From NCBI GenBank assembly GCA_014084085.1, contig NPFB01000001.1, forward strand, positions 146,067 to 210,066: 64,000 bases of DNA, given 5' to 3'. The notes beneath the pieces were generated by a model, which was given only the letters and a program-made list of their open reading frames with translations, did not search any database and had not been told where the DNA came from. This DNA is from Hondaea fermentalgiana. Taxonomy: Eukaryota > Sar > Bigyra > Thraustochytrida > Thraustochytriidae. Numbering within the stretch: the stretch's first letter is position 1; every line of letters begins with the position of its first letter. A program made the position numbers and the translations under genes. Shown here piece after piece: positions 1-64,000 of this stretch.

Positions 1-934
1 GGCGGTTTGGCGTTTGGAGCGCACGCCGCGGCGAGTGGGCGAGAGAGACCCGGAGCAGCAGGCCCGTTTCACATTTGCATTCGAGGATCGTGGACCCCGG
101 ACCATCATCGACGTCGGGGGATCGCCGGCCTCGATGACGGCCGAGACGACGGGGATGGCGACAGCGAAGAGGGGAGGGAGAAGGAGCCCGGGCTGAGAAT
201 GGAGAAAAGGGGTTGGCGCAGAGGCCGCGCGGATTGGAAGGGTGAGGGTTGGTGATTCTGACCTGACTCGCGCGATGAGCGGGAAGGGCTCGGGCGCGAG
301 GACGTGGAGGCGAAGAGCATGTGAGGGAATTGAGGCTGCTGAGAGGGGGCGAGGGGGATCACTCGAGATCTTCACCTTGGGTCGTCCCCGAGATGCTTGC
401 AAGCGTTGCTTTGACGACTGTTTTATCCTTACACTTGTAAAGGGATGTCAGCCACATGAGCGACGGACCGTCCAACAGCTCAAACGCGTACTTTTACCGA
501 GAAATCTATTTCTGTAACAGGCAGGAGTTCTTGATCTTGCGAAAGTTTATCAGGTCTCCACAGAGATATCGGATGCTGCGTTATAGGCTACAACTCTGTC
601 GCGGTGACCTTGTCTTGACATTTGTTCCCTTTTTCTTTCCTTTCAGCCTACGACTTGCTAGGGACATAAGCAATGTGTCCCCTGAACGGATTTATCTCCT
701 CCCTCTCTCTTTTCCCAGCTACTAGGCCTATGATGGAGATAATTCTGATGATGGTGATGATTATGATGATCGATCGATCGATTGGCCTGTGTGCATGCAG
801 ACAGACATGCTGTGGTCTTTTGCGCAAGCAAGCTGCGGCGAGCCTTGCCTGTCGGCCGGCTCGCGCCGACGAGATCACCCGAGCAAACGCACGAGCAAGC
901 GTGAGCTCGCTCACGGTTCCCAAGCCTAAACACG
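1..934. other. Intergenic and 5' flank of the IQ/TPR gene
   Basis: I see no convincing gene here. The reading frames are short, low in complexity and without recognisable motifs. The first 350 bases are purine-rich and GC-rich. The part nearest the next gene is richer in A+T and carries a GAT/GATC simple repeat. It probably holds the promoter and 5' leader of the gene starting at 935. The edge of an upstream gene outside the window cannot be excluded. Confidence 0.5.
730..782. repeat. GAT/GATC-type simple repeat
   Basis: Imperfect GAT trinucleotides run into a perfect GATC tetranucleotide stretch (gatcgatcgatcgatt). It lies about 150 bases upstream of the next start codon and has no coding role that I can see. 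Confidence 0.7.
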
Positions 935-3900
935 ATGCGTGAAACAGGCAGACTGCTGGCCAAGCTGCGACTGCAGCGCGAGGCGATCGTGGAAAAATAC
1001 AGGAATCCCTCGGTGCGATTTAAGCGGAGTGCTGTAATTATCCAACGCGCTGTGAGGAAAGCGCACGCAATCTCCCATCTCGTACCAAGAGCAAAACGTG
1101 CACGTGAGCTCGCACTCCGATGGACCGCAGAGGCAATCTTTAGTTTTCTCGTGCGCAGACAGAGCGATATTGAAGCCAAAAAGCGCACCGCGTACCTCAT
1201 GTTCCAGCACCAGCCCGAAAAGGAGATCTTTGGTTCTCTCGTCGAGGAATTATCATGCGAGTGCGCTCGAACTTCCGTGGATTTTGTCTTTGCAAGCGCC
1301 ACCGATGCGCTTCGACTTGGATATTTTCTGAACTTTTGCATCGACTGCTCCCTTGTCTCAAATCTTGTTACGCTCAAGACCTGCGTTCAAGTCTTTGAAA
1401 AACACGCGTCGCGAGTGACCCGAACAGGCGCGGAAAGCGACAATCATAATGCCGAGGCGGCAAGTCAGGAAAACGAACTCGAACAAAGTCCAACCTTGCC
1501 GGCAACGTCTGCAAGTCCATCGCACAGAGCTCGCAAACATAGAAGATCATGGCTTCTCTGCGATGATTTTTTGACAGTCCTTGTAAAGCTTGCAACTTTG
1601 CTGGACTTTGACAGTCTCGAGGACCTTTTGCGCGAAAAGATCCATCCCGCAATGGAGGACATTGTTGCGACGCGCGCCAGTGGCTCCGTTACGCGGCAAG
1701 GCCAGAGTCTTCTGTTCCCACAAATTGTTCAAGCTCTCATTCGGCATGAGGAGGCCTTCAAGCCACTCTATGTATATTATTCAACTTCAGAGAAAGTGCG
1801 ATTGTCGCACCAAATCCAGACGTGGGAGGACATTTGCGCCGGCAGCGCGACGACCCAAGGGCTCTCGTACGCAAACGCTGTGCAGATGCTAAAGGACTTC
1901 AAAATATCGCCGGGTCTCATGACTTATCTCGACTATTCGGAAGCCTTCTACAATGGTCGGCAAGGCACCTGGGGTGATCAAGTCTGTAGATCCACATGCA
2001 CCTTTTTCGAGCCGGAGGCGAGTCTCAATGGGGGGCGTTGCCGCGCATGTAGACGGCGACGCGTGCATCGCCCATGGGAGGAAAGTCTCCGGCTTCGCTC
2101 AGCGTTTCTTCGCGTTGCGAGCATGGACATGGGTGCGGCTACTGGAGGTGAGGACGACAAGCATGCATCTGGCGGCGAGGGATCCACGACGAACTCGCTC
2201 CTGTCATTTGCGGTCAAGACCAAACAGGCTCGCACACCAACTTTTGCTCAAATTGACGCAATCCAGGAGGAGGAAGGTAACGAAGTCGCCATGGTTAATC
2301 CAGCCGAGTCCATGGGCCACATTGAACGTGTGCTGCGCCTTTTCTATCACGACGACGCAAATGAGACACGCCGAATCCAGCATACAACCGTTCGGATCCG
2401 GCAGGCCCTTGGAAACTGCGACAAACTTCGCTACGCTGACTTTGACGAACATCTCCGCATTGTAGAATCACGCAATCGCGTCCTCGACAATGCTTCGCTT
2501 TCCCTGCCCGAGTTCATGCTACTCACGGTTGACTTTGCTCGCATCATACTTGGGCCTAAAGCACGAGCCTCGCTTTCATCGCTTTATGAGGCCGAAGACG
2601 CTGACGAGCTCGCCACCGCGGCTGGCAAATTTCACAGTCTCCTTCAACTTTTGAGCCATCACTACGAGGTTCTCTTTAACCAGGAGCTCGTGCAAGCGGA
2701 CACAATGCCAGTCGAGCAAACGGATGACCAGCTTCCCGCTGTACAGACGGCGTTAAATCGCCAGCTGAGGCGAGTTTTTGCGGGATACGCTGCTAGGGAT
2801 GACCCGCTTGGACTAGAATTTATCTCCTGGGAATCCTTTCATCTCTTTGCGCGAGAAGCCGGATGCTTCAAGGCCCTTAAGGGCACAGAAATCCAGAACA
2901 TTGCCATTGAAGCCTCTTCACATCAGCAATCCGGCCCAGAAGCTAATGCAGACCCCAAGGCCCTGAGTCTGCAGACATATTCGAAAGCAACAGTTTCTTC
3001 GTCGCCTCGTGCCAGCCATCACCGTCCTTCGCTCTTGGAGAAGCTGGAGAGACTCGATGCGCCGTGCAAGCTTGATCACCGAGGACGCATGTCGTTCGAC
3101 ACCTTTTGCACTGCGGTGGAGCGCCTACTCTTTGCTCAAGCTCGCGCTGAGCACGGTGCTGAGGTGCACATGGACCAACGCTGGTATCAGGACGGGAGTC
3201 GCTCTTCGCGTGGCATATCGCCCGAGGGCAAGATCAAGAGAGCTGCGTCGACGCGACTTCGCGTACTTTACGAGCTATATCAGCCTGCCTCGCGCGGACT
3301 CGGCTCGTCCGCTCGCTTGTACCATACCAAGACCGGCTCGCCCATGGGTCCGCAAATGCTTCTTCACAATGAAAGAGAAGCCACTGCAAGCGAGACCCAT
3401 ACCAGTAGCGGCAGCTCCAAGAACAGCAAGAGCAATAACAAAGGATTCTCCTCATCAGGTCAAAGAAGAGGCAGCTCCGGAAAACGCGACAAAATGACGC
3501 CGCAAGAACTCTTGCACAACCACAAATTACGCCTCGCAACTCAGCAAGTGACCGAGGCAAACAACTCCAAAACGGTGTGGGGAGCCTTGCTAGGTCTCAC
3601 ACAAAACGAACGCAGCCAGGAAGCCGCTGCCTCGAATGGAAGCGGAGCTTCGAGGAGGTCTCAGCGCTCATCACAGTCACCTGTTCGTCGCCGCTCGTCA
3701 ATTTCACGGCAGGAAAATATCCGCGAGCTCCGCGACGAAGTCGATCACGACTTTACAGAGCTCATCGAGGATATCGGCGCGCAAACTCACATTCCTGCCA
3801 AGCCTTCAGGATCTCCTCGTGAGCGACGACGCTTTCGGTCTTCGTTGCAATCGCCGAGGGCACGAGCGCGCAACCTCAAGACAGCAGATCCACATGTTGC

Positions 3901-6118
3901 GCATGATCCAATAGACAAGCGCGGATCCCAGTTTAGCGCCGATAGTACCGATGACTCGTCCACGACGCAACCTGTTTTTCATCTCACCATGCAAGAGGAT
4001 CTCACGGGCGTCGGCCACTTATCCAGAACTCCAAGCCAGCAGAGCCATGACTCGAACGCCGCGGAGAGCGGAGCAGCAAGTATATGCAGCAACAGCTCTG
4101 TAATCTGGACGAGCCATGAAGAGGGGCCCACTGCGCTCGAAGCTGCCGATGCCCGAGCAGAAGCTTCCACGCGATGGCCTCTGTCTCGGTTTCCTCTCGA
4201 CGAGGAAGGAAAGCTCAGAATTGATGGCCGGTTCGACTCGCTTCAGCTCATTACAGCAATGGGTCGCGAACTAGAATCGAGCGAGGGCGCCAAGCGGCAC
4301 GCAGACCGGTTCGGCGAAATTGATCGACCACGCGTGACCTTTCGAACAGCAGCAGCGCCGACCTATGCAAAGCCACGGCCCGTGTTGAAGGCTGCAGGCG
4401 ATGATTCGGATGAGAGCAGTAGTGGAAACATCAAGTTCACTGAAAAGAATGAGGAAGACCTTTCAACTCAAGCTGAGCTTGTGGCGATCTGCGAGGGCCC
4501 TGGGATTCAGGCGATCAATCATGCCGCCGAAGAGAACGGTCTACAACTCAGTCCACGTCATTCGTCTCTTTCTCACGAAACTGTACAGGCCTCTCGTCCA
4601 CTGAGTGCCTGCATTCGGGCCTCCCGGGCCGTTGTCAATCTTGTCGGAGAAAGAAAGCGCATCCAAGCAAGACTCGAGTCTCTTTTGGGGGAAATATATC
4701 GCGAAAAGAATATGTACATTGATACTACATTGGCGCAGTGTGAGCCCAAGGCCCTCGTCATCGAGGATCGCACTACCCATCTTCGCGGCGGAAAGGCTTC
4801 GTCAGCCACAGTCAAGAAGAAGTCCGCACCATCGCGTCCTTCTAAAAACCAGGACAAAGCGGTCACGCAACGCACGATTCCAAAGTGTGTCGAGCCGATA
4901 GCAGAGCAGGAGTCGTTCGAAGAAGCTTTTGTAGCATGCTTCAAGCGCGGCAAGCGAGACAAAAGCATTTCTAAGTTGGAAAAGGCATACGCGATGGCCT
5001 CGCAAGTCCTCGATCGTAACCCGCGCCTCGTAATGGCTGTGCTACGTGAGCTTGTTGCGCTGAAACGTCACAAGGGGGATCTTCTCGGCGCGGAAGCTGA
5101 TGCCGAAAAGCTTTTGCATCTATGTGCTGATGACGAGTTCATTGTTCTACGTTGTCATGTGCTTGCTGCAAAGGCCCAGATCCAATTGCAAAGGGGAGCT
5201 GGGCTTGAAGCCGAGCTCACGGAGCGCGATCGATTGGCACTTGCCACCAGCTACGCTCTCGGAGAGACCACAAGCGACGCAACCGATTTTATCGGTGAGA
5301 CCAAGAAGAATGGTCTGCACGATGCACAAGTGGAACAAGATGAATGTGAAGACGCAGACGAATGCAGACCCATCCTTGAAAGAAAGGTAGGTCTTCCATC
5401 TCAGCGTGCCGCCCAGACCGGCGTTGGCCCATCTTTGGCAACCATTGGCACTGCTCTCCGCATGCAAGGCAAGTTCGACGAGGCGATCGAGATGCACGAA
5501 CACCATCTGAAATACGCGCTTGCTGCTCGCCGCTGGGAAGATCATCGTCGCGCTCTCATGGACAAGGCGACCACATTGAGCGCTGCAGGCGAGAATGAGT
5601 CCGCTCATAAGACTTTTGCAACTCTTCTCGACGCACAAAAGTCGCAACATCAGGCCCAATCCCCCAGTATCATGCTTCGAAAGGAGCGAATAGAGATGCT
5701 TGCCTGCCTTGTGCAGGTGGCCATGAAATCGCCGCGTCTCTTCAAGATCTCTTTGGAAGCGATTCAGGAGCTAGAATTGCTCGCGGAAAGCGTCGGCGAT
5801 CGCAGCAATCTGGCGTTTGCACTAGAAGCCAAATTCAAAGCATGCATGCTCGACGTCGAAGGCCGAGACCTGAGGCCTGCTCTTGCCTTGGCACACAAGC
5901 TAATCCTCTCAAAAGCTGATTCGCGGCAAAAATTGCTTCAACTGCGAACCGCCGTTCAACGCGAAGACTGCTTGGTCCCCGAAGAGCTGAAGAAGTTGGT
6001 TAGCGCTGAAGAAGCACTTGGTCGTGCCATAGTGCTTGATGAGGAACTTGCGATGCGCGGCGGGCCGGATGCCCCTCGTCAGCGCCTCGAGCGTTTGCGT
6101 GCTCTTCTTATAGATTAA
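935..6118 (+). CDS. Large IQ-motif and TPR-like repeat protein, function unknown
   Basis: This is a single uninterrupted frame of 1727 residues starting at the first ATG. Residues about 33-46 (AVIIQRAVRKAHA) form an IQ motif of the IQxxxR type, which usually binds calmodulin or a calmodulin-like light chain. Residues about 100-330 look helical and folded. The middle, about 720-1250, is a long Ser/Arg/Gln-rich low-complexity region that is probably disordered. The last 350 residues are helical, with TPR-like pairs around 1510-1565 (FDEAIEMHEHHLKYALAARR). TPR helices normally serve as protein-docking surfaces. I do not recognise the family. IQ plus TPR layouts occur in ciliary and cytoskeletal scaffolds, but that role is only a guess. 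It converges on the K+ channel gene with 269 bases between the stop codons. Confidence 0.8.
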   Translation: MRETGRLLAKLRLQREAIVEKYRNPSVRFKRSAVIIQRAVRKAHAISHLVPRAKRARELALRWTAEAIFSFLVRRQSDIEAKKRTAYLMFQHQPEKEIFGSLVEELSCECARTSVDFVFASATDALRLGYFLNFCIDCSLVSNLVTLKTCVQVFEKHASRVTRTGAESDNHNAEAASQENELEQSPTLPATSASPSHRARKHRRSWLLCDDFLTVLVKLATLLDFDSLEDLLREKIHPAMEDIVATRASGSVTRQGQSLLFPQIVQALIRHEEAFKPLYVYYSTSEKVRLSHQIQTWEDICAGSATTQGLSYANAVQMLKDFKISPGLMTYLDYSEAFYNGRQGTWGDQVCRSTCTFFEPEASLNGGRCRACRRRRVHRPWEESLRLRSAFLRVASMDMGAATGGEDDKHASGGEGSTTNSLLSFAVKTKQARTPTFAQIDAIQEEEGNEVAMVNPAESMGHIERVLRLFYHDDANETRRIQHTTVRIRQALGNCDKLRYADFDEHLRIVESRNRVLDNASLSLPEFMLLTVDFARIILGPKARASLSSLYEAEDADELATAAGKFHSLLQLLSHHYEVLFNQELVQADTMPVEQTDDQLPAVQTALNRQLRRVFAGYAARDDPLGLEFISWESFHLFAREAGCFKALKGTEIQNIAIEASSHQQSGPEANADPKALSLQTYSKATVSSSPRASHHRPSLLEKLERLDAPCKLDHRGRMSFDTFCTAVERLLFAQARAEHGAEVHMDQRWYQDGSRSSRGISPEGKIKRAASTRLRVLYELYQPASRGLGSSARLYHTKTGSPMGPQMLLHNEREATASETHTSSGSSKNSKSNNKGFSSSGQRRGSSGKRDKMTPQELLHNHKLRLATQQVTEANNSKTVWGALLGLTQNERSQEAAASNGSGASRRSQRSSQSPVRRRSSISRQENIRELRDEVDHDFTELIEDIGAQTHIPAKPSGSPRERRRFRSSLQSPRARARNLKTADPHVAHDPIDKRGSQFSADSTDDSSTTQPVFHLTMQEDLTGVGHLSRTPSQQSHDSNAAESGAASICSNSSVIWTSHEEGPTALEAADARAEASTRWPLSRFPLDEEGKLRIDGRFDSLQLITAMGRELESSEGAKRHADRFGEIDRPRVTFRTAAAPTYAKPRPVLKAAGDDSDESSSGNIKFTEKNEEDLSTQAELVAICEGPGIQAINHAAEENGLQLSPRHSSLSHETVQASRPLSACIRASRAVVNLVGERKRIQARLESLLGEIYREKNMYIDTTLAQCEPKALVIEDRTTHLRGGKASSATVKKKSAPSRPSKNQDKAVTQRTIPKCVEPIAEQESFEEAFVACFKRGKRDKSISKLEKAYAMASQVLDRNPRLVMAVLRELVALKRHKGDLLGAEADAEKLLHLCADDEFIVLRCHVLAAKAQIQLQRGAGLEAELTERDRLALATSYALGETTSDATDFIGETKKNGLHDAQVEQDECEDADECRPILERKVGLPSQRAAQTGVGPSLATIGTALRMQGKFDEAIEMHEHHLKYALAARRWEDHRRALMDKATTLSAAGENESAHKTFATLLDAQKSQHQAQSPSIMLRKERIEMLACLVQVAMKSPRLFKISLEAIQELELLAESVGDRSNLAFALEAKFKACMLDVEGRDLRPALALAHKLILSKADSRQKLLQLRTAVQREDCLVPEELKKLVSAEEALGRAIVLDEELAMRGGPDAPRQRLERLRALLID

Positions 6119-6387
6119 TGCGCATGATCGTTCTCTTTTCATTTGCAAAATGTAATTCCTTTCTTGGGAAGAAGAAAGCAAAGGACACACATGATCAAGT
6201 CATGCTCTCAATATATTTCTAAGTTCGAGAGTTTATTTGCTCGCTTCGTTCCTGTAAGAACTAATGTGCTTCCGTGACGAGTCATAAGCAAATACGGAGA
6301 GAATTGAATAGAAGTAGGCCTATTTACGACTGACATAAGTGGATGTTGGACTATGAAACAAGTTCGCTTTCTCTTCGTTCTTTGCTC

Positions 6388-9300
6388 TTATAGTTCTTTT
6401 TTCTTGTCAGCCTTTGGATCACTGTCGGCATCTAAAGCAGCATCAGCAGCGGGGGCCTGGATGTTTTCGCCAAGATCAGTTTCGTCCTCAATCTCTGTAA
6501 GTTCGTGATCCAGGGTGTTAATTTGAAGAACGGAATCTCGAACGAGACGTTGCATTGTACGTGACGAGGCAGGTTGCACGGAAGCTTCTACTGCAGACTC
6601 TGCTCCTACTGCAGACTCTGCTCCTACTGCAGACTCTGCTTCTGCAGGCAAGTTATCAAGCAATTCCGCCTCCTTTGCTCTGGCGTCAAGTTCGGGGAGG
6701 TTCTCTGTGACCTCCTGGTTGGATGTGTCAGGCTCTCCATTTTTGACCTTTTTGCTTCTATCGTCTTCATTCTCGCCATTTTCGGCAGCAAGAATAGATT
6801 GACGCACAATGCGCTGACGCGCACGGGCAAGCATGGTCACTTGATGAAACGAACTTTGAGGCATGCTCATCCCTTGTGGCAGAGGAGTGATGGTTGCGCC
6901 TGGACCCGTCCGCGTGTTGTGTGCCACACTTCGGCCTGCCCCCAAGAAGCGCCCCAACAACGAACGTCGGCGGCCATTCGGGGGCGAAGCGGGTTCTGCG
7001 GACTGCGAAGTGTTGGCAGATTCTGAGCCAGCGGCTTGCAGCAAATGAGGATGCGTTTTCATTCGCTCAAGGGCGCGACGGACGCGCACAGCAAACTTGG
7101 ACGTTCCACCTCGACGCACGCCGGCTTCTGTCTCCATATGGTCAACAAAATCTTCTGGAGACATTTGCATGTCTTCGTCCGGAAGCGAAGAAATGTAGGA
7201 CTTGACCCGGTTGTACCGTGCCTGCGAGACGTGCTCCGCTCTGGGCATACGCGCGTGCTTTCGCGGCGCAAGGTTTTGGAATGCCCATTGTACCATTTCC
7301 AAGCGTTCAAACTCAAGAACAATGAGCGTAAGCTCGCTGAGGAGAAGCGCAAAGTCGACTCGTTTGAGCAGCTGGTAGCGCGGGTCCGAAAGTAGCTTTT
7401 CCATCTTTTCCAGCTTCTCGTCAAGAGGGTCCGCGATGCTGTATCGCTCAATATCTGGTACGCGTGGACCTTCTTCGTCAGCCCCAGGCGCGGGCTTGGC
7501 ATTTCGTCGCGCATCGGCAGCCAAAGCAAAGGTCTTTTCAATCACCGAATCGTTTTGGCGCAGCGGCTCGCAAATGATACGCGTCAAAGAGCCAGCGAAC
7601 TCTGCAAAGTTTGGCATTTTGTGGTACGCATCGATTTGGAATGATTGCAAGAGCAGCAGAATGCGCACCTTGGGAGGACAACCTCCATTGCGGTCCGCAA
7701 GATGGCCAAGAAACTTTTCCATGGCTGTCTCGCGACGACGAGGCGGAACGTGGGCTGCAGTCTGACTCAGGGATGAGCGATTTCGCCAACCATCATGGCA
7801 AGCAACGAGCTCACCCACCCCGAGATTAATCGGGAATGCCATTCGCTGCGGCGCTTTGTGCTGAGACGAGGATCCGCTGGAGAAAGTAGAGTGTGTGTGG
7901 GCAGTCCCATCCGATGAGGCCGACGCTGTCGAGGAATATCTGCGCCGAAAATTAGCTTCGGGCCACATGGAGCTCACGCGTCCATGCAGAAAGCCTCCGG
8001 CCGATGGAGACGACGGGTCGCTCATGGCAGAGATTATGGTTCGCTTGTTGGCGGCAGCCATGGCCCTGGCACGCAGCTCGCCCCGAATAAAAACGGGGGC
8101 CACAGACATGAGTATTGGGTTGTAAGCAAGCGCACTGAGATCAAAGACATCTTTGTACTGCTCATAGCGCGCGCGATTGTCCGCTTTCAGCTGCTTGACC
8201 TTTTCCTCTGTGGACCCTACGGTCTGAATAGCCTTTGCGACGGAGCCCGAGATGGTTCCGACGAGGCCGACGCCGAAAATCATCATGAAGATGGTGAGAA
8301 GGCGCCCGAGCTTGGTAAGAGGCGCATAGTCGCCATACCCAACAGTGGTGATTGTGACGGCAGAGAACCACAGGGAGATTTGAAAATCGGCAAGGCCCGA
8401 TGGGTCCGACTCAGCCTCGAATTGTGCCACGGCGCCTGCGCAGACAATCATGAATCCAATGATGAGAGCCCCCAGGAAGTAGTCTGGTGAGTTGATGAGC
8501 ACATGAACGAGACGCTTTTCCATGAAGAAGCGGCGGTAGGCGCGCGCGACCCGAAATACAATGCAGCACCGGAGCAGTTGGCTCACAAAGTAAAAATTCG
8601 TCATGTACTCTTTGAGACCTGGCGGAATGGTGACAAGAGCCAAGATCTCGACCCAGAACTTGCTGCCCGTCCAGTCATTGACGGAAAGATCTGGCTTTGA
8701 GCGTTCGAGAATAATGCGCATCAGAAAGCCCGCAGAAATGTACCAGTCAACCCATTCGAGCTTGGCGTGTAGACGCACCGTCTCTTCGTCCAAGGCAAGA
8801 GCATGGCTATATGTAATCGGGATGAAGGCCACTACGACGCTGATGACTGCAAAAAGATCGATGAGACCTCGTACGACATCGACGGCTCGCGTTGCGGTGG
8901 TATGCTGGCTGAGCATCACCTTTTCCACGAGAGCGCCGCATTTTTGCAAGTAGGTTGGCATGAGAGTATCGGCAGCCTCTTGGCCAGTAAGAATTTCTGA
9001 TCCAAGTTCTTTGAGCTCCATCATTTCCGGGCAGCGGCGAAATTGAACGAGGTGGTCGCGCGGCCCTTCAGCGGCCTCGAGAACCGGCACTCCTTTAGTG
9101 TTTGAGCGCGAGGGCGAAATGGCTGGAATTTGGGGCTGAGGCGGAGAATCCTGCTCAGAAAAGGTGCTTGAGTTCGAAGGCATGAGGCTTGCATACGTTT
9201 CGCCCCGGATACGTTTCTTCTTTCCCGATACATTGTTGTTATTTTGCTGCTGTGCAGCTTCACGACGTTTGGCGGCTTGTAGTTCCTCCTGATGACGAAC

Positions 9301-11058
9301 AAATACTTCATAGTGAATTCCTTGAGCAATGTTTTCCCAACGAGACCAAATGCCCAGCGTGAATTTGCGACAAATGCCGAGTGATACAGCAAAAGCAAAG
9401 GCAAAGCACAGGTAAAGAATGATGCTGTCGTTGTTGCACGCACCAAGCTCTTCAGAAGATGCGCACGTATACGAGGAGTGATTGACGAGATCATGCTTGT
9501 TGCCAACTCCATCGTTGTCTGAATCAAAGGCTTCAGCGCCGTCATAGGGGAACACGTCAAAGCCGTCGATGATTTGGTCGTTGTCTTTGTCGAGATCAAA
9601 GCTGAAGACGGAGCCATTGGATTGGATGCCCAGGATAGTATCGTGATACAGCGTAACAGCGACCAAGGAATCAAACAAATCTCGAGGGACGAGACACCCC
9701 ATCGCTGACACGAGGCCTTGCTGGTCTGTGAGTCTTGCGTCGACGAGTACGTGCATGTCGTCATCCAGTATGTAGAGAATAGTTTCTGCAGATGCGTCGT
9801 GTAGGCGAAGTAGTTGACCCGAAGTGGTTTCGAACAGATTGGAGAGTGTAGCGCAGCCATCAGTGGTGTCACAGCTTACTAGCTTGCACGTTGTATTTGA
9901 GGCAAGAATCGCTGTGTTGCAGACTTGAAGAAAAAGTCTTGTTGCTGTGAGCTGGGCGTTCCACAAGAACATTTGCGCGCTCTCGCTCATTGGATCAATG
10001 TCAATTCCACGCACCTCGTACTTTCTCCGCGTCGGAAGCTCGAGGAGACTAAAGGTGGTATTGATGTCGATAACAAGACTCTCGGTTGGGGATTGTGAAG
10101 CACTCGTGTCAACCCAAAATACTATTGCGGATCCTGCGGAAGCGTCACCAAGCCACGCCACGCGCGCGTGTAGCTGGCTGGATGCGAGTAGGCTTGGGTA
10201 CGACCCCCCGAGGGCGTTGGTTGCACCTGTGTCAAGATCATGGAGAAGAGCATGTGTTCGCCCCGAAAGAGGATAGAATTTGGAGTACACTACGTAGCGT
10301 CCCGCGACAGAGGGATTCGATACAATGGCATTGCTCCCATCTTCATCGAAAACGGTATCAACATATGCGATGGAGCTCGAGATATCAGAGAATCTCGTCG
10401 CATTTTGCCTCGCAACGCCAAGTTGGGGAAGTGCTTCGTCGGTAGGTATTCCTGTTTCGCGCGTGATGGTGACAATGCTTCGATTGTACGAGTCGGGTGT
10501 CCATGCGCCCATGTCAACCGCAAATGCTTCGATTGTGAACCATACTTCGAACCATTTTCGCTGATGAATCCCCTTTGACGGATCTTCGAGATATGCATAG
10601 GCAAGGTCAAGGCGGCTGCGGAATGGTCCGGTTGGCCATGGGCCTTCGCGTAATCGAATTTGCTCGCGTGCGTTGACAAAGTTTTCGGTGCCGTACCCAT
10701 CAAGGTGCGTTTCTCGGAGGGCTCCGTAAGGGTCTTTGATGTAGATGTACTCACCGGAGACTAGGAGGTTACTCTCGCGACCAAAAAAGAGTGACGGCCA
10801 TGTGAGTTCCTGCGCGTGACTTATATTGACGCCAAATTCCTTGACGACCATGGCGGCGTCGGTTGCGCTGAGGCTATCGCATACGCACACATCGGATGCC
10901 CTGCAAGGGTCACCATATGTGGAGATGGCGAGGGCTACGTGGGGCAGCGCCATAAGAATGGAAAAGGCGAGCATGAGCATGACGTGTCGTGCGAAATTAA
11001 TGCCCACCGTTCTTTTGCAAACGTCCCTGTTGCTTGCACGTTGGCCAGCGCGTCTCAT
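6388..11058 (-). CDS. Voltage-gated K+ channel with large signal-peptide-led ectodomain and TSP3-like Ca2+ repeats
   Basis: The frame is open from 11343, but that first codon is TTG. In-frame ATGs lie at 11241, 11157, 11058 and 10980. I chose 11058 because it places a hydrophobic signal segment (LMLAFSILMALPHVALA) about 27 residues in, giving about 1556 residues. An extracellular part of about 500 residues follows. It ends in two acidic calcium-loop motifs (DLDKDNDQIIDG and DSDNDGVGNKHD, about 486-523) resembling thrombospondin type 3 repeats. A transmembrane helix lies at about 541-560. A six-helix channel core starts near 722, with an Arg-bearing S4 (LLRCCIVFRVARAYRRF) and the selectivity filter TTVGYGD near 903-910. 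The long cytoplasmic tail has helical parts and a three-copy ESAVGA repeat. A channel selective for K+ is well supported. The ligand and gating are not known, and a seventh N-terminal transmembrane segment is inferred. Confidence 0.85.
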   Translation of the reverse strand: MRRAGQRASNRDVCKRTVGINFARHVMLMLAFSILMALPHVALAISTYGDPCRASDVCVCDSLSATDAAMVVKEFGVNISHAQELTWPSLFFGRESNLLVSGEYIYIKDPYGALRETHLDGYGTENFVNAREQIRLREGPWPTGPFRSRLDLAYAYLEDPSKGIHQRKWFEVWFTIEAFAVDMGAWTPDSYNRSIVTITRETGIPTDEALPQLGVARQNATRFSDISSSIAYVDTVFDEDGSNAIVSNPSVAGRYVVYSKFYPLSGRTHALLHDLDTGATNALGGSYPSLLASSQLHARVAWLGDASAGSAIVFWVDTSASQSPTESLVIDINTTFSLLELPTRRKYEVRGIDIDPMSESAQMFLWNAQLTATRLFLQVCNTAILASNTTCKLVSCDTTDGCATLSNLFETTSGQLLRLHDASAETILYILDDDMHVLVDARLTDQQGLVSAMGCLVPRDLFDSLVAVTLYHDTILGIQSNGSVFSFDLDKDNDQIIDGFDVFPYDGAEAFDSDNDGVGNKHDLVNHSSYTCASSEELGACNNDSIILYLCFAFAFAVSLGICRKFTLGIWSRWENIAQGIHYEVFVRHQEELQAAKRREAAQQQNNNNVSGKKKRIRGETYASLMPSNSSTFSEQDSPPQPQIPAISPSRSNTKGVPVLEAAEGPRDHLVQFRRCPEMMELKELGSEILTGQEAADTLMPTYLQKCGALVEKVMLSQHTTATRAVDVVRGLIDLFAVISVVVAFIPITYSHALALDEETVRLHAKLEWVDWYISAGFLMRIILERSKPDLSVNDWTGSKFWVEILALVTIPPGLKEYMTNFYFVSQLLRCCIVFRVARAYRRFFMEKRLVHVLINSPDYFLGALIIGFMIVCAGAVAQFEAESDPSGLADFQISLWFSAVTITTVGYGDYAPLTKLGRLLTIFMMIFGVGLVGTISGSVAKAIQTVGSTEEKVKQLKADNRARYEQYKDVFDLSALAYNPILMSVAPVFIRGELRARAMAAANKRTIISAMSDPSSPSAGGFLHGRVSSMWPEANFRRRYSSTASASSDGTAHTHSTFSSGSSSQHKAPQRMAFPINLGVGELVACHDGWRNRSSLSQTAAHVPPRRRETAMEKFLGHLADRNGGCPPKVRILLLLQSFQIDAYHKMPNFAEFAGSLTRIICEPLRQNDSVIEKTFALAADARRNAKPAPGADEEGPRVPDIERYSIADPLDEKLEKMEKLLSDPRYQLLKRVDFALLLSELTLIVLEFERLEMVQWAFQNLAPRKHARMPRAEHVSQARYNRVKSYISSLPDEDMQMSPEDFVDHMETEAGVRRGGTSKFAVRVRRALERMKTHPHLLQAAGSESANTSQSAEPASPPNGRRRSLLGRFLGAGRSVAHNTRTGPGATITPLPQGMSMPQSSFHQVTMLARARQRIVRQSILAAENGENEDDRSKKVKNGEPDTSNQEVTENLPELDARAKEAELLDNLPAEAESAVGAESAVGAESAVEASVQPASSRTMQRLVRDSVLQINTLDHELTEIEDETDLGENIQAPAADAALDADSDPKADKKKEL
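6589..6642. repeat. 18-bp tandem repeat inside the channel tail
   Basis: There are three direct copies of an 18-bp unit (tactgcagactctgctcc, the last with its final bases changed). On the minus strand they encode a six-residue ESAVGA-type repeat in the acidic C-terminal tail of the K+ channel. This looks like slippage in a disordered tail. Confidence 0.85.
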
Positions 11059-11623
11059 CGGTCCCTGGGTGTCTCCTGTTGCTGCTGCCGCGGCTGCGGC
11101 TGCGAATATTTGCTCTACAGGCCGGCGAGCCTGCTCGGGCCTTGCAACTCGTTGCATCTCCACCTTTGCAACTTGCTCTGGTCGGTAACGTGCGCCGTCG
11201 CGTTCACGGCCTCGGCGGCGTAGTCTCAACTCGCAAAGCATTTGGGCTTTAGAAAAGCAAACGAATGAGTGATTGTTGAGCGTGCGCACGCGCACGCGCG
11301 CGCGCTCGCGTGGCGACGAGCGGACGAGCGGGCGAGCTGGCAAGGGATCACCTTTCTGCTAGCCCCAATATCATTGGCAAGCTTCGAGTCGAAAGAGGTG
11401 GCCCAGACTGCACGGATCGTCCGCGCGAGTCCCACGAAAAGTCAACGGCTCTCCTAAAACTCGGGCGAGAGACAGACCAGACATTTGAAGAAGAAGGAGG
11501 AGCCCGCCGACGTTAAAACAGTTGGCAGTCCCAGAAGGTCTGGGCGGGCGAGCAAGCTCTGGCAGGCGTGGGCGCGCCTGCGGCGGCTCGCGTGCAGAGG
11601 CCAGCAAAGACGGCCCTCTCGCC
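11059..11623. promoter_or_regulatory. Divergent promoter region between the K+ channel and the DZIP1-like gene
   Basis: The two start codons point away from each other over about 565 bases, or less if the channel uses an upstream ATG (11241 or 11157). A GC-rich alternating CG/CA stretch lies near 11281-11310. No TATA box or other core element is clear. Shared regulation is inferred only from the geometry. Confidence 0.4.
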
Positions 11624-14600
11624 ATGGAAGACTTTGGCTTTGTGCAGCCGTACCGGCGCGTGGACTGGAGATCGGTGCAGCAGGTTGACCTGCGGCGCGC
11701 CGAGGAGGCAAAGTCAGCTGCCCAGGCGCAGAAAGTGCTCCGGAAAACCCTCGGCAGCGTGCTGTATGGTAGTCTCGAGAACGAAGAGGGTACGTTTATG
11801 GGCGAACCCCAAAATTTGGAAAAAGGTGCAATCAACCTTGGTCATGCTTTTGCATCTATAAATGCATTACGGTGGACGCGAGAGCTGACGTTGTTGAACA
11901 GACATCGAGAACCTTGCAGAGGACGAAAATGTCATCAAGGCATTCAGACTTGGGCAATACACTGCACAATATCTGTCGCACTGTCAAGATGCGCTCGCGC
12001 GTAAAACTCAGGCCGTGCAGCAAAACGTGGATTATGGTCTTGCGCATCTAGAGGAGATGCACGAGCGCTTTACGGCACGCAAACTACAAAAGCGACGTCT
12101 TCGAAAAGAATTATCGAAGCTTGACGATCTCATTTCGCAGTATGATACCACGCTCAAGGTGTTGCGACCTGACCTTGCTCGTCAACTTGTCGTCAAGGAG
12201 GATGGCAGTGTTGCAATTCGTGTTTCTTCCAAAGCGATTGCGGCGGACGCTGCTGCCGCTGCAATGGCTGGGTCTGGGTCTTCTTCGTCTCCGTCGACGT
12301 CAGATCCGAAAGACCGCTTATCCCCAGCAGCGGAATTTGAACGAGAGCGAGAGCTGGCACAGAGCTGGCGCATGATGAAGGATATGGAGGCACGACTATC
12401 AGCATTTCGAAAGGAAGCTGAAGACGCGTCTTCTTTGCGGGAAAGGCTGGCTATTGCGGAGGCTGAACTGGCCCGGCTTCGCAAAGAGTCACAAAGACAA
12501 TCGGCGCCCCAACACCGGCCTAACGAGCCCGGGCAGCAGCCGCCGACGTCTGACTTTGCGGACGATCTTTCGTTCGACGAAAGACGTGCGGACAACCGAG
12601 CGTTTGCAGATCAAGGTGGACACGTCAAGACAGAGAATTCACATGCAAACTTTGATGACGACTTTGAGACTAACCAGGCATTCGCAGGTCAAGGTGGGCA
12701 CGGCAAGAAGAAATACCCGCATACAAGCTTTGATGATGACTCTGACATGGTTCGAATCAGTCTTGATGAGGAGAATCTTCATTCTGTGCTCCAGAAGAAA
12801 GAGGTACGAGTCAAACCATCGCGCATTCCCTTTCAAGGTGATGTGCACAGTCGCGTCCAAGGTGATGTCAATCATCGCGATGAATTGCACCTTTGTGACG
12901 ATATGGAAAGTGAGATGTCACTGATTTACGATTCCCTGGACCCGCCTCCCCAAGCGGGAGAGAAACAAGAGGGTCCGCATTCGGATCTTGCGGCACCTGT
13001 AAGAGCACGTGATTGGCATGAGGAAGATGAAGATGCGGATGGCCTGGACAATAGCATGTATGCATCTGTGCAAGTTGATGAAAGTGAGCAAGCAAAGGAC
13101 AGAGTTGCTCAGGAAAACGCGGTAAACGAAGCCGAGGAGGAAGAGCAGAGTATCCTCGAGGACGAACTCGTGACGCAACAAGTCAGCGAAATGGAAGACG
13201 TCGGAGCTCTTCGCGCATCACTTGACTCGTTTCAGGAGACAGATTCGCTCGAGGAGAAATCGGCTCAGGAGCGGTTTTCTGGTGTCGCTTCTGAGGAGGA
13301 GAAAGATGATGCAGATCTGCTAGAATCGCCACAACGTCCGTTTCAGGAAAGCAAGACAGAGGATATTGGCAGTGAAGAAGAAGCAGATGACGATGTGGAC
13401 AATGAGATTGATAGTCTCGACGGCGACAAGGATAGCGACGCATACGAAGGCAAAACTCGAGACGATTCGCAGATGGAGAACGTGCAGCGTCAGCAAGGTG
13501 GTCCGAGAGCCCGCAATCTCAGCGAGGATGAAGAAGAAGACGAGAGTCATGCTTCAGGTAACGAAGATGCAGAAAGCATGTCGAACGATGGAGGTGCAGT
13601 GAGCAAGTCGGAATCTGACACAGAGGAAGATTCAAGAAGCAAGATTGAATCAGAAGCAGAAGAAGAAGAAGAAGAAGAAGACGCCAGAAGCACGACGATT
13701 GGACGTGTTAATGACGAGATCGACGAAGACGAAGAGGATGATTACGCCAGCAAGAATGGGAGCGAAGCCTCGGAAGAAGAAGAAGAAGAAGAAGAAGAAG
13801 AAGAAGAAGAAGAAGAAAGCGCAAGACAGCACAAGAATGAAACACAGGCGCAAGCCAAGGCCAAGTGGGATTTGGAGGCCTTTATTGAAATGTATCCGGA
13901 GGCCGCGGAAGCGGCTCGACGCAGACCGAGCGAGATGACGGTTCCTGAGCTCAAGGTTGACGAAGACACCTTGGAGGGTTCGGACACCCTGGAGCAAGGT
14001 TCCTTTCCAGGTGGAAAACCATCACACGCATCGAGTGCGGACGAAGGCACCCAACTGAGCCCAACGACGACACTTGATGCAGCGTCTCCACTGGCTGAGA
14101 ATAGTCTGGAGCTTAGCGTCAGCGCGAGCGGAAGCCCACACGAGGCTGGGCATGGCCGAGGATCACGTGCGAACAGCGAAGAAAGTGGAAGCCAATTTCA
14201 CCAAAGCATCGATGGTGCGGAGTCGCCAAGGGCCAGAAGCGGGGATGAAGCCAGCGAAGATGATGCAAGCGACGACGAAGAAGAGAGTCAGGTTCGCAAG
14301 ATGGATGGGGCGTCGGAGAATGACGTTGCGTCTGCTTCGGAATCCGAGTCTGACGACGAGGCTGTGCGACATCCTTTGCGATCGATGTTGAGTCCTCGCA
14401 GCGCCCTGACTATGTCGTCGGAGGAGCCGACGCGTGGTGCGCAGCTGCTTTTGAGCTCGGGGGATGGATTCGGAGAGGTTTCTGGAGACGCGTACGGGCG
14501 CGCGGAATCAGACTTGGAGTCCGACGTGAGCGGGAGCAAGAACTTTCGTGGCGGCGTCTCGGGCGAGGTCGAGATTGTGGGCGGGGAGTCTGACGCTGAC

Positions 14601-15359
14601 GGGCTTGTGAGTACTGGTCGTCCCTCACTCGTATCTGCGGGCTCGTCGCTAATGCTTTCTCCGGGAGAGACGTTTGGAACGGAGGATGTGGGCGAAGCCA
14701 TGGGTCTATCGAGTAAAAATCGAGCGTCTCCTTCGTCTGCGTCTTCGGCGTTGCCGTCGCCTTCGTCTTTATTGGCAGACGGCCGTTTTGACGCAGAGCA
14801 TGATCTTATGGAGGGCGAGGAAGACGACCACCACCACGTTGGAGTGGAGGATGAGGAGGATGTCGAGGAGGAGTGGTTTTTTGGCCTGCCACGACGAGCG
14901 CAGGCCGACAGCGCTGTGGTTGTGACCTTGGAATCGATGAACGTGAAGGAAGCTTTATCCAAAGCGGTGAGTACCGCGCCTGGACCGCGCACACAGCTGC
15001 ACCTGGACGTCCAATTTTTGGACTCGGGACCGATCGCGAGTCTTCCTCCGCGCGCCGGCGCAGGCCTCGAGTACGCGCCCACGATTCACCTCGACGAGAC
15101 CGTGACCTTCATGCTCGGCGTGGCGAGTTCATCTGCGACGCGCAAGCTGCACTTTCGGCTCGCGCTCGCCGACGCCGGGCGAAACGTTGACGACGGCGGC
15201 GACACCGGCGCGGACGTGGACGCGGAGGCGCCCTTGGCGCTGGGTTCTTTGGTTTTGCCGGCGGTCTCTGCGGGCGGCCTCGTCGTGAACCTCGTGGGCG
15301 TCGCTGCGGCGACTCCGCTGGCCACGCTGCGCCTGCGCGTGCGCGTTCCCGCGTCGTGA
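11624..15359 (+). CDS. DZIP1: DZIP1-like ciliary/basal-body protein with acidic linker and C-terminal C2-like domain (exons 11624-11789 and 11902-15359)
   Basis: Exon 1 starts at the ATG at 11624. The intron 11790-11901 (112 bp) has donor gtacgt and acceptor gaacag and restores one frame of about 1207 residues. The N-terminus (FGFVQPYRRVDWRSVQQVD, then FRLGQYTAQYLSHCQDAL) matches the DZIP1 (Iguana) N-terminal domain signature: the DW-R motif, then an LxQxxxxYLxHxQ helix, then a coiled coil. DZIP1 family proteins act at the basal body and transition zone in ciliogenesis. I do not see the C2H2 finger of animal DZIP1. A coiled coil lies at about 85-260, followed by a very long Glu/Asp/Ser-rich linker. 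The last 160 residues (LHLDVQFLDSGPIASLPPR and following beta-rich sequence) resemble the RPGRIP1-type C2 fold. The DZIP1 call is good, and the C2 call is an inference. Confidence 0.75.
13658..13817. repeat. Two GAA microsatellites encoding poly-Glu in the DZIP1-like gene
   Basis: Pure GAA runs at about 13658-13681 and 13772-13817 encode glutamate tracts in the acidic linker. They make the length of the linker likely to vary between strains. Confidence 0.85.
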
Positions 15360-15784
15360 CGAATCTATGACTTCTAAACCCTGATCATGATCTTCGTTTT
15401 TGTACACAAGCCCGGCTCGCCTACTACACGAGCCCGGCTCTTCAATCGTGCGAGATCATAAGTAAGCAATGAAAGGAACCGAGATGATGGCCACGCTTTG
15501 CTCGTCGAGGTGCAAGAGCTAATTCAGGAGCAGGTGCGAGAGGTTATTGATGTGTGCAGCAGGCAGGTGCGAGAGCTTGACTAATTGGTGTGTGCAGACG
15601 CGAGAGCAGAAGCAGCAAGGTGTGCATTTCCACCGTCTTGAAGAAAAAGAAGAAGAATAAGGGGAGCAAGTAAAAGGAGGACAAGGAGCGCCTGATCGCA
15701 GATGGATGGTGGCTGGTCAGTCTTCACGAGTGCTAGATGGATGGCGACGCGCCGCGACATTGCCAAACGAGCGAGCTGGCCGGA

Positions 15785-15815
<31 letters not shown>

Positions 15816-18800
15816 CGCGATTCGACGCGCGGTGGCCTGGCCTCCGCAGCCTCGTGCGTGCCCTGTCCGAGCGAGTGGCCGCGGTGTCCAGCGCGCCGGG
15901 ACAAACAGTCCTGCAGCGAGCCAGCCGCGGCCAGCCCTGCAGCGAGCCGCGCCCGATTACGTGCGTCGCGCACGGCTCGCCTCACGTCTTGCCTTGGCCT
16001 TGGCCTCCGCGGCCAGAACAGAGCAGAGCAGAGCAGGGCAGAGCAGAGCAGACATCTTCTCGAGGCGGATTCTCGAGGTGAAATCGGCTGGTGGTGATCG
16101 GACGATGACAACCCCGTGCAGAACTTCGGCGAGGCGAGGCGGACGAGACCTGTCGCACCTCCGGGCTCGAGTCGTCGATGCCACGGACTGTCGTCGAGTT
16201 CAAGTTGAAACCAAGTCCGTCTTGCCGCCGCCATGAAAGAAAAAAGAAGGCCAAACATCGCACGGCAGTAGCGGGAGAGATGGATTGGGCTCTCCCCTCG
16301 ACCAGCTCCAGCCGGCCGCCGAGCTCTTCTCTTCCCTGGCGTCGCTGGGAGCCGCCAGGAGAGGACGCTCTCCTCGCGGCCGGCCCGAAAGGAGTGGGGA
16401 GAGGAGGGGAGCGCGGCTTAAACTCGCCGGCGATCGCGGCCGTGGCGTCTGTCTTGCGGCGGCGAGTTTGGGCGCGAGCTTGGCGATCGGCGAGCGGAGG
16501 CGGCCCGCCCGCCCAGGCAGGCCGGGTGGTTGCGCATGGTGGTTGCGCATGGCGCTTGCGGGTCCCGTGACGCCCCGCAGCGAAGACCCTTCGGTCCCCG
16601 CTGCGCGCGCGTCGACCACAGTTGGCGCGACGCAGCTTTGTCGTGGCCCTGCATCCCACAGCGTAGCGGCTGCGGGCTGGGCGCGCGTAGGTGTGCACCG
16701 GCAACCAGTCACAGCAGGCATCCACGGATCGACAGTGATCGTCATGAATGCGTGTTGTGCAGCGGCCGTGGCCGATGGGCAGCGCGTGCACGAGAGAGAG
16801 AGAGGGAGCATGAGGCTAGCATGGCTGGTTCTGACCTCAGGCAGCAGTCGTCGCGATGAAAGGCAAGTTAGTTGCTTGGCGGCCGGCTCAAGTCGGTCGA
16901 TCGGTCGGTCACGCTTGCTTCCTTGACTCGCTAGTCCTCTCGCTCGATTTGCCGTTTGTGCACTTCATAAAAATAAAAAAAAAGGCAGTCAAGCCAGCCC
17001 AGGCCATCCATTCTGCAATGCCGTTCGTTCCTTCCTGCGCGCACTCCCCTCGGTACCCGCGGTACCCGCGCAGTCGGTCGCCGTCCGTCCGCCAATGGCA
17101 ACCTACAGCTACTCGCACGTTTGGGCGTCGTTCGGGCGGTTCCGCGGCCCCGCTCCGACCGTGCGTACAATCGAGGCGGTAGAAGCGGGGCAGCTGGCAG
17201 AAGCGAGGCAGCTCGCGGTTGCCTCTCACGATTTTGTTGATTGCGGATCGGGGCAGGAGCCGGGCACGCTGCAACCAGCCATGGCAGCTGACTGTGCTGC
17301 TTGAAATGCCGTCCCGCTCGGACAGCTGCGAACTCGATTGACGGCACGTGCGTCCCACAGACACCCACCGTTATGGAAGTAGGAGAGGCTACTGCACGCT
17401 GTCGATCCGCCTCGGCCTTTCGAACACGTACTACATGCAAACGGCGATATTCCGCCATTCCGCAAGCTGGCTGGCTGGCACGCTGGCACGCTGGCACGCT
17501 GGGCAGCTGCCAGATGAATGTACGTACGAGAACGTGCAACAGGATGACCAACCAAGCTTCTGCAGGAGCTACAGGCTGCAAGTATGCATAAACTCTCCGA
17601 GTACGGTCAAGGTTTAGCTCTTGGCCTTACTCTCCAGGATGACCAGCCAGGTTTATTGCAGTTTGCTTTGAAGATGTTTTGCGCTTGGCTGGCCGGCTGG
17701 CTGGCTAGCTGGCTGCGTCCGTAGACTGGCCTGCAAACTAGCTTGGCCCAGAACACGCGCGCCTCAAACTCGGACAGTCGGCCGGGCCGCCAGGGTGGGT
17801 GGGATACGGGCCCTCAAAAGAAGCATGTTGTCAAGGTCCGCAAGCTCTCCAAGCCGTGCTAAAGGAAGAAAGCCAGCAAGAAGGGAGCAGCGAGCTAGCG
17901 GGCTGGCTGGCAGGCTGGCAGGCAGCTGGATCTCGCCCCGCCAGTCCAACCTGCCGCGCCAAGTCAGTCCGGGTCGTTCCTTCATGGTCTTGTCGAAAGT
18001 ATCCTCGGATTGCTTCCCTCCTTCGGCCCGCGTTGTACCGTCGCCGCCTCCGTGGCCCTCTTCCACGTCATGCGATACTCCCAATTCGATCCGAATCTAT
18101 CGCCGCCTTCGCCTGAACCGCCGCCGACGAACCCATCCACCATTCCACCGCTACAGCCGCTGGCCGCTGCCGACGGGCCTCCTGCGCCTAAAAGACGAAC
18201 GGCGTTTCGCCAGCCATGGCAGCTGGCCGCGGCTGCATCGATCGATCGTTGGATAGCTAGCTCCGTGACCTCAACAAAATGGTCATCTCTCCCCCCTCTT
18301 CATCAAGATATCCTCCTCCATCCCTCGCTCCGTCCCGGCTCGGCTCGGCTCGTGACGCGCGGCCTCGCTCCGCTCCATGCTCTGCTCTGCTCTGCTCTGC
18401 TCTGCGCCGTGGACTTGCGCGGAATCGTCTTCTGGCTGTTCTTCTCCACTTCTTACCTGCTCCTCCTCCCTATTGCGTGCCGAGCCGGGGCGAGGTCGGA
18501 GCTGGACTCGGTGTGGCGGCGGCCAGCCAGCGCGCAAGCGAGTGCGCGTGGTCCGGCCGCCTCCTCCTCTTCGCCCCCTCCTCCCTCCATCCCTCCCTCC
18601 CTCGCTCCCTCGCTCCCTCGCTCCCTCCGGCCGCCAGCGCTCGCAGTCGCTCGCTTGGCTTGGCTTCGCGTGGCGTCGCGTGGCGTCGCGTGGCTCGGCG
18701 TCACGTGGCAGGGCGTCTCGGTCGCGAGGGGGCGGCCCAGCCCGCGTCCGCAGAGCGTGTCGCGCGGCCTCGCTCCCACCTGCCGAGCCAGCCAGCCCCC

Positions 18801-21011
18801 ACGGTGGGTGCGCAGAAGGTAAGTTTATCCTCTCTTATCTTTCTTTTTATCCTGCATGTTGCAGAGAGCACTCCGTCGGTCTCGCCTCCTCGCCGGCGTC
18901 CGTCCGCGGAGGAGCAGCAGCAGCGGCGGCGGCAAACCGCAGCCGAAGCTGCGCAGCGTGCGTCGCCGCCCGGACTGCCAGGGCGAGACGGCAGCCCAGC
19001 GAGCGGGCGAGCGGGCGAGCGAGGGAGCGAGGGAAGAAAGAGGAGAAGGGCGAGACGGACGCGGCTCCGACCCGAGGTGCCGCAGGAAGAAGACGGGAGC
19101 TCTCCCCCCACAGTCCCCACGGTGGGATTGAGGATCAGCGCGACTCGCATGCGAGCTGGGCCGCCGTTGACGCCACGACTGCCGCTGCAGCAAGTTTTCT
19201 ATCTATCTCGATCTGTGTTGGCCTTCGATACTTTGTGGATGGATGCTGCTGCTGCGAGACCTGGAGATACGCGTCATTGGCGCGCGAGCTCCCGCGGTTC
19301 CGCTGCTGCAGTCGCGAGCGTCCTCGCCCTGCGCCTCTTCGGCAGTTGCTCGGCGTCTCCCATCACAATTCCTGCTTCAGAAATCCCCATGCTTCGTTGC
19401 CTCGCTTCCCGCCCGCACACTCTCGCCGTTGCTTGTTGCTTGCGTGCTTGCCTCTGCTTGTTGCTATTGCTGTCGCTGTTGCCAAGCTGTTTGTCATCGC
19501 ATCGCAGCTGGCCTTGAGCTCGCGATTCAGCCCCCGCCGCGCCCCAGCGTCGCGGAGCCGCCGCCGCCGGCAGCTGCAGCGAGCCTGGCGTGAGGCCCTG
19601 GCCGCCGCCACGTCGCGCCGCGCCGAGCCTGGCGTGCGGGGCGCCAGGCCTGGCACGTCGGGACCGCGCGCTTTGTAGTTGAGTCGGGTGCCGCCGGGGA
19701 AGGCGCACTTGCAGAGAATGGAGAGGTCGCTGGCCGGATCAAGCGGCAGCGGTGGCGGGGCGCGGCGACTGCGAGAAATAATCCCCCACATCGCATGCTG
19801 CTTCGCGGAGGCAGACGTTGCGGGCTGTGGGAGGTGGATCGGGCCCCCTGCAAGCCCAGCTAACAATGTAAGTCTAGTTGTCTGGGTGCTGGCATTATCG
19901 CTTCTGGCCGAGCACGAGCTCGAGGTGGAGCGCAAGGGAACGCAGCCGAGCACGAAGGACTACACCGCCGCGGTTTCCTTCTCGGCGGAAGGGGGGGGGG
20001 GTGGTCTCGGCGCGGCGAGGGGTGTCTTGAATGGTGTCAAGGAGGCGATCGCGGTGCGAGAGCGAGTATCGTGAGAGCGGCGCGGCGCTGAGCTGGGCTG
20101 CCCGGCGGTGTCCAGCAAATAGAAGCTGCCAGCTTTGCCCCGTGCCATGCACACCCCCAGCACGTGGTGCGCACGGGCCGTGTCCCTGCTTGTCACCCTC
20201 TGCGAGCCCGCACGAGCCCCCACACTGCTCCTGCAGACGAGGTGCAGCTCTTCGTGGCTACCGCCGTGCGTCCGGTCGGGCCAGTCTCGGCACACTCCGC
20301 TCCACCCTTTAAGCTCCGCCGCGGCCGCGGCTGGCAGCTGCGACCGGCTGGCTGGCTGGCTGGCTTGGCGGCCCCGGCAGCGGCCTTACTCTGCCCGAGC
20401 GCTTCTCCTTTGCGAAGAGCTCGCCTTGCCTCATTCGTACCTCAAGAACGCGCAGCCTCTCTTTCAGTTCTCCCATATCAGACGCTTGTTTCCCGCAGCC
20501 TACCATGATCTTGGGGAAATGTGGGTAGGGGCGTCGGGGGACCGGCGTCGACATCCCGCAGTGGGAAGTGCACGGTCGCGACCAGAGTAGGAGTGGCGAA
20601 AAATATTATGAAATAGGATCGACGCCCGCCCGGTGTCGCCGTCGATCGATCGAGCGAGCGGGCGCAAGGCCTCCGGGCGCCGAACGCGTGGGCGGACGGG
20701 ATGCAGCGAGGACCCGGGGAAGCGCTGCGAAGGCTGCCTGCCGGCCGGCCATCTGGCTGTTTGCCTGCCCGCCTGCCTGTGACGGCGAGGAGCTGAACGA
20801 GCAAAGCCCGAGTTGGTTAGTTCGCGTCTTCTTGCTTCCTGCTAGTACCAGCTGCTAGCCCAAAGGAGAAAAGCGAAAAGCGCGCACGCGAGCGGAGCGA
20901 CCGACAGCGACAAACACGCAACGCGCCGAGAGCGAACGAGCGAGCGAGCTGCAGCTAGTTAGCGAGCGAGCGAACCGACGCAGCGCGCGACACCGAGCGA
21001 GCGAGGCAGAG
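15360..21011. other. 5.6-kb gene-free, microsatellite-rich region
   Basis: No protein-like gene is visible. The long frames here (for example 18279-19517 and 18377-19678, plus strand) are Arg/Ser/Pro/Ala-rich and overlap each other, as expected from GC-rich simple sequence. The region is filled with short tandem arrays: CCTG near 15786-15815, CAGAG near 16018-16050, GGCACGCT near 17472-17502, GCTCT near 18378-18403, CTCCCTCG near 18595-18628, CGTGGCGT near 18668-18690, CTGG near 20342-20370, and poly-G near 19988-20000. A well-formed but very short intron-like element lies at 18819-18864, and a second gtaagt lies near 19868. It may be a long promoter or spliced 5' leader for the gene at 21012, or a noncoding transcript. 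Nothing here decides between them. Confidence 0.5.
18819..18864 (+). other. Intron-like element in the gene-free region
   Basis: A perfect donor context (aag followed by gtaagt) is followed by a pyrimidine-rich, GC-poor stretch that ends in ttgcag. At 46 bp it is shorter than the other introns deduced in this window (68-201 bp). The local change from GC-rich to T-rich composition supports real splicing on the plus strand. No coding exon can be assigned to either side. Confidence 0.35.
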
Positions 21012-21349
21012 ATGCTCGTGAAGCAGCCGCGGCAGGACCCCGGCGCGGCCATGGCCATGCAGGGACACCTGGCCAGGGACCAGGGCGCCGCGACCCGCGA
21101 GTACCTCGCGCAGATGCACCAGATGCAGATGCAGCAGCAGCAGCAGCAGCAGCAGCAGCCGGCGGCCGCGGCGGCAGCGGCGGCCTCATCGGCGGTCGCA
21201 GCAGGCCTCGCGCAGGGCGCCAACGCGCAGAGCGACGCCGAAATGAGGGCTCTTGTCGCAGCGTACCAGCAGCAATACGCATCCGCATCGCCAGAGGTAC
21301 AGCGAGCAATGCACCAGCTCGCCGCAGCACAGCAAAAGGAGCGACTCGC

Positions 21350-21381
<32 letters not shown>

Positions 21382-22691
21382 ATGCCATGCCCACGGCGGC
21401 AACCTATGGAGCGGCAAAACCTTCTGCCGCCACTTTCCAGACACAGCAACAGCAGCACCAACGTTCCAAGGAAGAATATGACGCCGACCTCGAAGCACGC
21501 ATGCTACGACAGCAGCACCTCGCGTATCAACGCCAACTCATGCGCACGCAGCAACATCCCCAGCAAACCCAGCAGACGTACGTGGGATCCTCCAGACCAG
21601 GGAGCAACGCCACGAGCCCCGCAGCATCCAACAATGCGAGCCCCACTGCCGCGGCGTCCGCGACGTCCGACAAGGAGCGCCAGGTCCTCATGATGGCCCG
21701 CGCACTCACCCAGGCTCTCGAGCAACAAGATGCCAGCGCTTCGCACGCCCCCATGTCCCCTGCAACCGCCGCAGCGTACGCCAACCTCGTGGCCCCCCAT
21801 ATGACCTCCATCGGATCGGAAGCCGAGATCAAGGCCGCCTTTCAGGCTCCTGCGCTGCATCACTCCTTTCCTGTCAACGCCGCTTCACCCAGTGCAATGT
21901 CGCTGCGCGACCTCAGTCTGCCACAGCTCCTCAACCTGCTCCCGCAATCGATGATGCCCGGCGCTTCGCAAAACTCCTCGGCGCCGGCGCTCCAGCCACC
22001 GCTGCCTCCAGCCGCCACCGCTGCTTCGATGGTGCACCGCCGTCACAGCAGTGGCGCCAGCAGCAGCACGAGCACTTGCAGCGACGATCATAGCGGGTCC
22101 ACCGGAAGGGTCGATGCTTACTGCAAGAAGAGAGCCGCGGCTCTCGCCGATCTCGCAAAGTACGAGGTCGCGCGTAAGCTTGCAAGGACCATCAAAGAAG
22201 AACAAGTCTACTCGAACGCCCTGGGCCCCAACGCCCCCATGGGCTCGGGCCAGCACGCGCTCTCGCGTGGCAAGCCCCGCGGCAAGCTGTGCAACTTTAT
22301 TCGCTGCGACAAACTCGCGCGTGGCCGCGGCTACTGCAAGAGGCATGGAGGCGGACGCCGTTGCGAGTCGGAGAACTGTCTGCGCAGCGCCAGATCGGGG
22401 TCCAAGTTTTGCACGAGCCATGGCGGCGGGCGTCGCTGCCAGACCCCGGGATGCACAAAGGGCGCCGAGGGCGCCACCTACCATTGCGTCGCTCATGGGG
22501 GAGGCAAGCGCTGCCAACACGAGGGCTGCACCAAAAAAGACCAGGGCAGCGGCTACTGCAAATCCCATGGAGGCGGAAAGCGCTGCGCCATCCCGGCTTG
22601 CATGCGCAGCGTCAAGACCGGCACCGACCTGTGCTCGCAACACTGGATGCTCCGTGAGGACAACGGCATTGTTTCCGGATTCTCCACATGA
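21012..22691 (+). CDS. PolyQ protein with five WRKY19-like zinc-finger modules
   Basis: This is a single exon of 559 residues from the ATG at 21012. The N-terminal half is Gln/Ala/Ser-rich, with two CAG-encoded polyQ tracts (near 21130-21159 and 21351-21380), typical of a disordered activation-type region. A helical segment follows at about 370-400. Residues about 427-548 hold five tandem modules of about 25 residues. Each carries C-x4-C, then C-x-H, separated by the linker HGGG(R/K)RC. This matches the WRKY19-like zinc-finger repeat that is common in oomycetes and other stramenopiles. Such proteins are called putative transcription factors, but direct DNA binding by this repeat is not well established. 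It converges on the kinesin gene downstream. Confidence 0.8.
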
Positions 22692-23172
22692 TTCAAATCC
22701 CTTTGCCCTTGCAATTCTTTTGCTCGCTTGCTTGCCCATATACGCCGGCAGGGTGCTGGCTGCGCGCGCGATTTCTGAACATTTAGCCTTGACATGCATG
22801 ATCATTGAACGAAAAAGTGTTTTTTTTTTTTTGATTCGACCGAAATCAGTAGTTCACCTCTTTTGACCAGCCAAGGGCTTGACTTCTTCTTCTACGAGAT
22901 TGCGTGCATAATCTTTGAACGTAGCAAAAGATGAATGTGCTGGGAATTGGTCAATCCGAGAAGATGAGGAAGAGACAATAGCTGCAAGTACACCACTCTA
23001 TGATGTGCATTGGGTCAAACCAAGCATTTGCGTCATGTGCAATGGACGTCTTCAATTTTATTCTTCAAAGCTATCTGATTTCATGGACCCGCAACAAATA
23101 CATCGCCGCTCGACGATTGAGAAAATGTGATAAAATTTATGTTTCAACGAATGCAGCAAAAAGGGCATTGGC
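22692..23172. other. Convergent intergenic region
   Basis: This is the 3' flank of both the zinc-finger gene and the kinesin gene. It is lower in GC than its surroundings and holds a poly-T run near 22820-22832. I see no gene. Confidence 0.6.
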
Positions 23173-25557
23173 TCAAAAACGCAGAATAGACGCGGTTGCA
23201 GAGCCCACCCTCGAGGAGGAGGACCCTCCTCCGGCCGCAGACCCTCTTCGGCCGAGTCCCACCCCTGTTGAAGCCGCAGATGACGAACGTTTCCAACGAC
23301 GCGCAGGATCTGACGAACCATTGGTGCGCGCGCTGTAACGATCAGTCGCACTGCCATCCTCGTCGGCGTATTCATTATTGTTGTTATTGTTGTTGTTGTT
23401 GTTGCTTGAGCTGGTCATTATCATGCTGGCGCTCCCACTCCTATGACTCGCCCGGCTCGTACTGCTGTTGTTGCTGCGAGGCACAACTGGCACCTCTGGC
23501 GCTACACGAGAAGGGTGTCGCTTCGGTTTCGTCAAAGACGATATGTGCCGAGCCTGCCGCGAAGCACGCGACTCGTGACGACCCTCGCTCTCCAACCTAC
23601 GCGAAGAATGCAAGGAAGGCGACTGCGATCCTGTCTCGGGTTCCTGTGCCCGACGCTTTCGCTCCTCGAGCGACTCCACGCGGCTCGTCAGCGTCTCCAT
23701 GAGCTGCAAACCGCGCTCTTGAAACTCGCGACCCTTGTCCAGCTCCGCGCGCATGCTCGCATTCTCAGCGGCAAGACGAACGCGCTCTGCTTCGACAGCT
23801 TCCATCTCGGCCCGAGCTGCATCGCTACGTTCCTGGGACGCCTTGAGATCCTCGAAAAGCTCAGCAATGCGATCTTCCTTTGACTGCTCCACCTCGGCAA
23901 GCTGGGCTTGCTTTTCACGCAGCAAGGCACATGTGCGCAAGTGCTCCTCGCGCTCGTCTTTGAGCTCGTACTCGATGCGATGCCATTCCTCCTGGGCGCT
24001 GGAAGCGCGTTGCTTTTCCGCCGAAATCTTGGACTCGAACTCGTTGCGTAGGGCATCCACAGCACGCGCGTGCTCAGCCTGCAAAAGGCCCACTTGATCC
24101 GCTACGTCAGCAGACACCGACAGGGAGCTCAGTTGCATGGACGCCATGCTACGCTCCTGCTCCGCCTTGTCCGCCTGCTGTCGCGCGTCATTGAGCTCGA
24201 TACGGACCTTGCTCAACGCAATCTCCAACTCGTGGATGCGGTCGTCCTTGTGGTCCAGACTCGCCTGCACACTGCTGTACAACGCTTGAAAGTCAACCTG
24301 CTCATTTATCGTCACACGCGTCTGCACGGCCATTGCGCGTTGCCCAAACGTCAAAGTCGATTTGGTCTCACTTGCAAATGACTCGTGCGGTGCCACATTC
24401 AGAACCAGGGCCGTCATCGAGTTGCCACCGAGTGAGTCTTTCAAAAGACGCGTCAACTTGGCGTCCCGGTACGGGATGTGCTGTTTGCGCTGCGCCAAAG
24501 CGGAAATGCAATTACCCAGCGCGGACAAGCTCAGATTAATCGCCTTTGATTCCATGAAGCGCGTGCCGTGGTGGCTGTGATTTTCCCCGAGCGCCTTTTT
24601 CACCCGCTCACTGCCTGCAAGATCGACCAAGATCAGCTTGCCAAATTTGACCTTGGACTTCTTCCCACCCGCCTGCGCGCTCTCTGCGCACTTGCGCTTG
24701 GTAATATTCAAAATAATGCACGCATGCGATCGACTGCTTGCTGCATTCATGTTCGTCGCAGCGCGGACCCGGTGTTCATCGCCCTCCTGAATCATCGCCA
24801 TGGCTTCCTCGGCAGACTCAACCGCTGCGCACTTGACGCCTTCGATAAAGATGCCTCGTTTTGTATCTTCGCGAATAAGAAGGCTCTTGTGGCCGCCTGG
24901 ACCCGTGCTTGTTGGTGCTCCACCCACGCTCGCGCCGACGCCGTCGCTCGAACCATCCTCGGGGCCGTTGGGACTCAACAGGTCGGTCAGCAACTCGCAA
25001 TAAAGCTGCACGTAAGATAGCGTCACCGAATACTCAAAGGCCTCGTCCTCGTTGATTTCCTTGAAAATGTGTACGAGCGCTCGTGGCACAATGCCAGCTT
25101 CTTTTGATGATTTCCCACCAAACATGCTAAACGTTTTCCCGCTCCCTGTCTGCCCGTACGCGAACACGGTGCCGTTGTATCCTTGTAGCACGCTTGAAAC
25201 AATCGGGGCAGCAACTCGCTCGTACACAGTTTCTTGCGATGTTTGCGCCCCAAGAAAGGAATCAAACTGGAATGTCTCGTTGCGCAGCGCGACAACGTCG
25301 GGAGGCGGGTCTTCGCCATCCTTGGGCGTGGCTGCTCGCTTCGCAGAGAGCTTGCGCACGACAGAGTCTGCGCCACCGATCTCCTCTTCAGGCCCCAGGA
25401 ACGGTCGTAGTCTGCAGTGCACTTTGACTCGCTCTAGACTCGGCTTTCCGCTCGCTCTCATCTTGCGCGTGGTCGGCGTGCCAGCGCTCGAGCTTGTCGC
25501 GCTCAAGTCGCCAAAGCTGCCGCACGTCGCGCTTCGCGCAGTCGGAGTCGAGACCAT
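23173..25557 (-). CDS. Kinesin with N-terminal motor, ARK/ungrouped type
   Basis: The frame extends to a TTG at 25569. The first ATG is at 25557, giving 794 residues. The motor spans about 43-410. All nucleotide motifs are present: the P-loop GQTGSGKT (135-142), switch I NMNAASSRSH, and switch II LVDLAGSER. It should therefore be an active ATP-driven microtubule motor. The segment after the motor (TFGQRAMAVQTRVTINEQVDF) matches the region that follows the motor in plant ARK (armadillo-repeat) kinesins. A coiled coil runs to about 650, consistent with a dimer. The C-terminal 150 residues are Ser/Arg/Asn-rich with a poly-Asn run, and no armadillo repeats are visible. Subfamily placement needs a tree. 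Confidence 0.88.
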   Translation of the reverse strand: MVSTPTARSATCGSFGDLSATSSSAGTPTTRKMRASGKPSLERVKVHCRLRPFLGPEEEIGGADSVVRKLSAKRAATPKDGEDPPPDVVALRNETFQFDSFLGAQTSQETVYERVAAPIVSSVLQGYNGTVFAYGQTGSGKTFSMFGGKSSKEAGIVPRALVHIFKEINEDEAFEYSVTLSYVQLYCELLTDLLSPNGPEDGSSDGVGASVGGAPTSTGPGGHKSLLIREDTKRGIFIEGVKCAAVESAEEAMAMIQEGDEHRVRAATNMNAASSRSHACIILNITKRKCAESAQAGGKKSKVKFGKLILVDLAGSERVKKALGENHSHHGTRFMESKAINLSLSALGNCISALAQRKQHIPYRDAKLTRLLKDSLGGNSMTALVLNVAPHESFASETKSTLTFGQRAMAVQTRVTINEQVDFQALYSSVQASLDHKDDRIHELEIALSKVRIELNDARQQADKAEQERSMASMQLSSLSVSADVADQVGLLQAEHARAVDALRNEFESKISAEKQRASSAQEEWHRIEYELKDEREEHLRTCALLREKQAQLAEVEQSKEDRIAELFEDLKASQERSDAARAEMEAVEAERVRLAAENASMRAELDKGREFQERGLQLMETLTSRVESLEERKRRAQEPETGSQSPSLHSSRRLESEGRHESRASRQARHISSLTKPKRHPSRVAPEVPVVPRSNNSSTSRASHRSGSASMIMTSSSNNNNNNNNNNEYADEDGSATDRYSARTNGSSDPARRWKRSSSAASTGVGLGRRGSAAGGGSSSSRVGSATASILRF

Positions 25558-26990
25558 CTCGCGCGACAACCTCGTGATCTCGCTTCTGCACTCACGCTTC
25601 TCGACTCAACGCTGGCTACCGTTCGCATTGAGAGCGGTCGCTCTCAAACAGGTCACCACTTGGGTCCGCTGAGAGAGAGGAGTTCGAGACACGACGGTCG
25701 ACGACGAACCCAACGGATACATTTGCCATAATACAGCAAGTGAGAGAATGATCCCTTTCGCTTTTGATTGACGGCTCTGCTCTGCCGCTGATGCGGGCAT
25801 GGCTGGCTGTATTGGGACCCGATTCTTAGTTATCACATGCAGAGCTTCTCTGCTGAGAAGTGGAGTGCATCGCATGTCACGAGGAAACTGAAATTCTGGC
25901 CATGACTCACAACACGATATTCTTTTGAGGTTCGAGGAGCAATTCATGCAGCAGTCGGCAATTCTCTCGGTCCGAACATGACATTTTGCAAGCAGAATAC
26001 TTTATCCAAGCGCCTGTTCACCTTCGCGCCTTCAGAAACTCGTCTCTTGGGCTTTGCCGCCATATACCCGTCCAGGTTCTCAGCGACAGACAGTGTCTCT
26101 TGCGTCTTTATCGTTTATCTTTGGTTTTCCAAAGCGGTCTCCAGTTCGCTGCTCGCTCCATTCTGTTCTCGCGAATTCTGTATGTCGTGAAGCATCGCAA
26201 TGTTTCAGGTGGATGCCGAATTCGCCCCCTTGAGAAAAGGGCACTTTTCTCTTGTCGCGTTTGAGAAAGAGGAGAAAGCAGATCATTGGGAAGTACGTGG
26301 AAACGATCGATTTCACCTCTTGAACAAATTTTTGACACACCTCAGGTCTATGACTTGTTTGTCACTTATTTTTCGTGAATGAGAGTCTCTCAATTTCTCC
26401 CGCTGAGCTCCGAGCGCCGGATCAGTGGAGCGTGCTCTTCGCGTCACCAGGCCGACATCAAACGTCGTCGTACTTCATGGATGGCAAACCTCAGTTCTGG
26501 CGAACTCAATCAAACGGGACTCTTCTGCACCTGGGACTTTGAACGGTTGCCGGTCGACCCGGTTTCGTAGAAATTACGTCTCCGCCGCCGCGGCCTGGAT
26601 CTCATACCCTTCCAAAAACTCAATCTGCATAACGACGACCAGAAACCCCCAAGGTCCTCGCAGCCGACAAACCTCTCCGCGTTTCCGCTCTCGCCAGCGC
26701 TCCGCGCCCGCCCCAGGATCCCCCTCCACGGAAGTCACGGCGAGGGACGAAGACACGCGTCCCTCCCTCCCTCCCTCCTCCGCGGCGCCAGCCACACCGC
26801 GCCCGCGCCGGCACAGAGACTTCCCCGCCATTCCCGACTGCGCGCGCGCCTATAACCCACTTGCGGCCGCGCATAGCCGACTTGCCCGCCGCGCTGCCGC
26901 CCTGTCGCGCGAGACACGCGAGGCGCGCGATGGCGCCGCGGCAGACCGCTTCCCGCCGCGCGAGGCGCCGGCGCGCGCGCGCGAGGGAGC
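25558..26990. promoter_or_regulatory. Divergent intergenic region between kinesin and the cytochrome b5-domain gene
   Basis: This stretch of about 1.4 kb separates two divergently transcribed genes. The kinesin-side kilobase is close to even in base composition. The last 350 bases before 26991 are strongly GC-rich. Small frames on both strands lack recognisable domains. No clear TATA box or repeat stands out. Confidence 0.45.
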
Positions 26991-27527
26991 ATGGTGCACG
27001 CGCTGTCCGGGACCGCGCGCCACGGGTCCTCGCTGGGCATGCGCGGGCGCTTCGAGTCCGTGGGCAACCCGCAGGACACCGAGTACAAGATCGTCGCGGA
27101 GCGCGAGGCGGCCGTCGTCGCGCGCACTACGCCCCAGCCGGCTGGGCCGGAGACGCCAGGGGACCGCGCCGCCTGCGAGCTGTGCCAGCAGCACGGCACG
27201 CGACGCGTGTCGGGGAGCCGCGGCGTAGCCCCGGACCTCTTCGTGACCATGTGCGAGGTGCGCATCCACGACTCCAAGGAGGACTGCTGGATCATCGCCA
27301 AGGGCCGCGTCTTCGACGTCACAAACTACATTGAGGACCATCCTGGCGGCCAGCGCTCGCTTGTGCGAAGGGCTGGAGGCGCCCAGGACTGTGAGGAGGA
27401 CTTGAATTTCCATTCTCGCCACGGACGCTCCGTGTGGGAGCGTCTCTGCATCGGTCAAATCATTCCCTGCGAGACGCCCCCGGGCGAGCTCCATGGCGCT
27501 GGTGGTGAGGTCTGCGTCATTCTCTGA
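26991..27527 (+). CDS. Cytochrome b5-domain haem protein with C-terminal CaaX box
   Basis: This is a single exon of 178 residues from the ATG at 26991. Residues about 84-160 form a cytochrome b5-like domain: CWIIAKGRVFDVTNYIEDHP, then GG, then a second segment DLNFHSRHGRSVW. His117 of HPGG is one axial haem ligand. His141 or His144 can be the other. The roughly 80-residue N-terminal extension is poorly conserved in appearance and holds a CELC pair. The protein ends CVIL. This fits a CaaX prenylation signal, and Leu in the last place favours geranylgeranyl transfer. Membrane attachment by a lipid, rather than the usual tail helix, is therefore inferred. The redox partner is unknown. It converges on the LRR-Roco gene. 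Confidence 0.82.
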   Translation: MVHALSGTARHGSSLGMRGRFESVGNPQDTEYKIVAEREAAVVARTTPQPAGPETPGDRAACELCQQHGTRRVSGSRGVAPDLFVTMCEVRIHDSKEDCWIIAKGRVFDVTNYIEDHPGGQRSLVRRAGGAQDCEEDLNFHSRHGRSVWERLCIGQIIPCETPPGELHGAGGEVCVIL

Positions 27528-27904
27528 AAACAACCTGCCAGCTGCAACCTCGGCGAAGACCTCGACACGCGTTCGGGTGGCATTCGCAGTGCCTGTGTTC
27601 ACTATAAATGGAAAAGGAAGAAAAGTATGAAAAGAATAAACGTCACTTTTGCGCTAAAAACACGTAATGACTTCGATGGCGACGAACCGAAGGAAAAGAT
27701 GCGTCGCTCTTCTCCGGGAGTAGGGGTTCTTTCTTATTGTCAGCTAGAAGACGCCCTTTTAATGTTTCTCATGTCAATCAAAGTCAAGTCAAGTCAAGTT
27801 AAATTACACTGTCACTGGTCTGTCAAGTCAAGGATTTATGAATTCTAAAGTGCATTTTCATGATTGTACCGGTCGCTCCTACACAAACTACGCTTGAAAA
27901 TATC
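27528..27904. other. Convergent intergenic region with a TCAAG repeat
   Basis: This is the shared 3' flank of the cytochrome b5-domain gene and the LRR-Roco gene. A short pentanucleotide repeat (tcaagtcaagtcaag) lies near 27780-27800 and recurs once near 27825. There is no gene. Confidence 0.6.
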
Positions 27905-30900
27905 TTACTTCTTCCCAAACAATCTCGAAAGGGTCCCTCGACGATGCACTGCGGGTGTTGTCGACGCAGGGACGTCTTCGGGCCTCACAGCCGCTTCGTT
28001 TTGCAATCTAAGAACGTCATTGATTGCTGCCTCAAGAGCATCAATCTCGTCCGGTTCGCCTCCCTTCCACATGGACACATATAACGGATTGCCGCTCCAC
28101 GATATGCCAAAACGTCCTTCCCACGTGCTCATGTCGCTCATCTCTTGGTCCAGGATGCAAGGAATCATGTTCGCGGGTTTTAAACGCCGAAAAGCGTAGC
28201 AGAACTCGTCTCGGCAATTGTCGAGCTCGGACCTGCCTCGATTCACTTTGTTCATGTACTCGCGGGTCACGAAAACCACGACAGCCTTCGACCTGTCGAT
28301 CCCATTAGCCATGGAATCAAGTACCTCCTGGCCGACCTCGATCTCGTCAAGCCAGTAGCGAATTCCGCGCGTCTCAAGCTCACGAGCCACCGCCTTGACC
28401 TTTTCGTGCGTCTCTCTCCCCTCGCCCCATGAATGCGACAGAAAAACGTGATAAGGCTTGTCAGTGCTTGCGATAGACAGACGAGGTTGCCGTGTTGCAC
28501 TTCGACTCTCCACAAACGGCCCAAAAGACGTCAGAGGAAGTCGCTTGCCCCTCTTCACTAAAGATACCTCGCCATTTGTGGCGTCCGCAAGAGCCTTTGC
28601 CGAGGCGCATGCAGCTCTGTGATCAGAGCCATCAGAACTGACATAGAGCTTCGGGTCGAGACCCTTTTTCATGAAGAAGGAATCAATGGAGTCAAGACTG
28701 TTCTTGAGAATCACAACATGACTGCTGAGGCTCCGATCTTCGGGCAACTCAAAGTAGAGCATCAAGCGGTTGCCGCTCGTTTCCATGACAACATCAACAT
28801 TGTCGAATACGATGCTTGCAAAGTCTGCGTACACGCCGTGATCGCCCACACTCACGCGGTTGGGAAGAAGTTGTACGAGGCTGGCGAGTAAACGTTGGAA
28901 AACGCCCTTGGGGAGGATGCGGAACTCAATGTAAGCGAGGGCAAACGTGCGACCCAAATCAGCGAGGGCCTTCTTCTTTGTATCCTCGTCGACAGGCTTC
29001 AAAAGGCTCGGTATAAGAAGAGCGCCTTCTTCATCCTTGTCGCCGATCCATGGACTCGGGCACGCCAGCAACATCGACTCCATCAGCTCCGTGAGATAGT
29101 CGACCGGTTGGTCTTGCCATAGTTGCTCCAGAAGCGCACGACTGGCGACGCCACGGTCTGACCACTCCTCAAGCGCATCATCGAGCTCGCTCGGAAACTC
29201 GCCGCCATCCTCATCGCCACGGCGATACATCAGGTTGTCCTTGTGCCTCTGCATGTGATCCATATCGGGATCGCAAATGACGCACGAGAGGTTCTCCAGC
29301 AACCACTGCGGCCGAATCACGACAAGCTGACGTAGCACATCGTTCTCTCCCGTTGTCAGGTGAATAAGCACCCCAAGCTCATGCATGTATTTCAGCATCT
29401 TGCGCACATCTTCCTTTGGAAGGTTGCACCAATCTTCAGCAATATACTCCACTTCATCCAGCAGCAGAAAGTCCTCTTCTTCGGAGAGTAGGATGTCCAA
29501 ACAATATGACCACCGCAATGGGACCTTGTCCTTGACAAAGTCTTTGTTTGCAACGGACTCCGACAGCGCTTCCCGCAGGTGCGACACGTGTTCATCTGTG
29601 TCTTCACGGTCTTTGTTGTTGATGGGGAAAAATTGAAGTTGTGACGAACGATTCCGTAACACAGCTGGTCTTCCGCCAAGGCCTTTGAGCACCTCACTTT
29701 TAATTGTCTGGTTGATCGCCCTGTGGTCCCCATCATCAGGTACCTGATCTAGGTATGTCCCCACGAGCGCAACGCTGACATTTGGCGCATGCAGACGAAT
29801 GGAGTCGATCCAGAAGCGCAGCGTATCCAGCGCATCCTTTTGCGACGCAAGGGTCTCGTATTTATCTCCGTCGAGTACTTCCTCGAAATGCTCTTTGCCC
29901 AGCACTTCTCGCATGTCAAAGACCAGCACATAAACACCATATTGCGTCAAGAACAGATGGTGCAAAGCATAAAAGACTTCTTGTCCTCCGTAGTCCCAAA
30001 TCGTGAAACTGACTTCTTCGTCCGGTTTGCCAGCTTCTTCCTTGATCTGAAGACGAAGCGGATTTTTCACAGCCATCGCAACATCATAAACATCGAATAC
30101 AAACGACGCACGACCGCGCTTTGAAGAAGACTTTCGAGATGCAGACGCTCGAGCCGCAATTCCAGACATGCGCCGAGAGACACGCTGGGAAAAGCTTTGC
30201 CGACGGTACTTGTACTTTGCAAACTGCTCATAAAGGTCAGCATTGCTAATGGTCTCCCGCTCTTTCCAGTCTCGTGTGCGGGTCAGCGTGAGGTCGACTC
30301 CGATTGTGGAGACGTGGTCGTCGTTAAATGGCTGGTCTAAAAGCGTGCGAATTGTTGATGTTTTGCCAGCAGCGGACTTGCCCACAATCATGAGCTTGGC
30401 GCGGCCCCATCGGACCTTCACGTTGGCCTTTAGACCCCTTTCAGCGATTGCGCTCATATTGTCCAGCTTTTCCTCTGTGAGCTTTACATGGTCCGCGATG
30501 CGAGCCAGGATCACCGATGAAACTTCTCCTTTGTCCAGACTGTTTTTATGTCATGATGGTCACGTGAGTAGGTGCCAATCGTTGCCTCTTGTTTCAAACA
30601 TAATATAACGTACCTCAGTTCTTCAAGCGTGTCGTTACTTTCAAGGGCTGTTGCCAGGGCTCCCGCCCCTGCATTGCCAAATTTGTTCCATTGAAGGCTG
30701 CGAAACCACAAGACAAGCGTCAGAGCACAACATAACCGGGTCCACGGCCTTCTTTTGCAACGTACTACAATTTTTGCAGCAGCGACGTGCTTTGTGCGAT
30801 GGCATGCGCCAACGCCGCTGCGCCGTCGTCGCCGATAATATTGTCGGAAAGACTGTGCTCGTGCAAGTAATGACAGTGTGATGAAATGAAGGGTCGTAGA

Positions 30901-33637
30901 GAAGAAAGCGAACGACAGCATTGAGGTGGCAGTGAATGTGTGTTGGTCAGTCTTTTCCGCTTCGTAGCCGGACTTCTTACGACCAGTCTATAGCTTACTT
31001 TAGCTCCTGCAGCGTCGTGCTTTGTGTGAGTGCATGCGCCAACGCCGCTGCGCCGTCGTCGCCGATTCTGTTATCGGAAAGGCTGGCAATTAAAGACAGT
31101 GTGGAGAAATGAAGGGACATAGCACGATCACGTGATAGAAGAGAGCGAACGACAGCATTGAGGTGGCAATGAACGTGTGCTGGTCAGTCTTTTCTATTTC
31201 GTGCCAGCACTTCTCACGACCAGATTGTAGCTTACTCTAGCGTCCGCAGCGACGTGCTCTTGGCGAGCGCGTCTGCAAGCAATATCGCGCCATCGTCGCC
31301 GATATTGTTTCCTTGTAGCCTGCATTTGCGAATTATGAAAAATTACGGTGAATCAAACGGGTGCAGCACGATCACACGGTAGAAAGAGACAAACGATGGT
31401 GGCACCGTGTATTGATTTGATGGGATTGTAGCAGCGCGTGAGTCAATAAGTCTTCCTGCATCCTCCCCCCCCCCCATTCCTCCCGCGCGCGCGCACTTCT
31501 TCCGTCCAATTATGACTTACTCTAGCGTGTCCAGCGACGTGGTCATTGCGAGTGCGCCAGCTAGCGCCTTAATGCCATCGTTTCCGATCTTTCCGCCTGA
31601 AAGACTATTTTCGTGAAAATAGGGACGACATGGCGAGGCAAACAGTCATATCATGGGCGCATGGTGTAATTGGTCAAAGTGATTGCAGCGCCATGTATGG
31701 ATTTGTGTGAGATCGTTACAGGTACTGGTCAGTTTTCCTCACGCTTTGCAACATTCCCCATTTTAAATCCTCACAATCACTTACAGCAACCCGATTAAAG
31801 ACGTTATTGCGCCTGCCAGCGCTTTTGCGCCATTATCACCGATCTGTTCGCCTGAGAGTCTGTTCTCGTGCAATCAAAAACAAAGCATCACAGCATGGTT
31901 ACATAGTGCGATCATTCGAGTGATGGCACCACCGCGTGTGGGGAAATGAAGATCAATGCAATGTGCGTCCTGGTCAGTTTTTTGCACTCTTTGCGCATTT
32001 CTTGACCTTAACAAAAACCTTACAATAACTTACCTCAGAGACCATAGCGACGTATTTGCTGCGATTGCACTCGCCAGCGCTTTTGCGCCATCATCGCCGA
32101 TATTTCCGCCGTCGAGTCTATTCTCGCGCAATCAAGAACAAAACGTCACAACGTGGTTACATGGTGTAATCGTTTTTTCCAACGATGGCAGCATCATGTG
32201 TGGATTGATGAACATCATTGCAACGTGCGTGTTTGTCAGTCTATGCACTCTTTGCGCATCCCATAACCTTATCTCATCCTGACAACAACTTACTCCAAAC
32301 TTCTCAGTGACCCATTCTCTGCGATTGCACTCGCCAGCGCTTTTGCGCCATCATCGCCGATCTGTTCGCCTGCGAGACTGTTCTCGCGCAATCAAGAACA
32401 AAACGTCACAACGGGGTTACATGGTGTAAACGGACAAACGATGGCAGCACCATGTGTGGATCAATGAACATCATTGCAACGTGCGTGCAAGTCAGTCCTT
32501 TGCACTCTTTTCCGGCATTCCTTCCTCATTATCACAACGACTTACGTCAAATGACCCAGCGACTCATTCACTTTTAGAGCGTCCGCAAGCGCTTTCATGT
32601 CACCATCGCCGATTCTGTGCAGGCTGTGTGCGTGCAATAAAGCCCAAAAAGACATAGATTCGAAATACGAGACGATCAAGGCGTAAAAGTCAGTCCTTTG
32701 CACTCTTCCCGGCAATCCTTCCTCATTATCACAACGACTTACGTCAGAAAATCCAGCGTCGTATTCACTTTCAGAGCGTCCGCTAGCGCTTTCATGCCAT
32801 CATCGTCGATTCTAATCAGACTGTATTTATGCAATTTTTAAGCCCAAAAAGACGAAGATTAGAAATACGAGATGATCCAAGCGTAGAAGTCAGTCCTTTG
32901 CACTCTTTCCGGCATTCCTTCTCTCGTATCCACAACAACTTACTTCAGAAAGCGCAGCGACTTATTCACTTTTAGAGCGTCCGCCAGCGCTTTCATGCCA
33001 TCATCGCCGATTTTGAGCAGGCTGTGTTTTTGCAATTAAGCCCAAAAAGACACAGATTCGAAATAGGAGACGATCAAGGCGTAAAAGTCAGTCCTTTGCA
33101 CTCTTTCTGGCATTCCTTCTCTCGTTATCACAACAACTTACTCCAGAGAGCGCAGCGACCCATTCACTTTTAGAGCGTCCGCCAGCGCTTTCATGCCATC
33201 ATCGCCGATTTTGAGCAGGCTGTGTTTTTGCAATTAAGCCCAAAAAGACACAGATTCGAAATAGGAAACGATCAAGGCGTAAAAGTCAGTCCTTTGCACT
33301 CTTTCTGGCATTCCTTCTCAAATCCTCACAACAACTCACGTCAGAGAACTCAGCGTCGTATTCACTTTTAGAGCGTCCGCTAGCGCTTTTGCGCCATCAT
33401 CATCATCAATTTGGAACAGGCTGTGTTTGTGCGATCATAAACGCCAGAAGAGGCACAGGTTAGAAATTCGAAATGATTAGTGCCCAAACATTTGTGGCAA
33501 AAAGGGTTTTGTTTGAGTAAATGCATCGTCAGTGCAAAAGAATTTGTGAAAAGTGCTCATTCAATCTATCCAACGTACAACACACTCGTGGCGCCCTCAG
33601 CCATCTCCTTGAGTGCATCTGCGACAGTATAATCCAT
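27905..33637 (-). CDS. LRR-Roc-COR-TIR protein (Roco family), 15 exons, one LRR per exon
   Basis: The exons, read in the minus direction, are 33637-33579, 33420-33340, 33219-33142, 33021-32944, 32820-32743, 32623-32546, 32377-32294, 32117-32034, 31859-31785, 31604-31521, 31319-31236, 31082-30999, 30852-30766, 30697-30614 and 30539-27905. Donors are GTAAGT-like and every acceptor is AG. All 14 introns are phase 2. The product is about 1250 residues. Residues about 21-372 are 13 ribonuclease-inhibitor-type LRRs (core IGDDGAKALA). The Roc GTPase follows, with Walker A GKSAAGKT at 426-433, switch II WDYGGQ, and GTYLDQV in place of NKxD. A COR domain comes next. The TIR domain lies at about 1066-1215 (YHVFLSHSW), with Glu1151 in CRDEF at the NADase-type glutamate position. 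Roco proteins dimerise through COR. A receptor or immune role is inferred. An extra 5' exon is possible. Confidence 0.85.
30614..33420 (-). repeat. Tandem array of 13 LRR exon-plus-intron units
   Basis: Similar units repeat along nearly 3 kb. Spacing is 197-201 bp in the half farthest from the Roc exon, 177-264 bp in the middle, and about 150 bp next to it. Each unit holds one LRR exon (75-87 bp) and one intron (68-201 bp). Units starting at 32944 and 33142 are nearly identical through most of the exon and the intron core. This shows that exon and intron were duplicated together, recently in evolutionary terms. Units nearest the Roc exon are more diverged and shorter in their introns. Confidence 0.85.
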
Positions 33638-34404
33638 GATCCCACTCTTCTTTGCTTTCGCTTTGGCTTTGCTGATTCTTCAAATTCGACCTTGCCTTAA
33701 GTTGATTCGAAGAGCAGAAGCTGCGTGGTGCAAGAAAGGAGAAGAGCCGATATCTGCGCACAAGGAAAGGGGGAGCGCCTTCACAAGTCCTTTTCTCCAG
33801 GACGCGTGCACACGTTTCGATTGATGCCTTGTTCGAGGTCGCGTCAAGCTAAGCGCGAGGCGCGAGGTACGAAGGAGGAGGCGCGAGGCTGGCCTCTGGA
33901 AAGGACGACTGGACGTGCAGACAGACGCCTTGGCGGCAGCGGCGATAGCGGCAGTATACACACGATCAACCTGTTCGAGCTCTGTTTGTTGTCTCGCGGT
34001 GCTTTCTGGCTGCTTTCCCATTAGGGAGTCTATAAGTTCCTCTCTAACCCACTTCGCCATCTTTGTCGCACAACATATCATGAACTAGGAGGGGGTAGAG
34101 ACGAAAAGGTTTTTGGCACGCGCTGATGATCGCCGTCGGTCGATCACGTAGTCCTTTCACCGCACAAAAAGTGTTATTTTTTACTTCTGGACCTGCTGAT
34201 GAAGAACGCTTTTATGCCATACCCTCATCAAGAGTAGTAAGCTCATGACCGAATAAACTTCTTGAGCCAAAAAGAAGATTTACTAGACAAATGGAGTGTT
34301 TTAGAGATACGACGACTTCTAGGCCTCCTGCGCTTGCGGCTGAGAGAATACGGCCAAAAAAAGACAAAAGAGTGCCGCAGTAGCTGAGTGCAGACTGTTT
34401 AAAT
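33638..34404. promoter_or_regulatory. 5' flank of the LRR-Roco gene and 3' flank of the kinase-PH gene
   Basis: About 770 bases lie between two genes on the minus strand. It must hold the promoter and 5' leader of the LRR-Roco gene. It also contains a candidate upstream exon (see 33900-34060). The rest, 34061-34404, is A+T-richer and looks like 3' untranslated sequence of the kinase gene plus promoter. No clear core element is visible. Confidence 0.45.
33900..34060 (-). other. Candidate upstream coding exon for the LRR-Roco gene
   Basis: From the ATG at 34060 the minus strand reads MAKWVREELIDSLMGKQPES and continues in protein-like, helical sequence for about 45 residues. It then degrades into Ser/Arg-rich sequence. 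It sits just upstream of the start exon. That exon is itself open for 12 codons before its ATG (SKAKAKAKKSGI), which would fit splicing from an upstream exon. No strong donor is visible, so the join is not resolved. It could also be an independent small gene, open to 33680. Confidence 0.3.
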
Positions 34405-36192
34405 TTATTGTCCATGTCTTGGCTTGGAGGTTCTTGAGGAGCTCTTTTCAGAGCGCGGAAGGGTCGCGCCATCGTTCGCCTCGAGAATTCGATTCGCCTC
34501 CCATTGAATGTATGCAAGATTGATGCTACGTACCCATTTGGCAGAGAGGCGCGGGTCCGTCGTCTGAAAGTAGCGCGGGCGAGACTGCGTGAGAACACGA
34601 AAGGCGTTCTGCCGCTTGGCAACCATAATACCGACTGTGTCCGCCACGGAGTTCCTTCCAGGAGTGACGACCATGTCGGCAAATGAAATGCTGCCTTGCA
34701 TTTCTTCTGGATTCTTGATAAAGTCCTCCTTGCTCTTAAAGTAGACTAGGCCCTCCGAAGTGATCACCATGAAGCGGCGATACCATGTCTTGATGCGACC
34801 GCCACGCTTTACCACATATCCCGACATTGTCATAATCTTGGCCGCTGGCCGCTGGCCATCTTGGTGCTGCACGGCGTCCACCGGGGGCGTGAGCTCGGAT
34901 TGAAGCAACGGGAGTCGATGCGAAGCTTTGTGGGCTGCCGCAAAGGCGGGAGCTGCGCGCGCCGCGGCTCGAGCAGCCTTGGCTCGATCCGACATGGCAT
35001 GCGCATCGGTAGCATGAGCCCCCGTCAATTGCTCGACCGCGACAAGAGTGCCTGTGCCCTCCTCGTCACCGCTGTCCTCATCGTCGCCCTCAGCCTCATC
35101 GTCCCCGTCATCATTGTTGATCCAGTTGAACGCAGCGAGCGTGGCTCGCTTCAACGTGGTTTCGTAAAACTTTGTGGCGCGCCTCGAACCAAGCCTCGAA
35201 TGATCATCCTCATCGAGGGTCGCATCCGGCAACTCGGCCTCTGCATCGCGCTTCGCAAGGTCGTCGCGTACTTCCCGAAGCATTTCCTCCTCGGTAATGC
35301 TCGTTGTGACATCGTCGGGCTCAAGATCCTGCCAGAGCTCTTCGAGCCACTCGTTGCAGTCCTTGGCGGTGGGACGCTGCTCTGCCTCGTCGGCGAGACA
35401 CTCTTCGCAGAGCAAGAGCAAGCTGGATGGCGGATCGTACAGGTCCCCGATCATTTTGAGCTCTGCAGCGTCTGCCGTAAATCCCGTCATGGGTTTCCGT
35501 ACGAGGAATTTGTCGCGCTTTCCCGGCACCTTGCGTGCAATGGTCTCGGCAATGATGATTCCGAAACCAAAGACGTCCGCCTTGGTGTCGTATGCCATGC
35601 CAAAAATTACCTCTGGGGCCATGAACTCGTCCGTGCCACACATGGTCATGACGCGGCCTCGCGCATCTGTGCCTGGGGCGGCGTCGCGGGCAAATCCGAA
35701 ATCGCACAGTTTCGGATTGAGCGTCTCGTCCAAGAGGACATTCTCAGTCTTGACGTCACGGTGGATCAGTCCACGATCGTGCATGTACTCGAGCGCGTCA
35801 GCCACGCCGCGCAGAATGTTCGCGCGCAGCTTCCAGCCCAGCGCGCGACTGGACTGCAGCAGCCGCCGCAGGTCTCCGCCGCGACAGTATTCTGTGGCAA
35901 TGTAAATCGTCTTCTCGTCCACTTTGCACGCGCCAATGTACTTGACCAGTCCCGGATGGTTGCATCTGCGCAGAATGGCGAGCTCTTTGCGAATGTACCT
36001 TTCCAAGTCCGGGTCTGCCAGTTTCTGCTTCTTGATGGCCACGACGAGGCCCGTGTACTCGGCCTTGTACACGGTACTAAAGGCGCCCCGACCGAGGACG
36101 TCGAGGAGTTTCACCTTGCTCTTGTCCAGATCAAAGTCATTGTCGCCAAAGTCCAGCACGGGCGTCATTGACACCGGCCTGTCCATCTGCAT
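34405..36192 (-). CDS. Protein kinase with C-terminal PH domain
   Basis: The frame opens at a TTG (36297). The first ATG is 36192, giving 595 residues. The kinase domain spans about 29-300: Gly loop GRGAFSTVY, VAIKK with Lys54, HRDVKTEN with Asp146, DFG at Asp164, and a GTDEFMAPEV activation-segment end. All catalytic residues are present, so it should be active. The overall look fits the tyrosine-kinase-like or mixed-lineage Ser/Thr group. An acidic and Ala-rich linker follows. The last 130 residues (MSGYVVKRGGRIKTWYRRFM) form a PH domain with a basic beta1-beta2 loop suited to phosphoinositides, so membrane recruitment is likely. It lies on the same strand and upstream of the LRR-Roco gene, but no functional link is shown. 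Confidence 0.85.
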   Translation of the reverse strand: MQMDRPVSMTPVLDFGDNDFDLDKSKVKLLDVLGRGAFSTVYKAEYTGLVVAIKKQKLADPDLERYIRKELAILRRCNHPGLVKYIGACKVDEKTIYIATEYCRGGDLRRLLQSSRALGWKLRANILRGVADALEYMHDRGLIHRDVKTENVLLDETLNPKLCDFGFARDAAPGTDARGRVMTMCGTDEFMAPEVIFGMAYDTKADVFGFGIIIAETIARKVPGKRDKFLVRKPMTGFTADAAELKMIGDLYDPPSSLLLLCEECLADEAEQRPTAKDCNEWLEELWQDLEPDDVTTSITEEEMLREVRDDLAKRDAEAELPDATLDEDDHSRLGSRRATKFYETTLKRATLAAFNWINNDDGDDEAEGDDEDSGDEEGTGTLVAVEQLTGAHATDAHAMSDRAKAARAAARAAPAFAAAHKASHRLPLLQSELTPPVDAVQHQDGQRPAAKIMTMSGYVVKRGGRIKTWYRRFMVITSEGLVYFKSKEDFIKNPEEMQGSISFADMVVTPGRNSVADTVGIMVAKRQNAFRVLTQSRPRYFQTTDPRLSAKWVRSINLAYIQWEANRILEANDGATLPRSEKSSSRTSKPRHGQ

Positions 36193-37192
36193 GGTGGCCT
36201 CTTTCCGCGCAACGAGGCCCTCTCCTCTCTGCTCTCCTTCGCCAACTCCTGACCGCCTTCCCTCCAGCGCAAGCACGCCACGTAAGCTTCCCTTCAATCA
36301 GCCGCAGGCCTCTCGCGCACCCACTCGCCCGCCGCCAGACCCGCGCCAATCGTACTCGCCGCCCGCCGCGCCCGCGAAAGCGCGAAGGCGCGAAAGCTTT
36401 CTGCCGTCGCTGCTCCTCGCTCCCGCGGCGGTGTATATCGCCGCCCACGCTGCGCTGCGTCTCGTCTCTGGTCAGAGGCGGTATGTATGCGTCGCGCGTG
36501 TTGTGTCGTCGTTCGTTCTGTAAGCCAGGCCTGGTAGTAACTAGGGAAGAAGCAGAAGACGCCGCCGCTGCAGCGCGTGCACGCGCGCACGTGCACGGAC
36601 ACGCGCGTGTGCACCGTCTCCTGGAGGCTGAACGAGGCCGCCTCGCGACTCCGCACCGACCCAGCGAGGCCTCCCGGCTCCGCTCCGCTCTGCCCTGCCC
36701 TGCCCTGCCCTGCCGCGCGTCGCGCCTTCGCGGCTGCGCCTTCGCGGCTGCAGCGCCGGGCGCGGGAGAGACGGTGCGAGCGTGTGCGTCTGGTTGGAGA
36801 TTTGATTGAGAGCTGGCAAGATGGACACCGCCCGCGTGACAGCGTGTAAAAGCCCTGCCGCGTGCACCGCGTCCTCGCCGTCCGCTGGAACGCAACGCAG
36901 CTGCAGGCGCCTCGCCACACTGCCAGCAGGATCGCGCGGCTGGGACGCCCGCCCCTGCCTCCGGCCGCACACACACGACGACGGTGCACAACCCTTTTGG
37001 GGCAACGGCTAGGCGCGAGCGGAGCAGGTCTGCACGAGGCGAGCTTTTGGCGCCTGGCCGCAGGGTGTGAGAGACTGGTTGCATGCAGACTCGAGCAGCG
37101 CTGTGAACGTGCGAGCTCGAGTAAGCTAGCAAAAGTAAGCAAACAAGCGAGCTAGCTCGCTCGACGGTGTGCGCGCGCGCGGAAAAGACAAG
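36193..37192. promoter_or_regulatory. Divergent promoter region between the kinase-PH gene and the 777-residue gene
   Basis: One kilobase of very GC-rich sequence lies between divergent starts. It holds short repeats (CCCTG near 36688-36712) and CG-alternating stretches. A 448-residue minus-strand frame crosses it but is Arg/Ala/Ser-rich without domains, and I discount it. Core promoter elements are not evident. Confidence 0.45.
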
Positions 37193-39526
37193 ATGGCGCA
37201 GTGGCGTGTGGCCAAGTGCTCCACGGCGCAGGAACTCGAGCAGCTCGTGGAAAGCGCCGCGAGCGAACATGCGACCCGGTACTATGCCGCGGAAAAACTG
37301 ATTGCGCTCGAAGACCGCAAGCGGAACACGCGACTGGCAAAATCCTCGTCCATGAGCTTTGAACGCTTTCTCAAAGAGCATCACAGCAAGCAAAAGATGG
37401 ACTGGAGAAACAGAGAAGGCAAACCGCACACGCCCGAGGCGCAGCGCGAGCATCTTGATAAGAGCTTTCCTGATCTTCGACACAGTGCTCTTCCCCGTTT
37501 TGCCGATTCAGCGACGAGCAAAAGCGCACAAATTGCTCGCGATCTCCTACGCAGGGACGCCGTGCGGGCCATTGACGAATCGGAGGTTGACGATGACATA
37601 AGAAAAATTCGTGCCCGCAGCAATAATCATAGTCCCAGTGGGGACGATAGAGACGAACGAGGCGACGACGACGACGACGACGATGACAATGATGCAAATT
37701 TTTCTTTCGGAGGCTTTCCGAAGAGCAAGGGTGGCCGAAGACGTGTATCGCTCGACGAAGCGTTCGGGGTCAGGGAGGCTCTCGACCAGCTTCAACAAGG
37801 CGACTTCCCACCAACAGAGGAACAAATGCGAGCAGAACGCCGAGAAAGGGCCAGACGACGGCTACAGAACCGAGGCAAGCTCCTCGCCTCCTCTGCCATG
37901 GCTGACCTTCCGTACGACGACCAGGATTTTGCTCCCGGGATTGCCTTTTGGAAACACTTACCTTGCACCGATCCAGCTCTTGCGCGAGGCGGCTTCATGC
38001 CCGATACGCTCGTCATCGAACCTGGTCGCGAATCCTGTGTCCTCATCTTTGACACGGGCTCCCTTGGCGCTACGAAAGAGCGCAAGATCACCTCGGAGCG
38101 ATTCATCATTGCGCGCGAAATGCTTGCCGACACTGCCTTTCAGGACGTCTTTTTGTATCAGGTGCGAAAGACCCGTCGACCGCGAGGACAGCCGCTGTTT
38201 ATTGTCAAATATGGAGATGATCGGCGAGCACATCTTCTCTTTTCCACCAAAGAGGTTGAAGAACTCCTTCTTAAGCTTGCCAAACCTCCTTCTTGTGACA
38301 CTGGTGAGAAGAACGAGGTTGACGCGGCCATTTGCCTCCAGCGCTTCGTGCGACCGAGCGGGAAGCGACCTTGGCTTGTACGCCTCATTTACGCGGAAAA
38401 TGGAACAGCGCAAGTCTTCACATTGAGCTCGCAGCATAGCGTCCCGTCCCATGCAGATGACACTTCAGACGCTGTCGTCGCGGCGCAATGGCTCACGGAT
38501 ACACGGCACCACGGAAAGTCTGCTGCAGCTCGCGACCAAGCCGACACGGAGATCGTCTATGGAGGTGCCAAAAAAGAGGCCGCGGGTACCTTTGTTCGGC
38601 CCTGCGAAATTGCCAAAGCCATCCTTCAAGACATCGCGCGACACACCGGGGCCAGATTTCAGAAGATGTGCTTTGAGTTTATTCGCACACAATCGGGAAA
38701 GTGGCAGCTCATCCATGTTCGAGGATTTGGAGGTTTGCACCGACCCAAGGCGTTGGGCGCGGTACGTGCCATTGCACTCTATCCAGAGACTGCTCGTCGA
38801 ACAGGTCTTGCTGGTCATGACGCGTGTGAAGGAGACTATTGCGACACCTTGGGTCGTCTCAGGAAACTAGATGGTCAAATCCGACGTGTATTTCAGCAGA
38901 CCATTAATGATGATCGCGCAACCTTTGCGACATCGCCAACCTCAACGAGTGCTGAGAGCGCCGAAGGGGCCACGAGCGCCAAAGATACGGAAACCACCCA
39001 AGGACAAGATGAGAAGAGCAAAGAGGACCAAGACAGCAAACTTCAAGACGGAAAACCCCAAGTTCGCGTCCCCGTCTGCTACGCCTGTGCAAAGGTATAC
39101 CGAGCTCGGCAGCAGCACCTTGAACTCTCTTCGGAGCTTTTGCAAAAGCGAGGATTGGCTTCATCGTTTTCCGAGGATTTGGATTGCTCACACGATTCGG
39201 ATGTTCACGAAAGCGCGGACGCGAAAAACTCCAACAAAGAGACTTTCAGGAAACATCGAGCCCTTTCTGTAGAAACAAGCGACAATGCAAGCGACGCTGG
39301 GAGCAGCAAATCGCAGGCGCGCGCTCGCACGCTCGCACGTCAAAGCAGCGGAACCGGCGTTCCATACTCGAGCGACATGCTGGAGCAGAATCGGTCCTTG
39401 TACGCCAAAATGGTCGCGAAACAGCGCAAGCATATTGCTGTCGCACAACGCGAGCAAAAGTCGATGGAAGATCAAATCGAGGACAAGCTTTTGGCCAGCC
39501 CCACCGAGGACTTTGCGCTTGTATAG
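37193..39526 (+). CDS. Conserved-looking protein of unknown function, 777 residues
   Basis: I chose the ATG at 37193 (agATGg context). The frame extends 24 bases upstream only to a GTG. I do not recognise the family. The N-terminal 120 residues are charged and helical. An acidic run of about eight Asp lies near residue 162. Residues about 230-560 look folded, with hydrophobic blocks such as RPWLVRLIYAENGTAQVF and MCFEFIRTQSGKWQLIHVRG. A CYACAKVY motif near 630 could be half of a metal site, but no matching partner pair is obvious. The C-terminus is Ser/Lys/Gln-rich and probably coiled. No signal peptide or membrane segment is visible. Confidence 0.75.
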   Translation: MAQWRVAKCSTAQELEQLVESAASEHATRYYAAEKLIALEDRKRNTRLAKSSSMSFERFLKEHHSKQKMDWRNREGKPHTPEAQREHLDKSFPDLRHSALPRFADSATSKSAQIARDLLRRDAVRAIDESEVDDDIRKIRARSNNHSPSGDDRDERGDDDDDDDDNDANFSFGGFPKSKGGRRRVSLDEAFGVREALDQLQQGDFPPTEEQMRAERRERARRRLQNRGKLLASSAMADLPYDDQDFAPGIAFWKHLPCTDPALARGGFMPDTLVIEPGRESCVLIFDTGSLGATKERKITSERFIIAREMLADTAFQDVFLYQVRKTRRPRGQPLFIVKYGDDRRAHLLFSTKEVEELLLKLAKPPSCDTGEKNEVDAAICLQRFVRPSGKRPWLVRLIYAENGTAQVFTLSSQHSVPSHADDTSDAVVAAQWLTDTRHHGKSAAARDQADTEIVYGGAKKEAAGTFVRPCEIAKAILQDIARHTGARFQKMCFEFIRTQSGKWQLIHVRGFGGLHRPKALGAVRAIALYPETARRTGLAGHDACEGDYCDTLGRLRKLDGQIRRVFQQTINDDRATFATSPTSTSAESAEGATSAKDTETTQGQDEKSKEDQDSKLQDGKPQVRVPVCYACAKVYRARQQHLELSSELLQKRGLASSFSEDLDCSHDSDVHESADAKNSNKETFRKHRALSVETSDNASDAGSSKSQARARTLARQSSGTGVPYSSDMLEQNRSLYAKMVAKQRKHIAVAQREQKSMEDQIEDKLLASPTEDFALV

Positions 39527-39733
39527 TAGTACGTAGTATGAAAAAAAAAAAGCATGCTTGGCGACAGACCGTCTGACAAACGAAAAACAAAAATACTTTA
39601 ACGACCGGCCATCCAGTCTCTTGTCTGCCTAACTTTAACAGGTTGGGAACGTATACGCACAAGCTGATTTGATCTGACTCGAGCTGAGCGGAGCAAGAGC
39701 GTCGAGTCGTTCGCGTATCTCCTCCGCGTCGTC

Positions 39734-40708
39734 ATGGAAGGTTTCCTCCGTGCCTTGCACAGCTCGCTCGCTGACGGCGTTGACAAACATGGAGATGGTG
39801 AGGATGGTGTTGGGCTCGATCTCGAAGTCGTTCTCGCCGAGGAGGTGCTCACGTACTTGAACGCGGCCGCAGAGGAAGGCTTGCCTCTCGAAGACTTTCT
39901 CGATGTCCTGAGTGGCTTTTGCCCAGATCTCGACGTCGATCGCGCATGTGGACCAGACGTACAAGCCTTGTACGCGAAACTAACGAGCGATCAGGGCGAC
40001 CAAGAGGCTCACGACGAGGCCACCAGCCCTGAGCCGCCAGCTGCCCCCAGTGTCCCGCAACCTGTTCAAGAGGTCGATTTTGCCAAGATGCTCGAGACCA
40101 CAAATGTCGCGGCTGAGACTTCGAAAACGACCGTCGACCCAAACGAGCAAGAGGACAACAAAGGCGTAAAAAATGGTCCTGCGCCTCCGACCCCCGAAGA
40201 AGCTGACAAAATCGCTCAAGTGCTCGCAGTGTGTCCACCAGACGCCAATAGGGACGCGGTGCTCCACACGATGCGAAAGCTGTGCCAGGGAGATCCTGAA
40301 CGGACAGCAATGTTTGTACTTGACCGTGGCATTGACCAAGTACACGCCATCTTTCGGCGTGACTGGGAAGACAAGGAGGCGCTCGCAAAGCAACAGGCCG
40401 AGCTTGATGCAAAAGAGCAAGAACGAGTAAAACGCAACATCATGAACAAGTTTGACGAGGTAGCGGTCACAACTTCAACCAAACCCAAGTCCGCTGCTGC
40501 AGCAGCCCGCGAGAATCGCAAGGCCGAGCGTCGAGCTCGGAAAAAGGACAAGGAATCCAATTCGAGTTCTCAAATTCGCTACTTGGACGGCCAGATTGTC
40601 AGTCGCAAGGGTGGCAAATATATGATCATTGATGACACGAAAGAATGGGATGGTGGGTCGCGTGGACGCGTCAAAACAAAGGGCAAGCGAGGCACCGGAT
40701 GGGCGTAG
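39734..40708 (+). CDS. CUE-domain-like protein, CUEDC2-type
   Basis: 324 residues from the ATG at 39734. The N-terminal 90 residues are helical (VLAEEVLTYLNAAAEEGLPL). A segment near 155-205 (EEADKIAQVLAVCPPDANRD, ending TAMFVLDRGI) has the three-helix length and spacing of a CUE/UBA-type ubiquitin-binding domain. A basic helical stretch (ENRKAERRARKKDKE) follows. The end, IRYLDGQIVSRKGGKYMII, resembles the conserved tail of CUEDC2-like proteins. A role in ubiquitin recognition is inferred. It lies downstream of, and on the same strand as, the 777-residue gene with 207 bases between them. Confidence 0.6.
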   Translation: MEGFLRALHSSLADGVDKHGDGEDGVGLDLEVVLAEEVLTYLNAAAEEGLPLEDFLDVLSGFCPDLDVDRACGPDVQALYAKLTSDQGDQEAHDEATSPEPPAAPSVPQPVQEVDFAKMLETTNVAAETSKTTVDPNEQEDNKGVKNGPAPPTPEEADKIAQVLAVCPPDANRDAVLHTMRKLCQGDPERTAMFVLDRGIDQVHAIFRRDWEDKEALAKQQAELDAKEQERVKRNIMNKFDEVAVTTSTKPKSAAAAARENRKAERRARKKDKESNSSSQIRYLDGQIVSRKGGKYMIIDDTKEWDGGSRGRVKTKGKRGTGWA

Positions 40709-40920
40709 GGTCGCGAATTTTACGAAACGCAGTCGTCCTTGTCATCGCCGTCTTCTCTTTTCATGCAGTCAGCTATTCCTTCCTTCCACAATTAGGTCTG
40801 CTCGTGACCTCGCAATGCTTTACGGATGACTTTTCCCATTTTACAGGCCATTGCGCCTCGACGCAAATTGTACACAAAAGTAGTTTACGTAGTACGTGGT
40901 CTTTCTTTATATTTATAAAG

Positions 40921-42150
40921 TTAACGATTACGATGCAGACCTGCACGTCGCTGTGATGATGTAGAAGTTGTAGTCGCTGCAAATGGATCCAGCCCATACG
41001 AGGTCTTGTTGTGCCTCGAGGATCTTCCTGACGGCCGCAGCGAAGAAGCTGACGAAGACGAGACCATGCTCGATCCAGGCGTGGACGATACTGAGCGCGT
41101 TGACTTTGTCATTCCGCTTCGTCGTCGCGAAGATGAGGACCCTTGAGGTCCCTGAATAGTGGCGTCCACGCGCAAAAGTCTTTTGCAGAGCACCTCGGCT
41201 GCACGATTACGGTCGTCTAACTCAAATTGCAATTCACGATTCTCCGCGCGAAGTTGCGCGACAATACTGGCCCAGTCCTCATTACGGCACGAGTTGGACT
41301 CCAAAGACGCGGGCTCTTGCGAGTCCTGGCCTCTTGCTTTGCTACGATGCTTCTCCTTGGCATCATGAGATCCCCATTCAAGAACACCCTCTTGCTGTTG
41401 TTGCTGTTGTTCCATTATCTGTCGTTGTTGTTCCATTTGCTGTTGTTGTTGTTCCATTTGCTGTTGTTGCTGTTGCAGTTGCTGTTGCAGTTGTTGTATC
41501 TGTTGGCGTTGTTGCATTTGCTGCTGATGTTGCATTTGTTGGTGTTGTTGCATTTGCTGTTCTTGCTGCATTTGTTGCTGCTGTTGCATTTGCTGCTGCT
41601 GCAAAAGCCGCAGTTCCTCGTGCTGCTTGGCTTGCGAGAGCGCATCGTCCTGAGTTTTCCGTTCAGCGCGCTGCAAAGCAACACCGGCCCGCCACGCAAG
41701 CCAGACTTTGAGCAAGTTCTGTGCGGCATCGCGACGCAGCACAGCGTCAAGAATAGCGCAAGCATGCGACGCCTTTTCAATCAAAACTTGGCGTCGAAGC
41801 AAGAGAATCTCTTCGGTCTGCGTATGAATATGTGTCTTCAGGCGCTGTTGGCAGCGGTCCATTTCGAAGAGTCGATCACGTATGCCATTGTGTACGCCAC
41901 GCTTGACCACCACCACCTCGCCTAGATCAACACTTTCGCTCAGTGTCTCGAGATCGCTCGAGGAAAATAGGCTCGCATTGCTCGGACTCAGTGCCAGCGG
42001 TGGTGAAACAAGCTCCGATGAGACTGCGCGCTGCGCCTGGCGGTACCGCTGCAGCAGCTTCGCATCGCTTGTTGTCTCCGCATTGATACAAAGCCCCGTC
42101 TTTTGTTCTTCCTCCATCCTCTCCACCTCGTCCTCCCCCAAGTCCATCAT
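40921..42150 (-). CDS. Gln-rich coiled-coil protein, function unknown
   Basis: 409 residues from the ATG at 42150. A helical segment rich in Ala, Arg and Leu (LLKVWLAWRAGVALQRAE) lies near 145-165. It is followed by about 75 residues of Gln with regularly spaced Met, His or Leu (QQQMQQ-type units, near 41395-41605). The C-terminal third has a short coiled coil (WASIVAQLRAENRELQFELD) and a Ser/Arg-rich tail. The regular spacing of hydrophobic residues in the Gln tract suggests an extended coiled coil rather than a random polyQ tract. There is no enzymatic motif. It lies 313 bases downstream of Atg16 on the same strand. Confidence 0.7.
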   Translation of the reverse strand: MMDLGEDEVERMEEEQKTGLCINAETTSDAKLLQRYRQAQRAVSSELVSPPLALSPSNASLFSSSDLETLSESVDLGEVVVVKRGVHNGIRDRLFEMDRCQQRLKTHIHTQTEEILLLRRQVLIEKASHACAILDAVLRRDAAQNLLKVWLAWRAGVALQRAERKTQDDALSQAKQHEELRLLQQQQMQQQQQMQQEQQMQQHQQMQHQQQMQQRQQIQQLQQQLQQQQQQMEQQQQQMEQQRQIMEQQQQQQEGVLEWGSHDAKEKHRSKARGQDSQEPASLESNSCRNEDWASIVAQLRAENRELQFELDDRNRAAEVLCKRLLRVDATIQGPQGSSSSRRRSGMTKSTRSVSSTPGSSMVSSSSASSLRPSGRSSRHNKTSYGLDPFAATTTSTSSQRRAGLHRNR

Positions 42151-42463
42151 GGTGTTGCCAGCTCGTTGACTTTCCGTGTTTGACGGTATAAAAGGCCGTC
42201 TGTCAGCAGCGACTCACGCTGCCCGTGGCACCGCTGTCTCTGCCACGCCGGGCTCGAGCTCTCCTGTCCGTCCGGGTCGCCCCGCGCAAACCTTGGCACA
42301 GTGAGTGGGCCACGGCGGCGGCCCGAGCTTGAGCCTTGAACTTCGACTTCACATGGCACTGCGACTGTGGCAACGGCTATTTTTTTTCTTCTCCTCTTTC
42401 TCTCTCTCTTTCGTGTTACCTATCAAATTCGTCTCTCGGCTCGTATCCATTTTACATTTATCA
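42151..42463. other. Intergenic region between Atg16 and the Gln-rich protein gene
   Basis: This is the 3' flank of Atg16 and the 5' flank of the Gln-rich gene, both on the minus strand. A tataaaa string at about 42187 reads on the plus strand and so does not fit either gene. Nothing else stands out. Confidence 0.5.
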
Positions 42464-44527
42464 CTAGCGGCCAGTGGCATTCCAGCAGACAATCGCGCCG
42501 CTTGCGTCTACCGAGGCGAGCTGCGAGCCGGTCGGACTCCATACCACACAAGTGATGGGCTGGGCGTGCGCTTGCTCCGTGTAAATTTTGGAGAGAGAAT
42601 CCAGATCCCAAATGAAGAGACTTCCAGCTTTGGAACCTGCAGCCACGAGAAGCGAGCCCGAAGTGAAGATGCCAGGGCTCACGCAGGCTTTGCACCACCA
42701 TTGATTCGCACGATACTCGCGGTCCGTAAGATAGCGCGGCGGCTCCTCACCTAGTTTGGCCTGGTCGAGAATGGCAAGCCGATTGTCCATGCCGACCGTG
42801 ACAATATTGCCCTGACTTGAAAAGCTGACGGATGTCAGCGGATTCGTGTGCAAGGACGTCACGACGCCAGCACGCTGCCCAGTGCGCATATCCCAGAGCC
42901 GAACGCCCTTATCCGCATGACCAGACACCAATAGTGACCCTTGCTCATTCACGTCGAGCGCAAGGCACTTGGACATACAATCCACCGTTCGAACAACGTC
43001 TCCGGTCGCCACATCCCATATTTTAATCTTGCGTCCACCCGTCGCGGCGTAACGGCAGTCTGGAGTGAGTCGCCCGGCAACAACCGAACCCGTGTGCCCC
43101 CCAGACAAACGATGCAGCAATACGGGGGGCGATCCTGGACCTTCCACTTGCCAAACATAGCACGAGCGGTCGCAGGTCCCAAGAATGTACCGCGACTTCA
43201 TGTCGACGCACAAAATGGGCTGACGCACAGACTCGGAACGAGAGAGCTCATTATAAAATTGCGGCGACCAAAGACGCAGAATGCCGTCGCTGCCGCCGGC
43301 CACGAGGATTGTCCCGTCGTCATTGTACGCGAGCGAGACCACGCTCACACCCGAGGCCTCCGCGACCACACGCCAGTCTGTTGGAAGTTGAACACCGACA
43401 TTGCTCGTCCACGCCTTGGCGGATTGCTGCGCGCCACGAGGCGGGGACTCGGCGTCTTCCTTTGCGGTACTCTCGTCCGCGCTCGCAGGCGTCATGATGG
43501 CCGCGACGTCAAATGTTGCGCCCTTGTGGCTTCCGCCGCGCGTCTGCTGGCTCTGGATCATCTCATTCATCGCATTGAGTGTCTCCGCCACTTTGCGTTT
43601 TTCATCGACGATGCGGACTTCCAAATCGTGATTTCGTGCTGAGATGTCGAGGTACTTTTCCTCCGTATGCTTGTGCTGGGAGCGGAGCGCCCGCAACTCA
43701 TTTTGTGTCGCTTGAAGCAACTCTTGCGTTGCCTTGAGCTCGTCCTTTACGCGAAGATGTTGCGCTCGTTCCTGCCGGAGTCTTTCCCGTGTATCCGTGA
43801 GGCTAGCCTTGAGAGCGCTTCCTTCGTTCCTGACACGCAAAAGTTCTCGTTGAAGCTCGAACGAGGTTTTGGGGAATATGGCTTTCGTTTTTCCAGATTC
43901 TTTCGTCGTCAACGTCGAAGAGCCCGCTGCCGGTGGCGTCGCTGCGGAAACTTCTCCTTCGAACTTTTGAGTCCCAGGCTGCTTTTGCTGCTTTTCGTGC
44001 TGCAGCCTTTCGTTTTGCTGCTCGTCACCTTTTCCTTGCCCATCGTCGGGGGGGCGCCCTTCACCTCCCTGGGCATCCTGACGCGGTCCGTCCCCATCTG
44101 CACCGCTCCCGCGCGTCGAAGCGCGCCTGCTTTGCGCGGCCCGTTCCAGTTCGACAAGCTGCCGTGCGTGCTCGCGTTTTCGTCAGTCACCGCTCGCTCT
44201 CCATTTCAAACCAAAACTCCACTTGCTCTCGCCTCGCTCCGAGCTTGCCATCCTCTCCCCTCCTCTCCGCGCGCCCGCGCCAAGGCCGACGCGTCCGCGC
44301 CGAGCGCGGCGGCGGGGTTCTCCGGCGGCTCCGCGCCTGGCTCGGGCGATTTCATCTCCATCCATCCATCCCTCCATCCATCCCCATCTGGCCCTCCCGG
44401 CGGGCGCACGCACCTTGTCCTGCTGGCACGCGAAGAGCAGCGCGAGCTCCTCGAAGCAGGCCGCCTGCCGGTCGTCGCGCGCGGCCAGCCGCCGCAGCAG
44501 CTCCGCCTCCAGCGCGGCCGGCGCCAT
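42464..44527 (-). CDS. ATG16: Autophagy protein Atg16 with coiled coil and WD40 propeller (exons 44527-44414 and 44158-42464)
   Basis: The long frame lacks a usable ATG, so I searched upstream. Exon 1 (114 bp, 38 residues, starting MAPAALEAELLRRLAARDD) ends aag then gtgcgt. Exon 2 begins after cggcag at 44158. The phase-0 join gives about 602 residues. Exon 1 fits the Atg5-binding helix of Atg16. A Gln/Gly-rich linker follows, then a long coiled coil (TEEKYLDISARNHDLEVRI) that in Atg16 gives dimerisation. The C-terminal 300 residues form seven WD40 repeats ending SVDASGAIVCWNATGR, as in the ATG16L1 class. Atg16 with Atg12-Atg5 directs Atg8 lipidation on the growing autophagosome. It is head to head with the USP gene. 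The intron is 255 bp and carries ATCC repeats. Confidence 0.82.
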
Positions 44528-44663
44528 CGCGGCGCGGTTCGGNNNNNNNNNNNNNNNNNNNNNNNNNNNNNNNNNNNNNNNNNNNNNNNNNNNNNNNNNN
44601 NNNNNNNNNNNNNNNNNNNNNNNNNNNNNNNNNNNNNNNNNNCGCCATCGCGGCGCGGTTCGG
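44522..44663. repeat. 21-bp direct repeat flanking the assembly gap
   Basis: The 21 bases at 44522-44542 and at 44643-44663 are the same. One copy abuts each edge of the N run. This is the pattern expected when two contig ends overlap but were scaffolded rather than merged. The left copy contains the Atg16 start codon. Confidence 0.9.
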
Positions 44664-45052
44664 GCTCTGCCGCGCCGCCGCGGCCGCCTTTTTCAAACCG
44701 CGGAGGAGGAGGCGGGCTGGGTTCAAATATCCATCCATCCATCCATCCATCCATCCGTGGATCCATCCCGCCGCGCATCCACTCCCCGACCCCGCGCCCC
44801 CCGCCCGCGGCGCAGGAGCAGCGGCCGCGCGCTCGCCCGGGCCCCCGCGCGACGGACGCGCACGCCGCCCGCGCGCCGAGCCTCGGCCGACTCGGCGCGC
44901 GCGAGGGGCTGTCGCGCTCGAGCAGCTCGACGAGCGCGACAACGACGGCGACAAGTTCTGGTTGGTCTTCTTCTTCTTCTTCTTCTTCTTCGTCGTCGTC
45001 GTCGTTGGAGAGAGAGCAGCAGCAGAAGCAGCGAGCGGACGGACGGGCGACC
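44528..45052. promoter_or_regulatory. Divergent promoter region of Atg16 and the USP gene, interrupted by the gap
   Basis: About 525 bases, 100 of them N, separate the two start codons. It holds an ATCC tetranucleotide array (about 44727-44755) and a TTC array (about 44968-44992) just before the USP start. The USP frame runs open through this region and the Ns, but the sequence is simple-repeat-derived. Confidence 0.5.
44543..44642. other. Assembly gap of 100 N
   Basis: Exactly 100 Ns form a placeholder gap. Its true size is unknown and may be zero or negative given the identical flanks. Confidence 0.99.
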
Positions 45053-48000
45053 ATGGCGCCGCCGGCGACGGAGTCGACGGCGAATGGTGAGGCCGGCTGC
45101 GAGGAAAAGACCAGAAACGAGGGCGGCGATGCCGAGCAGCAGATGCCGTCCTTGAGCAAGTTCCAAAACAACTGCAGCCTCTTCGTGCGCGTCGTGAGCA
45201 AGCCAGACAGCCCGCTCAACACGACGCTCACCGACTTCACCACGTGGATCAATTGGATTAACCAGGGAATGGGGTCTCCAGACCATGTAGCCTTCTTCTA
45301 CCGGTCCGCTATCCCGCAAATGACCACCGCCGTGCTCAAGCGCTACTACAACGCCCAAGAGCTGCCCATTGTCAATGAATTCTTGCAGAAACTGGTCGTC
45401 GCGCTCCTCGGCAGACTGAGAGCCATCATTGACGACGGTTTCTCGGAGCCTGAAATGGCATCGCTCGTGGAGCTTTTACGGCCACACAACTCGTTTTACT
45501 ACTCGTATGGCCTCGAGGAGGCCAAAGAGTGGCGAAGAGAGGTTCATCAGCTTCAAATGCGGCAGGATCTTGCACGCCAAGGACACATCGGTGCAGCGAG
45601 AGGCCTGGGGCCCGGCGAGCCTGCTGCGCATGAGGACTGGCTCGACGCGTTTGGTGAGGGAGATGTTGGCTTTGTTCAGACCAACGCCTCGGATCGATGG
45701 ATGCCTTGTCGTGTCCTACAAGTCTCACCTACGAATACCGAAGTAGAAATCGAGATTCTTGAGCTAGGCGAGAATCCCAGCGTCATCGAGGTAAAGTGGC
45801 TTCCCAAGGACCCCAAACTTTTTCGTCCTTTTGCTCAGGACCATGAACAAACCGCCGAAAAGGTCGACCTCGTGCCAGAACCCGCTACTGGAAACGAGCG
45901 AGCGCAAGACACAGGTTCCGACGATGCCGGGCCAGCTAACGAAGACTCGACGCTGCACGCACCACAAGTGGACGAAACGGCCGACGGCTCAACCAGCTCC
46001 GAGTCCGACTTGGGATACGAAGAGGAAGCCTGGTTGCAGCTTTCACAAAAAGATCAAAACTGGCACTTGTCTCTTTCCATCGGTGACATGTGTGATGCGC
46101 AGCTTGATGAAGACGCTGAAGACGCACAATGGTATCAAGCCATTGTCGTAGCCATTGAGAAGGCAGATGCAGACAATCAAACAACGAGCCCCAATGATCT
46201 TCTCACGCTTACCTTTGTCGGCTTTCCACCCAGCAAGGACGCTCGGGCGGCTCGCGGAGCTGTCTCGCGGCTGGCCCCACTCAATGCCAAATCCTTTGGC
46301 CGTCGCGGCTTGCAAATTTCCAAGGCCGTCGACACGACCTATGCAGACGCAGTGGTCCATGACGCAGATGACGATGAAGATGCGCTCGCAGTGATGCGAT
46401 TCTCACGCAATGTTATGGTTTCGACTTTTTTCGTTGCAAACGTCGACACCTTTGTGCGCCATGGCGGGGCGGAGACCATGCTTGCCTACATGAAACGATA
46501 CAAGGGTCACGTAGACGTTTTGCAGCATGGAATCAATTTGTTCTCGGGCATGAGCACGGTCTTGTCACGGAGCGTGGCGCGAGACGTGCTGCCACGTTTT
46601 CTCGATTCGCTCACGCTCGCAATTGAAGACATGGGTCAATCACAAGTGCGTCAATTGAGCAAGTCTATCGTTAGCAGTATTCTCAAGCGCATGGGCCAGA
46701 TCGCACACCGCTTCGCTTCACATCGCGAGGCGGCTACGCGCGTTGAAAAGGTAGCACTCTTGCTAGCAGGCAAGCGTTTGCAGAGTCCGGCCATCATGCA
46801 AAGACTTGATGGCATGGACTTGCTTGCGGACATCATTGACCGCGTGACAAATGCACAATCTTACCCCGCCGGTCTTGTCCATCGGCGACACACCGCACCC
46901 CAATTCTCCTCAGGCACCGATGATGCCGACACAACATCGACCGAAGCAAAGGCTCGCACGCGGGATCTCTTGTCGTCCTTGTTTGTGTCTCGTTCACTGA
47001 GTTTCGACATGCAGGCGCCGCAAGCAAAATCCAATTCAGATCCGGCGGCCGAAGTCCGATTCGCGGCTCCGGCAGAGGGACCGAGCACACCCAAGGGCTC
47101 GGGTCCCACCAACGAGTTCTCTACGCCGCCGCGTCCGGTAGGAAAGAATCGAGATCGCCCGCATGATGATGGTAGCGGCACGAGCAGCTCTGGTCCTGCT
47201 CCTTTTGCAAGTGGATCAAGCGCGCCTGCAGTGGACATTTGCTACGAGTACGCGCGCGTACCTGTGGCGTGGAGCATTACGAAAACATCTCTTTCGAACT
47301 GGATCGTTAGTGCTCGTGTCATCGAGAACGCCGTGCGTGGGCCACTCGCGCACAGCGAAATGGCGAAGCGAGCTACGCGGCTTCTCGTATTTTTGAGCGA
47401 GGCAAAGAGCATTCCAAAAGACATGCTTGCGCACATTTGGAAAGGCATTGACGAGGCCAAGGGCTCTGATCGAGAACTTGCCGAGGCAATCCTTCGTATG
47501 ATCGCTGGAACCGTCCCGAGTCTGTCCCTTGTCGAGACGGAAGAAGTCCTGCACCTTTTCAGTGCAGACAGCGGCGCCAAGTCAGCTTCGCCCAAGGCGT
47601 TGGAAGTCTTGCGCGAAGTTTGCAAGAGTCCGCACATCCCACCGGATAGTGGGAGACCTCCAAGTGTAAAGGCAGCCACTCTTCTCTTTGACCTCGCTCT
47701 TCAAGACGGCCAAAACGCTCAGGCGGTTTCCAGTGCTGCGCTTGACGAGCTTCGTGCCGTCGTCGCCTATCACGCAAGTGTTGACATGATGCGCGCCTTT
47801 GGGTCGAAATCGAGAAAGACGCCAGTCGAGCCAGCATCGGGAGGATCTCAGCAGCAACCGGGCCAGGAAAATTCGCAAACGCAAGTCAGCTCCCAAGCAG
47901 CCATGATGCTCACGAATGTCCTTACTGCCGCACAGGCAGCGACAGCGGGATGCGGCCTTGACGAAGATGGTAAGACACTTCGCGAGGCGCTTTTCCGTCG

Positions 48001-51000
48001 CGCTCTCACACAACTTGACAAGGATCAGGCAAGTGTTTTACCTGCCTTACGCGTCTTGCAAGTCATCCTGCGAAGCTATCCGCGCAGGAGCGAACTTGGC
48101 ACACCAAAAGAAGACGATCTTGCGGAACATCTGTCTGGAAGAGAATCTCGAGAAGACGTGGTCGAATGGCTTGCGCTTCGCCATGCCCTTGTTGATGTTT
48201 GCTTCCAAAGCTGCGAACGCATGTCCACACAAGCAGCAGCATCAGGATTAGGAGTTCATGTATCCAATGATCATGCGCCGGCTCTACTCGCCGAGCTCGA
48301 CTTTGTGCTCGTCCTTTTGAGCGAAAGCAATCTCGTCTTATCAAAGGAGCAAATTCACAAGCTCTGGACCGCTCTAGTGACGAGCGAATCTGCGAATCGT
48401 GCGGACCGGGAAGCTTGCTTTCGATTTCTCGCGTATTGCGCCATGGACAGGGAGAACGAAGATGAGAAAGAAGAAGAAAGAGTGAAATCTGTGGAAAGTG
48501 ACGCCCATGGCGCAAATCGCGGGACCATGGTCGGCATGGACGAAGGCACGCTGCGCGCTGTCTTTGCGGATCTCCTTGGGTCTCGAGCTCGTTGGCAAAA
48601 AGCTGAAGAGGACCCAGATCCCAGCGTCGCGTGGCCTGCGGAGGCCATGACAAGTCTGCAGCTTGCGGCACTCCAGCTTAATCGCTTCCAGGGGCGACTG
48701 AACTGGGAACGTTCGCATTTAGACCCGTCAGCAGCGCGAAAGGGCACTCAGGGTGAGCTCTTCTTTATGAAGACCCCCGCAAGTGCGAACGCAGCGGCCC
48801 CGAAAATGAACACTGTCCGAGTTACTGCGCCAGAGAGCCTTGAAGGCGAAGATGTGCTCTGGTATCTGGCGTTGCATGCGCGATCCGATGACACGGCTCG
48901 TCGCGCAGCAGACGTCCTCTGCCGATTGCATCTTGGTGCTGTTCTTGCGCCTGAGGCTTCTTTGCAATACCGAGAGGTGTTTTTAGAAAAATGCATGCAA
49001 CATCTCCAAGAATCGACGACAGAGGCGACCAAGTCCTTTGCAAGGGGGTCTCACGCTGCAATTCGGTGCCTTGGGCTTGTCCGTCCCTTGCTCTTGCTGA
49101 CAGAGCATCAGACTTCGGTCTTGTGCGATATTCTCGGGGCTGATGCCTGGCGACGCGTGGCTCCGCATGCGGCTTCTACAGTTGGCCAGTCTTTCGAAGT
49201 CACGGTCGTGAATAACTTTCGTGGTTCGCCGGGGCACAATACCAAGTCAGTCATTATGGTCTCAACCAAGGATCCAATCTGGAGGCTTCGCGAACAAGTT
49301 GCCAATTGCCTGGAGCTGGACTCTCCCTCACGTCTGCGTATCTTTGTTGGCGGCAAAGAAATCAAGCTTGAGGCAGGCTCGCGTCTCATTCGCGATGTAC
49401 ACGGTCTCTCGCCAGGCGTCACGCTCCTGTCGTGCGAAAAACCTCCTGCAGCCGTTGCGGCCGACGCTGCGCTTCGGGAACGAGTACTTGGCGTGCAGCC
49501 CGGCCCCTCGAATGCTGACGATTTGCCCGAGGTCACACGACCTGATCCGCGTGCAGAAGAGCTCGAAGCCCCGGAGCGTAAAGTGCTCGCCCAAAAGAAG
49601 TTGGCGGCATTGCCCAGCGTGGTTCTCGCTTCAAACAAGCGATACTCGGAGCTTCTCTTTCAGCTACTCGATGCGTGCGCTGAAGCGAGCAGCTCTCGCG
49701 GTAGAGATCCTACTCATGAGGGAGTGGCGAACGCGCTTGCTGCGGATGTGTGGCGTCTGCTCCAGGCCTTGCCTTCCAATGAGGGTTTCAAGCGCACGGA
49801 GCGACTTGTCGAGGAGCTGCGCAAGGAATCGGGCTCGCTTTTGAAGCTTCTCTATGTGGTTGAGCTGGTCGAGTCTCTCTTTGCATCTGACGATTCGACC
49901 CAAGAGGCAGAGGCTCAGCAATTTATCAAATCCGATGGTGTTCAGCATCTTTCTGCGCGTCTCACCGAAGTGACCTCGCGCGCACCTTCGGAGCTTGGGC
50001 AGATGGCATCCTTTGGCTTTCGTGCGGCACAACTTCTCTCGGTGCTGGGCAAACTTGTGCGTTTATCCTTTTTCATCACTGCGGCCTCTCTAGAGGCTTC
50101 GACAGTGGAAAATTCCGAAGCGCACAAGTTCGTGTTGGGACTTATGCCACGCATGACGACGCTCGTTAGGCTGCAAAAGGAGGTGGATTTGTCTGGCCTC
50201 GTCATGATGGACATTGCCACAGCTTTTCCGTTTGAACCATTGCGCCCCATTACTACTACTACCGCAACTGCTGTGCATGATAACTCCGCGCCAAATGCAG
50301 GAGAAGAAGCATCGACAGCTTCCCAGCAAGTCAATCTGGCGACGCCCGAGCTCGCGTCACTGCGGCACGCTGTGAAGCTTCTCGCGCCTGTTGCCGGGGA
50401 GGCGGAAGCCGAAACGGCAGCGCGAGCAGCCGAGGCAGCTCTCAAGGCCTTCATCTTGAAGCCGCTGGAGCCGACGGGCATCCCTTCAGATCTCCTGCCT
50501 GGCGTCAAGCGTTCTTTGCTCATCCTGTGTGCTTTTGGTGTGGGCGCGTGGGCGTTGAGCTCGCTTCGCAACGCCTCCACCGAGAATTTGCTCGTGTATC
50601 TGCAAGAAGGGCTTGCACGTGCTGATGGCCCTGTCCCCACAATCACGAGATTTGCCTTTCGCAATGCCTTTCAGCGGCTCGCACGAATCGATGTGGAGCT
50701 AGGCGCAAGAACCTTGTCGGCTCTTGCGCGCGTGAGTCCACCCTTGCGCCCTGCAACCGCAAGCGACCAATACTTTAGCCTCTTTGAGCAACTTATTTGC
50801 TCCCCAGAGATTGCCAAACGAGCCAGCCAAGAGCATACCTTTATCGGTCCTCTAATGGAAAGCGTCCGTCTCGTCCTTGGCAGCTCCGATACGGACGAAG
50901 AGCTCCTGGAGGGCTACTTTCACGTTCTCAGCTGCGGCATGTCGCAGACCGGCCCCGACGAGGCGCTCGACATTGTGCATCTGCTGCTCTCCGACTGTCT

Positions 51001-54000
51001 GTTTCCCGTGCATGATACCGAGTCCGTTCCGCATGGTGTGACGGCGTCCGCGAACCCGAGCGTTCGCATGAGCGCCTTTCAAGTGCTTACCAAGGCGGTA
51101 ATTGCCCATCCCAATTTGTGGGAAAAGCTAGTAGGTCCGCGGCTTCGCGAGGTTTGCAGTATCTCCCTGAACGATTTGCACGAGTTCCAGGTGCAAAAGT
51201 CTGCCATTGTGGCGCGCCCGACGCAAGGCCCAGCGACGCAACAGGAGGCTGCAAAGCCGCTCTCTTCGAGTGCATGCTGGTCGATTGACCTCGGATCGGA
51301 TCGCCGCGCTCCGTGTGGTTTTGTTGGCCTTGTCAATTTGGGCTTTATATGCTACATGAACAGCCTCGTGCAGCAGGTCTTCAACATCCCGCGTTTGCGG
51401 TACGGCATTCTTCGAGCAAGGCTCGCAGATGCGAACGGTAGCGTGAGCGAAGAAGGGAAGTCCCCTGAAGATGGAAAAGTTACGGATGTGCAGCGTGACG
51501 TGCTGCAGGAGATCCAACGCATGATGGTCGCGCTGGACCTGAGTGTCAAGCAGGCATACAACCCAAGTGGCTGGTGCCAAGCCTTTAAAGACGAGCAAGG
51601 GCAGCCAGTGAATCTCTTTGAACAGCAAGACGCGCACGAGTTTTTCAACTCGCTATGTGATCGCATTGACGAAATGCTTGACAAGTCTGGACAGCCAAAG
51701 CTTATGACCAAGGCGATTGGGGTGAGTATTGCCAACCAGCTCATTTGCGTGGATCCTGCAATCAGTGGCGACGGTTCGGGGGAGACCTTGCAGCGCGAGA
51801 ACCCGTCGGTTCGCGAGTACTGTTTGACGCAAGAGCTGGGAGATGGAATCACTTCGCTGCATGAGAGCCTGCGCAATTTTGTTGGAGGCGAAGTGATAAA
51901 TGACTACAGCTGGGAAGAGCGGGATAATGCCAAGCTTCGTACTCTCAAACGGCAGTGCATTGCGGAGCTTTCGGACGTTGTCTTTGTGCACCTGAAGCGC
52001 TTTCGGCTTAACTGGGCAACGCTCATGACCGAGAAGATCAACAGTCGATTCGAGTTTCCGCTTGAAATCGACTTTTTCCCGTACACCAAGGAAGGTCTTG
52101 AATGGAAAGGGGATGCTAACGATGAAGCGCGTTATGGTTCGCGAGGCAAAGAGTATTACCACTTTGAGCTCGCAGGCATTGTCGTGCACTCGGGTGCCTC
52201 GCTGAATAGCGGCCACTATTACTCGTACATTCGCTCGCGATTTGGCACGGGCGTGGGCCAATGGTTCGAATTCAACGACCGTGTGGTAAAGCCCTTTGAT
52301 ATCAACACTTTGGAGGAGGCCACCTTTGGCGGTGGTTCTCGCGTCTCCAGCTATGGAGTAGAGATCCCGAGCGTCAGTAATGCATATATGCTGGTGTACG
52401 AGCGGCGGCAAAAGGTTCAGGCCGAAGCGGACTTTATGGGCGCTGAGGCTGCTTCATACGTCGCGCAAGGCGCGGGGATTCCTGAGGCAGCGCGACTGAG
52501 GCTTATGCCAGAAGGCATGGCAGACGCAGTGGTGCAGCAGAATCGCGTCATTGGCGCGGTGCAGCGGGTGCTCGAGCCTGGCATTGCTATGCTGTTTAAG
52601 AAGATTGCTCAGACAGAGACGCGTGGAAGCAGCGCGTCGAGCAAGCCGAGTGATATGTTTATCGTGGATGCCACAGTTTACGCGCTCGATACGTTGGCGC
52701 GCGCGACGTACGGACGCTCCGAGCTCCCTGACCTCTTGATGGGTTTGCAAGGTCTGCTCGTGGGAAATGTCGTGGCTGCACGCAGCTGTCTCGAAGCTTT
52801 GACAGATCGCAGCGCATCGCACAACTTGCTAGGAGATCTTCTCTTGCAGCAGCAGGGCTCGGAAGATGTTCGCGAGAGCGCTGGCGCACTGTTGGGTCTG
52901 CTTTTGGCCGAGGCGAGCGGGCTCGATGCGTCGAATCCAGAGTCGGCGTGGTCTGGTCTCGAAGCGTTTCTTACGCAGCTCGTGGAAATCCCTCTTGCGA
53001 ATGGCCACGTGCGCGCAAACTTGCGCACACACACGCAATGGTGGTCTGTTGTACACGTCGCGGCGCGGCATTTTGCGAGGGCACGCGAATACCTTGCCAA
53101 GCACGGCGTGATCGCGCACGTGATCGACATGTTCATGGGAAGCGCATCTCCTTTGCGCGGCGCCTGGTCCGACTTTCCGAGTCTTGGCCCAGAGCCCGCG
53201 CCCGAGCTTTTGGCAGACGTTTGCGGCGTGCTCGAGGCTGACTGGACAGAAGCCTTTGGCGTTGTTCGAGAGCTTTGCGTGGGCGGCGAGGCGAGCCTGG
53301 ACGAGCCTGGCTGGAGTGCGTTGCAAGTCGCAGATGTTCTCGAGCAGTCTCTCTTGCATCTCCATCGCTTTGAGCAAGAGCATTCCTTGCGCAGTCCGCG
53401 TCAAACGCCTGCAGTCTCCCTCGGCGACATTTACGGCACCCTTTCTCAACACGATGCCAAGGTAAGAGCAGCTGTTTTTGACGCCCTTGTGCGGCACATT
53501 AGCGGGGCCACGCGTCACGGTCTTTCGCTGTATTTTGCAACGCTGGAGCAAGTTTTGCAAGGCACGAATGATCTTGTCCATGCCGAGGCGGCACTGCGGC
53601 AACCATTTGCAGAGATTGTTGCCTTGCACGCAATGGATACTCTTTATCTGTGCGAATTTACGCGGCTTGCCTTGGGTCTATACTTGGAGCAGCCCGTCCC
53701 ATTCTTGCTTTTCCCTGAAGATGAGGAAGCACGGGAGGAGGCGGTGGTGTTGCCCTGGCTTGCCGGGACGATGCAATATCTCGCCGAGCATGTGGAGACT
53801 TCGAGCAGACTGGCAGCAGAACACGGGGCGGGCGGCAAGGTCAATATGACGGAAGAAAACGAGAATGATGCTCCTGAGCTCGTGGCTCCTGCGCAATTGG
53901 CGGCGCAGTCTTCTGGGGCGGACACTGCAGGCGAGAGCGATGCGCCAAGGATTCCACAGGAAGACTTTGAACTTCTTTCCACAATGTATGACGACATCCT

Positions 54001-54079
54001 TGAGCTCCTTCATGGTATTGACGCCGGCGATGCTGACCTGGATGAACTCGTTGGCCTTTCGCCCGAGTCTCCCCTGTAG
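45053..54079 (+). CDS. Giant ubiquitin-specific protease, USP9X/faf-like
   Basis: 3008 residues from the ATG at 45053. The open frame upstream is simple-repeat sequence crossing the gap, so I discount it. Residues 1-1370 and the region after the catalytic core are helical, HEAT/ARM-like. A ubiquitin-like fold lies near 1380-1465 (LRIFVGGKEIKLEAGSRLI). The catalytic core begins near 2088. Its Cys box is GLVNLGFICYMNS with Cys2100. The QQD box is NLFEQQDAHEFF. The His box is SGASLNSGHYYSYI with His2388, followed by FND with Asn2408 and Asp2409. All triad residues are present, so it should cleave ubiquitin isopeptide bonds. Length and order match the USP9X/USP24/USP34 group. Local insertions include acidic linkers near 260-300. 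Confidence 0.88.
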   Translation: MAPPATESTANGEAGCEEKTRNEGGDAEQQMPSLSKFQNNCSLFVRVVSKPDSPLNTTLTDFTTWINWINQGMGSPDHVAFFYRSAIPQMTTAVLKRYYNAQELPIVNEFLQKLVVALLGRLRAIIDDGFSEPEMASLVELLRPHNSFYYSYGLEEAKEWRREVHQLQMRQDLARQGHIGAARGLGPGEPAAHEDWLDAFGEGDVGFVQTNASDRWMPCRVLQVSPTNTEVEIEILELGENPSVIEVKWLPKDPKLFRPFAQDHEQTAEKVDLVPEPATGNERAQDTGSDDAGPANEDSTLHAPQVDETADGSTSSESDLGYEEEAWLQLSQKDQNWHLSLSIGDMCDAQLDEDAEDAQWYQAIVVAIEKADADNQTTSPNDLLTLTFVGFPPSKDARAARGAVSRLAPLNAKSFGRRGLQISKAVDTTYADAVVHDADDDEDALAVMRFSRNVMVSTFFVANVDTFVRHGGAETMLAYMKRYKGHVDVLQHGINLFSGMSTVLSRSVARDVLPRFLDSLTLAIEDMGQSQVRQLSKSIVSSILKRMGQIAHRFASHREAATRVEKVALLLAGKRLQSPAIMQRLDGMDLLADIIDRVTNAQSYPAGLVHRRHTAPQFSSGTDDADTTSTEAKARTRDLLSSLFVSRSLSFDMQAPQAKSNSDPAAEVRFAAPAEGPSTPKGSGPTNEFSTPPRPVGKNRDRPHDDGSGTSSSGPAPFASGSSAPAVDICYEYARVPVAWSITKTSLSNWIVSARVIENAVRGPLAHSEMAKRATRLLVFLSEAKSIPKDMLAHIWKGIDEAKGSDRELAEAILRMIAGTVPSLSLVETEEVLHLFSADSGAKSASPKALEVLREVCKSPHIPPDSGRPPSVKAATLLFDLALQDGQNAQAVSSAALDELRAVVAYHASVDMMRAFGSKSRKTPVEPASGGSQQQPGQENSQTQVSSQAAMMLTNVLTAAQAATAGCGLDEDGKTLREALFRRALTQLDKDQASVLPALRVLQVILRSYPRRSELGTPKEDDLAEHLSGRESREDVVEWLALRHALVDVCFQSCERMSTQAAASGLGVHVSNDHAPALLAELDFVLVLLSESNLVLSKEQIHKLWTALVTSESANRADREACFRFLAYCAMDRENEDEKEEERVKSVESDAHGANRGTMVGMDEGTLRAVFADLLGSRARWQKAEEDPDPSVAWPAEAMTSLQLAALQLNRFQGRLNWERSHLDPSAARKGTQGELFFMKTPASANAAAPKMNTVRVTAPESLEGEDVLWYLALHARSDDTARRAADVLCRLHLGAVLAPEASLQYREVFLEKCMQHLQESTTEATKSFARGSHAAIRCLGLVRPLLLLTEHQTSVLCDILGADAWRRVAPHAASTVGQSFEVTVVNNFRGSPGHNTKSVIMVSTKDPIWRLREQVANCLELDSPSRLRIFVGGKEIKLEAGSRLIRDVHGLSPGVTLLSCEKPPAAVAADAALRERVLGVQPGPSNADDLPEVTRPDPRAEELEAPERKVLAQKKLAALPSVVLASNKRYSELLFQLLDACAEASSSRGRDPTHEGVANALAADVWRLLQALPSNEGFKRTERLVEELRKESGSLLKLLYVVELVESLFASDDSTQEAEAQQFIKSDGVQHLSARLTEVTSRAPSELGQMASFGFRAAQLLSVLGKLVRLSFFITAASLEASTVENSEAHKFVLGLMPRMTTLVRLQKEVDLSGLVMMDIATAFPFEPLRPITTTTATAVHDNSAPNAGEEASTASQQVNLATPELASLRHAVKLLAPVAGEAEAETAARAAEAALKAFILKPLEPTGIPSDLLPGVKRSLLILCAFGVGAWALSSLRNASTENLLVYLQEGLARADGPVPTITRFAFRNAFQRLARIDVELGARTLSALARVSPPLRPATASDQYFSLFEQLICSPEIAKRASQEHTFIGPLMESVRLVLGSSDTDEELLEGYFHVLSCGMSQTGPDEALDIVHLLLSDCLFPVHDTESVPHGVTASANPSVRMSAFQVLTKAVIAHPNLWEKLVGPRLREVCSISLNDLHEFQVQKSAIVARPTQGPATQQEAAKPLSSSACWSIDLGSDRRAPCGFVGLVNLGFICYMNSLVQQVFNIPRLRYGILRARLADANGSVSEEGKSPEDGKVTDVQRDVLQEIQRMMVALDLSVKQAYNPSGWCQAFKDEQGQPVNLFEQQDAHEFFNSLCDRIDEMLDKSGQPKLMTKAIGVSIANQLICVDPAISGDGSGETLQRENPSVREYCLTQELGDGITSLHESLRNFVGGEVINDYSWEERDNAKLRTLKRQCIAELSDVVFVHLKRFRLNWATLMTEKINSRFEFPLEIDFFPYTKEGLEWKGDANDEARYGSRGKEYYHFELAGIVVHSGASLNSGHYYSYIRSRFGTGVGQWFEFNDRVVKPFDINTLEEATFGGGSRVSSYGVEIPSVSNAYMLVYERRQKVQAEADFMGAEAASYVAQGAGIPEAARLRLMPEGMADAVVQQNRVIGAVQRVLEPGIAMLFKKIAQTETRGSSASSKPSDMFIVDATVYALDTLARATYGRSELPDLLMGLQGLLVGNVVAARSCLEALTDRSASHNLLGDLLLQQQGSEDVRESAGALLGLLLAEASGLDASNPESAWSGLEAFLTQLVEIPLANGHVRANLRTHTQWWSVVHVAARHFARAREYLAKHGVIAHVIDMFMGSASPLRGAWSDFPSLGPEPAPELLADVCGVLEADWTEAFGVVRELCVGGEASLDEPGWSALQVADVLEQSLLHLHRFEQEHSLRSPRQTPAVSLGDIYGTLSQHDAKVRAAVFDALVRHISGATRHGLSLYFATLEQVLQGTNDLVHAEAALRQPFAEIVALHAMDTLYLCEFTRLALGLYLEQPVPFLLFPEDEEAREEAVVLPWLAGTMQYLAEHVETSSRLAAEHGAGGKVNMTEENENDAPELVAPAQLAAQSSGADTAGESDAPRIPQEDFELLSTMYDDILELLHGIDAGDADLDELVGLSPESPL

Positions 54080-55133
<1,054 letters not shown>

Positions 55134-55920
55134 AAATAAACAAACTCTAATTTGCAGCAACTTTGACTCTCATGACAGTTAGTTGATTTTCATGCTTGAG
55201 TTTCGCTCTGGTATACATGGATGAAAGAAACTCTTGATCCTCTTTGAAGAGGAGTCGCGCAAGGCAATCCGCTGCCAATGCTTCATTTTGCTATATGCCG
55301 ACAATTTCATCCGCTGCCAATGCTTCATTTGATATATGCCGACAATTTCATCCGCTGCCAATGCTTCATTTGATATATGCCAACGATTCCACCTAACAAG
55401 ACTCCGTCAAGTAGCAAATTCAAAGTTCACTTGAAAGAACCATGGTGGGAGAGAAATTTCGCTGGAGTTGTGGTTCTGCTGCCAGCACATTGGCCACCGT
55501 CCTGACTGCCTTTGACCACGGGGCTGAACATTGGCGGTCTGGCCCAGGATCACTTTCGCTTATCCTCTTACCTACTTCCACCGCCTGCCTATGATATGAT
55601 TACGACGGTCTTCCCAAGCCCACCGAACTAGGCCTGCAAGCAAGCAAGTAAACCCTTCTGACCGTTGAGTGGCGTTAGACCAGTTTTCATAAGACCCCGT
55701 GTCAGTCTCATATAATAATTGATCGAATGTTTACTTGTCGTGTTTTTTTTTCCAATGAATAATTAGATGACTTCTCCGTGCGCTCTCAAGGCGCGAGTGC
55801 ACGCACGGTGATTCGCTCGGCGATGCCGGTGGAGAAAGGAAAGCGTCTTCGTGCAGAGTTCTTGCCCACAAAGGTCTCCGTCTGCGCGGAAGCGCACGAG
55901 TTCCGAGAGCGCAAGTCGAG
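55134..55920. other. Intergenic region between the phosphatase and calpain genes
   Basis: About 790 bases without a gene. A 41-42 bp tandem repeat lies at 55267-55391. The rest is of mixed composition. A frame with an ATG at 55823 overlaps the calpain start in another frame and looks accidental. The calpain promoter should lie here. Confidence 0.5.
55267..55391. repeat. 41-42 bp tandem repeat, three copies
   Basis: Three head-to-tail copies begin with atccgctgccaatgcttcat, at 55267, 55309 and 55350. The third ends with a few changed bases. It does not encode protein in any sensible frame. Confidence 0.85.
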
Positions 55921-58900
55921 ATGGGGCCGCTGGAGCAGATGGAATGGGTTGCCTCTGCTGCGAGGAGACGTACGGTATTTTGCACGGACGATGAGGAGGG
56001 CGAGAGCGCATTTGACGAGGACAACCTGAAGGGTCTCGCGAGGAGGCAGGCCAGCGTCGAGGGCCGCGTGCGGGAGTTTGTCACAGCTCAAATAGCAAGT
56101 CTCAAGGCAAATGCACGCCTTGACGAATCGCGACGCTGGACCGATCCAGAGTTTGGACCGAATGAGGGTGATCCTGACGGGCGACGCTCGCTCTTTCGAA
56201 ATCCTCGCAAGTCCACCCCTGGCTATCCGCAACCGCATGAAATTGCATGGCTTCGCCCTGGGTACTCGGACGAATCGGACGTAATCGAGGACCAATTTTG
56301 CGACAATGCAATATTGTTTCGTCAGCCGTCAACGGAGGCAACGCTCGTCCAGGGTAAACTCGGAGACTGCTGGCTTTTAAATGCTCTTGCAGTGGCTTCG
56401 ACGCGCGCAGGTCTGATTGAGTCTGTCTTCTGGCGCCGCGATGACTTCAAAGACTTTGGCATCTTCGTGTGTCGCTTTTTCAAAGACGGGGCATGGTATT
56501 ACGTTATTGTCGATGACCGCATTCCAGTGGTGGCCGGTGAGCACGGTCAGCCATGCTTTGCACACACCAAGGATCCTAGCGAACTGTGGCTTCCCCTTTT
56601 GGAAAAAGCGTACGCCAAGCTTCACATGAGCTATGACAGTCTCACCGGAGGAGACCTTGAAGTTGCTCTGCGGGAGATCTCAGGATGGGCCACATGTAAA
56701 CGCTTGCTCTCTGCTTTCGATATCGAATCTCCGCTTCAGGACCTCGATGCTACTTGGAGGTATCTGCGCACCGCGCTCGACTACGGTTCAGCTATCGGAT
56801 GCATCGCTCGTCCCGAAGATCGAAAAGAGTCTGCAACGATGCTGCAGCAATTGCCAAATAACTCGCAGTCATCATCGCAGGCCATGGCACGCAAAAAGTC
56901 GGACCCCAACGCGAGTCTGCAGGAGGATAGCGTATTGCCCGCTGCCCTCCGCGGTCTCGAAACTAGACATGCGTACAGCATTGTCGCAGCCAAAACGGTC
57001 CGGGCGACCCGCGTCGTTCTCGTGCGCAACGTTTGGGGCTTTGGACAATGGAAGGGGCCGTGGAGTCGTGGAAGCCCCGAGTTTGCAGCACACGAGAAAG
57101 ACTTGCAATCCCTGTTTCCTCATCGCGATCTCGACCGCAACGAATGCTTTCTTATGGCCTACGAAGACTTCACCGCTCGGTTCTCGTCTCTTATTTACAC
57201 GATTCAGCTCAAAACCGTCTTTGCTCTCGACCAGCTCATCAGTGTTGGCTCACAATGGAGTGGAGCACGTGTGGCGCGAGGCAGGTGGACCAAATCTTCT
57301 TCAGGAGGAGGGCCGGATCGTGAGACGTGGAATACGAATCCGTTTTTCCGCTTCCGAGTAGTTCACGCACAAACGAGAGTGTACGTGCAAGTTTCCTTGC
57401 GCGATCATCGCATGGCGACAGGTCGCCGTCTTTGCGATACACTCTACTCCTTTACAATCTGCAGACTTGACGTAAAGGACAAATCCCGCCCCGTTCGACC
57501 CGTATCCCGAGAACCAGTACCGGGCAGCTCGCCAGGGGAGGCGCAGCCCATGTACACGTACTCCACGAGTTGCGAAAAGGAGATTTTTCTCTCTGCAGGG
57601 GACTATGCGCTCGTTCCACATACCTTTGATCGTGGTCACGTCGACGACTTTGTACTCACAATGTACTTTGACAAGAGCATCTTCCTCGAGAACAGCGAGG
57701 CTCTGGGCGAGGACGAAAAGGAAGTTGTGACCAGAAATCCGTTTCAAGACTCTTATGTTCCCCAAGGCGACGAGTCGATGCCGCAGCCTGGGGGAGAGAT
57801 GAATGATCAAGAAACTCCTGTCTTGGCAGTCAACGAAGATCAACGCGAACAAGCTCGGGCTCTTCGCGCGGAACTCTTCAAGGAAAGACTTGCAGCTATT
57901 GCTGAGGAAAGAGGCATCTCACAGCAAAGCATCCTTGCAGCTTTTCAGGGCTATGGGAGACTCAGCCGGGTCGACTTTAAGCGTTCCATGGTTGACTTAC
58001 ACTTTAGTGTGAGCGAGATACCGGACGCTGACTTTGAGGCCCTGGCATATCCAGAGACAACCGTTAGCTGCGCCAAGATTCGAGGCATCTTCGAGCAGAA
58101 TATGCTAAGACAGACACTCTTCGAGTCCCGCCCCGGAGAGCATGCCGATGACCTCATGTTTCGCCCGCCCGTCACAGCGCCGGGGCAGCTGTCCATTACG
58201 GTTCACGAGGCCCAAGATCTCGTGCTGAAGGATGATGGACAGAACAATACGCAGCTTCTGCGGTTCACACCAGCGCAATCGAACGAATCGCAAAAATTGC
58301 GAGCTGTGCAACGAAGTGAAGTTATGCGCGTCGATGGCAAGCTCGTCATTCTTTGCTCGTGGCTCGTTCCATTGAATGCAGACCTTGCGGCGGTTCTTCG
58401 TGCGAGTCGCCCTGTGGGCGGGGACAATTTATGTGTCCCTGTTGCCTATGAAGTAGCAAGTGGGCTGGAATACAGCTTTACGAGCAGTCCCTGGTTATGG
58501 GTTTTTGATCACGAGCTTCATGACGCTGCGTTCTGGAAAAATCACTTTGTAGCATGGGCCACAGACTCGAGACTGTGCATCGAAGCAATTCCCAATGTAC
58601 TCCGGTCTTCCTTGGACCACGACAAGGCCAACGAGCCGTTTTCATCGCCTCGAAGCGCTGCGTATGTTCCGGATCGCAGACGTGTCGTTCATGATATCCT
58701 TGAGAAACTCAGAACTCAAGCCCCGCAAGGGCATGAAGAAGTCACGAGTCCTGCGACTTCCATGGACAATGATGCTGTTGCGATGAATGAGAAGAATCAA
58801 AGCTGGGCTGAACCGCGCCCAAAGACCCATCCTCTTGCAGCAAGTCTCAGAGTCGTAGAAACCTTGTATTCGGCATCAAACAGACTTGCAGCGCTTGATC

Positions 58901-61900
58901 GGGAGCGCAATGTAGCTTTGTGGAAGCTGCAGTCCTATTCTGGATCTGCACGACGCGCCATGTCGCGAAAGGTTGTTGCTCGGGGGATTATACCAAAGGA
59001 ATTGACCGCGTCGTCCGAAGAACTCGCAAAACTTGAGCAGGTGTCCGAAAATCCGGCATCGATCACCCCAAACCCCGAGACGTCAGACACGGAAGCCTCG
59101 ACGACGGAAGCCCTCAAGGCCGACGATGCACTGGTGAGCCTCTTTCTTTCGAGCATATTCGGTGATACCATTCTTGGTCAAGTCTTCGAGGCAATCATGT
59201 ACGGACGCGACGCCGAGATTCAAGCTGGAGGTTGGACGAGCGGGTCTTCCGACGAGATGAATGAAGGGAGCGTGGGGTCTTCCATCGTCACACTGAATAA
59301 AGACGAACGGCTCGTGTACTCGGGAATGGTCCCAATGGTGGGCGAAGCCAAGGTGCTAAAGCATCAGCTCTCAAGATCTGCAAATTTGCAAGCATGGTTT
59401 GACAAGTTCGACAGGGATGGAAATGGTCTGATTGAACCACGAGAGTTTGAGCGCGCTCTTGAGGCGCTCGGCTTTCGACTCTCGGCTTCGGAGCTTCAAA
59501 GCCTTTTGACGCATCTCGACACGAATGGCGACGGTCAAATCAACCCTGATGAGTTTATTGCTTTCGTGAACGCAGAGACCGATTCTGCGGCGCTCTCGGA
59601 AAGCGAAGTTCTCTTGGAGCATGTGGTATCGGCACTTGCGAGTTCCGGCATTAATCGCGAAGCACTCACTCAGCCTTGGTCTGTGGGTCTCGACTGGTTC
59701 AAATTGCGGCATTTTGCATCGCAACTGCGAGAGCTGACAATGACATGTCCATTGCTTGCGCAGCGTTCCCTTTTCATGGCTGCACCCAAGGCAGTGGGGA
59801 TTCGCGCATACCGCGTTGCGCATCTTTTTGAGACCAAGGAGGCCTTTGCAGCATTTCTTGCACGACACCATGAACATCATGCCTCGGAGCAAAATCAGGA
59901 AGCGCCTCCGGTCCGTTCACCCGAGCGTGCGCGGAGTATGCTACGTTGCATCGTCGAAGCTGTGCAGCGTGGTGGCGAGGTGTCGGCGACCTTGCCACCG
60001 GTTGGCAACCGCGATGGCGGGAAAACAGACTTTGACCTGGACATGATTTTGGAGCGACTTCCCAAGTTTCTCTCTCGCCACTCGTCTGTTTCCGTGAGCG
60101 AGAAGATCAAGTCGGGGGAGCTCGCTCGTGGCATTCTTGAAGCCTACGCACGAGCAGAGGTGGCCGCATCCGTTCAAGCAACAAGTCCCGACGCTGAAAG
60201 TGAAGACACGGTCGTTCGCGCCGTGCTCGAGCGGTACGCAACAGACGTGGGCTCGAATGTGGGACGAGAAGGGATTGAGGAGGATGAGGGACGACCAGGT
60301 TCCGTTACCCTGACAATTGCAGAAGAAATGCGCATGCTTGTGGATGATGCGCTGATCCGTTGCAAGGCAAGCCATGTGAATCGCGCCGTGCTTGCACGCA
60401 TGCTTTCACCAGATCGTGTGCTGGCAGTCTCACTTAAATTGCGTCACGCGTTGCGCCAACAACGAGCTCTACGGGACAATCCGTCACTCTTTCTAGTCGA
60501 CGTGTATGTATGTACGGAAAAACAAACGACAGGAAGCAACGGAGACGTGGAGCGACGTGTACGGGTGTCGCCCGAACTGGACGTGGTGTATCGGCGAGAC
60601 CGAGGAAGTGTCAGGATCGAGCGAAACAAAGTAAATGAGGATTCCTCCAAGAACACGCTGCGAATCTACGCGCGCAATCCGTGCAATGGACGGGTGCTCG
60701 AACTGGATAAGGTCTTGATTGACGACAACCTTGTCGCGAAGCTACCGAAAGCAAGTCTAGGCCCGGGTGGTTGGACTTATGAGGTGGCATCGGACGCCAA
60801 GGTTCGTATGTCTTCAGATGAGCCAAAGGAGTTCGCAATGTCGGATCTCCGTGAAGTGCATGTGTTGCAAGAGCTCGTTGCGCGTCTTTCGATGTGCAAA
60901 TCTGTCAGCAGCGAAGAGACGAATCGCTTGGCTTTGCATCTTCGGGAGTGCCCAGAAAAGGTCAACTTCGTGCGAAGAATGCTCGATAGCTTGAATGAAT
61001 CGTCCTTCTTTGTGCAAGTGACGGATGTCGCGGTCCATTTTCGCGCCGACCGCGGAGAGACGGGCATTTCTGGCTTTGGCAGCTGCAAGAGTGCCGTTGT
61101 TGCTGCGTTGCGTGAGCAGCAGGGCGGCCGTTTGGCGGCTGCACTGAGCACGTTAGACGTCACGCTGCAAGTGGTGTTTGAGGAGACGCAGGGGGACTTT
61201 CGCGAGGAGATGACGTGGGCCGAGTTTGCTGCATACCTTGCAGAAGAGCGTAATTCTCTTGTCGAAGTTTGCGTCCGACCCGGCAAGCGCTCGTTGGTGA
61301 CCCGCACTGCGCTTGACGGTGGTCGTAATCCAGTCTTTGCGGACTCCTCGCTCGCCGTGCCCTTTGCGCCAGCGTCAAGCGCAAGCCGGAACTTGGTCGT
61401 GACAAGAGTTTGCCGACTTGCCAAGTCTGCCATGGACTCTCGTCCATTGTACGCAGTGTTGTTCGTGCATCATGTGGAAGACCCAAGCAGCTCGCGCTTG
61501 GGGGTCGTCGCCTATGATCCTCGCTCAAACGACGAATTTGCAGTCGTTGTTAAGACGATAAAAAGAAGGCGCCAAGACCACGGACGCGCACGAGGGCGGG
61601 CACGTCCGAGGCTTTTGGACTGGGGTTCACCGAAAAAGCGCGCGCAAAAACAGCCCTTTGGGTCTCGAGATCAGAATGATGCCGGGAATCAAACGTCCGA
61701 AACGCTACCTGGAGCATATAGCGCGGAAACGCTTGCCGTTCTGGACAAGTACGGTGTCGTGCAAGGCGACTCAACCGCAGGCGTAGAGCTGGAAACCTCG
61801 TTTCCTCTGCAGGACGATCGTGCGTGGGACGAGCTCTTGGAACACTTGTGTCTCGGATCGTGCCTCACGCCTCATGTTGAAGCCACAGTGTATAATGTTG

Positions 61901-63399
61901 GCGGGGAAGCCATGATCTCCGCTGGGTCCGCAAGTCGTGGCGAGGCTGTGACCAGGAGGGAGATTGGCAAGGCGCGCTTTCCGCTGTCGATCGTGACGGA
62001 AAGCCCCGGTGTGGGTCTCACGCGCTGGCTGAGTCTTGTCGATGAAAAGCACGGGGAATGTGGCAGATTGCGCGTGAGCTTTCGCTTTGACGATTCGTCT
62101 ATGATTGCTGCAAAGGAAAACGCCAAGGTGTCTGAATCCAAGAAAACTAGCTCGCGAAACGAGGGTGCAGGTCGCGGCGTCAGTGCGGTGAATGGACAAG
62201 TAAAGGAGGAAGAGAAGAAGGGGATGGAAGAGGAGCAAAAGGACACCTCGAGCATGTCGAGTGACAAGTTTGCAATTCCTGCAGGAGGGGATGAGATGCT
62301 GCCAGCCAACATTTCAGGTGGCGGCGATGGCAAGGAAGACTCATCCTTGGAGCTCGTCCACCGCCGCGCTCAAACCGCCAAAGACTATGCGGTGCTTGCC
62401 CAGCGTCTCCGAGAAGAAATGCTCGAAGCGAAGACGAAACTAGCCGAGAGCGAGCGAGCTCGCGGCGAACTGGAACAGACTGTGTCTCGAAACGAAGATC
62501 GACTACGCCAGACGCGTGGCGAGCTCGAGCATCAGCAGCGGAGGCTTCGGGAAGCCGAGGCGCAAGTGCGTGCAGCGGAGCCCCAGAAACCGAAACGTGG
62601 TGCTGACGCCAAAACCTTGGAGGAGCACGCGCGTGAGAAGCGCGAGCACGAAGCACGCCTTCGGGAACTCGATGTGCTGCGCGAAGACAACGAGAAGCTG
62701 CGGATGGTCACGGATACGCGCGAAACAAAGTTGCGAAGCGAGCTCCAACAGCTGCGTACGCAGCTGCAAGAGACTGAGCTCAAGCTTCGCGTTGAAGCGA
62801 CGGAAAAGCAGGAGCTCTTGGGATCCGTGGAGCGCGCCAATGCGGAGGCGCACGAAGGGCTGGCTCGTACGTCAGCTCGTGTGGCTGCGAACATCCTTGC
62901 CTCTGGCAATACTACACGCGGAGGAGGCATTTCGCGTAAGCCTCGTGAGCAGCGCGAGCGTGAGCGTCGACGACGAGACGAGTGGCTGCAAACTCGCTTG
63001 CAGGCTGACTACAAAACCTATCGCCGAGAATTCGACGGTTGTGTTGGCGAGGTTGAGCGCCAGTTGCGCGCCCGTCGGCCCGACGATCCTCGGCGGCCTC
63101 TCAAGGCGTTCGAGCAGCTCTTACTTGCGCAGGCGGTGGTGACACATCCAGAACCGCGTGTTACTGCCGAGGGATTCGAGGAGGCGCTTGCAAACTTTGG
63201 ACTCGTGGCCTCACCCCGGGACCTTGATCTTCTCAAGGCGCATTTCGACACGCATTCGGACGGCACGCTGGCCGTCGATGATTTCCTCGATACTCTGCGC
63301 GACCACATGGAAGAGTCGGACGCACTCGCAGCTTCCGGTGCAGCCACCGCCACCCATGGTTTCCGCGGCGTCCAGGCTGTGCAGCGGAAGCGATACTGA
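55921..63399 (+). CDS. Giant calpain-family cysteine protease with EF-hands and coiled-coil tail
   Basis: 2492 residues from the ATG at 55921. The catalytic domain lies at about 110-430. Its oxyanion/Cys motif is QGKLGDCWLLNALA with Cys150, the His motif is RHAYSI with His350, and the Asn motif is VRNVWGFGQWKG with Asn370. The triad is complete, so protease activity is likely. Insertions separate Cys and His more than in classic calpains. A beta-rich C2-like (calpain domain III) region follows at about 430-600. Two canonical EF-hands lie at about 1161-1211 (DRDGNGLIEPREF and DTNGDGQINPDEF). Another EF-like pair closes the protein near 2410-2470 with an imperfect loop (DTHSDGTLAVDDF). A long coiled coil covers about 2140-2340. 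Calcium control is inferred. Substrates are unknown. Confidence 0.85.
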   Translation: MGPLEQMEWVASAARRRTVFCTDDEEGESAFDEDNLKGLARRQASVEGRVREFVTAQIASLKANARLDESRRWTDPEFGPNEGDPDGRRSLFRNPRKSTPGYPQPHEIAWLRPGYSDESDVIEDQFCDNAILFRQPSTEATLVQGKLGDCWLLNALAVASTRAGLIESVFWRRDDFKDFGIFVCRFFKDGAWYYVIVDDRIPVVAGEHGQPCFAHTKDPSELWLPLLEKAYAKLHMSYDSLTGGDLEVALREISGWATCKRLLSAFDIESPLQDLDATWRYLRTALDYGSAIGCIARPEDRKESATMLQQLPNNSQSSSQAMARKKSDPNASLQEDSVLPAALRGLETRHAYSIVAAKTVRATRVVLVRNVWGFGQWKGPWSRGSPEFAAHEKDLQSLFPHRDLDRNECFLMAYEDFTARFSSLIYTIQLKTVFALDQLISVGSQWSGARVARGRWTKSSSGGGPDRETWNTNPFFRFRVVHAQTRVYVQVSLRDHRMATGRRLCDTLYSFTICRLDVKDKSRPVRPVSREPVPGSSPGEAQPMYTYSTSCEKEIFLSAGDYALVPHTFDRGHVDDFVLTMYFDKSIFLENSEALGEDEKEVVTRNPFQDSYVPQGDESMPQPGGEMNDQETPVLAVNEDQREQARALRAELFKERLAAIAEERGISQQSILAAFQGYGRLSRVDFKRSMVDLHFSVSEIPDADFEALAYPETTVSCAKIRGIFEQNMLRQTLFESRPGEHADDLMFRPPVTAPGQLSITVHEAQDLVLKDDGQNNTQLLRFTPAQSNESQKLRAVQRSEVMRVDGKLVILCSWLVPLNADLAAVLRASRPVGGDNLCVPVAYEVASGLEYSFTSSPWLWVFDHELHDAAFWKNHFVAWATDSRLCIEAIPNVLRSSLDHDKANEPFSSPRSAAYVPDRRRVVHDILEKLRTQAPQGHEEVTSPATSMDNDAVAMNEKNQSWAEPRPKTHPLAASLRVVETLYSASNRLAALDRERNVALWKLQSYSGSARRAMSRKVVARGIIPKELTASSEELAKLEQVSENPASITPNPETSDTEASTTEALKADDALVSLFLSSIFGDTILGQVFEAIMYGRDAEIQAGGWTSGSSDEMNEGSVGSSIVTLNKDERLVYSGMVPMVGEAKVLKHQLSRSANLQAWFDKFDRDGNGLIEPREFERALEALGFRLSASELQSLLTHLDTNGDGQINPDEFIAFVNAETDSAALSESEVLLEHVVSALASSGINREALTQPWSVGLDWFKLRHFASQLRELTMTCPLLAQRSLFMAAPKAVGIRAYRVAHLFETKEAFAAFLARHHEHHASEQNQEAPPVRSPERARSMLRCIVEAVQRGGEVSATLPPVGNRDGGKTDFDLDMILERLPKFLSRHSSVSVSEKIKSGELARGILEAYARAEVAASVQATSPDAESEDTVVRAVLERYATDVGSNVGREGIEEDEGRPGSVTLTIAEEMRMLVDDALIRCKASHVNRAVLARMLSPDRVLAVSLKLRHALRQQRALRDNPSLFLVDVYVCTEKQTTGSNGDVERRVRVSPELDVVYRRDRGSVRIERNKVNEDSSKNTLRIYARNPCNGRVLELDKVLIDDNLVAKLPKASLGPGGWTYEVASDAKVRMSSDEPKEFAMSDLREVHVLQELVARLSMCKSVSSEETNRLALHLRECPEKVNFVRRMLDSLNESSFFVQVTDVAVHFRADRGETGISGFGSCKSAVVAALREQQGGRLAAALSTLDVTLQVVFEETQGDFREEMTWAEFAAYLAEERNSLVEVCVRPGKRSLVTRTALDGGRNPVFADSSLAVPFAPASSASRNLVVTRVCRLAKSAMDSRPLYAVLFVHHVEDPSSSRLGVVAYDPRSNDEFAVVVKTIKRRRQDHGRARGRARPRLLDWGSPKKRAQKQPFGSRDQNDAGNQTSETLPGAYSAETLAVLDKYGVVQGDSTAGVELETSFPLQDDRAWDELLEHLCLGSCLTPHVEATVYNVGGEAMISAGSASRGEAVTRREIGKARFPLSIVTESPGVGLTRWLSLVDEKHGECGRLRVSFRFDDSSMIAAKENAKVSESKKTSSRNEGAGRGVSAVNGQVKEEEKKGMEEEQKDTSSMSSDKFAIPAGGDEMLPANISGGGDGKEDSSLELVHRRAQTAKDYAVLAQRLREEMLEAKTKLAESERARGELEQTVSRNEDRLRQTRGELEHQQRRLREAEAQVRAAEPQKPKRGADAKTLEEHAREKREHEARLRELDVLREDNEKLRMVTDTRETKLRSELQQLRTQLQETELKLRVEATEKQELLGSVERANAEAHEGLARTSARVAANILASGNTTRGGGISRKPREQRERERRRRDEWLQTRLQADYKTYRREFDGCVGEVERQLRARRPDDPRRPLKAFEQLLLAQAVVTHPEPRVTAEGFEEALANFGLVASPRDLDLLKAHFDTHSDGTLAVDDFLDTLRDHMEESDALAASGAATATHGFRGVQAVQRKRY

Positions 63400-64000
63400 C
63401 ATTCGAGTTAGCCTAGGTATGCCCCGAATATATAAGTAAAAAAAAATTTCCTTTCTCCGCGGGATGAATGCTGGTGCGGCCCGGAAGCGTCGCGGCTGCC
63501 TCCGTCTCTGTGCACTCGGCTGAGCGTCCTTTGCGGGGCGGCGACGCGAGAGTCGACTAATTTCGATCATATAAGCTGTCAGAGCCTGGTTGTCCGGGGG
63601 CGAGGCTTGGCCATGTGAGGCGCACTGCAGCGTGGAGAGGAGGGGACCTGTCGATCGTGTGGCGAATGGGCCGTGGGCGTTGCGGAGCGTTTGCGCAGTG
63701 TCGAGGCGGAGGCGTCCGCGATCGCGCGTGGGCCGCCGGCCACGGCCTACCTGGCAGAGCGGTGAAGGACTTCCAGAGACACGATTTCATCACGCATATA
63801 AGAGGAATCTCCTTTTCAGGGCGCGCTGGGGTCGCGGCCAACGCGCGGAAGTGAAAAGAAGTACGGAAGAAGGCGCGGAACTTCCGAATCGCTTCGCGTC
63901 AGGTGCTCACGCGATCATCAACCTGGCAAGCAAAGTTGCGGTTAACGAACGTATACGTGAAGAATTATGAACATTCGACGACAACATAAGCGTATGTTAG
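63400..64000. other. 3' flank of the calpain gene and window edge
   Basis: No gene is supported. A short A+T-rich tatataagtaaaa stretch follows the calpain stop and probably lies in its 3' end. The remainder is GC-rich with no recognisable frame. The start of a gene beyond the window cannot be judged. Confidence 0.5.

Follow-up and report, generated by a model that had tools for sequence, protein, structure and literature searches.

The gene at positions 33637-27905 on the minus strand of the window (the whole 64,000-nt stretch of Hondaea fermentalgiana DNA analysed here) is, judged by sequence, one of roughly 30 Roco-TIR genes that make up a family. Their predicted products look like intracellular alarm receptors, in which a variable recognition part is combined with a GTPase as switch and a TIR domain for signalling. 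We regard the family as probable NLR-like intracellular receptors, in which a Roco GTPase would act as the switch and TIR as the output.

Structure of the gene and domains of its protein

The 15 exons join into a single frame with a coding length of 3753 nt (1250 aa plus stop), consisting of a short ATG exon, 13 exons that each encode one leucine-rich repeat (LRR) of the ribonuclease-inhibitor type, and a long Roc-COR-TIR exon (Table 1). All 13 LRR exons are phase 2/phase 2, and all 14 introns are GT..AG, with donors GTAAGT (8), GTACGT (3), GTAAGC (2) and GTGAGT (1). In-frame stops lie within 13 of these introns, the last intron being the exception. The modal LRR exon is 84 nt long with its boundary 4 residues before the Asn; exons 2-6, 9 and 13 depart from this length. 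For exon 13 the profile scan chose a donor 3 nt earlier. The coordinates, strand and exon count given in the preliminary description are thus correct, as is its statement that the small exons carry one LRR each in a single frame.

In the joined protein, Pfam detected LRR_6 (6.5e-32), Roc (1.9e-17), COR-A (3.9e-10) and TIR_2 (1e-15), with COR directly after Roc. The long frame had been described as Roc, COR and TIR only, and Pfam on the long exon alone indeed returned Roc, COR-A and TIR_2, with no match to any LRR. PDB sequence searches agree with the four domain calls: the Roc region matched LRRK2 Roc (1.8e-10), and the LRR relative is ribonuclease inhibitor (2.9e-34), with its 28-aa LxxLxLxxN repeat present, except that the repeats encoded by exons 3-6 have 26 aa and lack the LxxN Asn. 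A single-sequence AlphaFold2 model of the TIR alone had a pLDDT of 42.9, too low for the model to inform on the fold. Pfam found neither NB-ARC nor NACHT in the joined protein; the switch is Roc, and the protein would work in an NLR-like way but is not classed as an NLR.

Table 1. Features of the focal gene (positions of the window)
Feature	Positions	Strand	Evidence
Exon 1, ATG exon, 19 aa + 2 bases	33579..33637	-	joined frame; similar candidate in the 12 paralogues tried
Exon 2, LRR 1 (81 nt)	33340..33420	-	joined frame, LRR exon profile scan
Exon 3, LRR 2 (78 nt)	33142..33219	-	joined frame, LRR exon profile scan
Exon 4, LRR 3 (78 nt)	32944..33021	-	joined frame, LRR exon profile scan
Exon 5, LRR 4 (78 nt)	32743..32820	-	joined frame, LRR exon profile scan
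Exon 6, LRR 5 (78 nt)	32546..32623	-	joined frame, LRR exon profile scan
Exon 7, LRR 6 (84 nt)	32294..32377	-	joined frame, LRR exon profile scan
Exon 8, LRR 7 (84 nt)	32034..32117	-	joined frame, LRR exon profile scan
Exon 9, LRR 8 (75 nt)	31785..31859	-	joined frame, LRR exon profile scan
Exon 10, LRR 9 (84 nt)	31521..31604	-	joined frame, LRR exon profile scan
Exon 11, LRR 10 (84 nt)	31236..31319	-	joined frame, LRR exon profile scan
Exon 12, LRR 11 (84 nt)	30999..31082	-	joined frame, LRR exon profile scan
Exon 13, LRR 12 (87 nt; 87 nt also in several paralogues)	30766..30852	-	joined frame
Exon 14, LRR 13, last repeat (84 nt)	30614..30697	-	joined frame, LRR exon profile scan
Exon 15, Roc-COR-TIR, stop at 27905	27905..30539	-	Pfam, joined frame, last junction
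Roc GTPase region (P-loop GKSAAGKT, WDYGGQE, VGTYLD)	29645..30403	-	Pfam Roc 4.8e-18; LRRK2 alignment; extent approximate
COR-A	29264..29488	-	Pfam 1.6e-10, over cut-off; genome place C1:175330-175554
TIR_2 domain	28061..28447	-	Pfam 1.6e-15; profile match to NAD hydrolase TIRs
Glu codon aligning with Glu of TIR-1 WVHKEL	28205..28207	-	alignment/profile match

Paralogues in the genome

The search for paralogues that the preliminary description had proposed yielded 33 COR places in this one genome, 30 of which have a TIR match within 2.5 kb downstream. The GTPase motifs are kept in most alignment rows covering them, and the sensor part is exchanged: LRR exon arrays occur in 15 genes and LRRs within a single exon in one (L037), while at least 6 genes have WD40 repeats and one has an actin domain. 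NB-ARC had no match in the genome at E 0.001. NACHT was found at 8 places, 6 of them over the cut-off; therefore Roco-TIR need not be the sole NLR-like system. Family size, the WD40 and actin versions, and an exon register equal to that described for human NODs, unlike that of brown algae, go beyond the preliminary description. In a weak screen with only two peptide patterns for each set, 47 pattern-matching stretches on prokaryotic genome contigs and 32 on viral contigs included no tblastn-confirmed Roc-COR-TIR relative. A gene for a PfaD-type PUFA synthase, an enzyme associated with thraustochytrids, was also found, which supports a thraustochytrid source without proving it.

LRR exons were scanned twice. 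With a profile built from the 13 focal repeats alone (window plus 20 loci, at least 6 bits), there were 126 matches on the gene strand and 4 antisense, and 122 of the 126 were phase 2/phase 2. The profile was then widened with paralogue exons chosen as phase 2/phase 2 (window plus 30 loci, at least 12 bits). It gave 163 gene-strand matches and 0 antisense, a count in which overlapping loci on C110 enter more than once and which includes 5 matches in L037; 152 were phase 2/phase 2 and 132 exactly 84 nt. A possible ATG exon, judged by eye and without antisense control from a motif that is only loosely shared, is present in the focal gene and in all 12 paralogues tried. After the last LRR, 14 of 15 genes, the focal one included, have an acceptor in frame, and the first full codon behind it encodes Leu or Ile; L011 is the exception. 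The gene model is supported because the paralogues share the gene-strand LRR exons, the ATG exon and the last junction.

Variation within the LRR arrays

Sequence comparison indicates that LRR units multiply inside genes, since the intron distance between units of the focal array falls to 0.06 while dS to the nearest paralogue is 1.40. The predicted concave, putatively binding face is the most variable part. Variation at exposed strand positions was 3.38 vs 1.75 bits, and nonsynonymous to synonymous changes were 72:9 vs 98:75 (Fisher 1.5e-7). When pooled, the concave excess over neutrality had p=0.067. Compared with introns, concave changes were significant in L015 (p=0.0004) and in L010 (p=0.006, 3 introns against 4 exons), and not in L023, L024, L029 or the focal gene (p=0.23-0.44); in close pairs, concave dN/dS was 0.33 in L010 and 0.75 in L029. 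Positive selection on the predicted concave face is thus borne out only in part and is not established, and relaxed constraint could be the source of part of this variation.

Comparison with known systems

Brown-algal LRR-ROCO genes are said to have been the subject of work by Zambounis in 2012. The closest precedent is the brown-algal family of Teng 2024 (PMC11378527), an expanded Roco family with one LRR per phase 2 exon, exon shuffling, variable concave residues and a proposed immune receptor role. Their LRR exons, however, are 72 bp with an inferred boundary some 3 residues past the Asn, compared with 84 nt and 4 residues before it here, and LRR-ROC-COR without TIR is given as the sole architecture, to which two small groups add a peptidase or DUF900 at the C-terminus (PMC11378527). 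The same excerpts list a TPR-ROCO-TIR protein in Chondrus crispus, with TPR in place of LRR, among five ROCOs in all (PMC11378527), and a figure legend names TIR in Trichoplax Roco proteins (PMC4104024); an exon-per-LRR array is described for neither in the text available. In the open-licence PMC literature, we found nothing on a TIR domain in thraustochytrids, and for Roco and Roc-COR combined with a TIR domain and LRR, one paper that names Roco and Roc-COR in its reference list only.

Plant TIR-NB-LRR proteins (Roq1, RPV1, RUN1), which the family TIR profile matches, also unite a sensor, an NTP switch and a TIR in a single polypeptide, in the opposite domain order and with an NB-ARC switch. 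Fungal NACHT-WD40 incompatibility genes place a WD40 sensor on an NTP switch, as here, but that switch is STAND and not Roco. LRRK2 and bacterial Roco proteins have the Roc-COR core in common with the family by sequence; to our knowledge they bear a kinase or no further effector, and no TIR. Human NOD/NLRC proteins have a NACHT switch and other effectors, unlike the Roc and TIR of this family. Their LRR parts are much alike, with one 28-aa ribonuclease-inhibitor-type LRR per frame-preserving exon, an exon border inside the beta-strand and the motif XLaaNaL...LaaL, and on the available descriptions the predicted LRR exon register here matches theirs (PMC2747839; PMC6642158). Tetrahymena has clonally expanding phase-2 LRR exon arrays, but of 90-bp exons and a 30-aa unit, and the accessible text mentions no Roc-COR-TIR (PMC6564038).

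Alternative explanations

A GTG in frame could serve as start of the long ORF, the last intron lacks an in-frame stop, and exon joining was read from genomic sequence, all of which would suit a gene confined to the long ORF, with LRR exons as relics or part of another transcript. This is highly improbable: paralogues share the LRR exons, their phases, the ATG exon and the last junction, and purifying selection acts on the LRR codons outside the concave face (ratio about 0.48, p=3e-6). On the same grounds, a relic or unspliced array was rejected as unlikely. As to the TIR, a profile of 20 family TIRs matched AbTIR (4e-11), C. elegans TIR-1 (5.8e-10), Roq1 (1.9e-8) and SARM1 (1.7e-7), which places the predicted domain nearest in sequence to NAD-cleaving TIRs. 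The Glu aligned with that of TIR-1 WVHKEL, presumably catalytic in TIR NAD hydrolases, occurs in 29 of the 30 alignment rows that have a residue at this position, the focal gene included; L014 has Gln. An assembly scaffold, like that of Toll-like receptor signalling, is an unlikely alternative to an enzyme given these best matches and the kept Glu, even though Toll-like receptor TIRs match the profile too, more weakly, and the Trp of WxxxE, a motif of TIR domains, is not kept.

The genes might instead encode sensors used in recognising prey, host or kin, in mating or in colony behaviour, the TIR giving an NAD-derived signal without killing. The same anatomy would serve such sensing, which we hold to be rather unlikely. 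TIRs with the glutamate, among which the profile matches fall, are mostly death or defence enzymes. On the other side, ROCO genes of brown algae react to a number of stresses and not to pathogens alone (PMC11378527). As for the exon-per-LRR layout, inheritance from an ancestor shared with animal NODs, and not new evolution, appears quite improbable. If brown algae are nearer kin than animals, their cut about 7 residues away, as inferred from the available text (PMC11378527), weighs against inheritance, as do the 90-bp exons of Tetrahymena (PMC6564038). In its favour, repeat class, length and register are as excerpts on human NODs describe (PMC2747839; PMC6642158).

Proposed function and significance

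Under the NLR-like reading, the LRR face would bind a cytosolic ligand of microbial, viral or non-self origin, releasing the Roc-COR switch into an altered nucleotide or dimer state. The TIR domains would then be brought together and might cleave NAD+ or make an NAD-derived signal, so that the cell is killed or arrested. As the LRR exons preserve the frame, an array may grow, shrink or be spliced out in part without frame loss, which would diversify specificity. The repertoire, the exchange of sensors, the kind of TIR and the variability of the concave face all agree with the earlier proposal of an innate immune or self/non-self receptor, which is still what we infer rather than observe. More tentatively, with doubt slightly ahead of confidence, the exon-per-repeat arrays and the Roco-TIR repertoire may form an NLR-equivalent in a unicellular eukaryote, with exchangeable sensors (LRR arrays, WD40, actin) and one TIR output, the LRR arrays being re-amplified in-gene and possibly re-assorted by exon skipping, independent of brown algae and in the vertebrate NOD register.

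The available survey gives at most 4 ROCO copies in other SAR species, unicellular relatives of brown algae among them, and links large repertoires to multicellularity (PMC11378527); compared with this, 33 COR places, 30 with TIR beside them, were found here. The arrangement is much like that of animal and plant immune receptors, on a different switch. If the reading is true, Roco-TIR would be a further receptor switch besides NB-ARC and NACHT, exon-per-repeat LRR arrays would have arisen in yet another lineage, and the organism, as a thraustochytrid, would offer a culturable system for asking about suicide immunity in single cells.

Gene model and domain composition

The preliminary description proposed 13 small exons, each encoding one LRR, joined to a long frame encoding only Roc, COR and TIR. 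Both parts of this gene model hold. The focal gene has 15 exons (33637 to 27905, minus strand) sharing one frame of 3753 nt, and Pfam finds LRR_6 (6.5e-32), Roc (1.9e-17), COR-A (3.9e-10) and TIR_2 (1e-15) in the joined 1250-aa protein, while exon 15 contains only the last three. Exons 2–14 carry one LRR apiece and are phase 2 at both ends, so each can be gained or skipped with the frame kept. In exons 3–6, two residues of LxxNxI, Asn among them, are missing from all four repeats.

Coordinates of the features discussed (window positions unless a contig of the searched genome, G000, is given)
Feature	Position	Strand	Content
Exon 1	33637-33579	-	ATG start, 19 aa
Exons 3–6	33219-32546	-	four 78-nt repeats with similar introns, 26 aa each
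Exon 15	30539-27905	-	Roc, COR-A, TIR_2 by Pfam
Invariant Glu codon of the TIR	28207-28205	-	within exon 15
Kinase gene	34405-36297	-	protein kinase and C-terminal PH domain; upstream of the focal gene, same strand
Kinesin motor gene	23173-25569	-	
L038	G000:C15:113000-119500, ORF 457-5727	-	Actin domain (Pfam 5.1e-84) ahead of Roc-COR, one frame
L039	G000:C106:9300-13300		LRR_6, protein kinase and TIR_2, one frame
PfaD-type PUFA synthase domain	G000:C199:16683-18020		5.7e-213, 2194-aa frame

Among PDB sequences, the LRR part matched 4r5d (1.7e-49; titled Leucine rich repeat protein), ribonuclease inhibitors (best 2.9e-34, others weaker), NLRPs, and 5irm (1.9e-23) and 5irl (6.2e-23), entries titled uncharacterized that we take to be NOD2. 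Exon 15 matched LRRK2 (1.8e-10) as well as entries titled “Rab family protein” (3dpu, for example, at 3.1e-8), presumably bacterial CtRoco.

The gene model was judged by comparison with paralogues. A profile built from the 13 focal repeats only was applied to every AG..GT candidate exon in the window and in 20 loci. At 6 bits or more the gene strand gave 126 matches, of which 122 were phase 2/phase 2, against 4 on the antisense strand. After the profile was broadened by paralogue exons, a second scan of the window and 30 loci gave 163 matches on the gene strand against 0 antisense at 12 bits or more, a count that includes repeat counting in overlapping loci of contig C110 and five matches in L037, whose LRRs all lie in a single exon. 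Phase 2/phase 2 was seen in 152 of the 163, the profile having been trained on such exons, and a length of 84 nt in 132. With overlaps removed and only phase 2/phase 2 exons retained, 144 LRR exons remained in N-terminal arrays of 15 genes, with 5–18 per gene.

Features on either side of the LRR array also recur in the paralogues. The focal gene and all 12 paralogues tried have a candidate ATG exon with a phase-2 end, placed 97–164 nt upstream of the first LRR exon, although in L024 a shorter reading scores higher. These exons share a loose motif, ALKEMAEGATSV in the focal gene (judged by eye, no control). An in-frame acceptor follows the last LRR in 14 of the 15 genes (exception L011), and the first complete codon after it encodes Leu or Ile, the expected start of the next LRR strand. 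Several focal-clade genes have a penultimate LRR exon of 87 nt, an argument for reading focal exon 13 as 87 nt too.

Roco-TIR genes in the genome

The genome (36.0 Mb, 238 contigs) also yielded the paralogues: COR-A was found at 33 places (31 above the Pfam cut-off) and TIR_2 at 73 (68 above). At 30 of the COR places a same-strand TIR follows within 2.5 kb downstream, two of these TIRs (C38:49538 and C15:113657) being under cut-off. As for the others, the C13 place has a weak in-frame TIR (3.9e-5, under cut-off), one C110 place continues into an N stretch, and the C14 place is an 82-aa frame without TIR. Three LRR-Roco genes (L012, L013, L016) stand in tandem on C110, a 37.7-kb contig, and a single frame on C75 combines LRR_6, Roc, COR under cut-off and TIR.

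In six genes at five loci (L021, L026 twice, L030, L033, L034), WD40, Roc and COR share a long frame, which also holds TIR in five; in the sixth, on C38, the frame stops inside TIR and the TIR place is in a different frame. With switch and output unchanged, WD40 repeats would form a second type of sensor. L038 is a predicted actin-Roco fusion, with a weak TIR place (2.1e-4) further downstream. Pfam finds nothing ahead of Roc in L025. Eight further COR-TIR genes (L018, L019, L020, L022, L027, L028, L031, L036) are cut by contig ends, gaps or Ns, and Pfam detects no WD40 in the remaining part of the L018 frame. Because several Roco genes, among them those on C105, C206, C233, C195 and C198, are situated at contig ends, close to them or next to N stretches, copy and repeat numbers are perhaps too low. 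The genome also encodes a PfaD-type PUFA synthase domain, a type associated with thraustochytrids, in support of such an organism as its source.

In the family tree (30 rows, midpoint root), L009 groups with the focal gene (93/80) inside a group of eight LRR genes (99/99), and six other LRR genes share a second branch (98/95) with the actin and WD40 genes. The LRR array was therefore either ancestral and later replaced by WD40, or acquired twice; both histories fit the midpoint root alike. The long-branch rows L037 and L038 are placed unsurely.

Turnover and variation of the array

Identity between adjacent introns rises to 94% in the focal gene and to 96% in L015, and no adjacent pair reaches 60% in L011, L014, L017, L032, C110b and C110c. 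The minimum intron distance in the focal gene is 0.06, against a dS of 1.40 to its nearest paralogue L009; the median intron distance within L015 is 0.15, compared with a dS of 0.21 and an intron distance of 0.22 to L023. These small within-gene distances show that LRR units multiply inside genes; in the focal gene they did so long after the split from known paralogues. Of 124 84-nt exons, 37 have their nearest neighbour in their own gene, where shuffling predicts 8.8 (at most 20 in 2000 rounds). In 11 of 15 genes the last exon is most similar to the last exon of another gene.

Positions exposed on the strand, namely 2, 3, 25 and 26 plus the split codon (counted from the exon's first Leu and assigned by the LRR pattern), have a mean entropy of 3.38 bits versus 1.75 at others. 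In 38 close within-gene pairs, which are not independent, dN/dS is 1.75 at exposed and 0.40 at other positions; concave values per gene, from pairs likewise not independent, are 3.55 (L015), 3.11 (L024), 2.27 (L023), 0.75 (L029) and 0.33 (L010). Minimal nonsynonymous and synonymous changes in six sets number 72:9 at concave positions versus 98:75 elsewhere (Fisher 1.5e-7). Tested against neutrality, concave positions show an excess at p=0.067 and the others a deficit at p=3e-6. The concave rate exceeds the intron rate in L015 (p=0.0004) and L010 (p=0.006; 3 introns versus 4 exons), and not in L023 (p=0.43), L024 (p=0.44), L029 (p=0.31) or the focal gene (p=0.23). The contrast between concave and other positions is firm, and L015 has probably been under positive selection, which for the focal gene is unproven.

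Origin of the exon register

In the accessible text on human NOD LRR exons (PMC2747839, PMC6642158), the pattern is that of the 84-nt exons here: a split X, then LxxNxI ... LxxL. Brown-algal ROCO LRR exons share phase 2 with ours, but are 72 bp instead of 84 nt (PMC11378527, in part). Judging by the consensus and selected sites 14, 16, 18 and 19 stated there, their border would lie about 3 residues past the Asn, some 7 residues from the border here. Tetrahymena has arrays of 90-bp phase-2 LRR exons, according to part of PMC6564038. Because lengths and registers differ, the exon-per-LRR layout probably arose more than once. The register common to this protist and vertebrates could be inherited, but is most simply explained by convergence on a strand-internal cut.

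TIR output and possible function

A profile of a chosen subset of 20 family TIRs matched AbTIR (4e-11), C. elegans TIR-1 (5.8e-10), Cat1 (2.6e-9), plant Roq1 (1.9e-8), RPV1, RUN1 and SARM1 (1.7e-7), with Toll-like receptors ranking below SARM1. A Glu invariant in the 20 aligns with that of TIR-1 WVHKEL, presumably the catalytic residue. Of the 32 aligned rows, 30 have a residue at the site, which is Glu in 29 and Gln in L014, a row outside the 20. The Trp of the WxxxE motif is not conserved in the family.

As for other switches, NB-ARC had no match in the genome at E 0.001, NACHT matched at 8 places (6 above cut-off), and 43 of the 73 TIR places have no adjacent COR. For L039, the one such place that was read, no Roc-COR was found in the frame; kinase-TIR proteins are described in choanoflagellates (PMC6040629, in part).

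Roco proteins, LRR-exon shuffling and TIR receptors are each already known. In mainly open-licence literature, partly in excerpt, we found no description of the three united as a large unicellular-eukaryote family. Teng et al. give at most 4 ROCO copies for other SAR species, Schizochytrium aggregatum among them (PMC11378527, in part). The domain anatomy is most likely that of a single-protein alarm, with variable sensor, nucleotide switch and TIR output. Repertoire size, sensor swaps and concave variation point to a pathogen or non-self molecule as the putative ligand. In a single cell, the putative TIR NADase would lead to suicide or dormancy, by which kin would be protected; alternatively, it may be a second-messenger enzyme.
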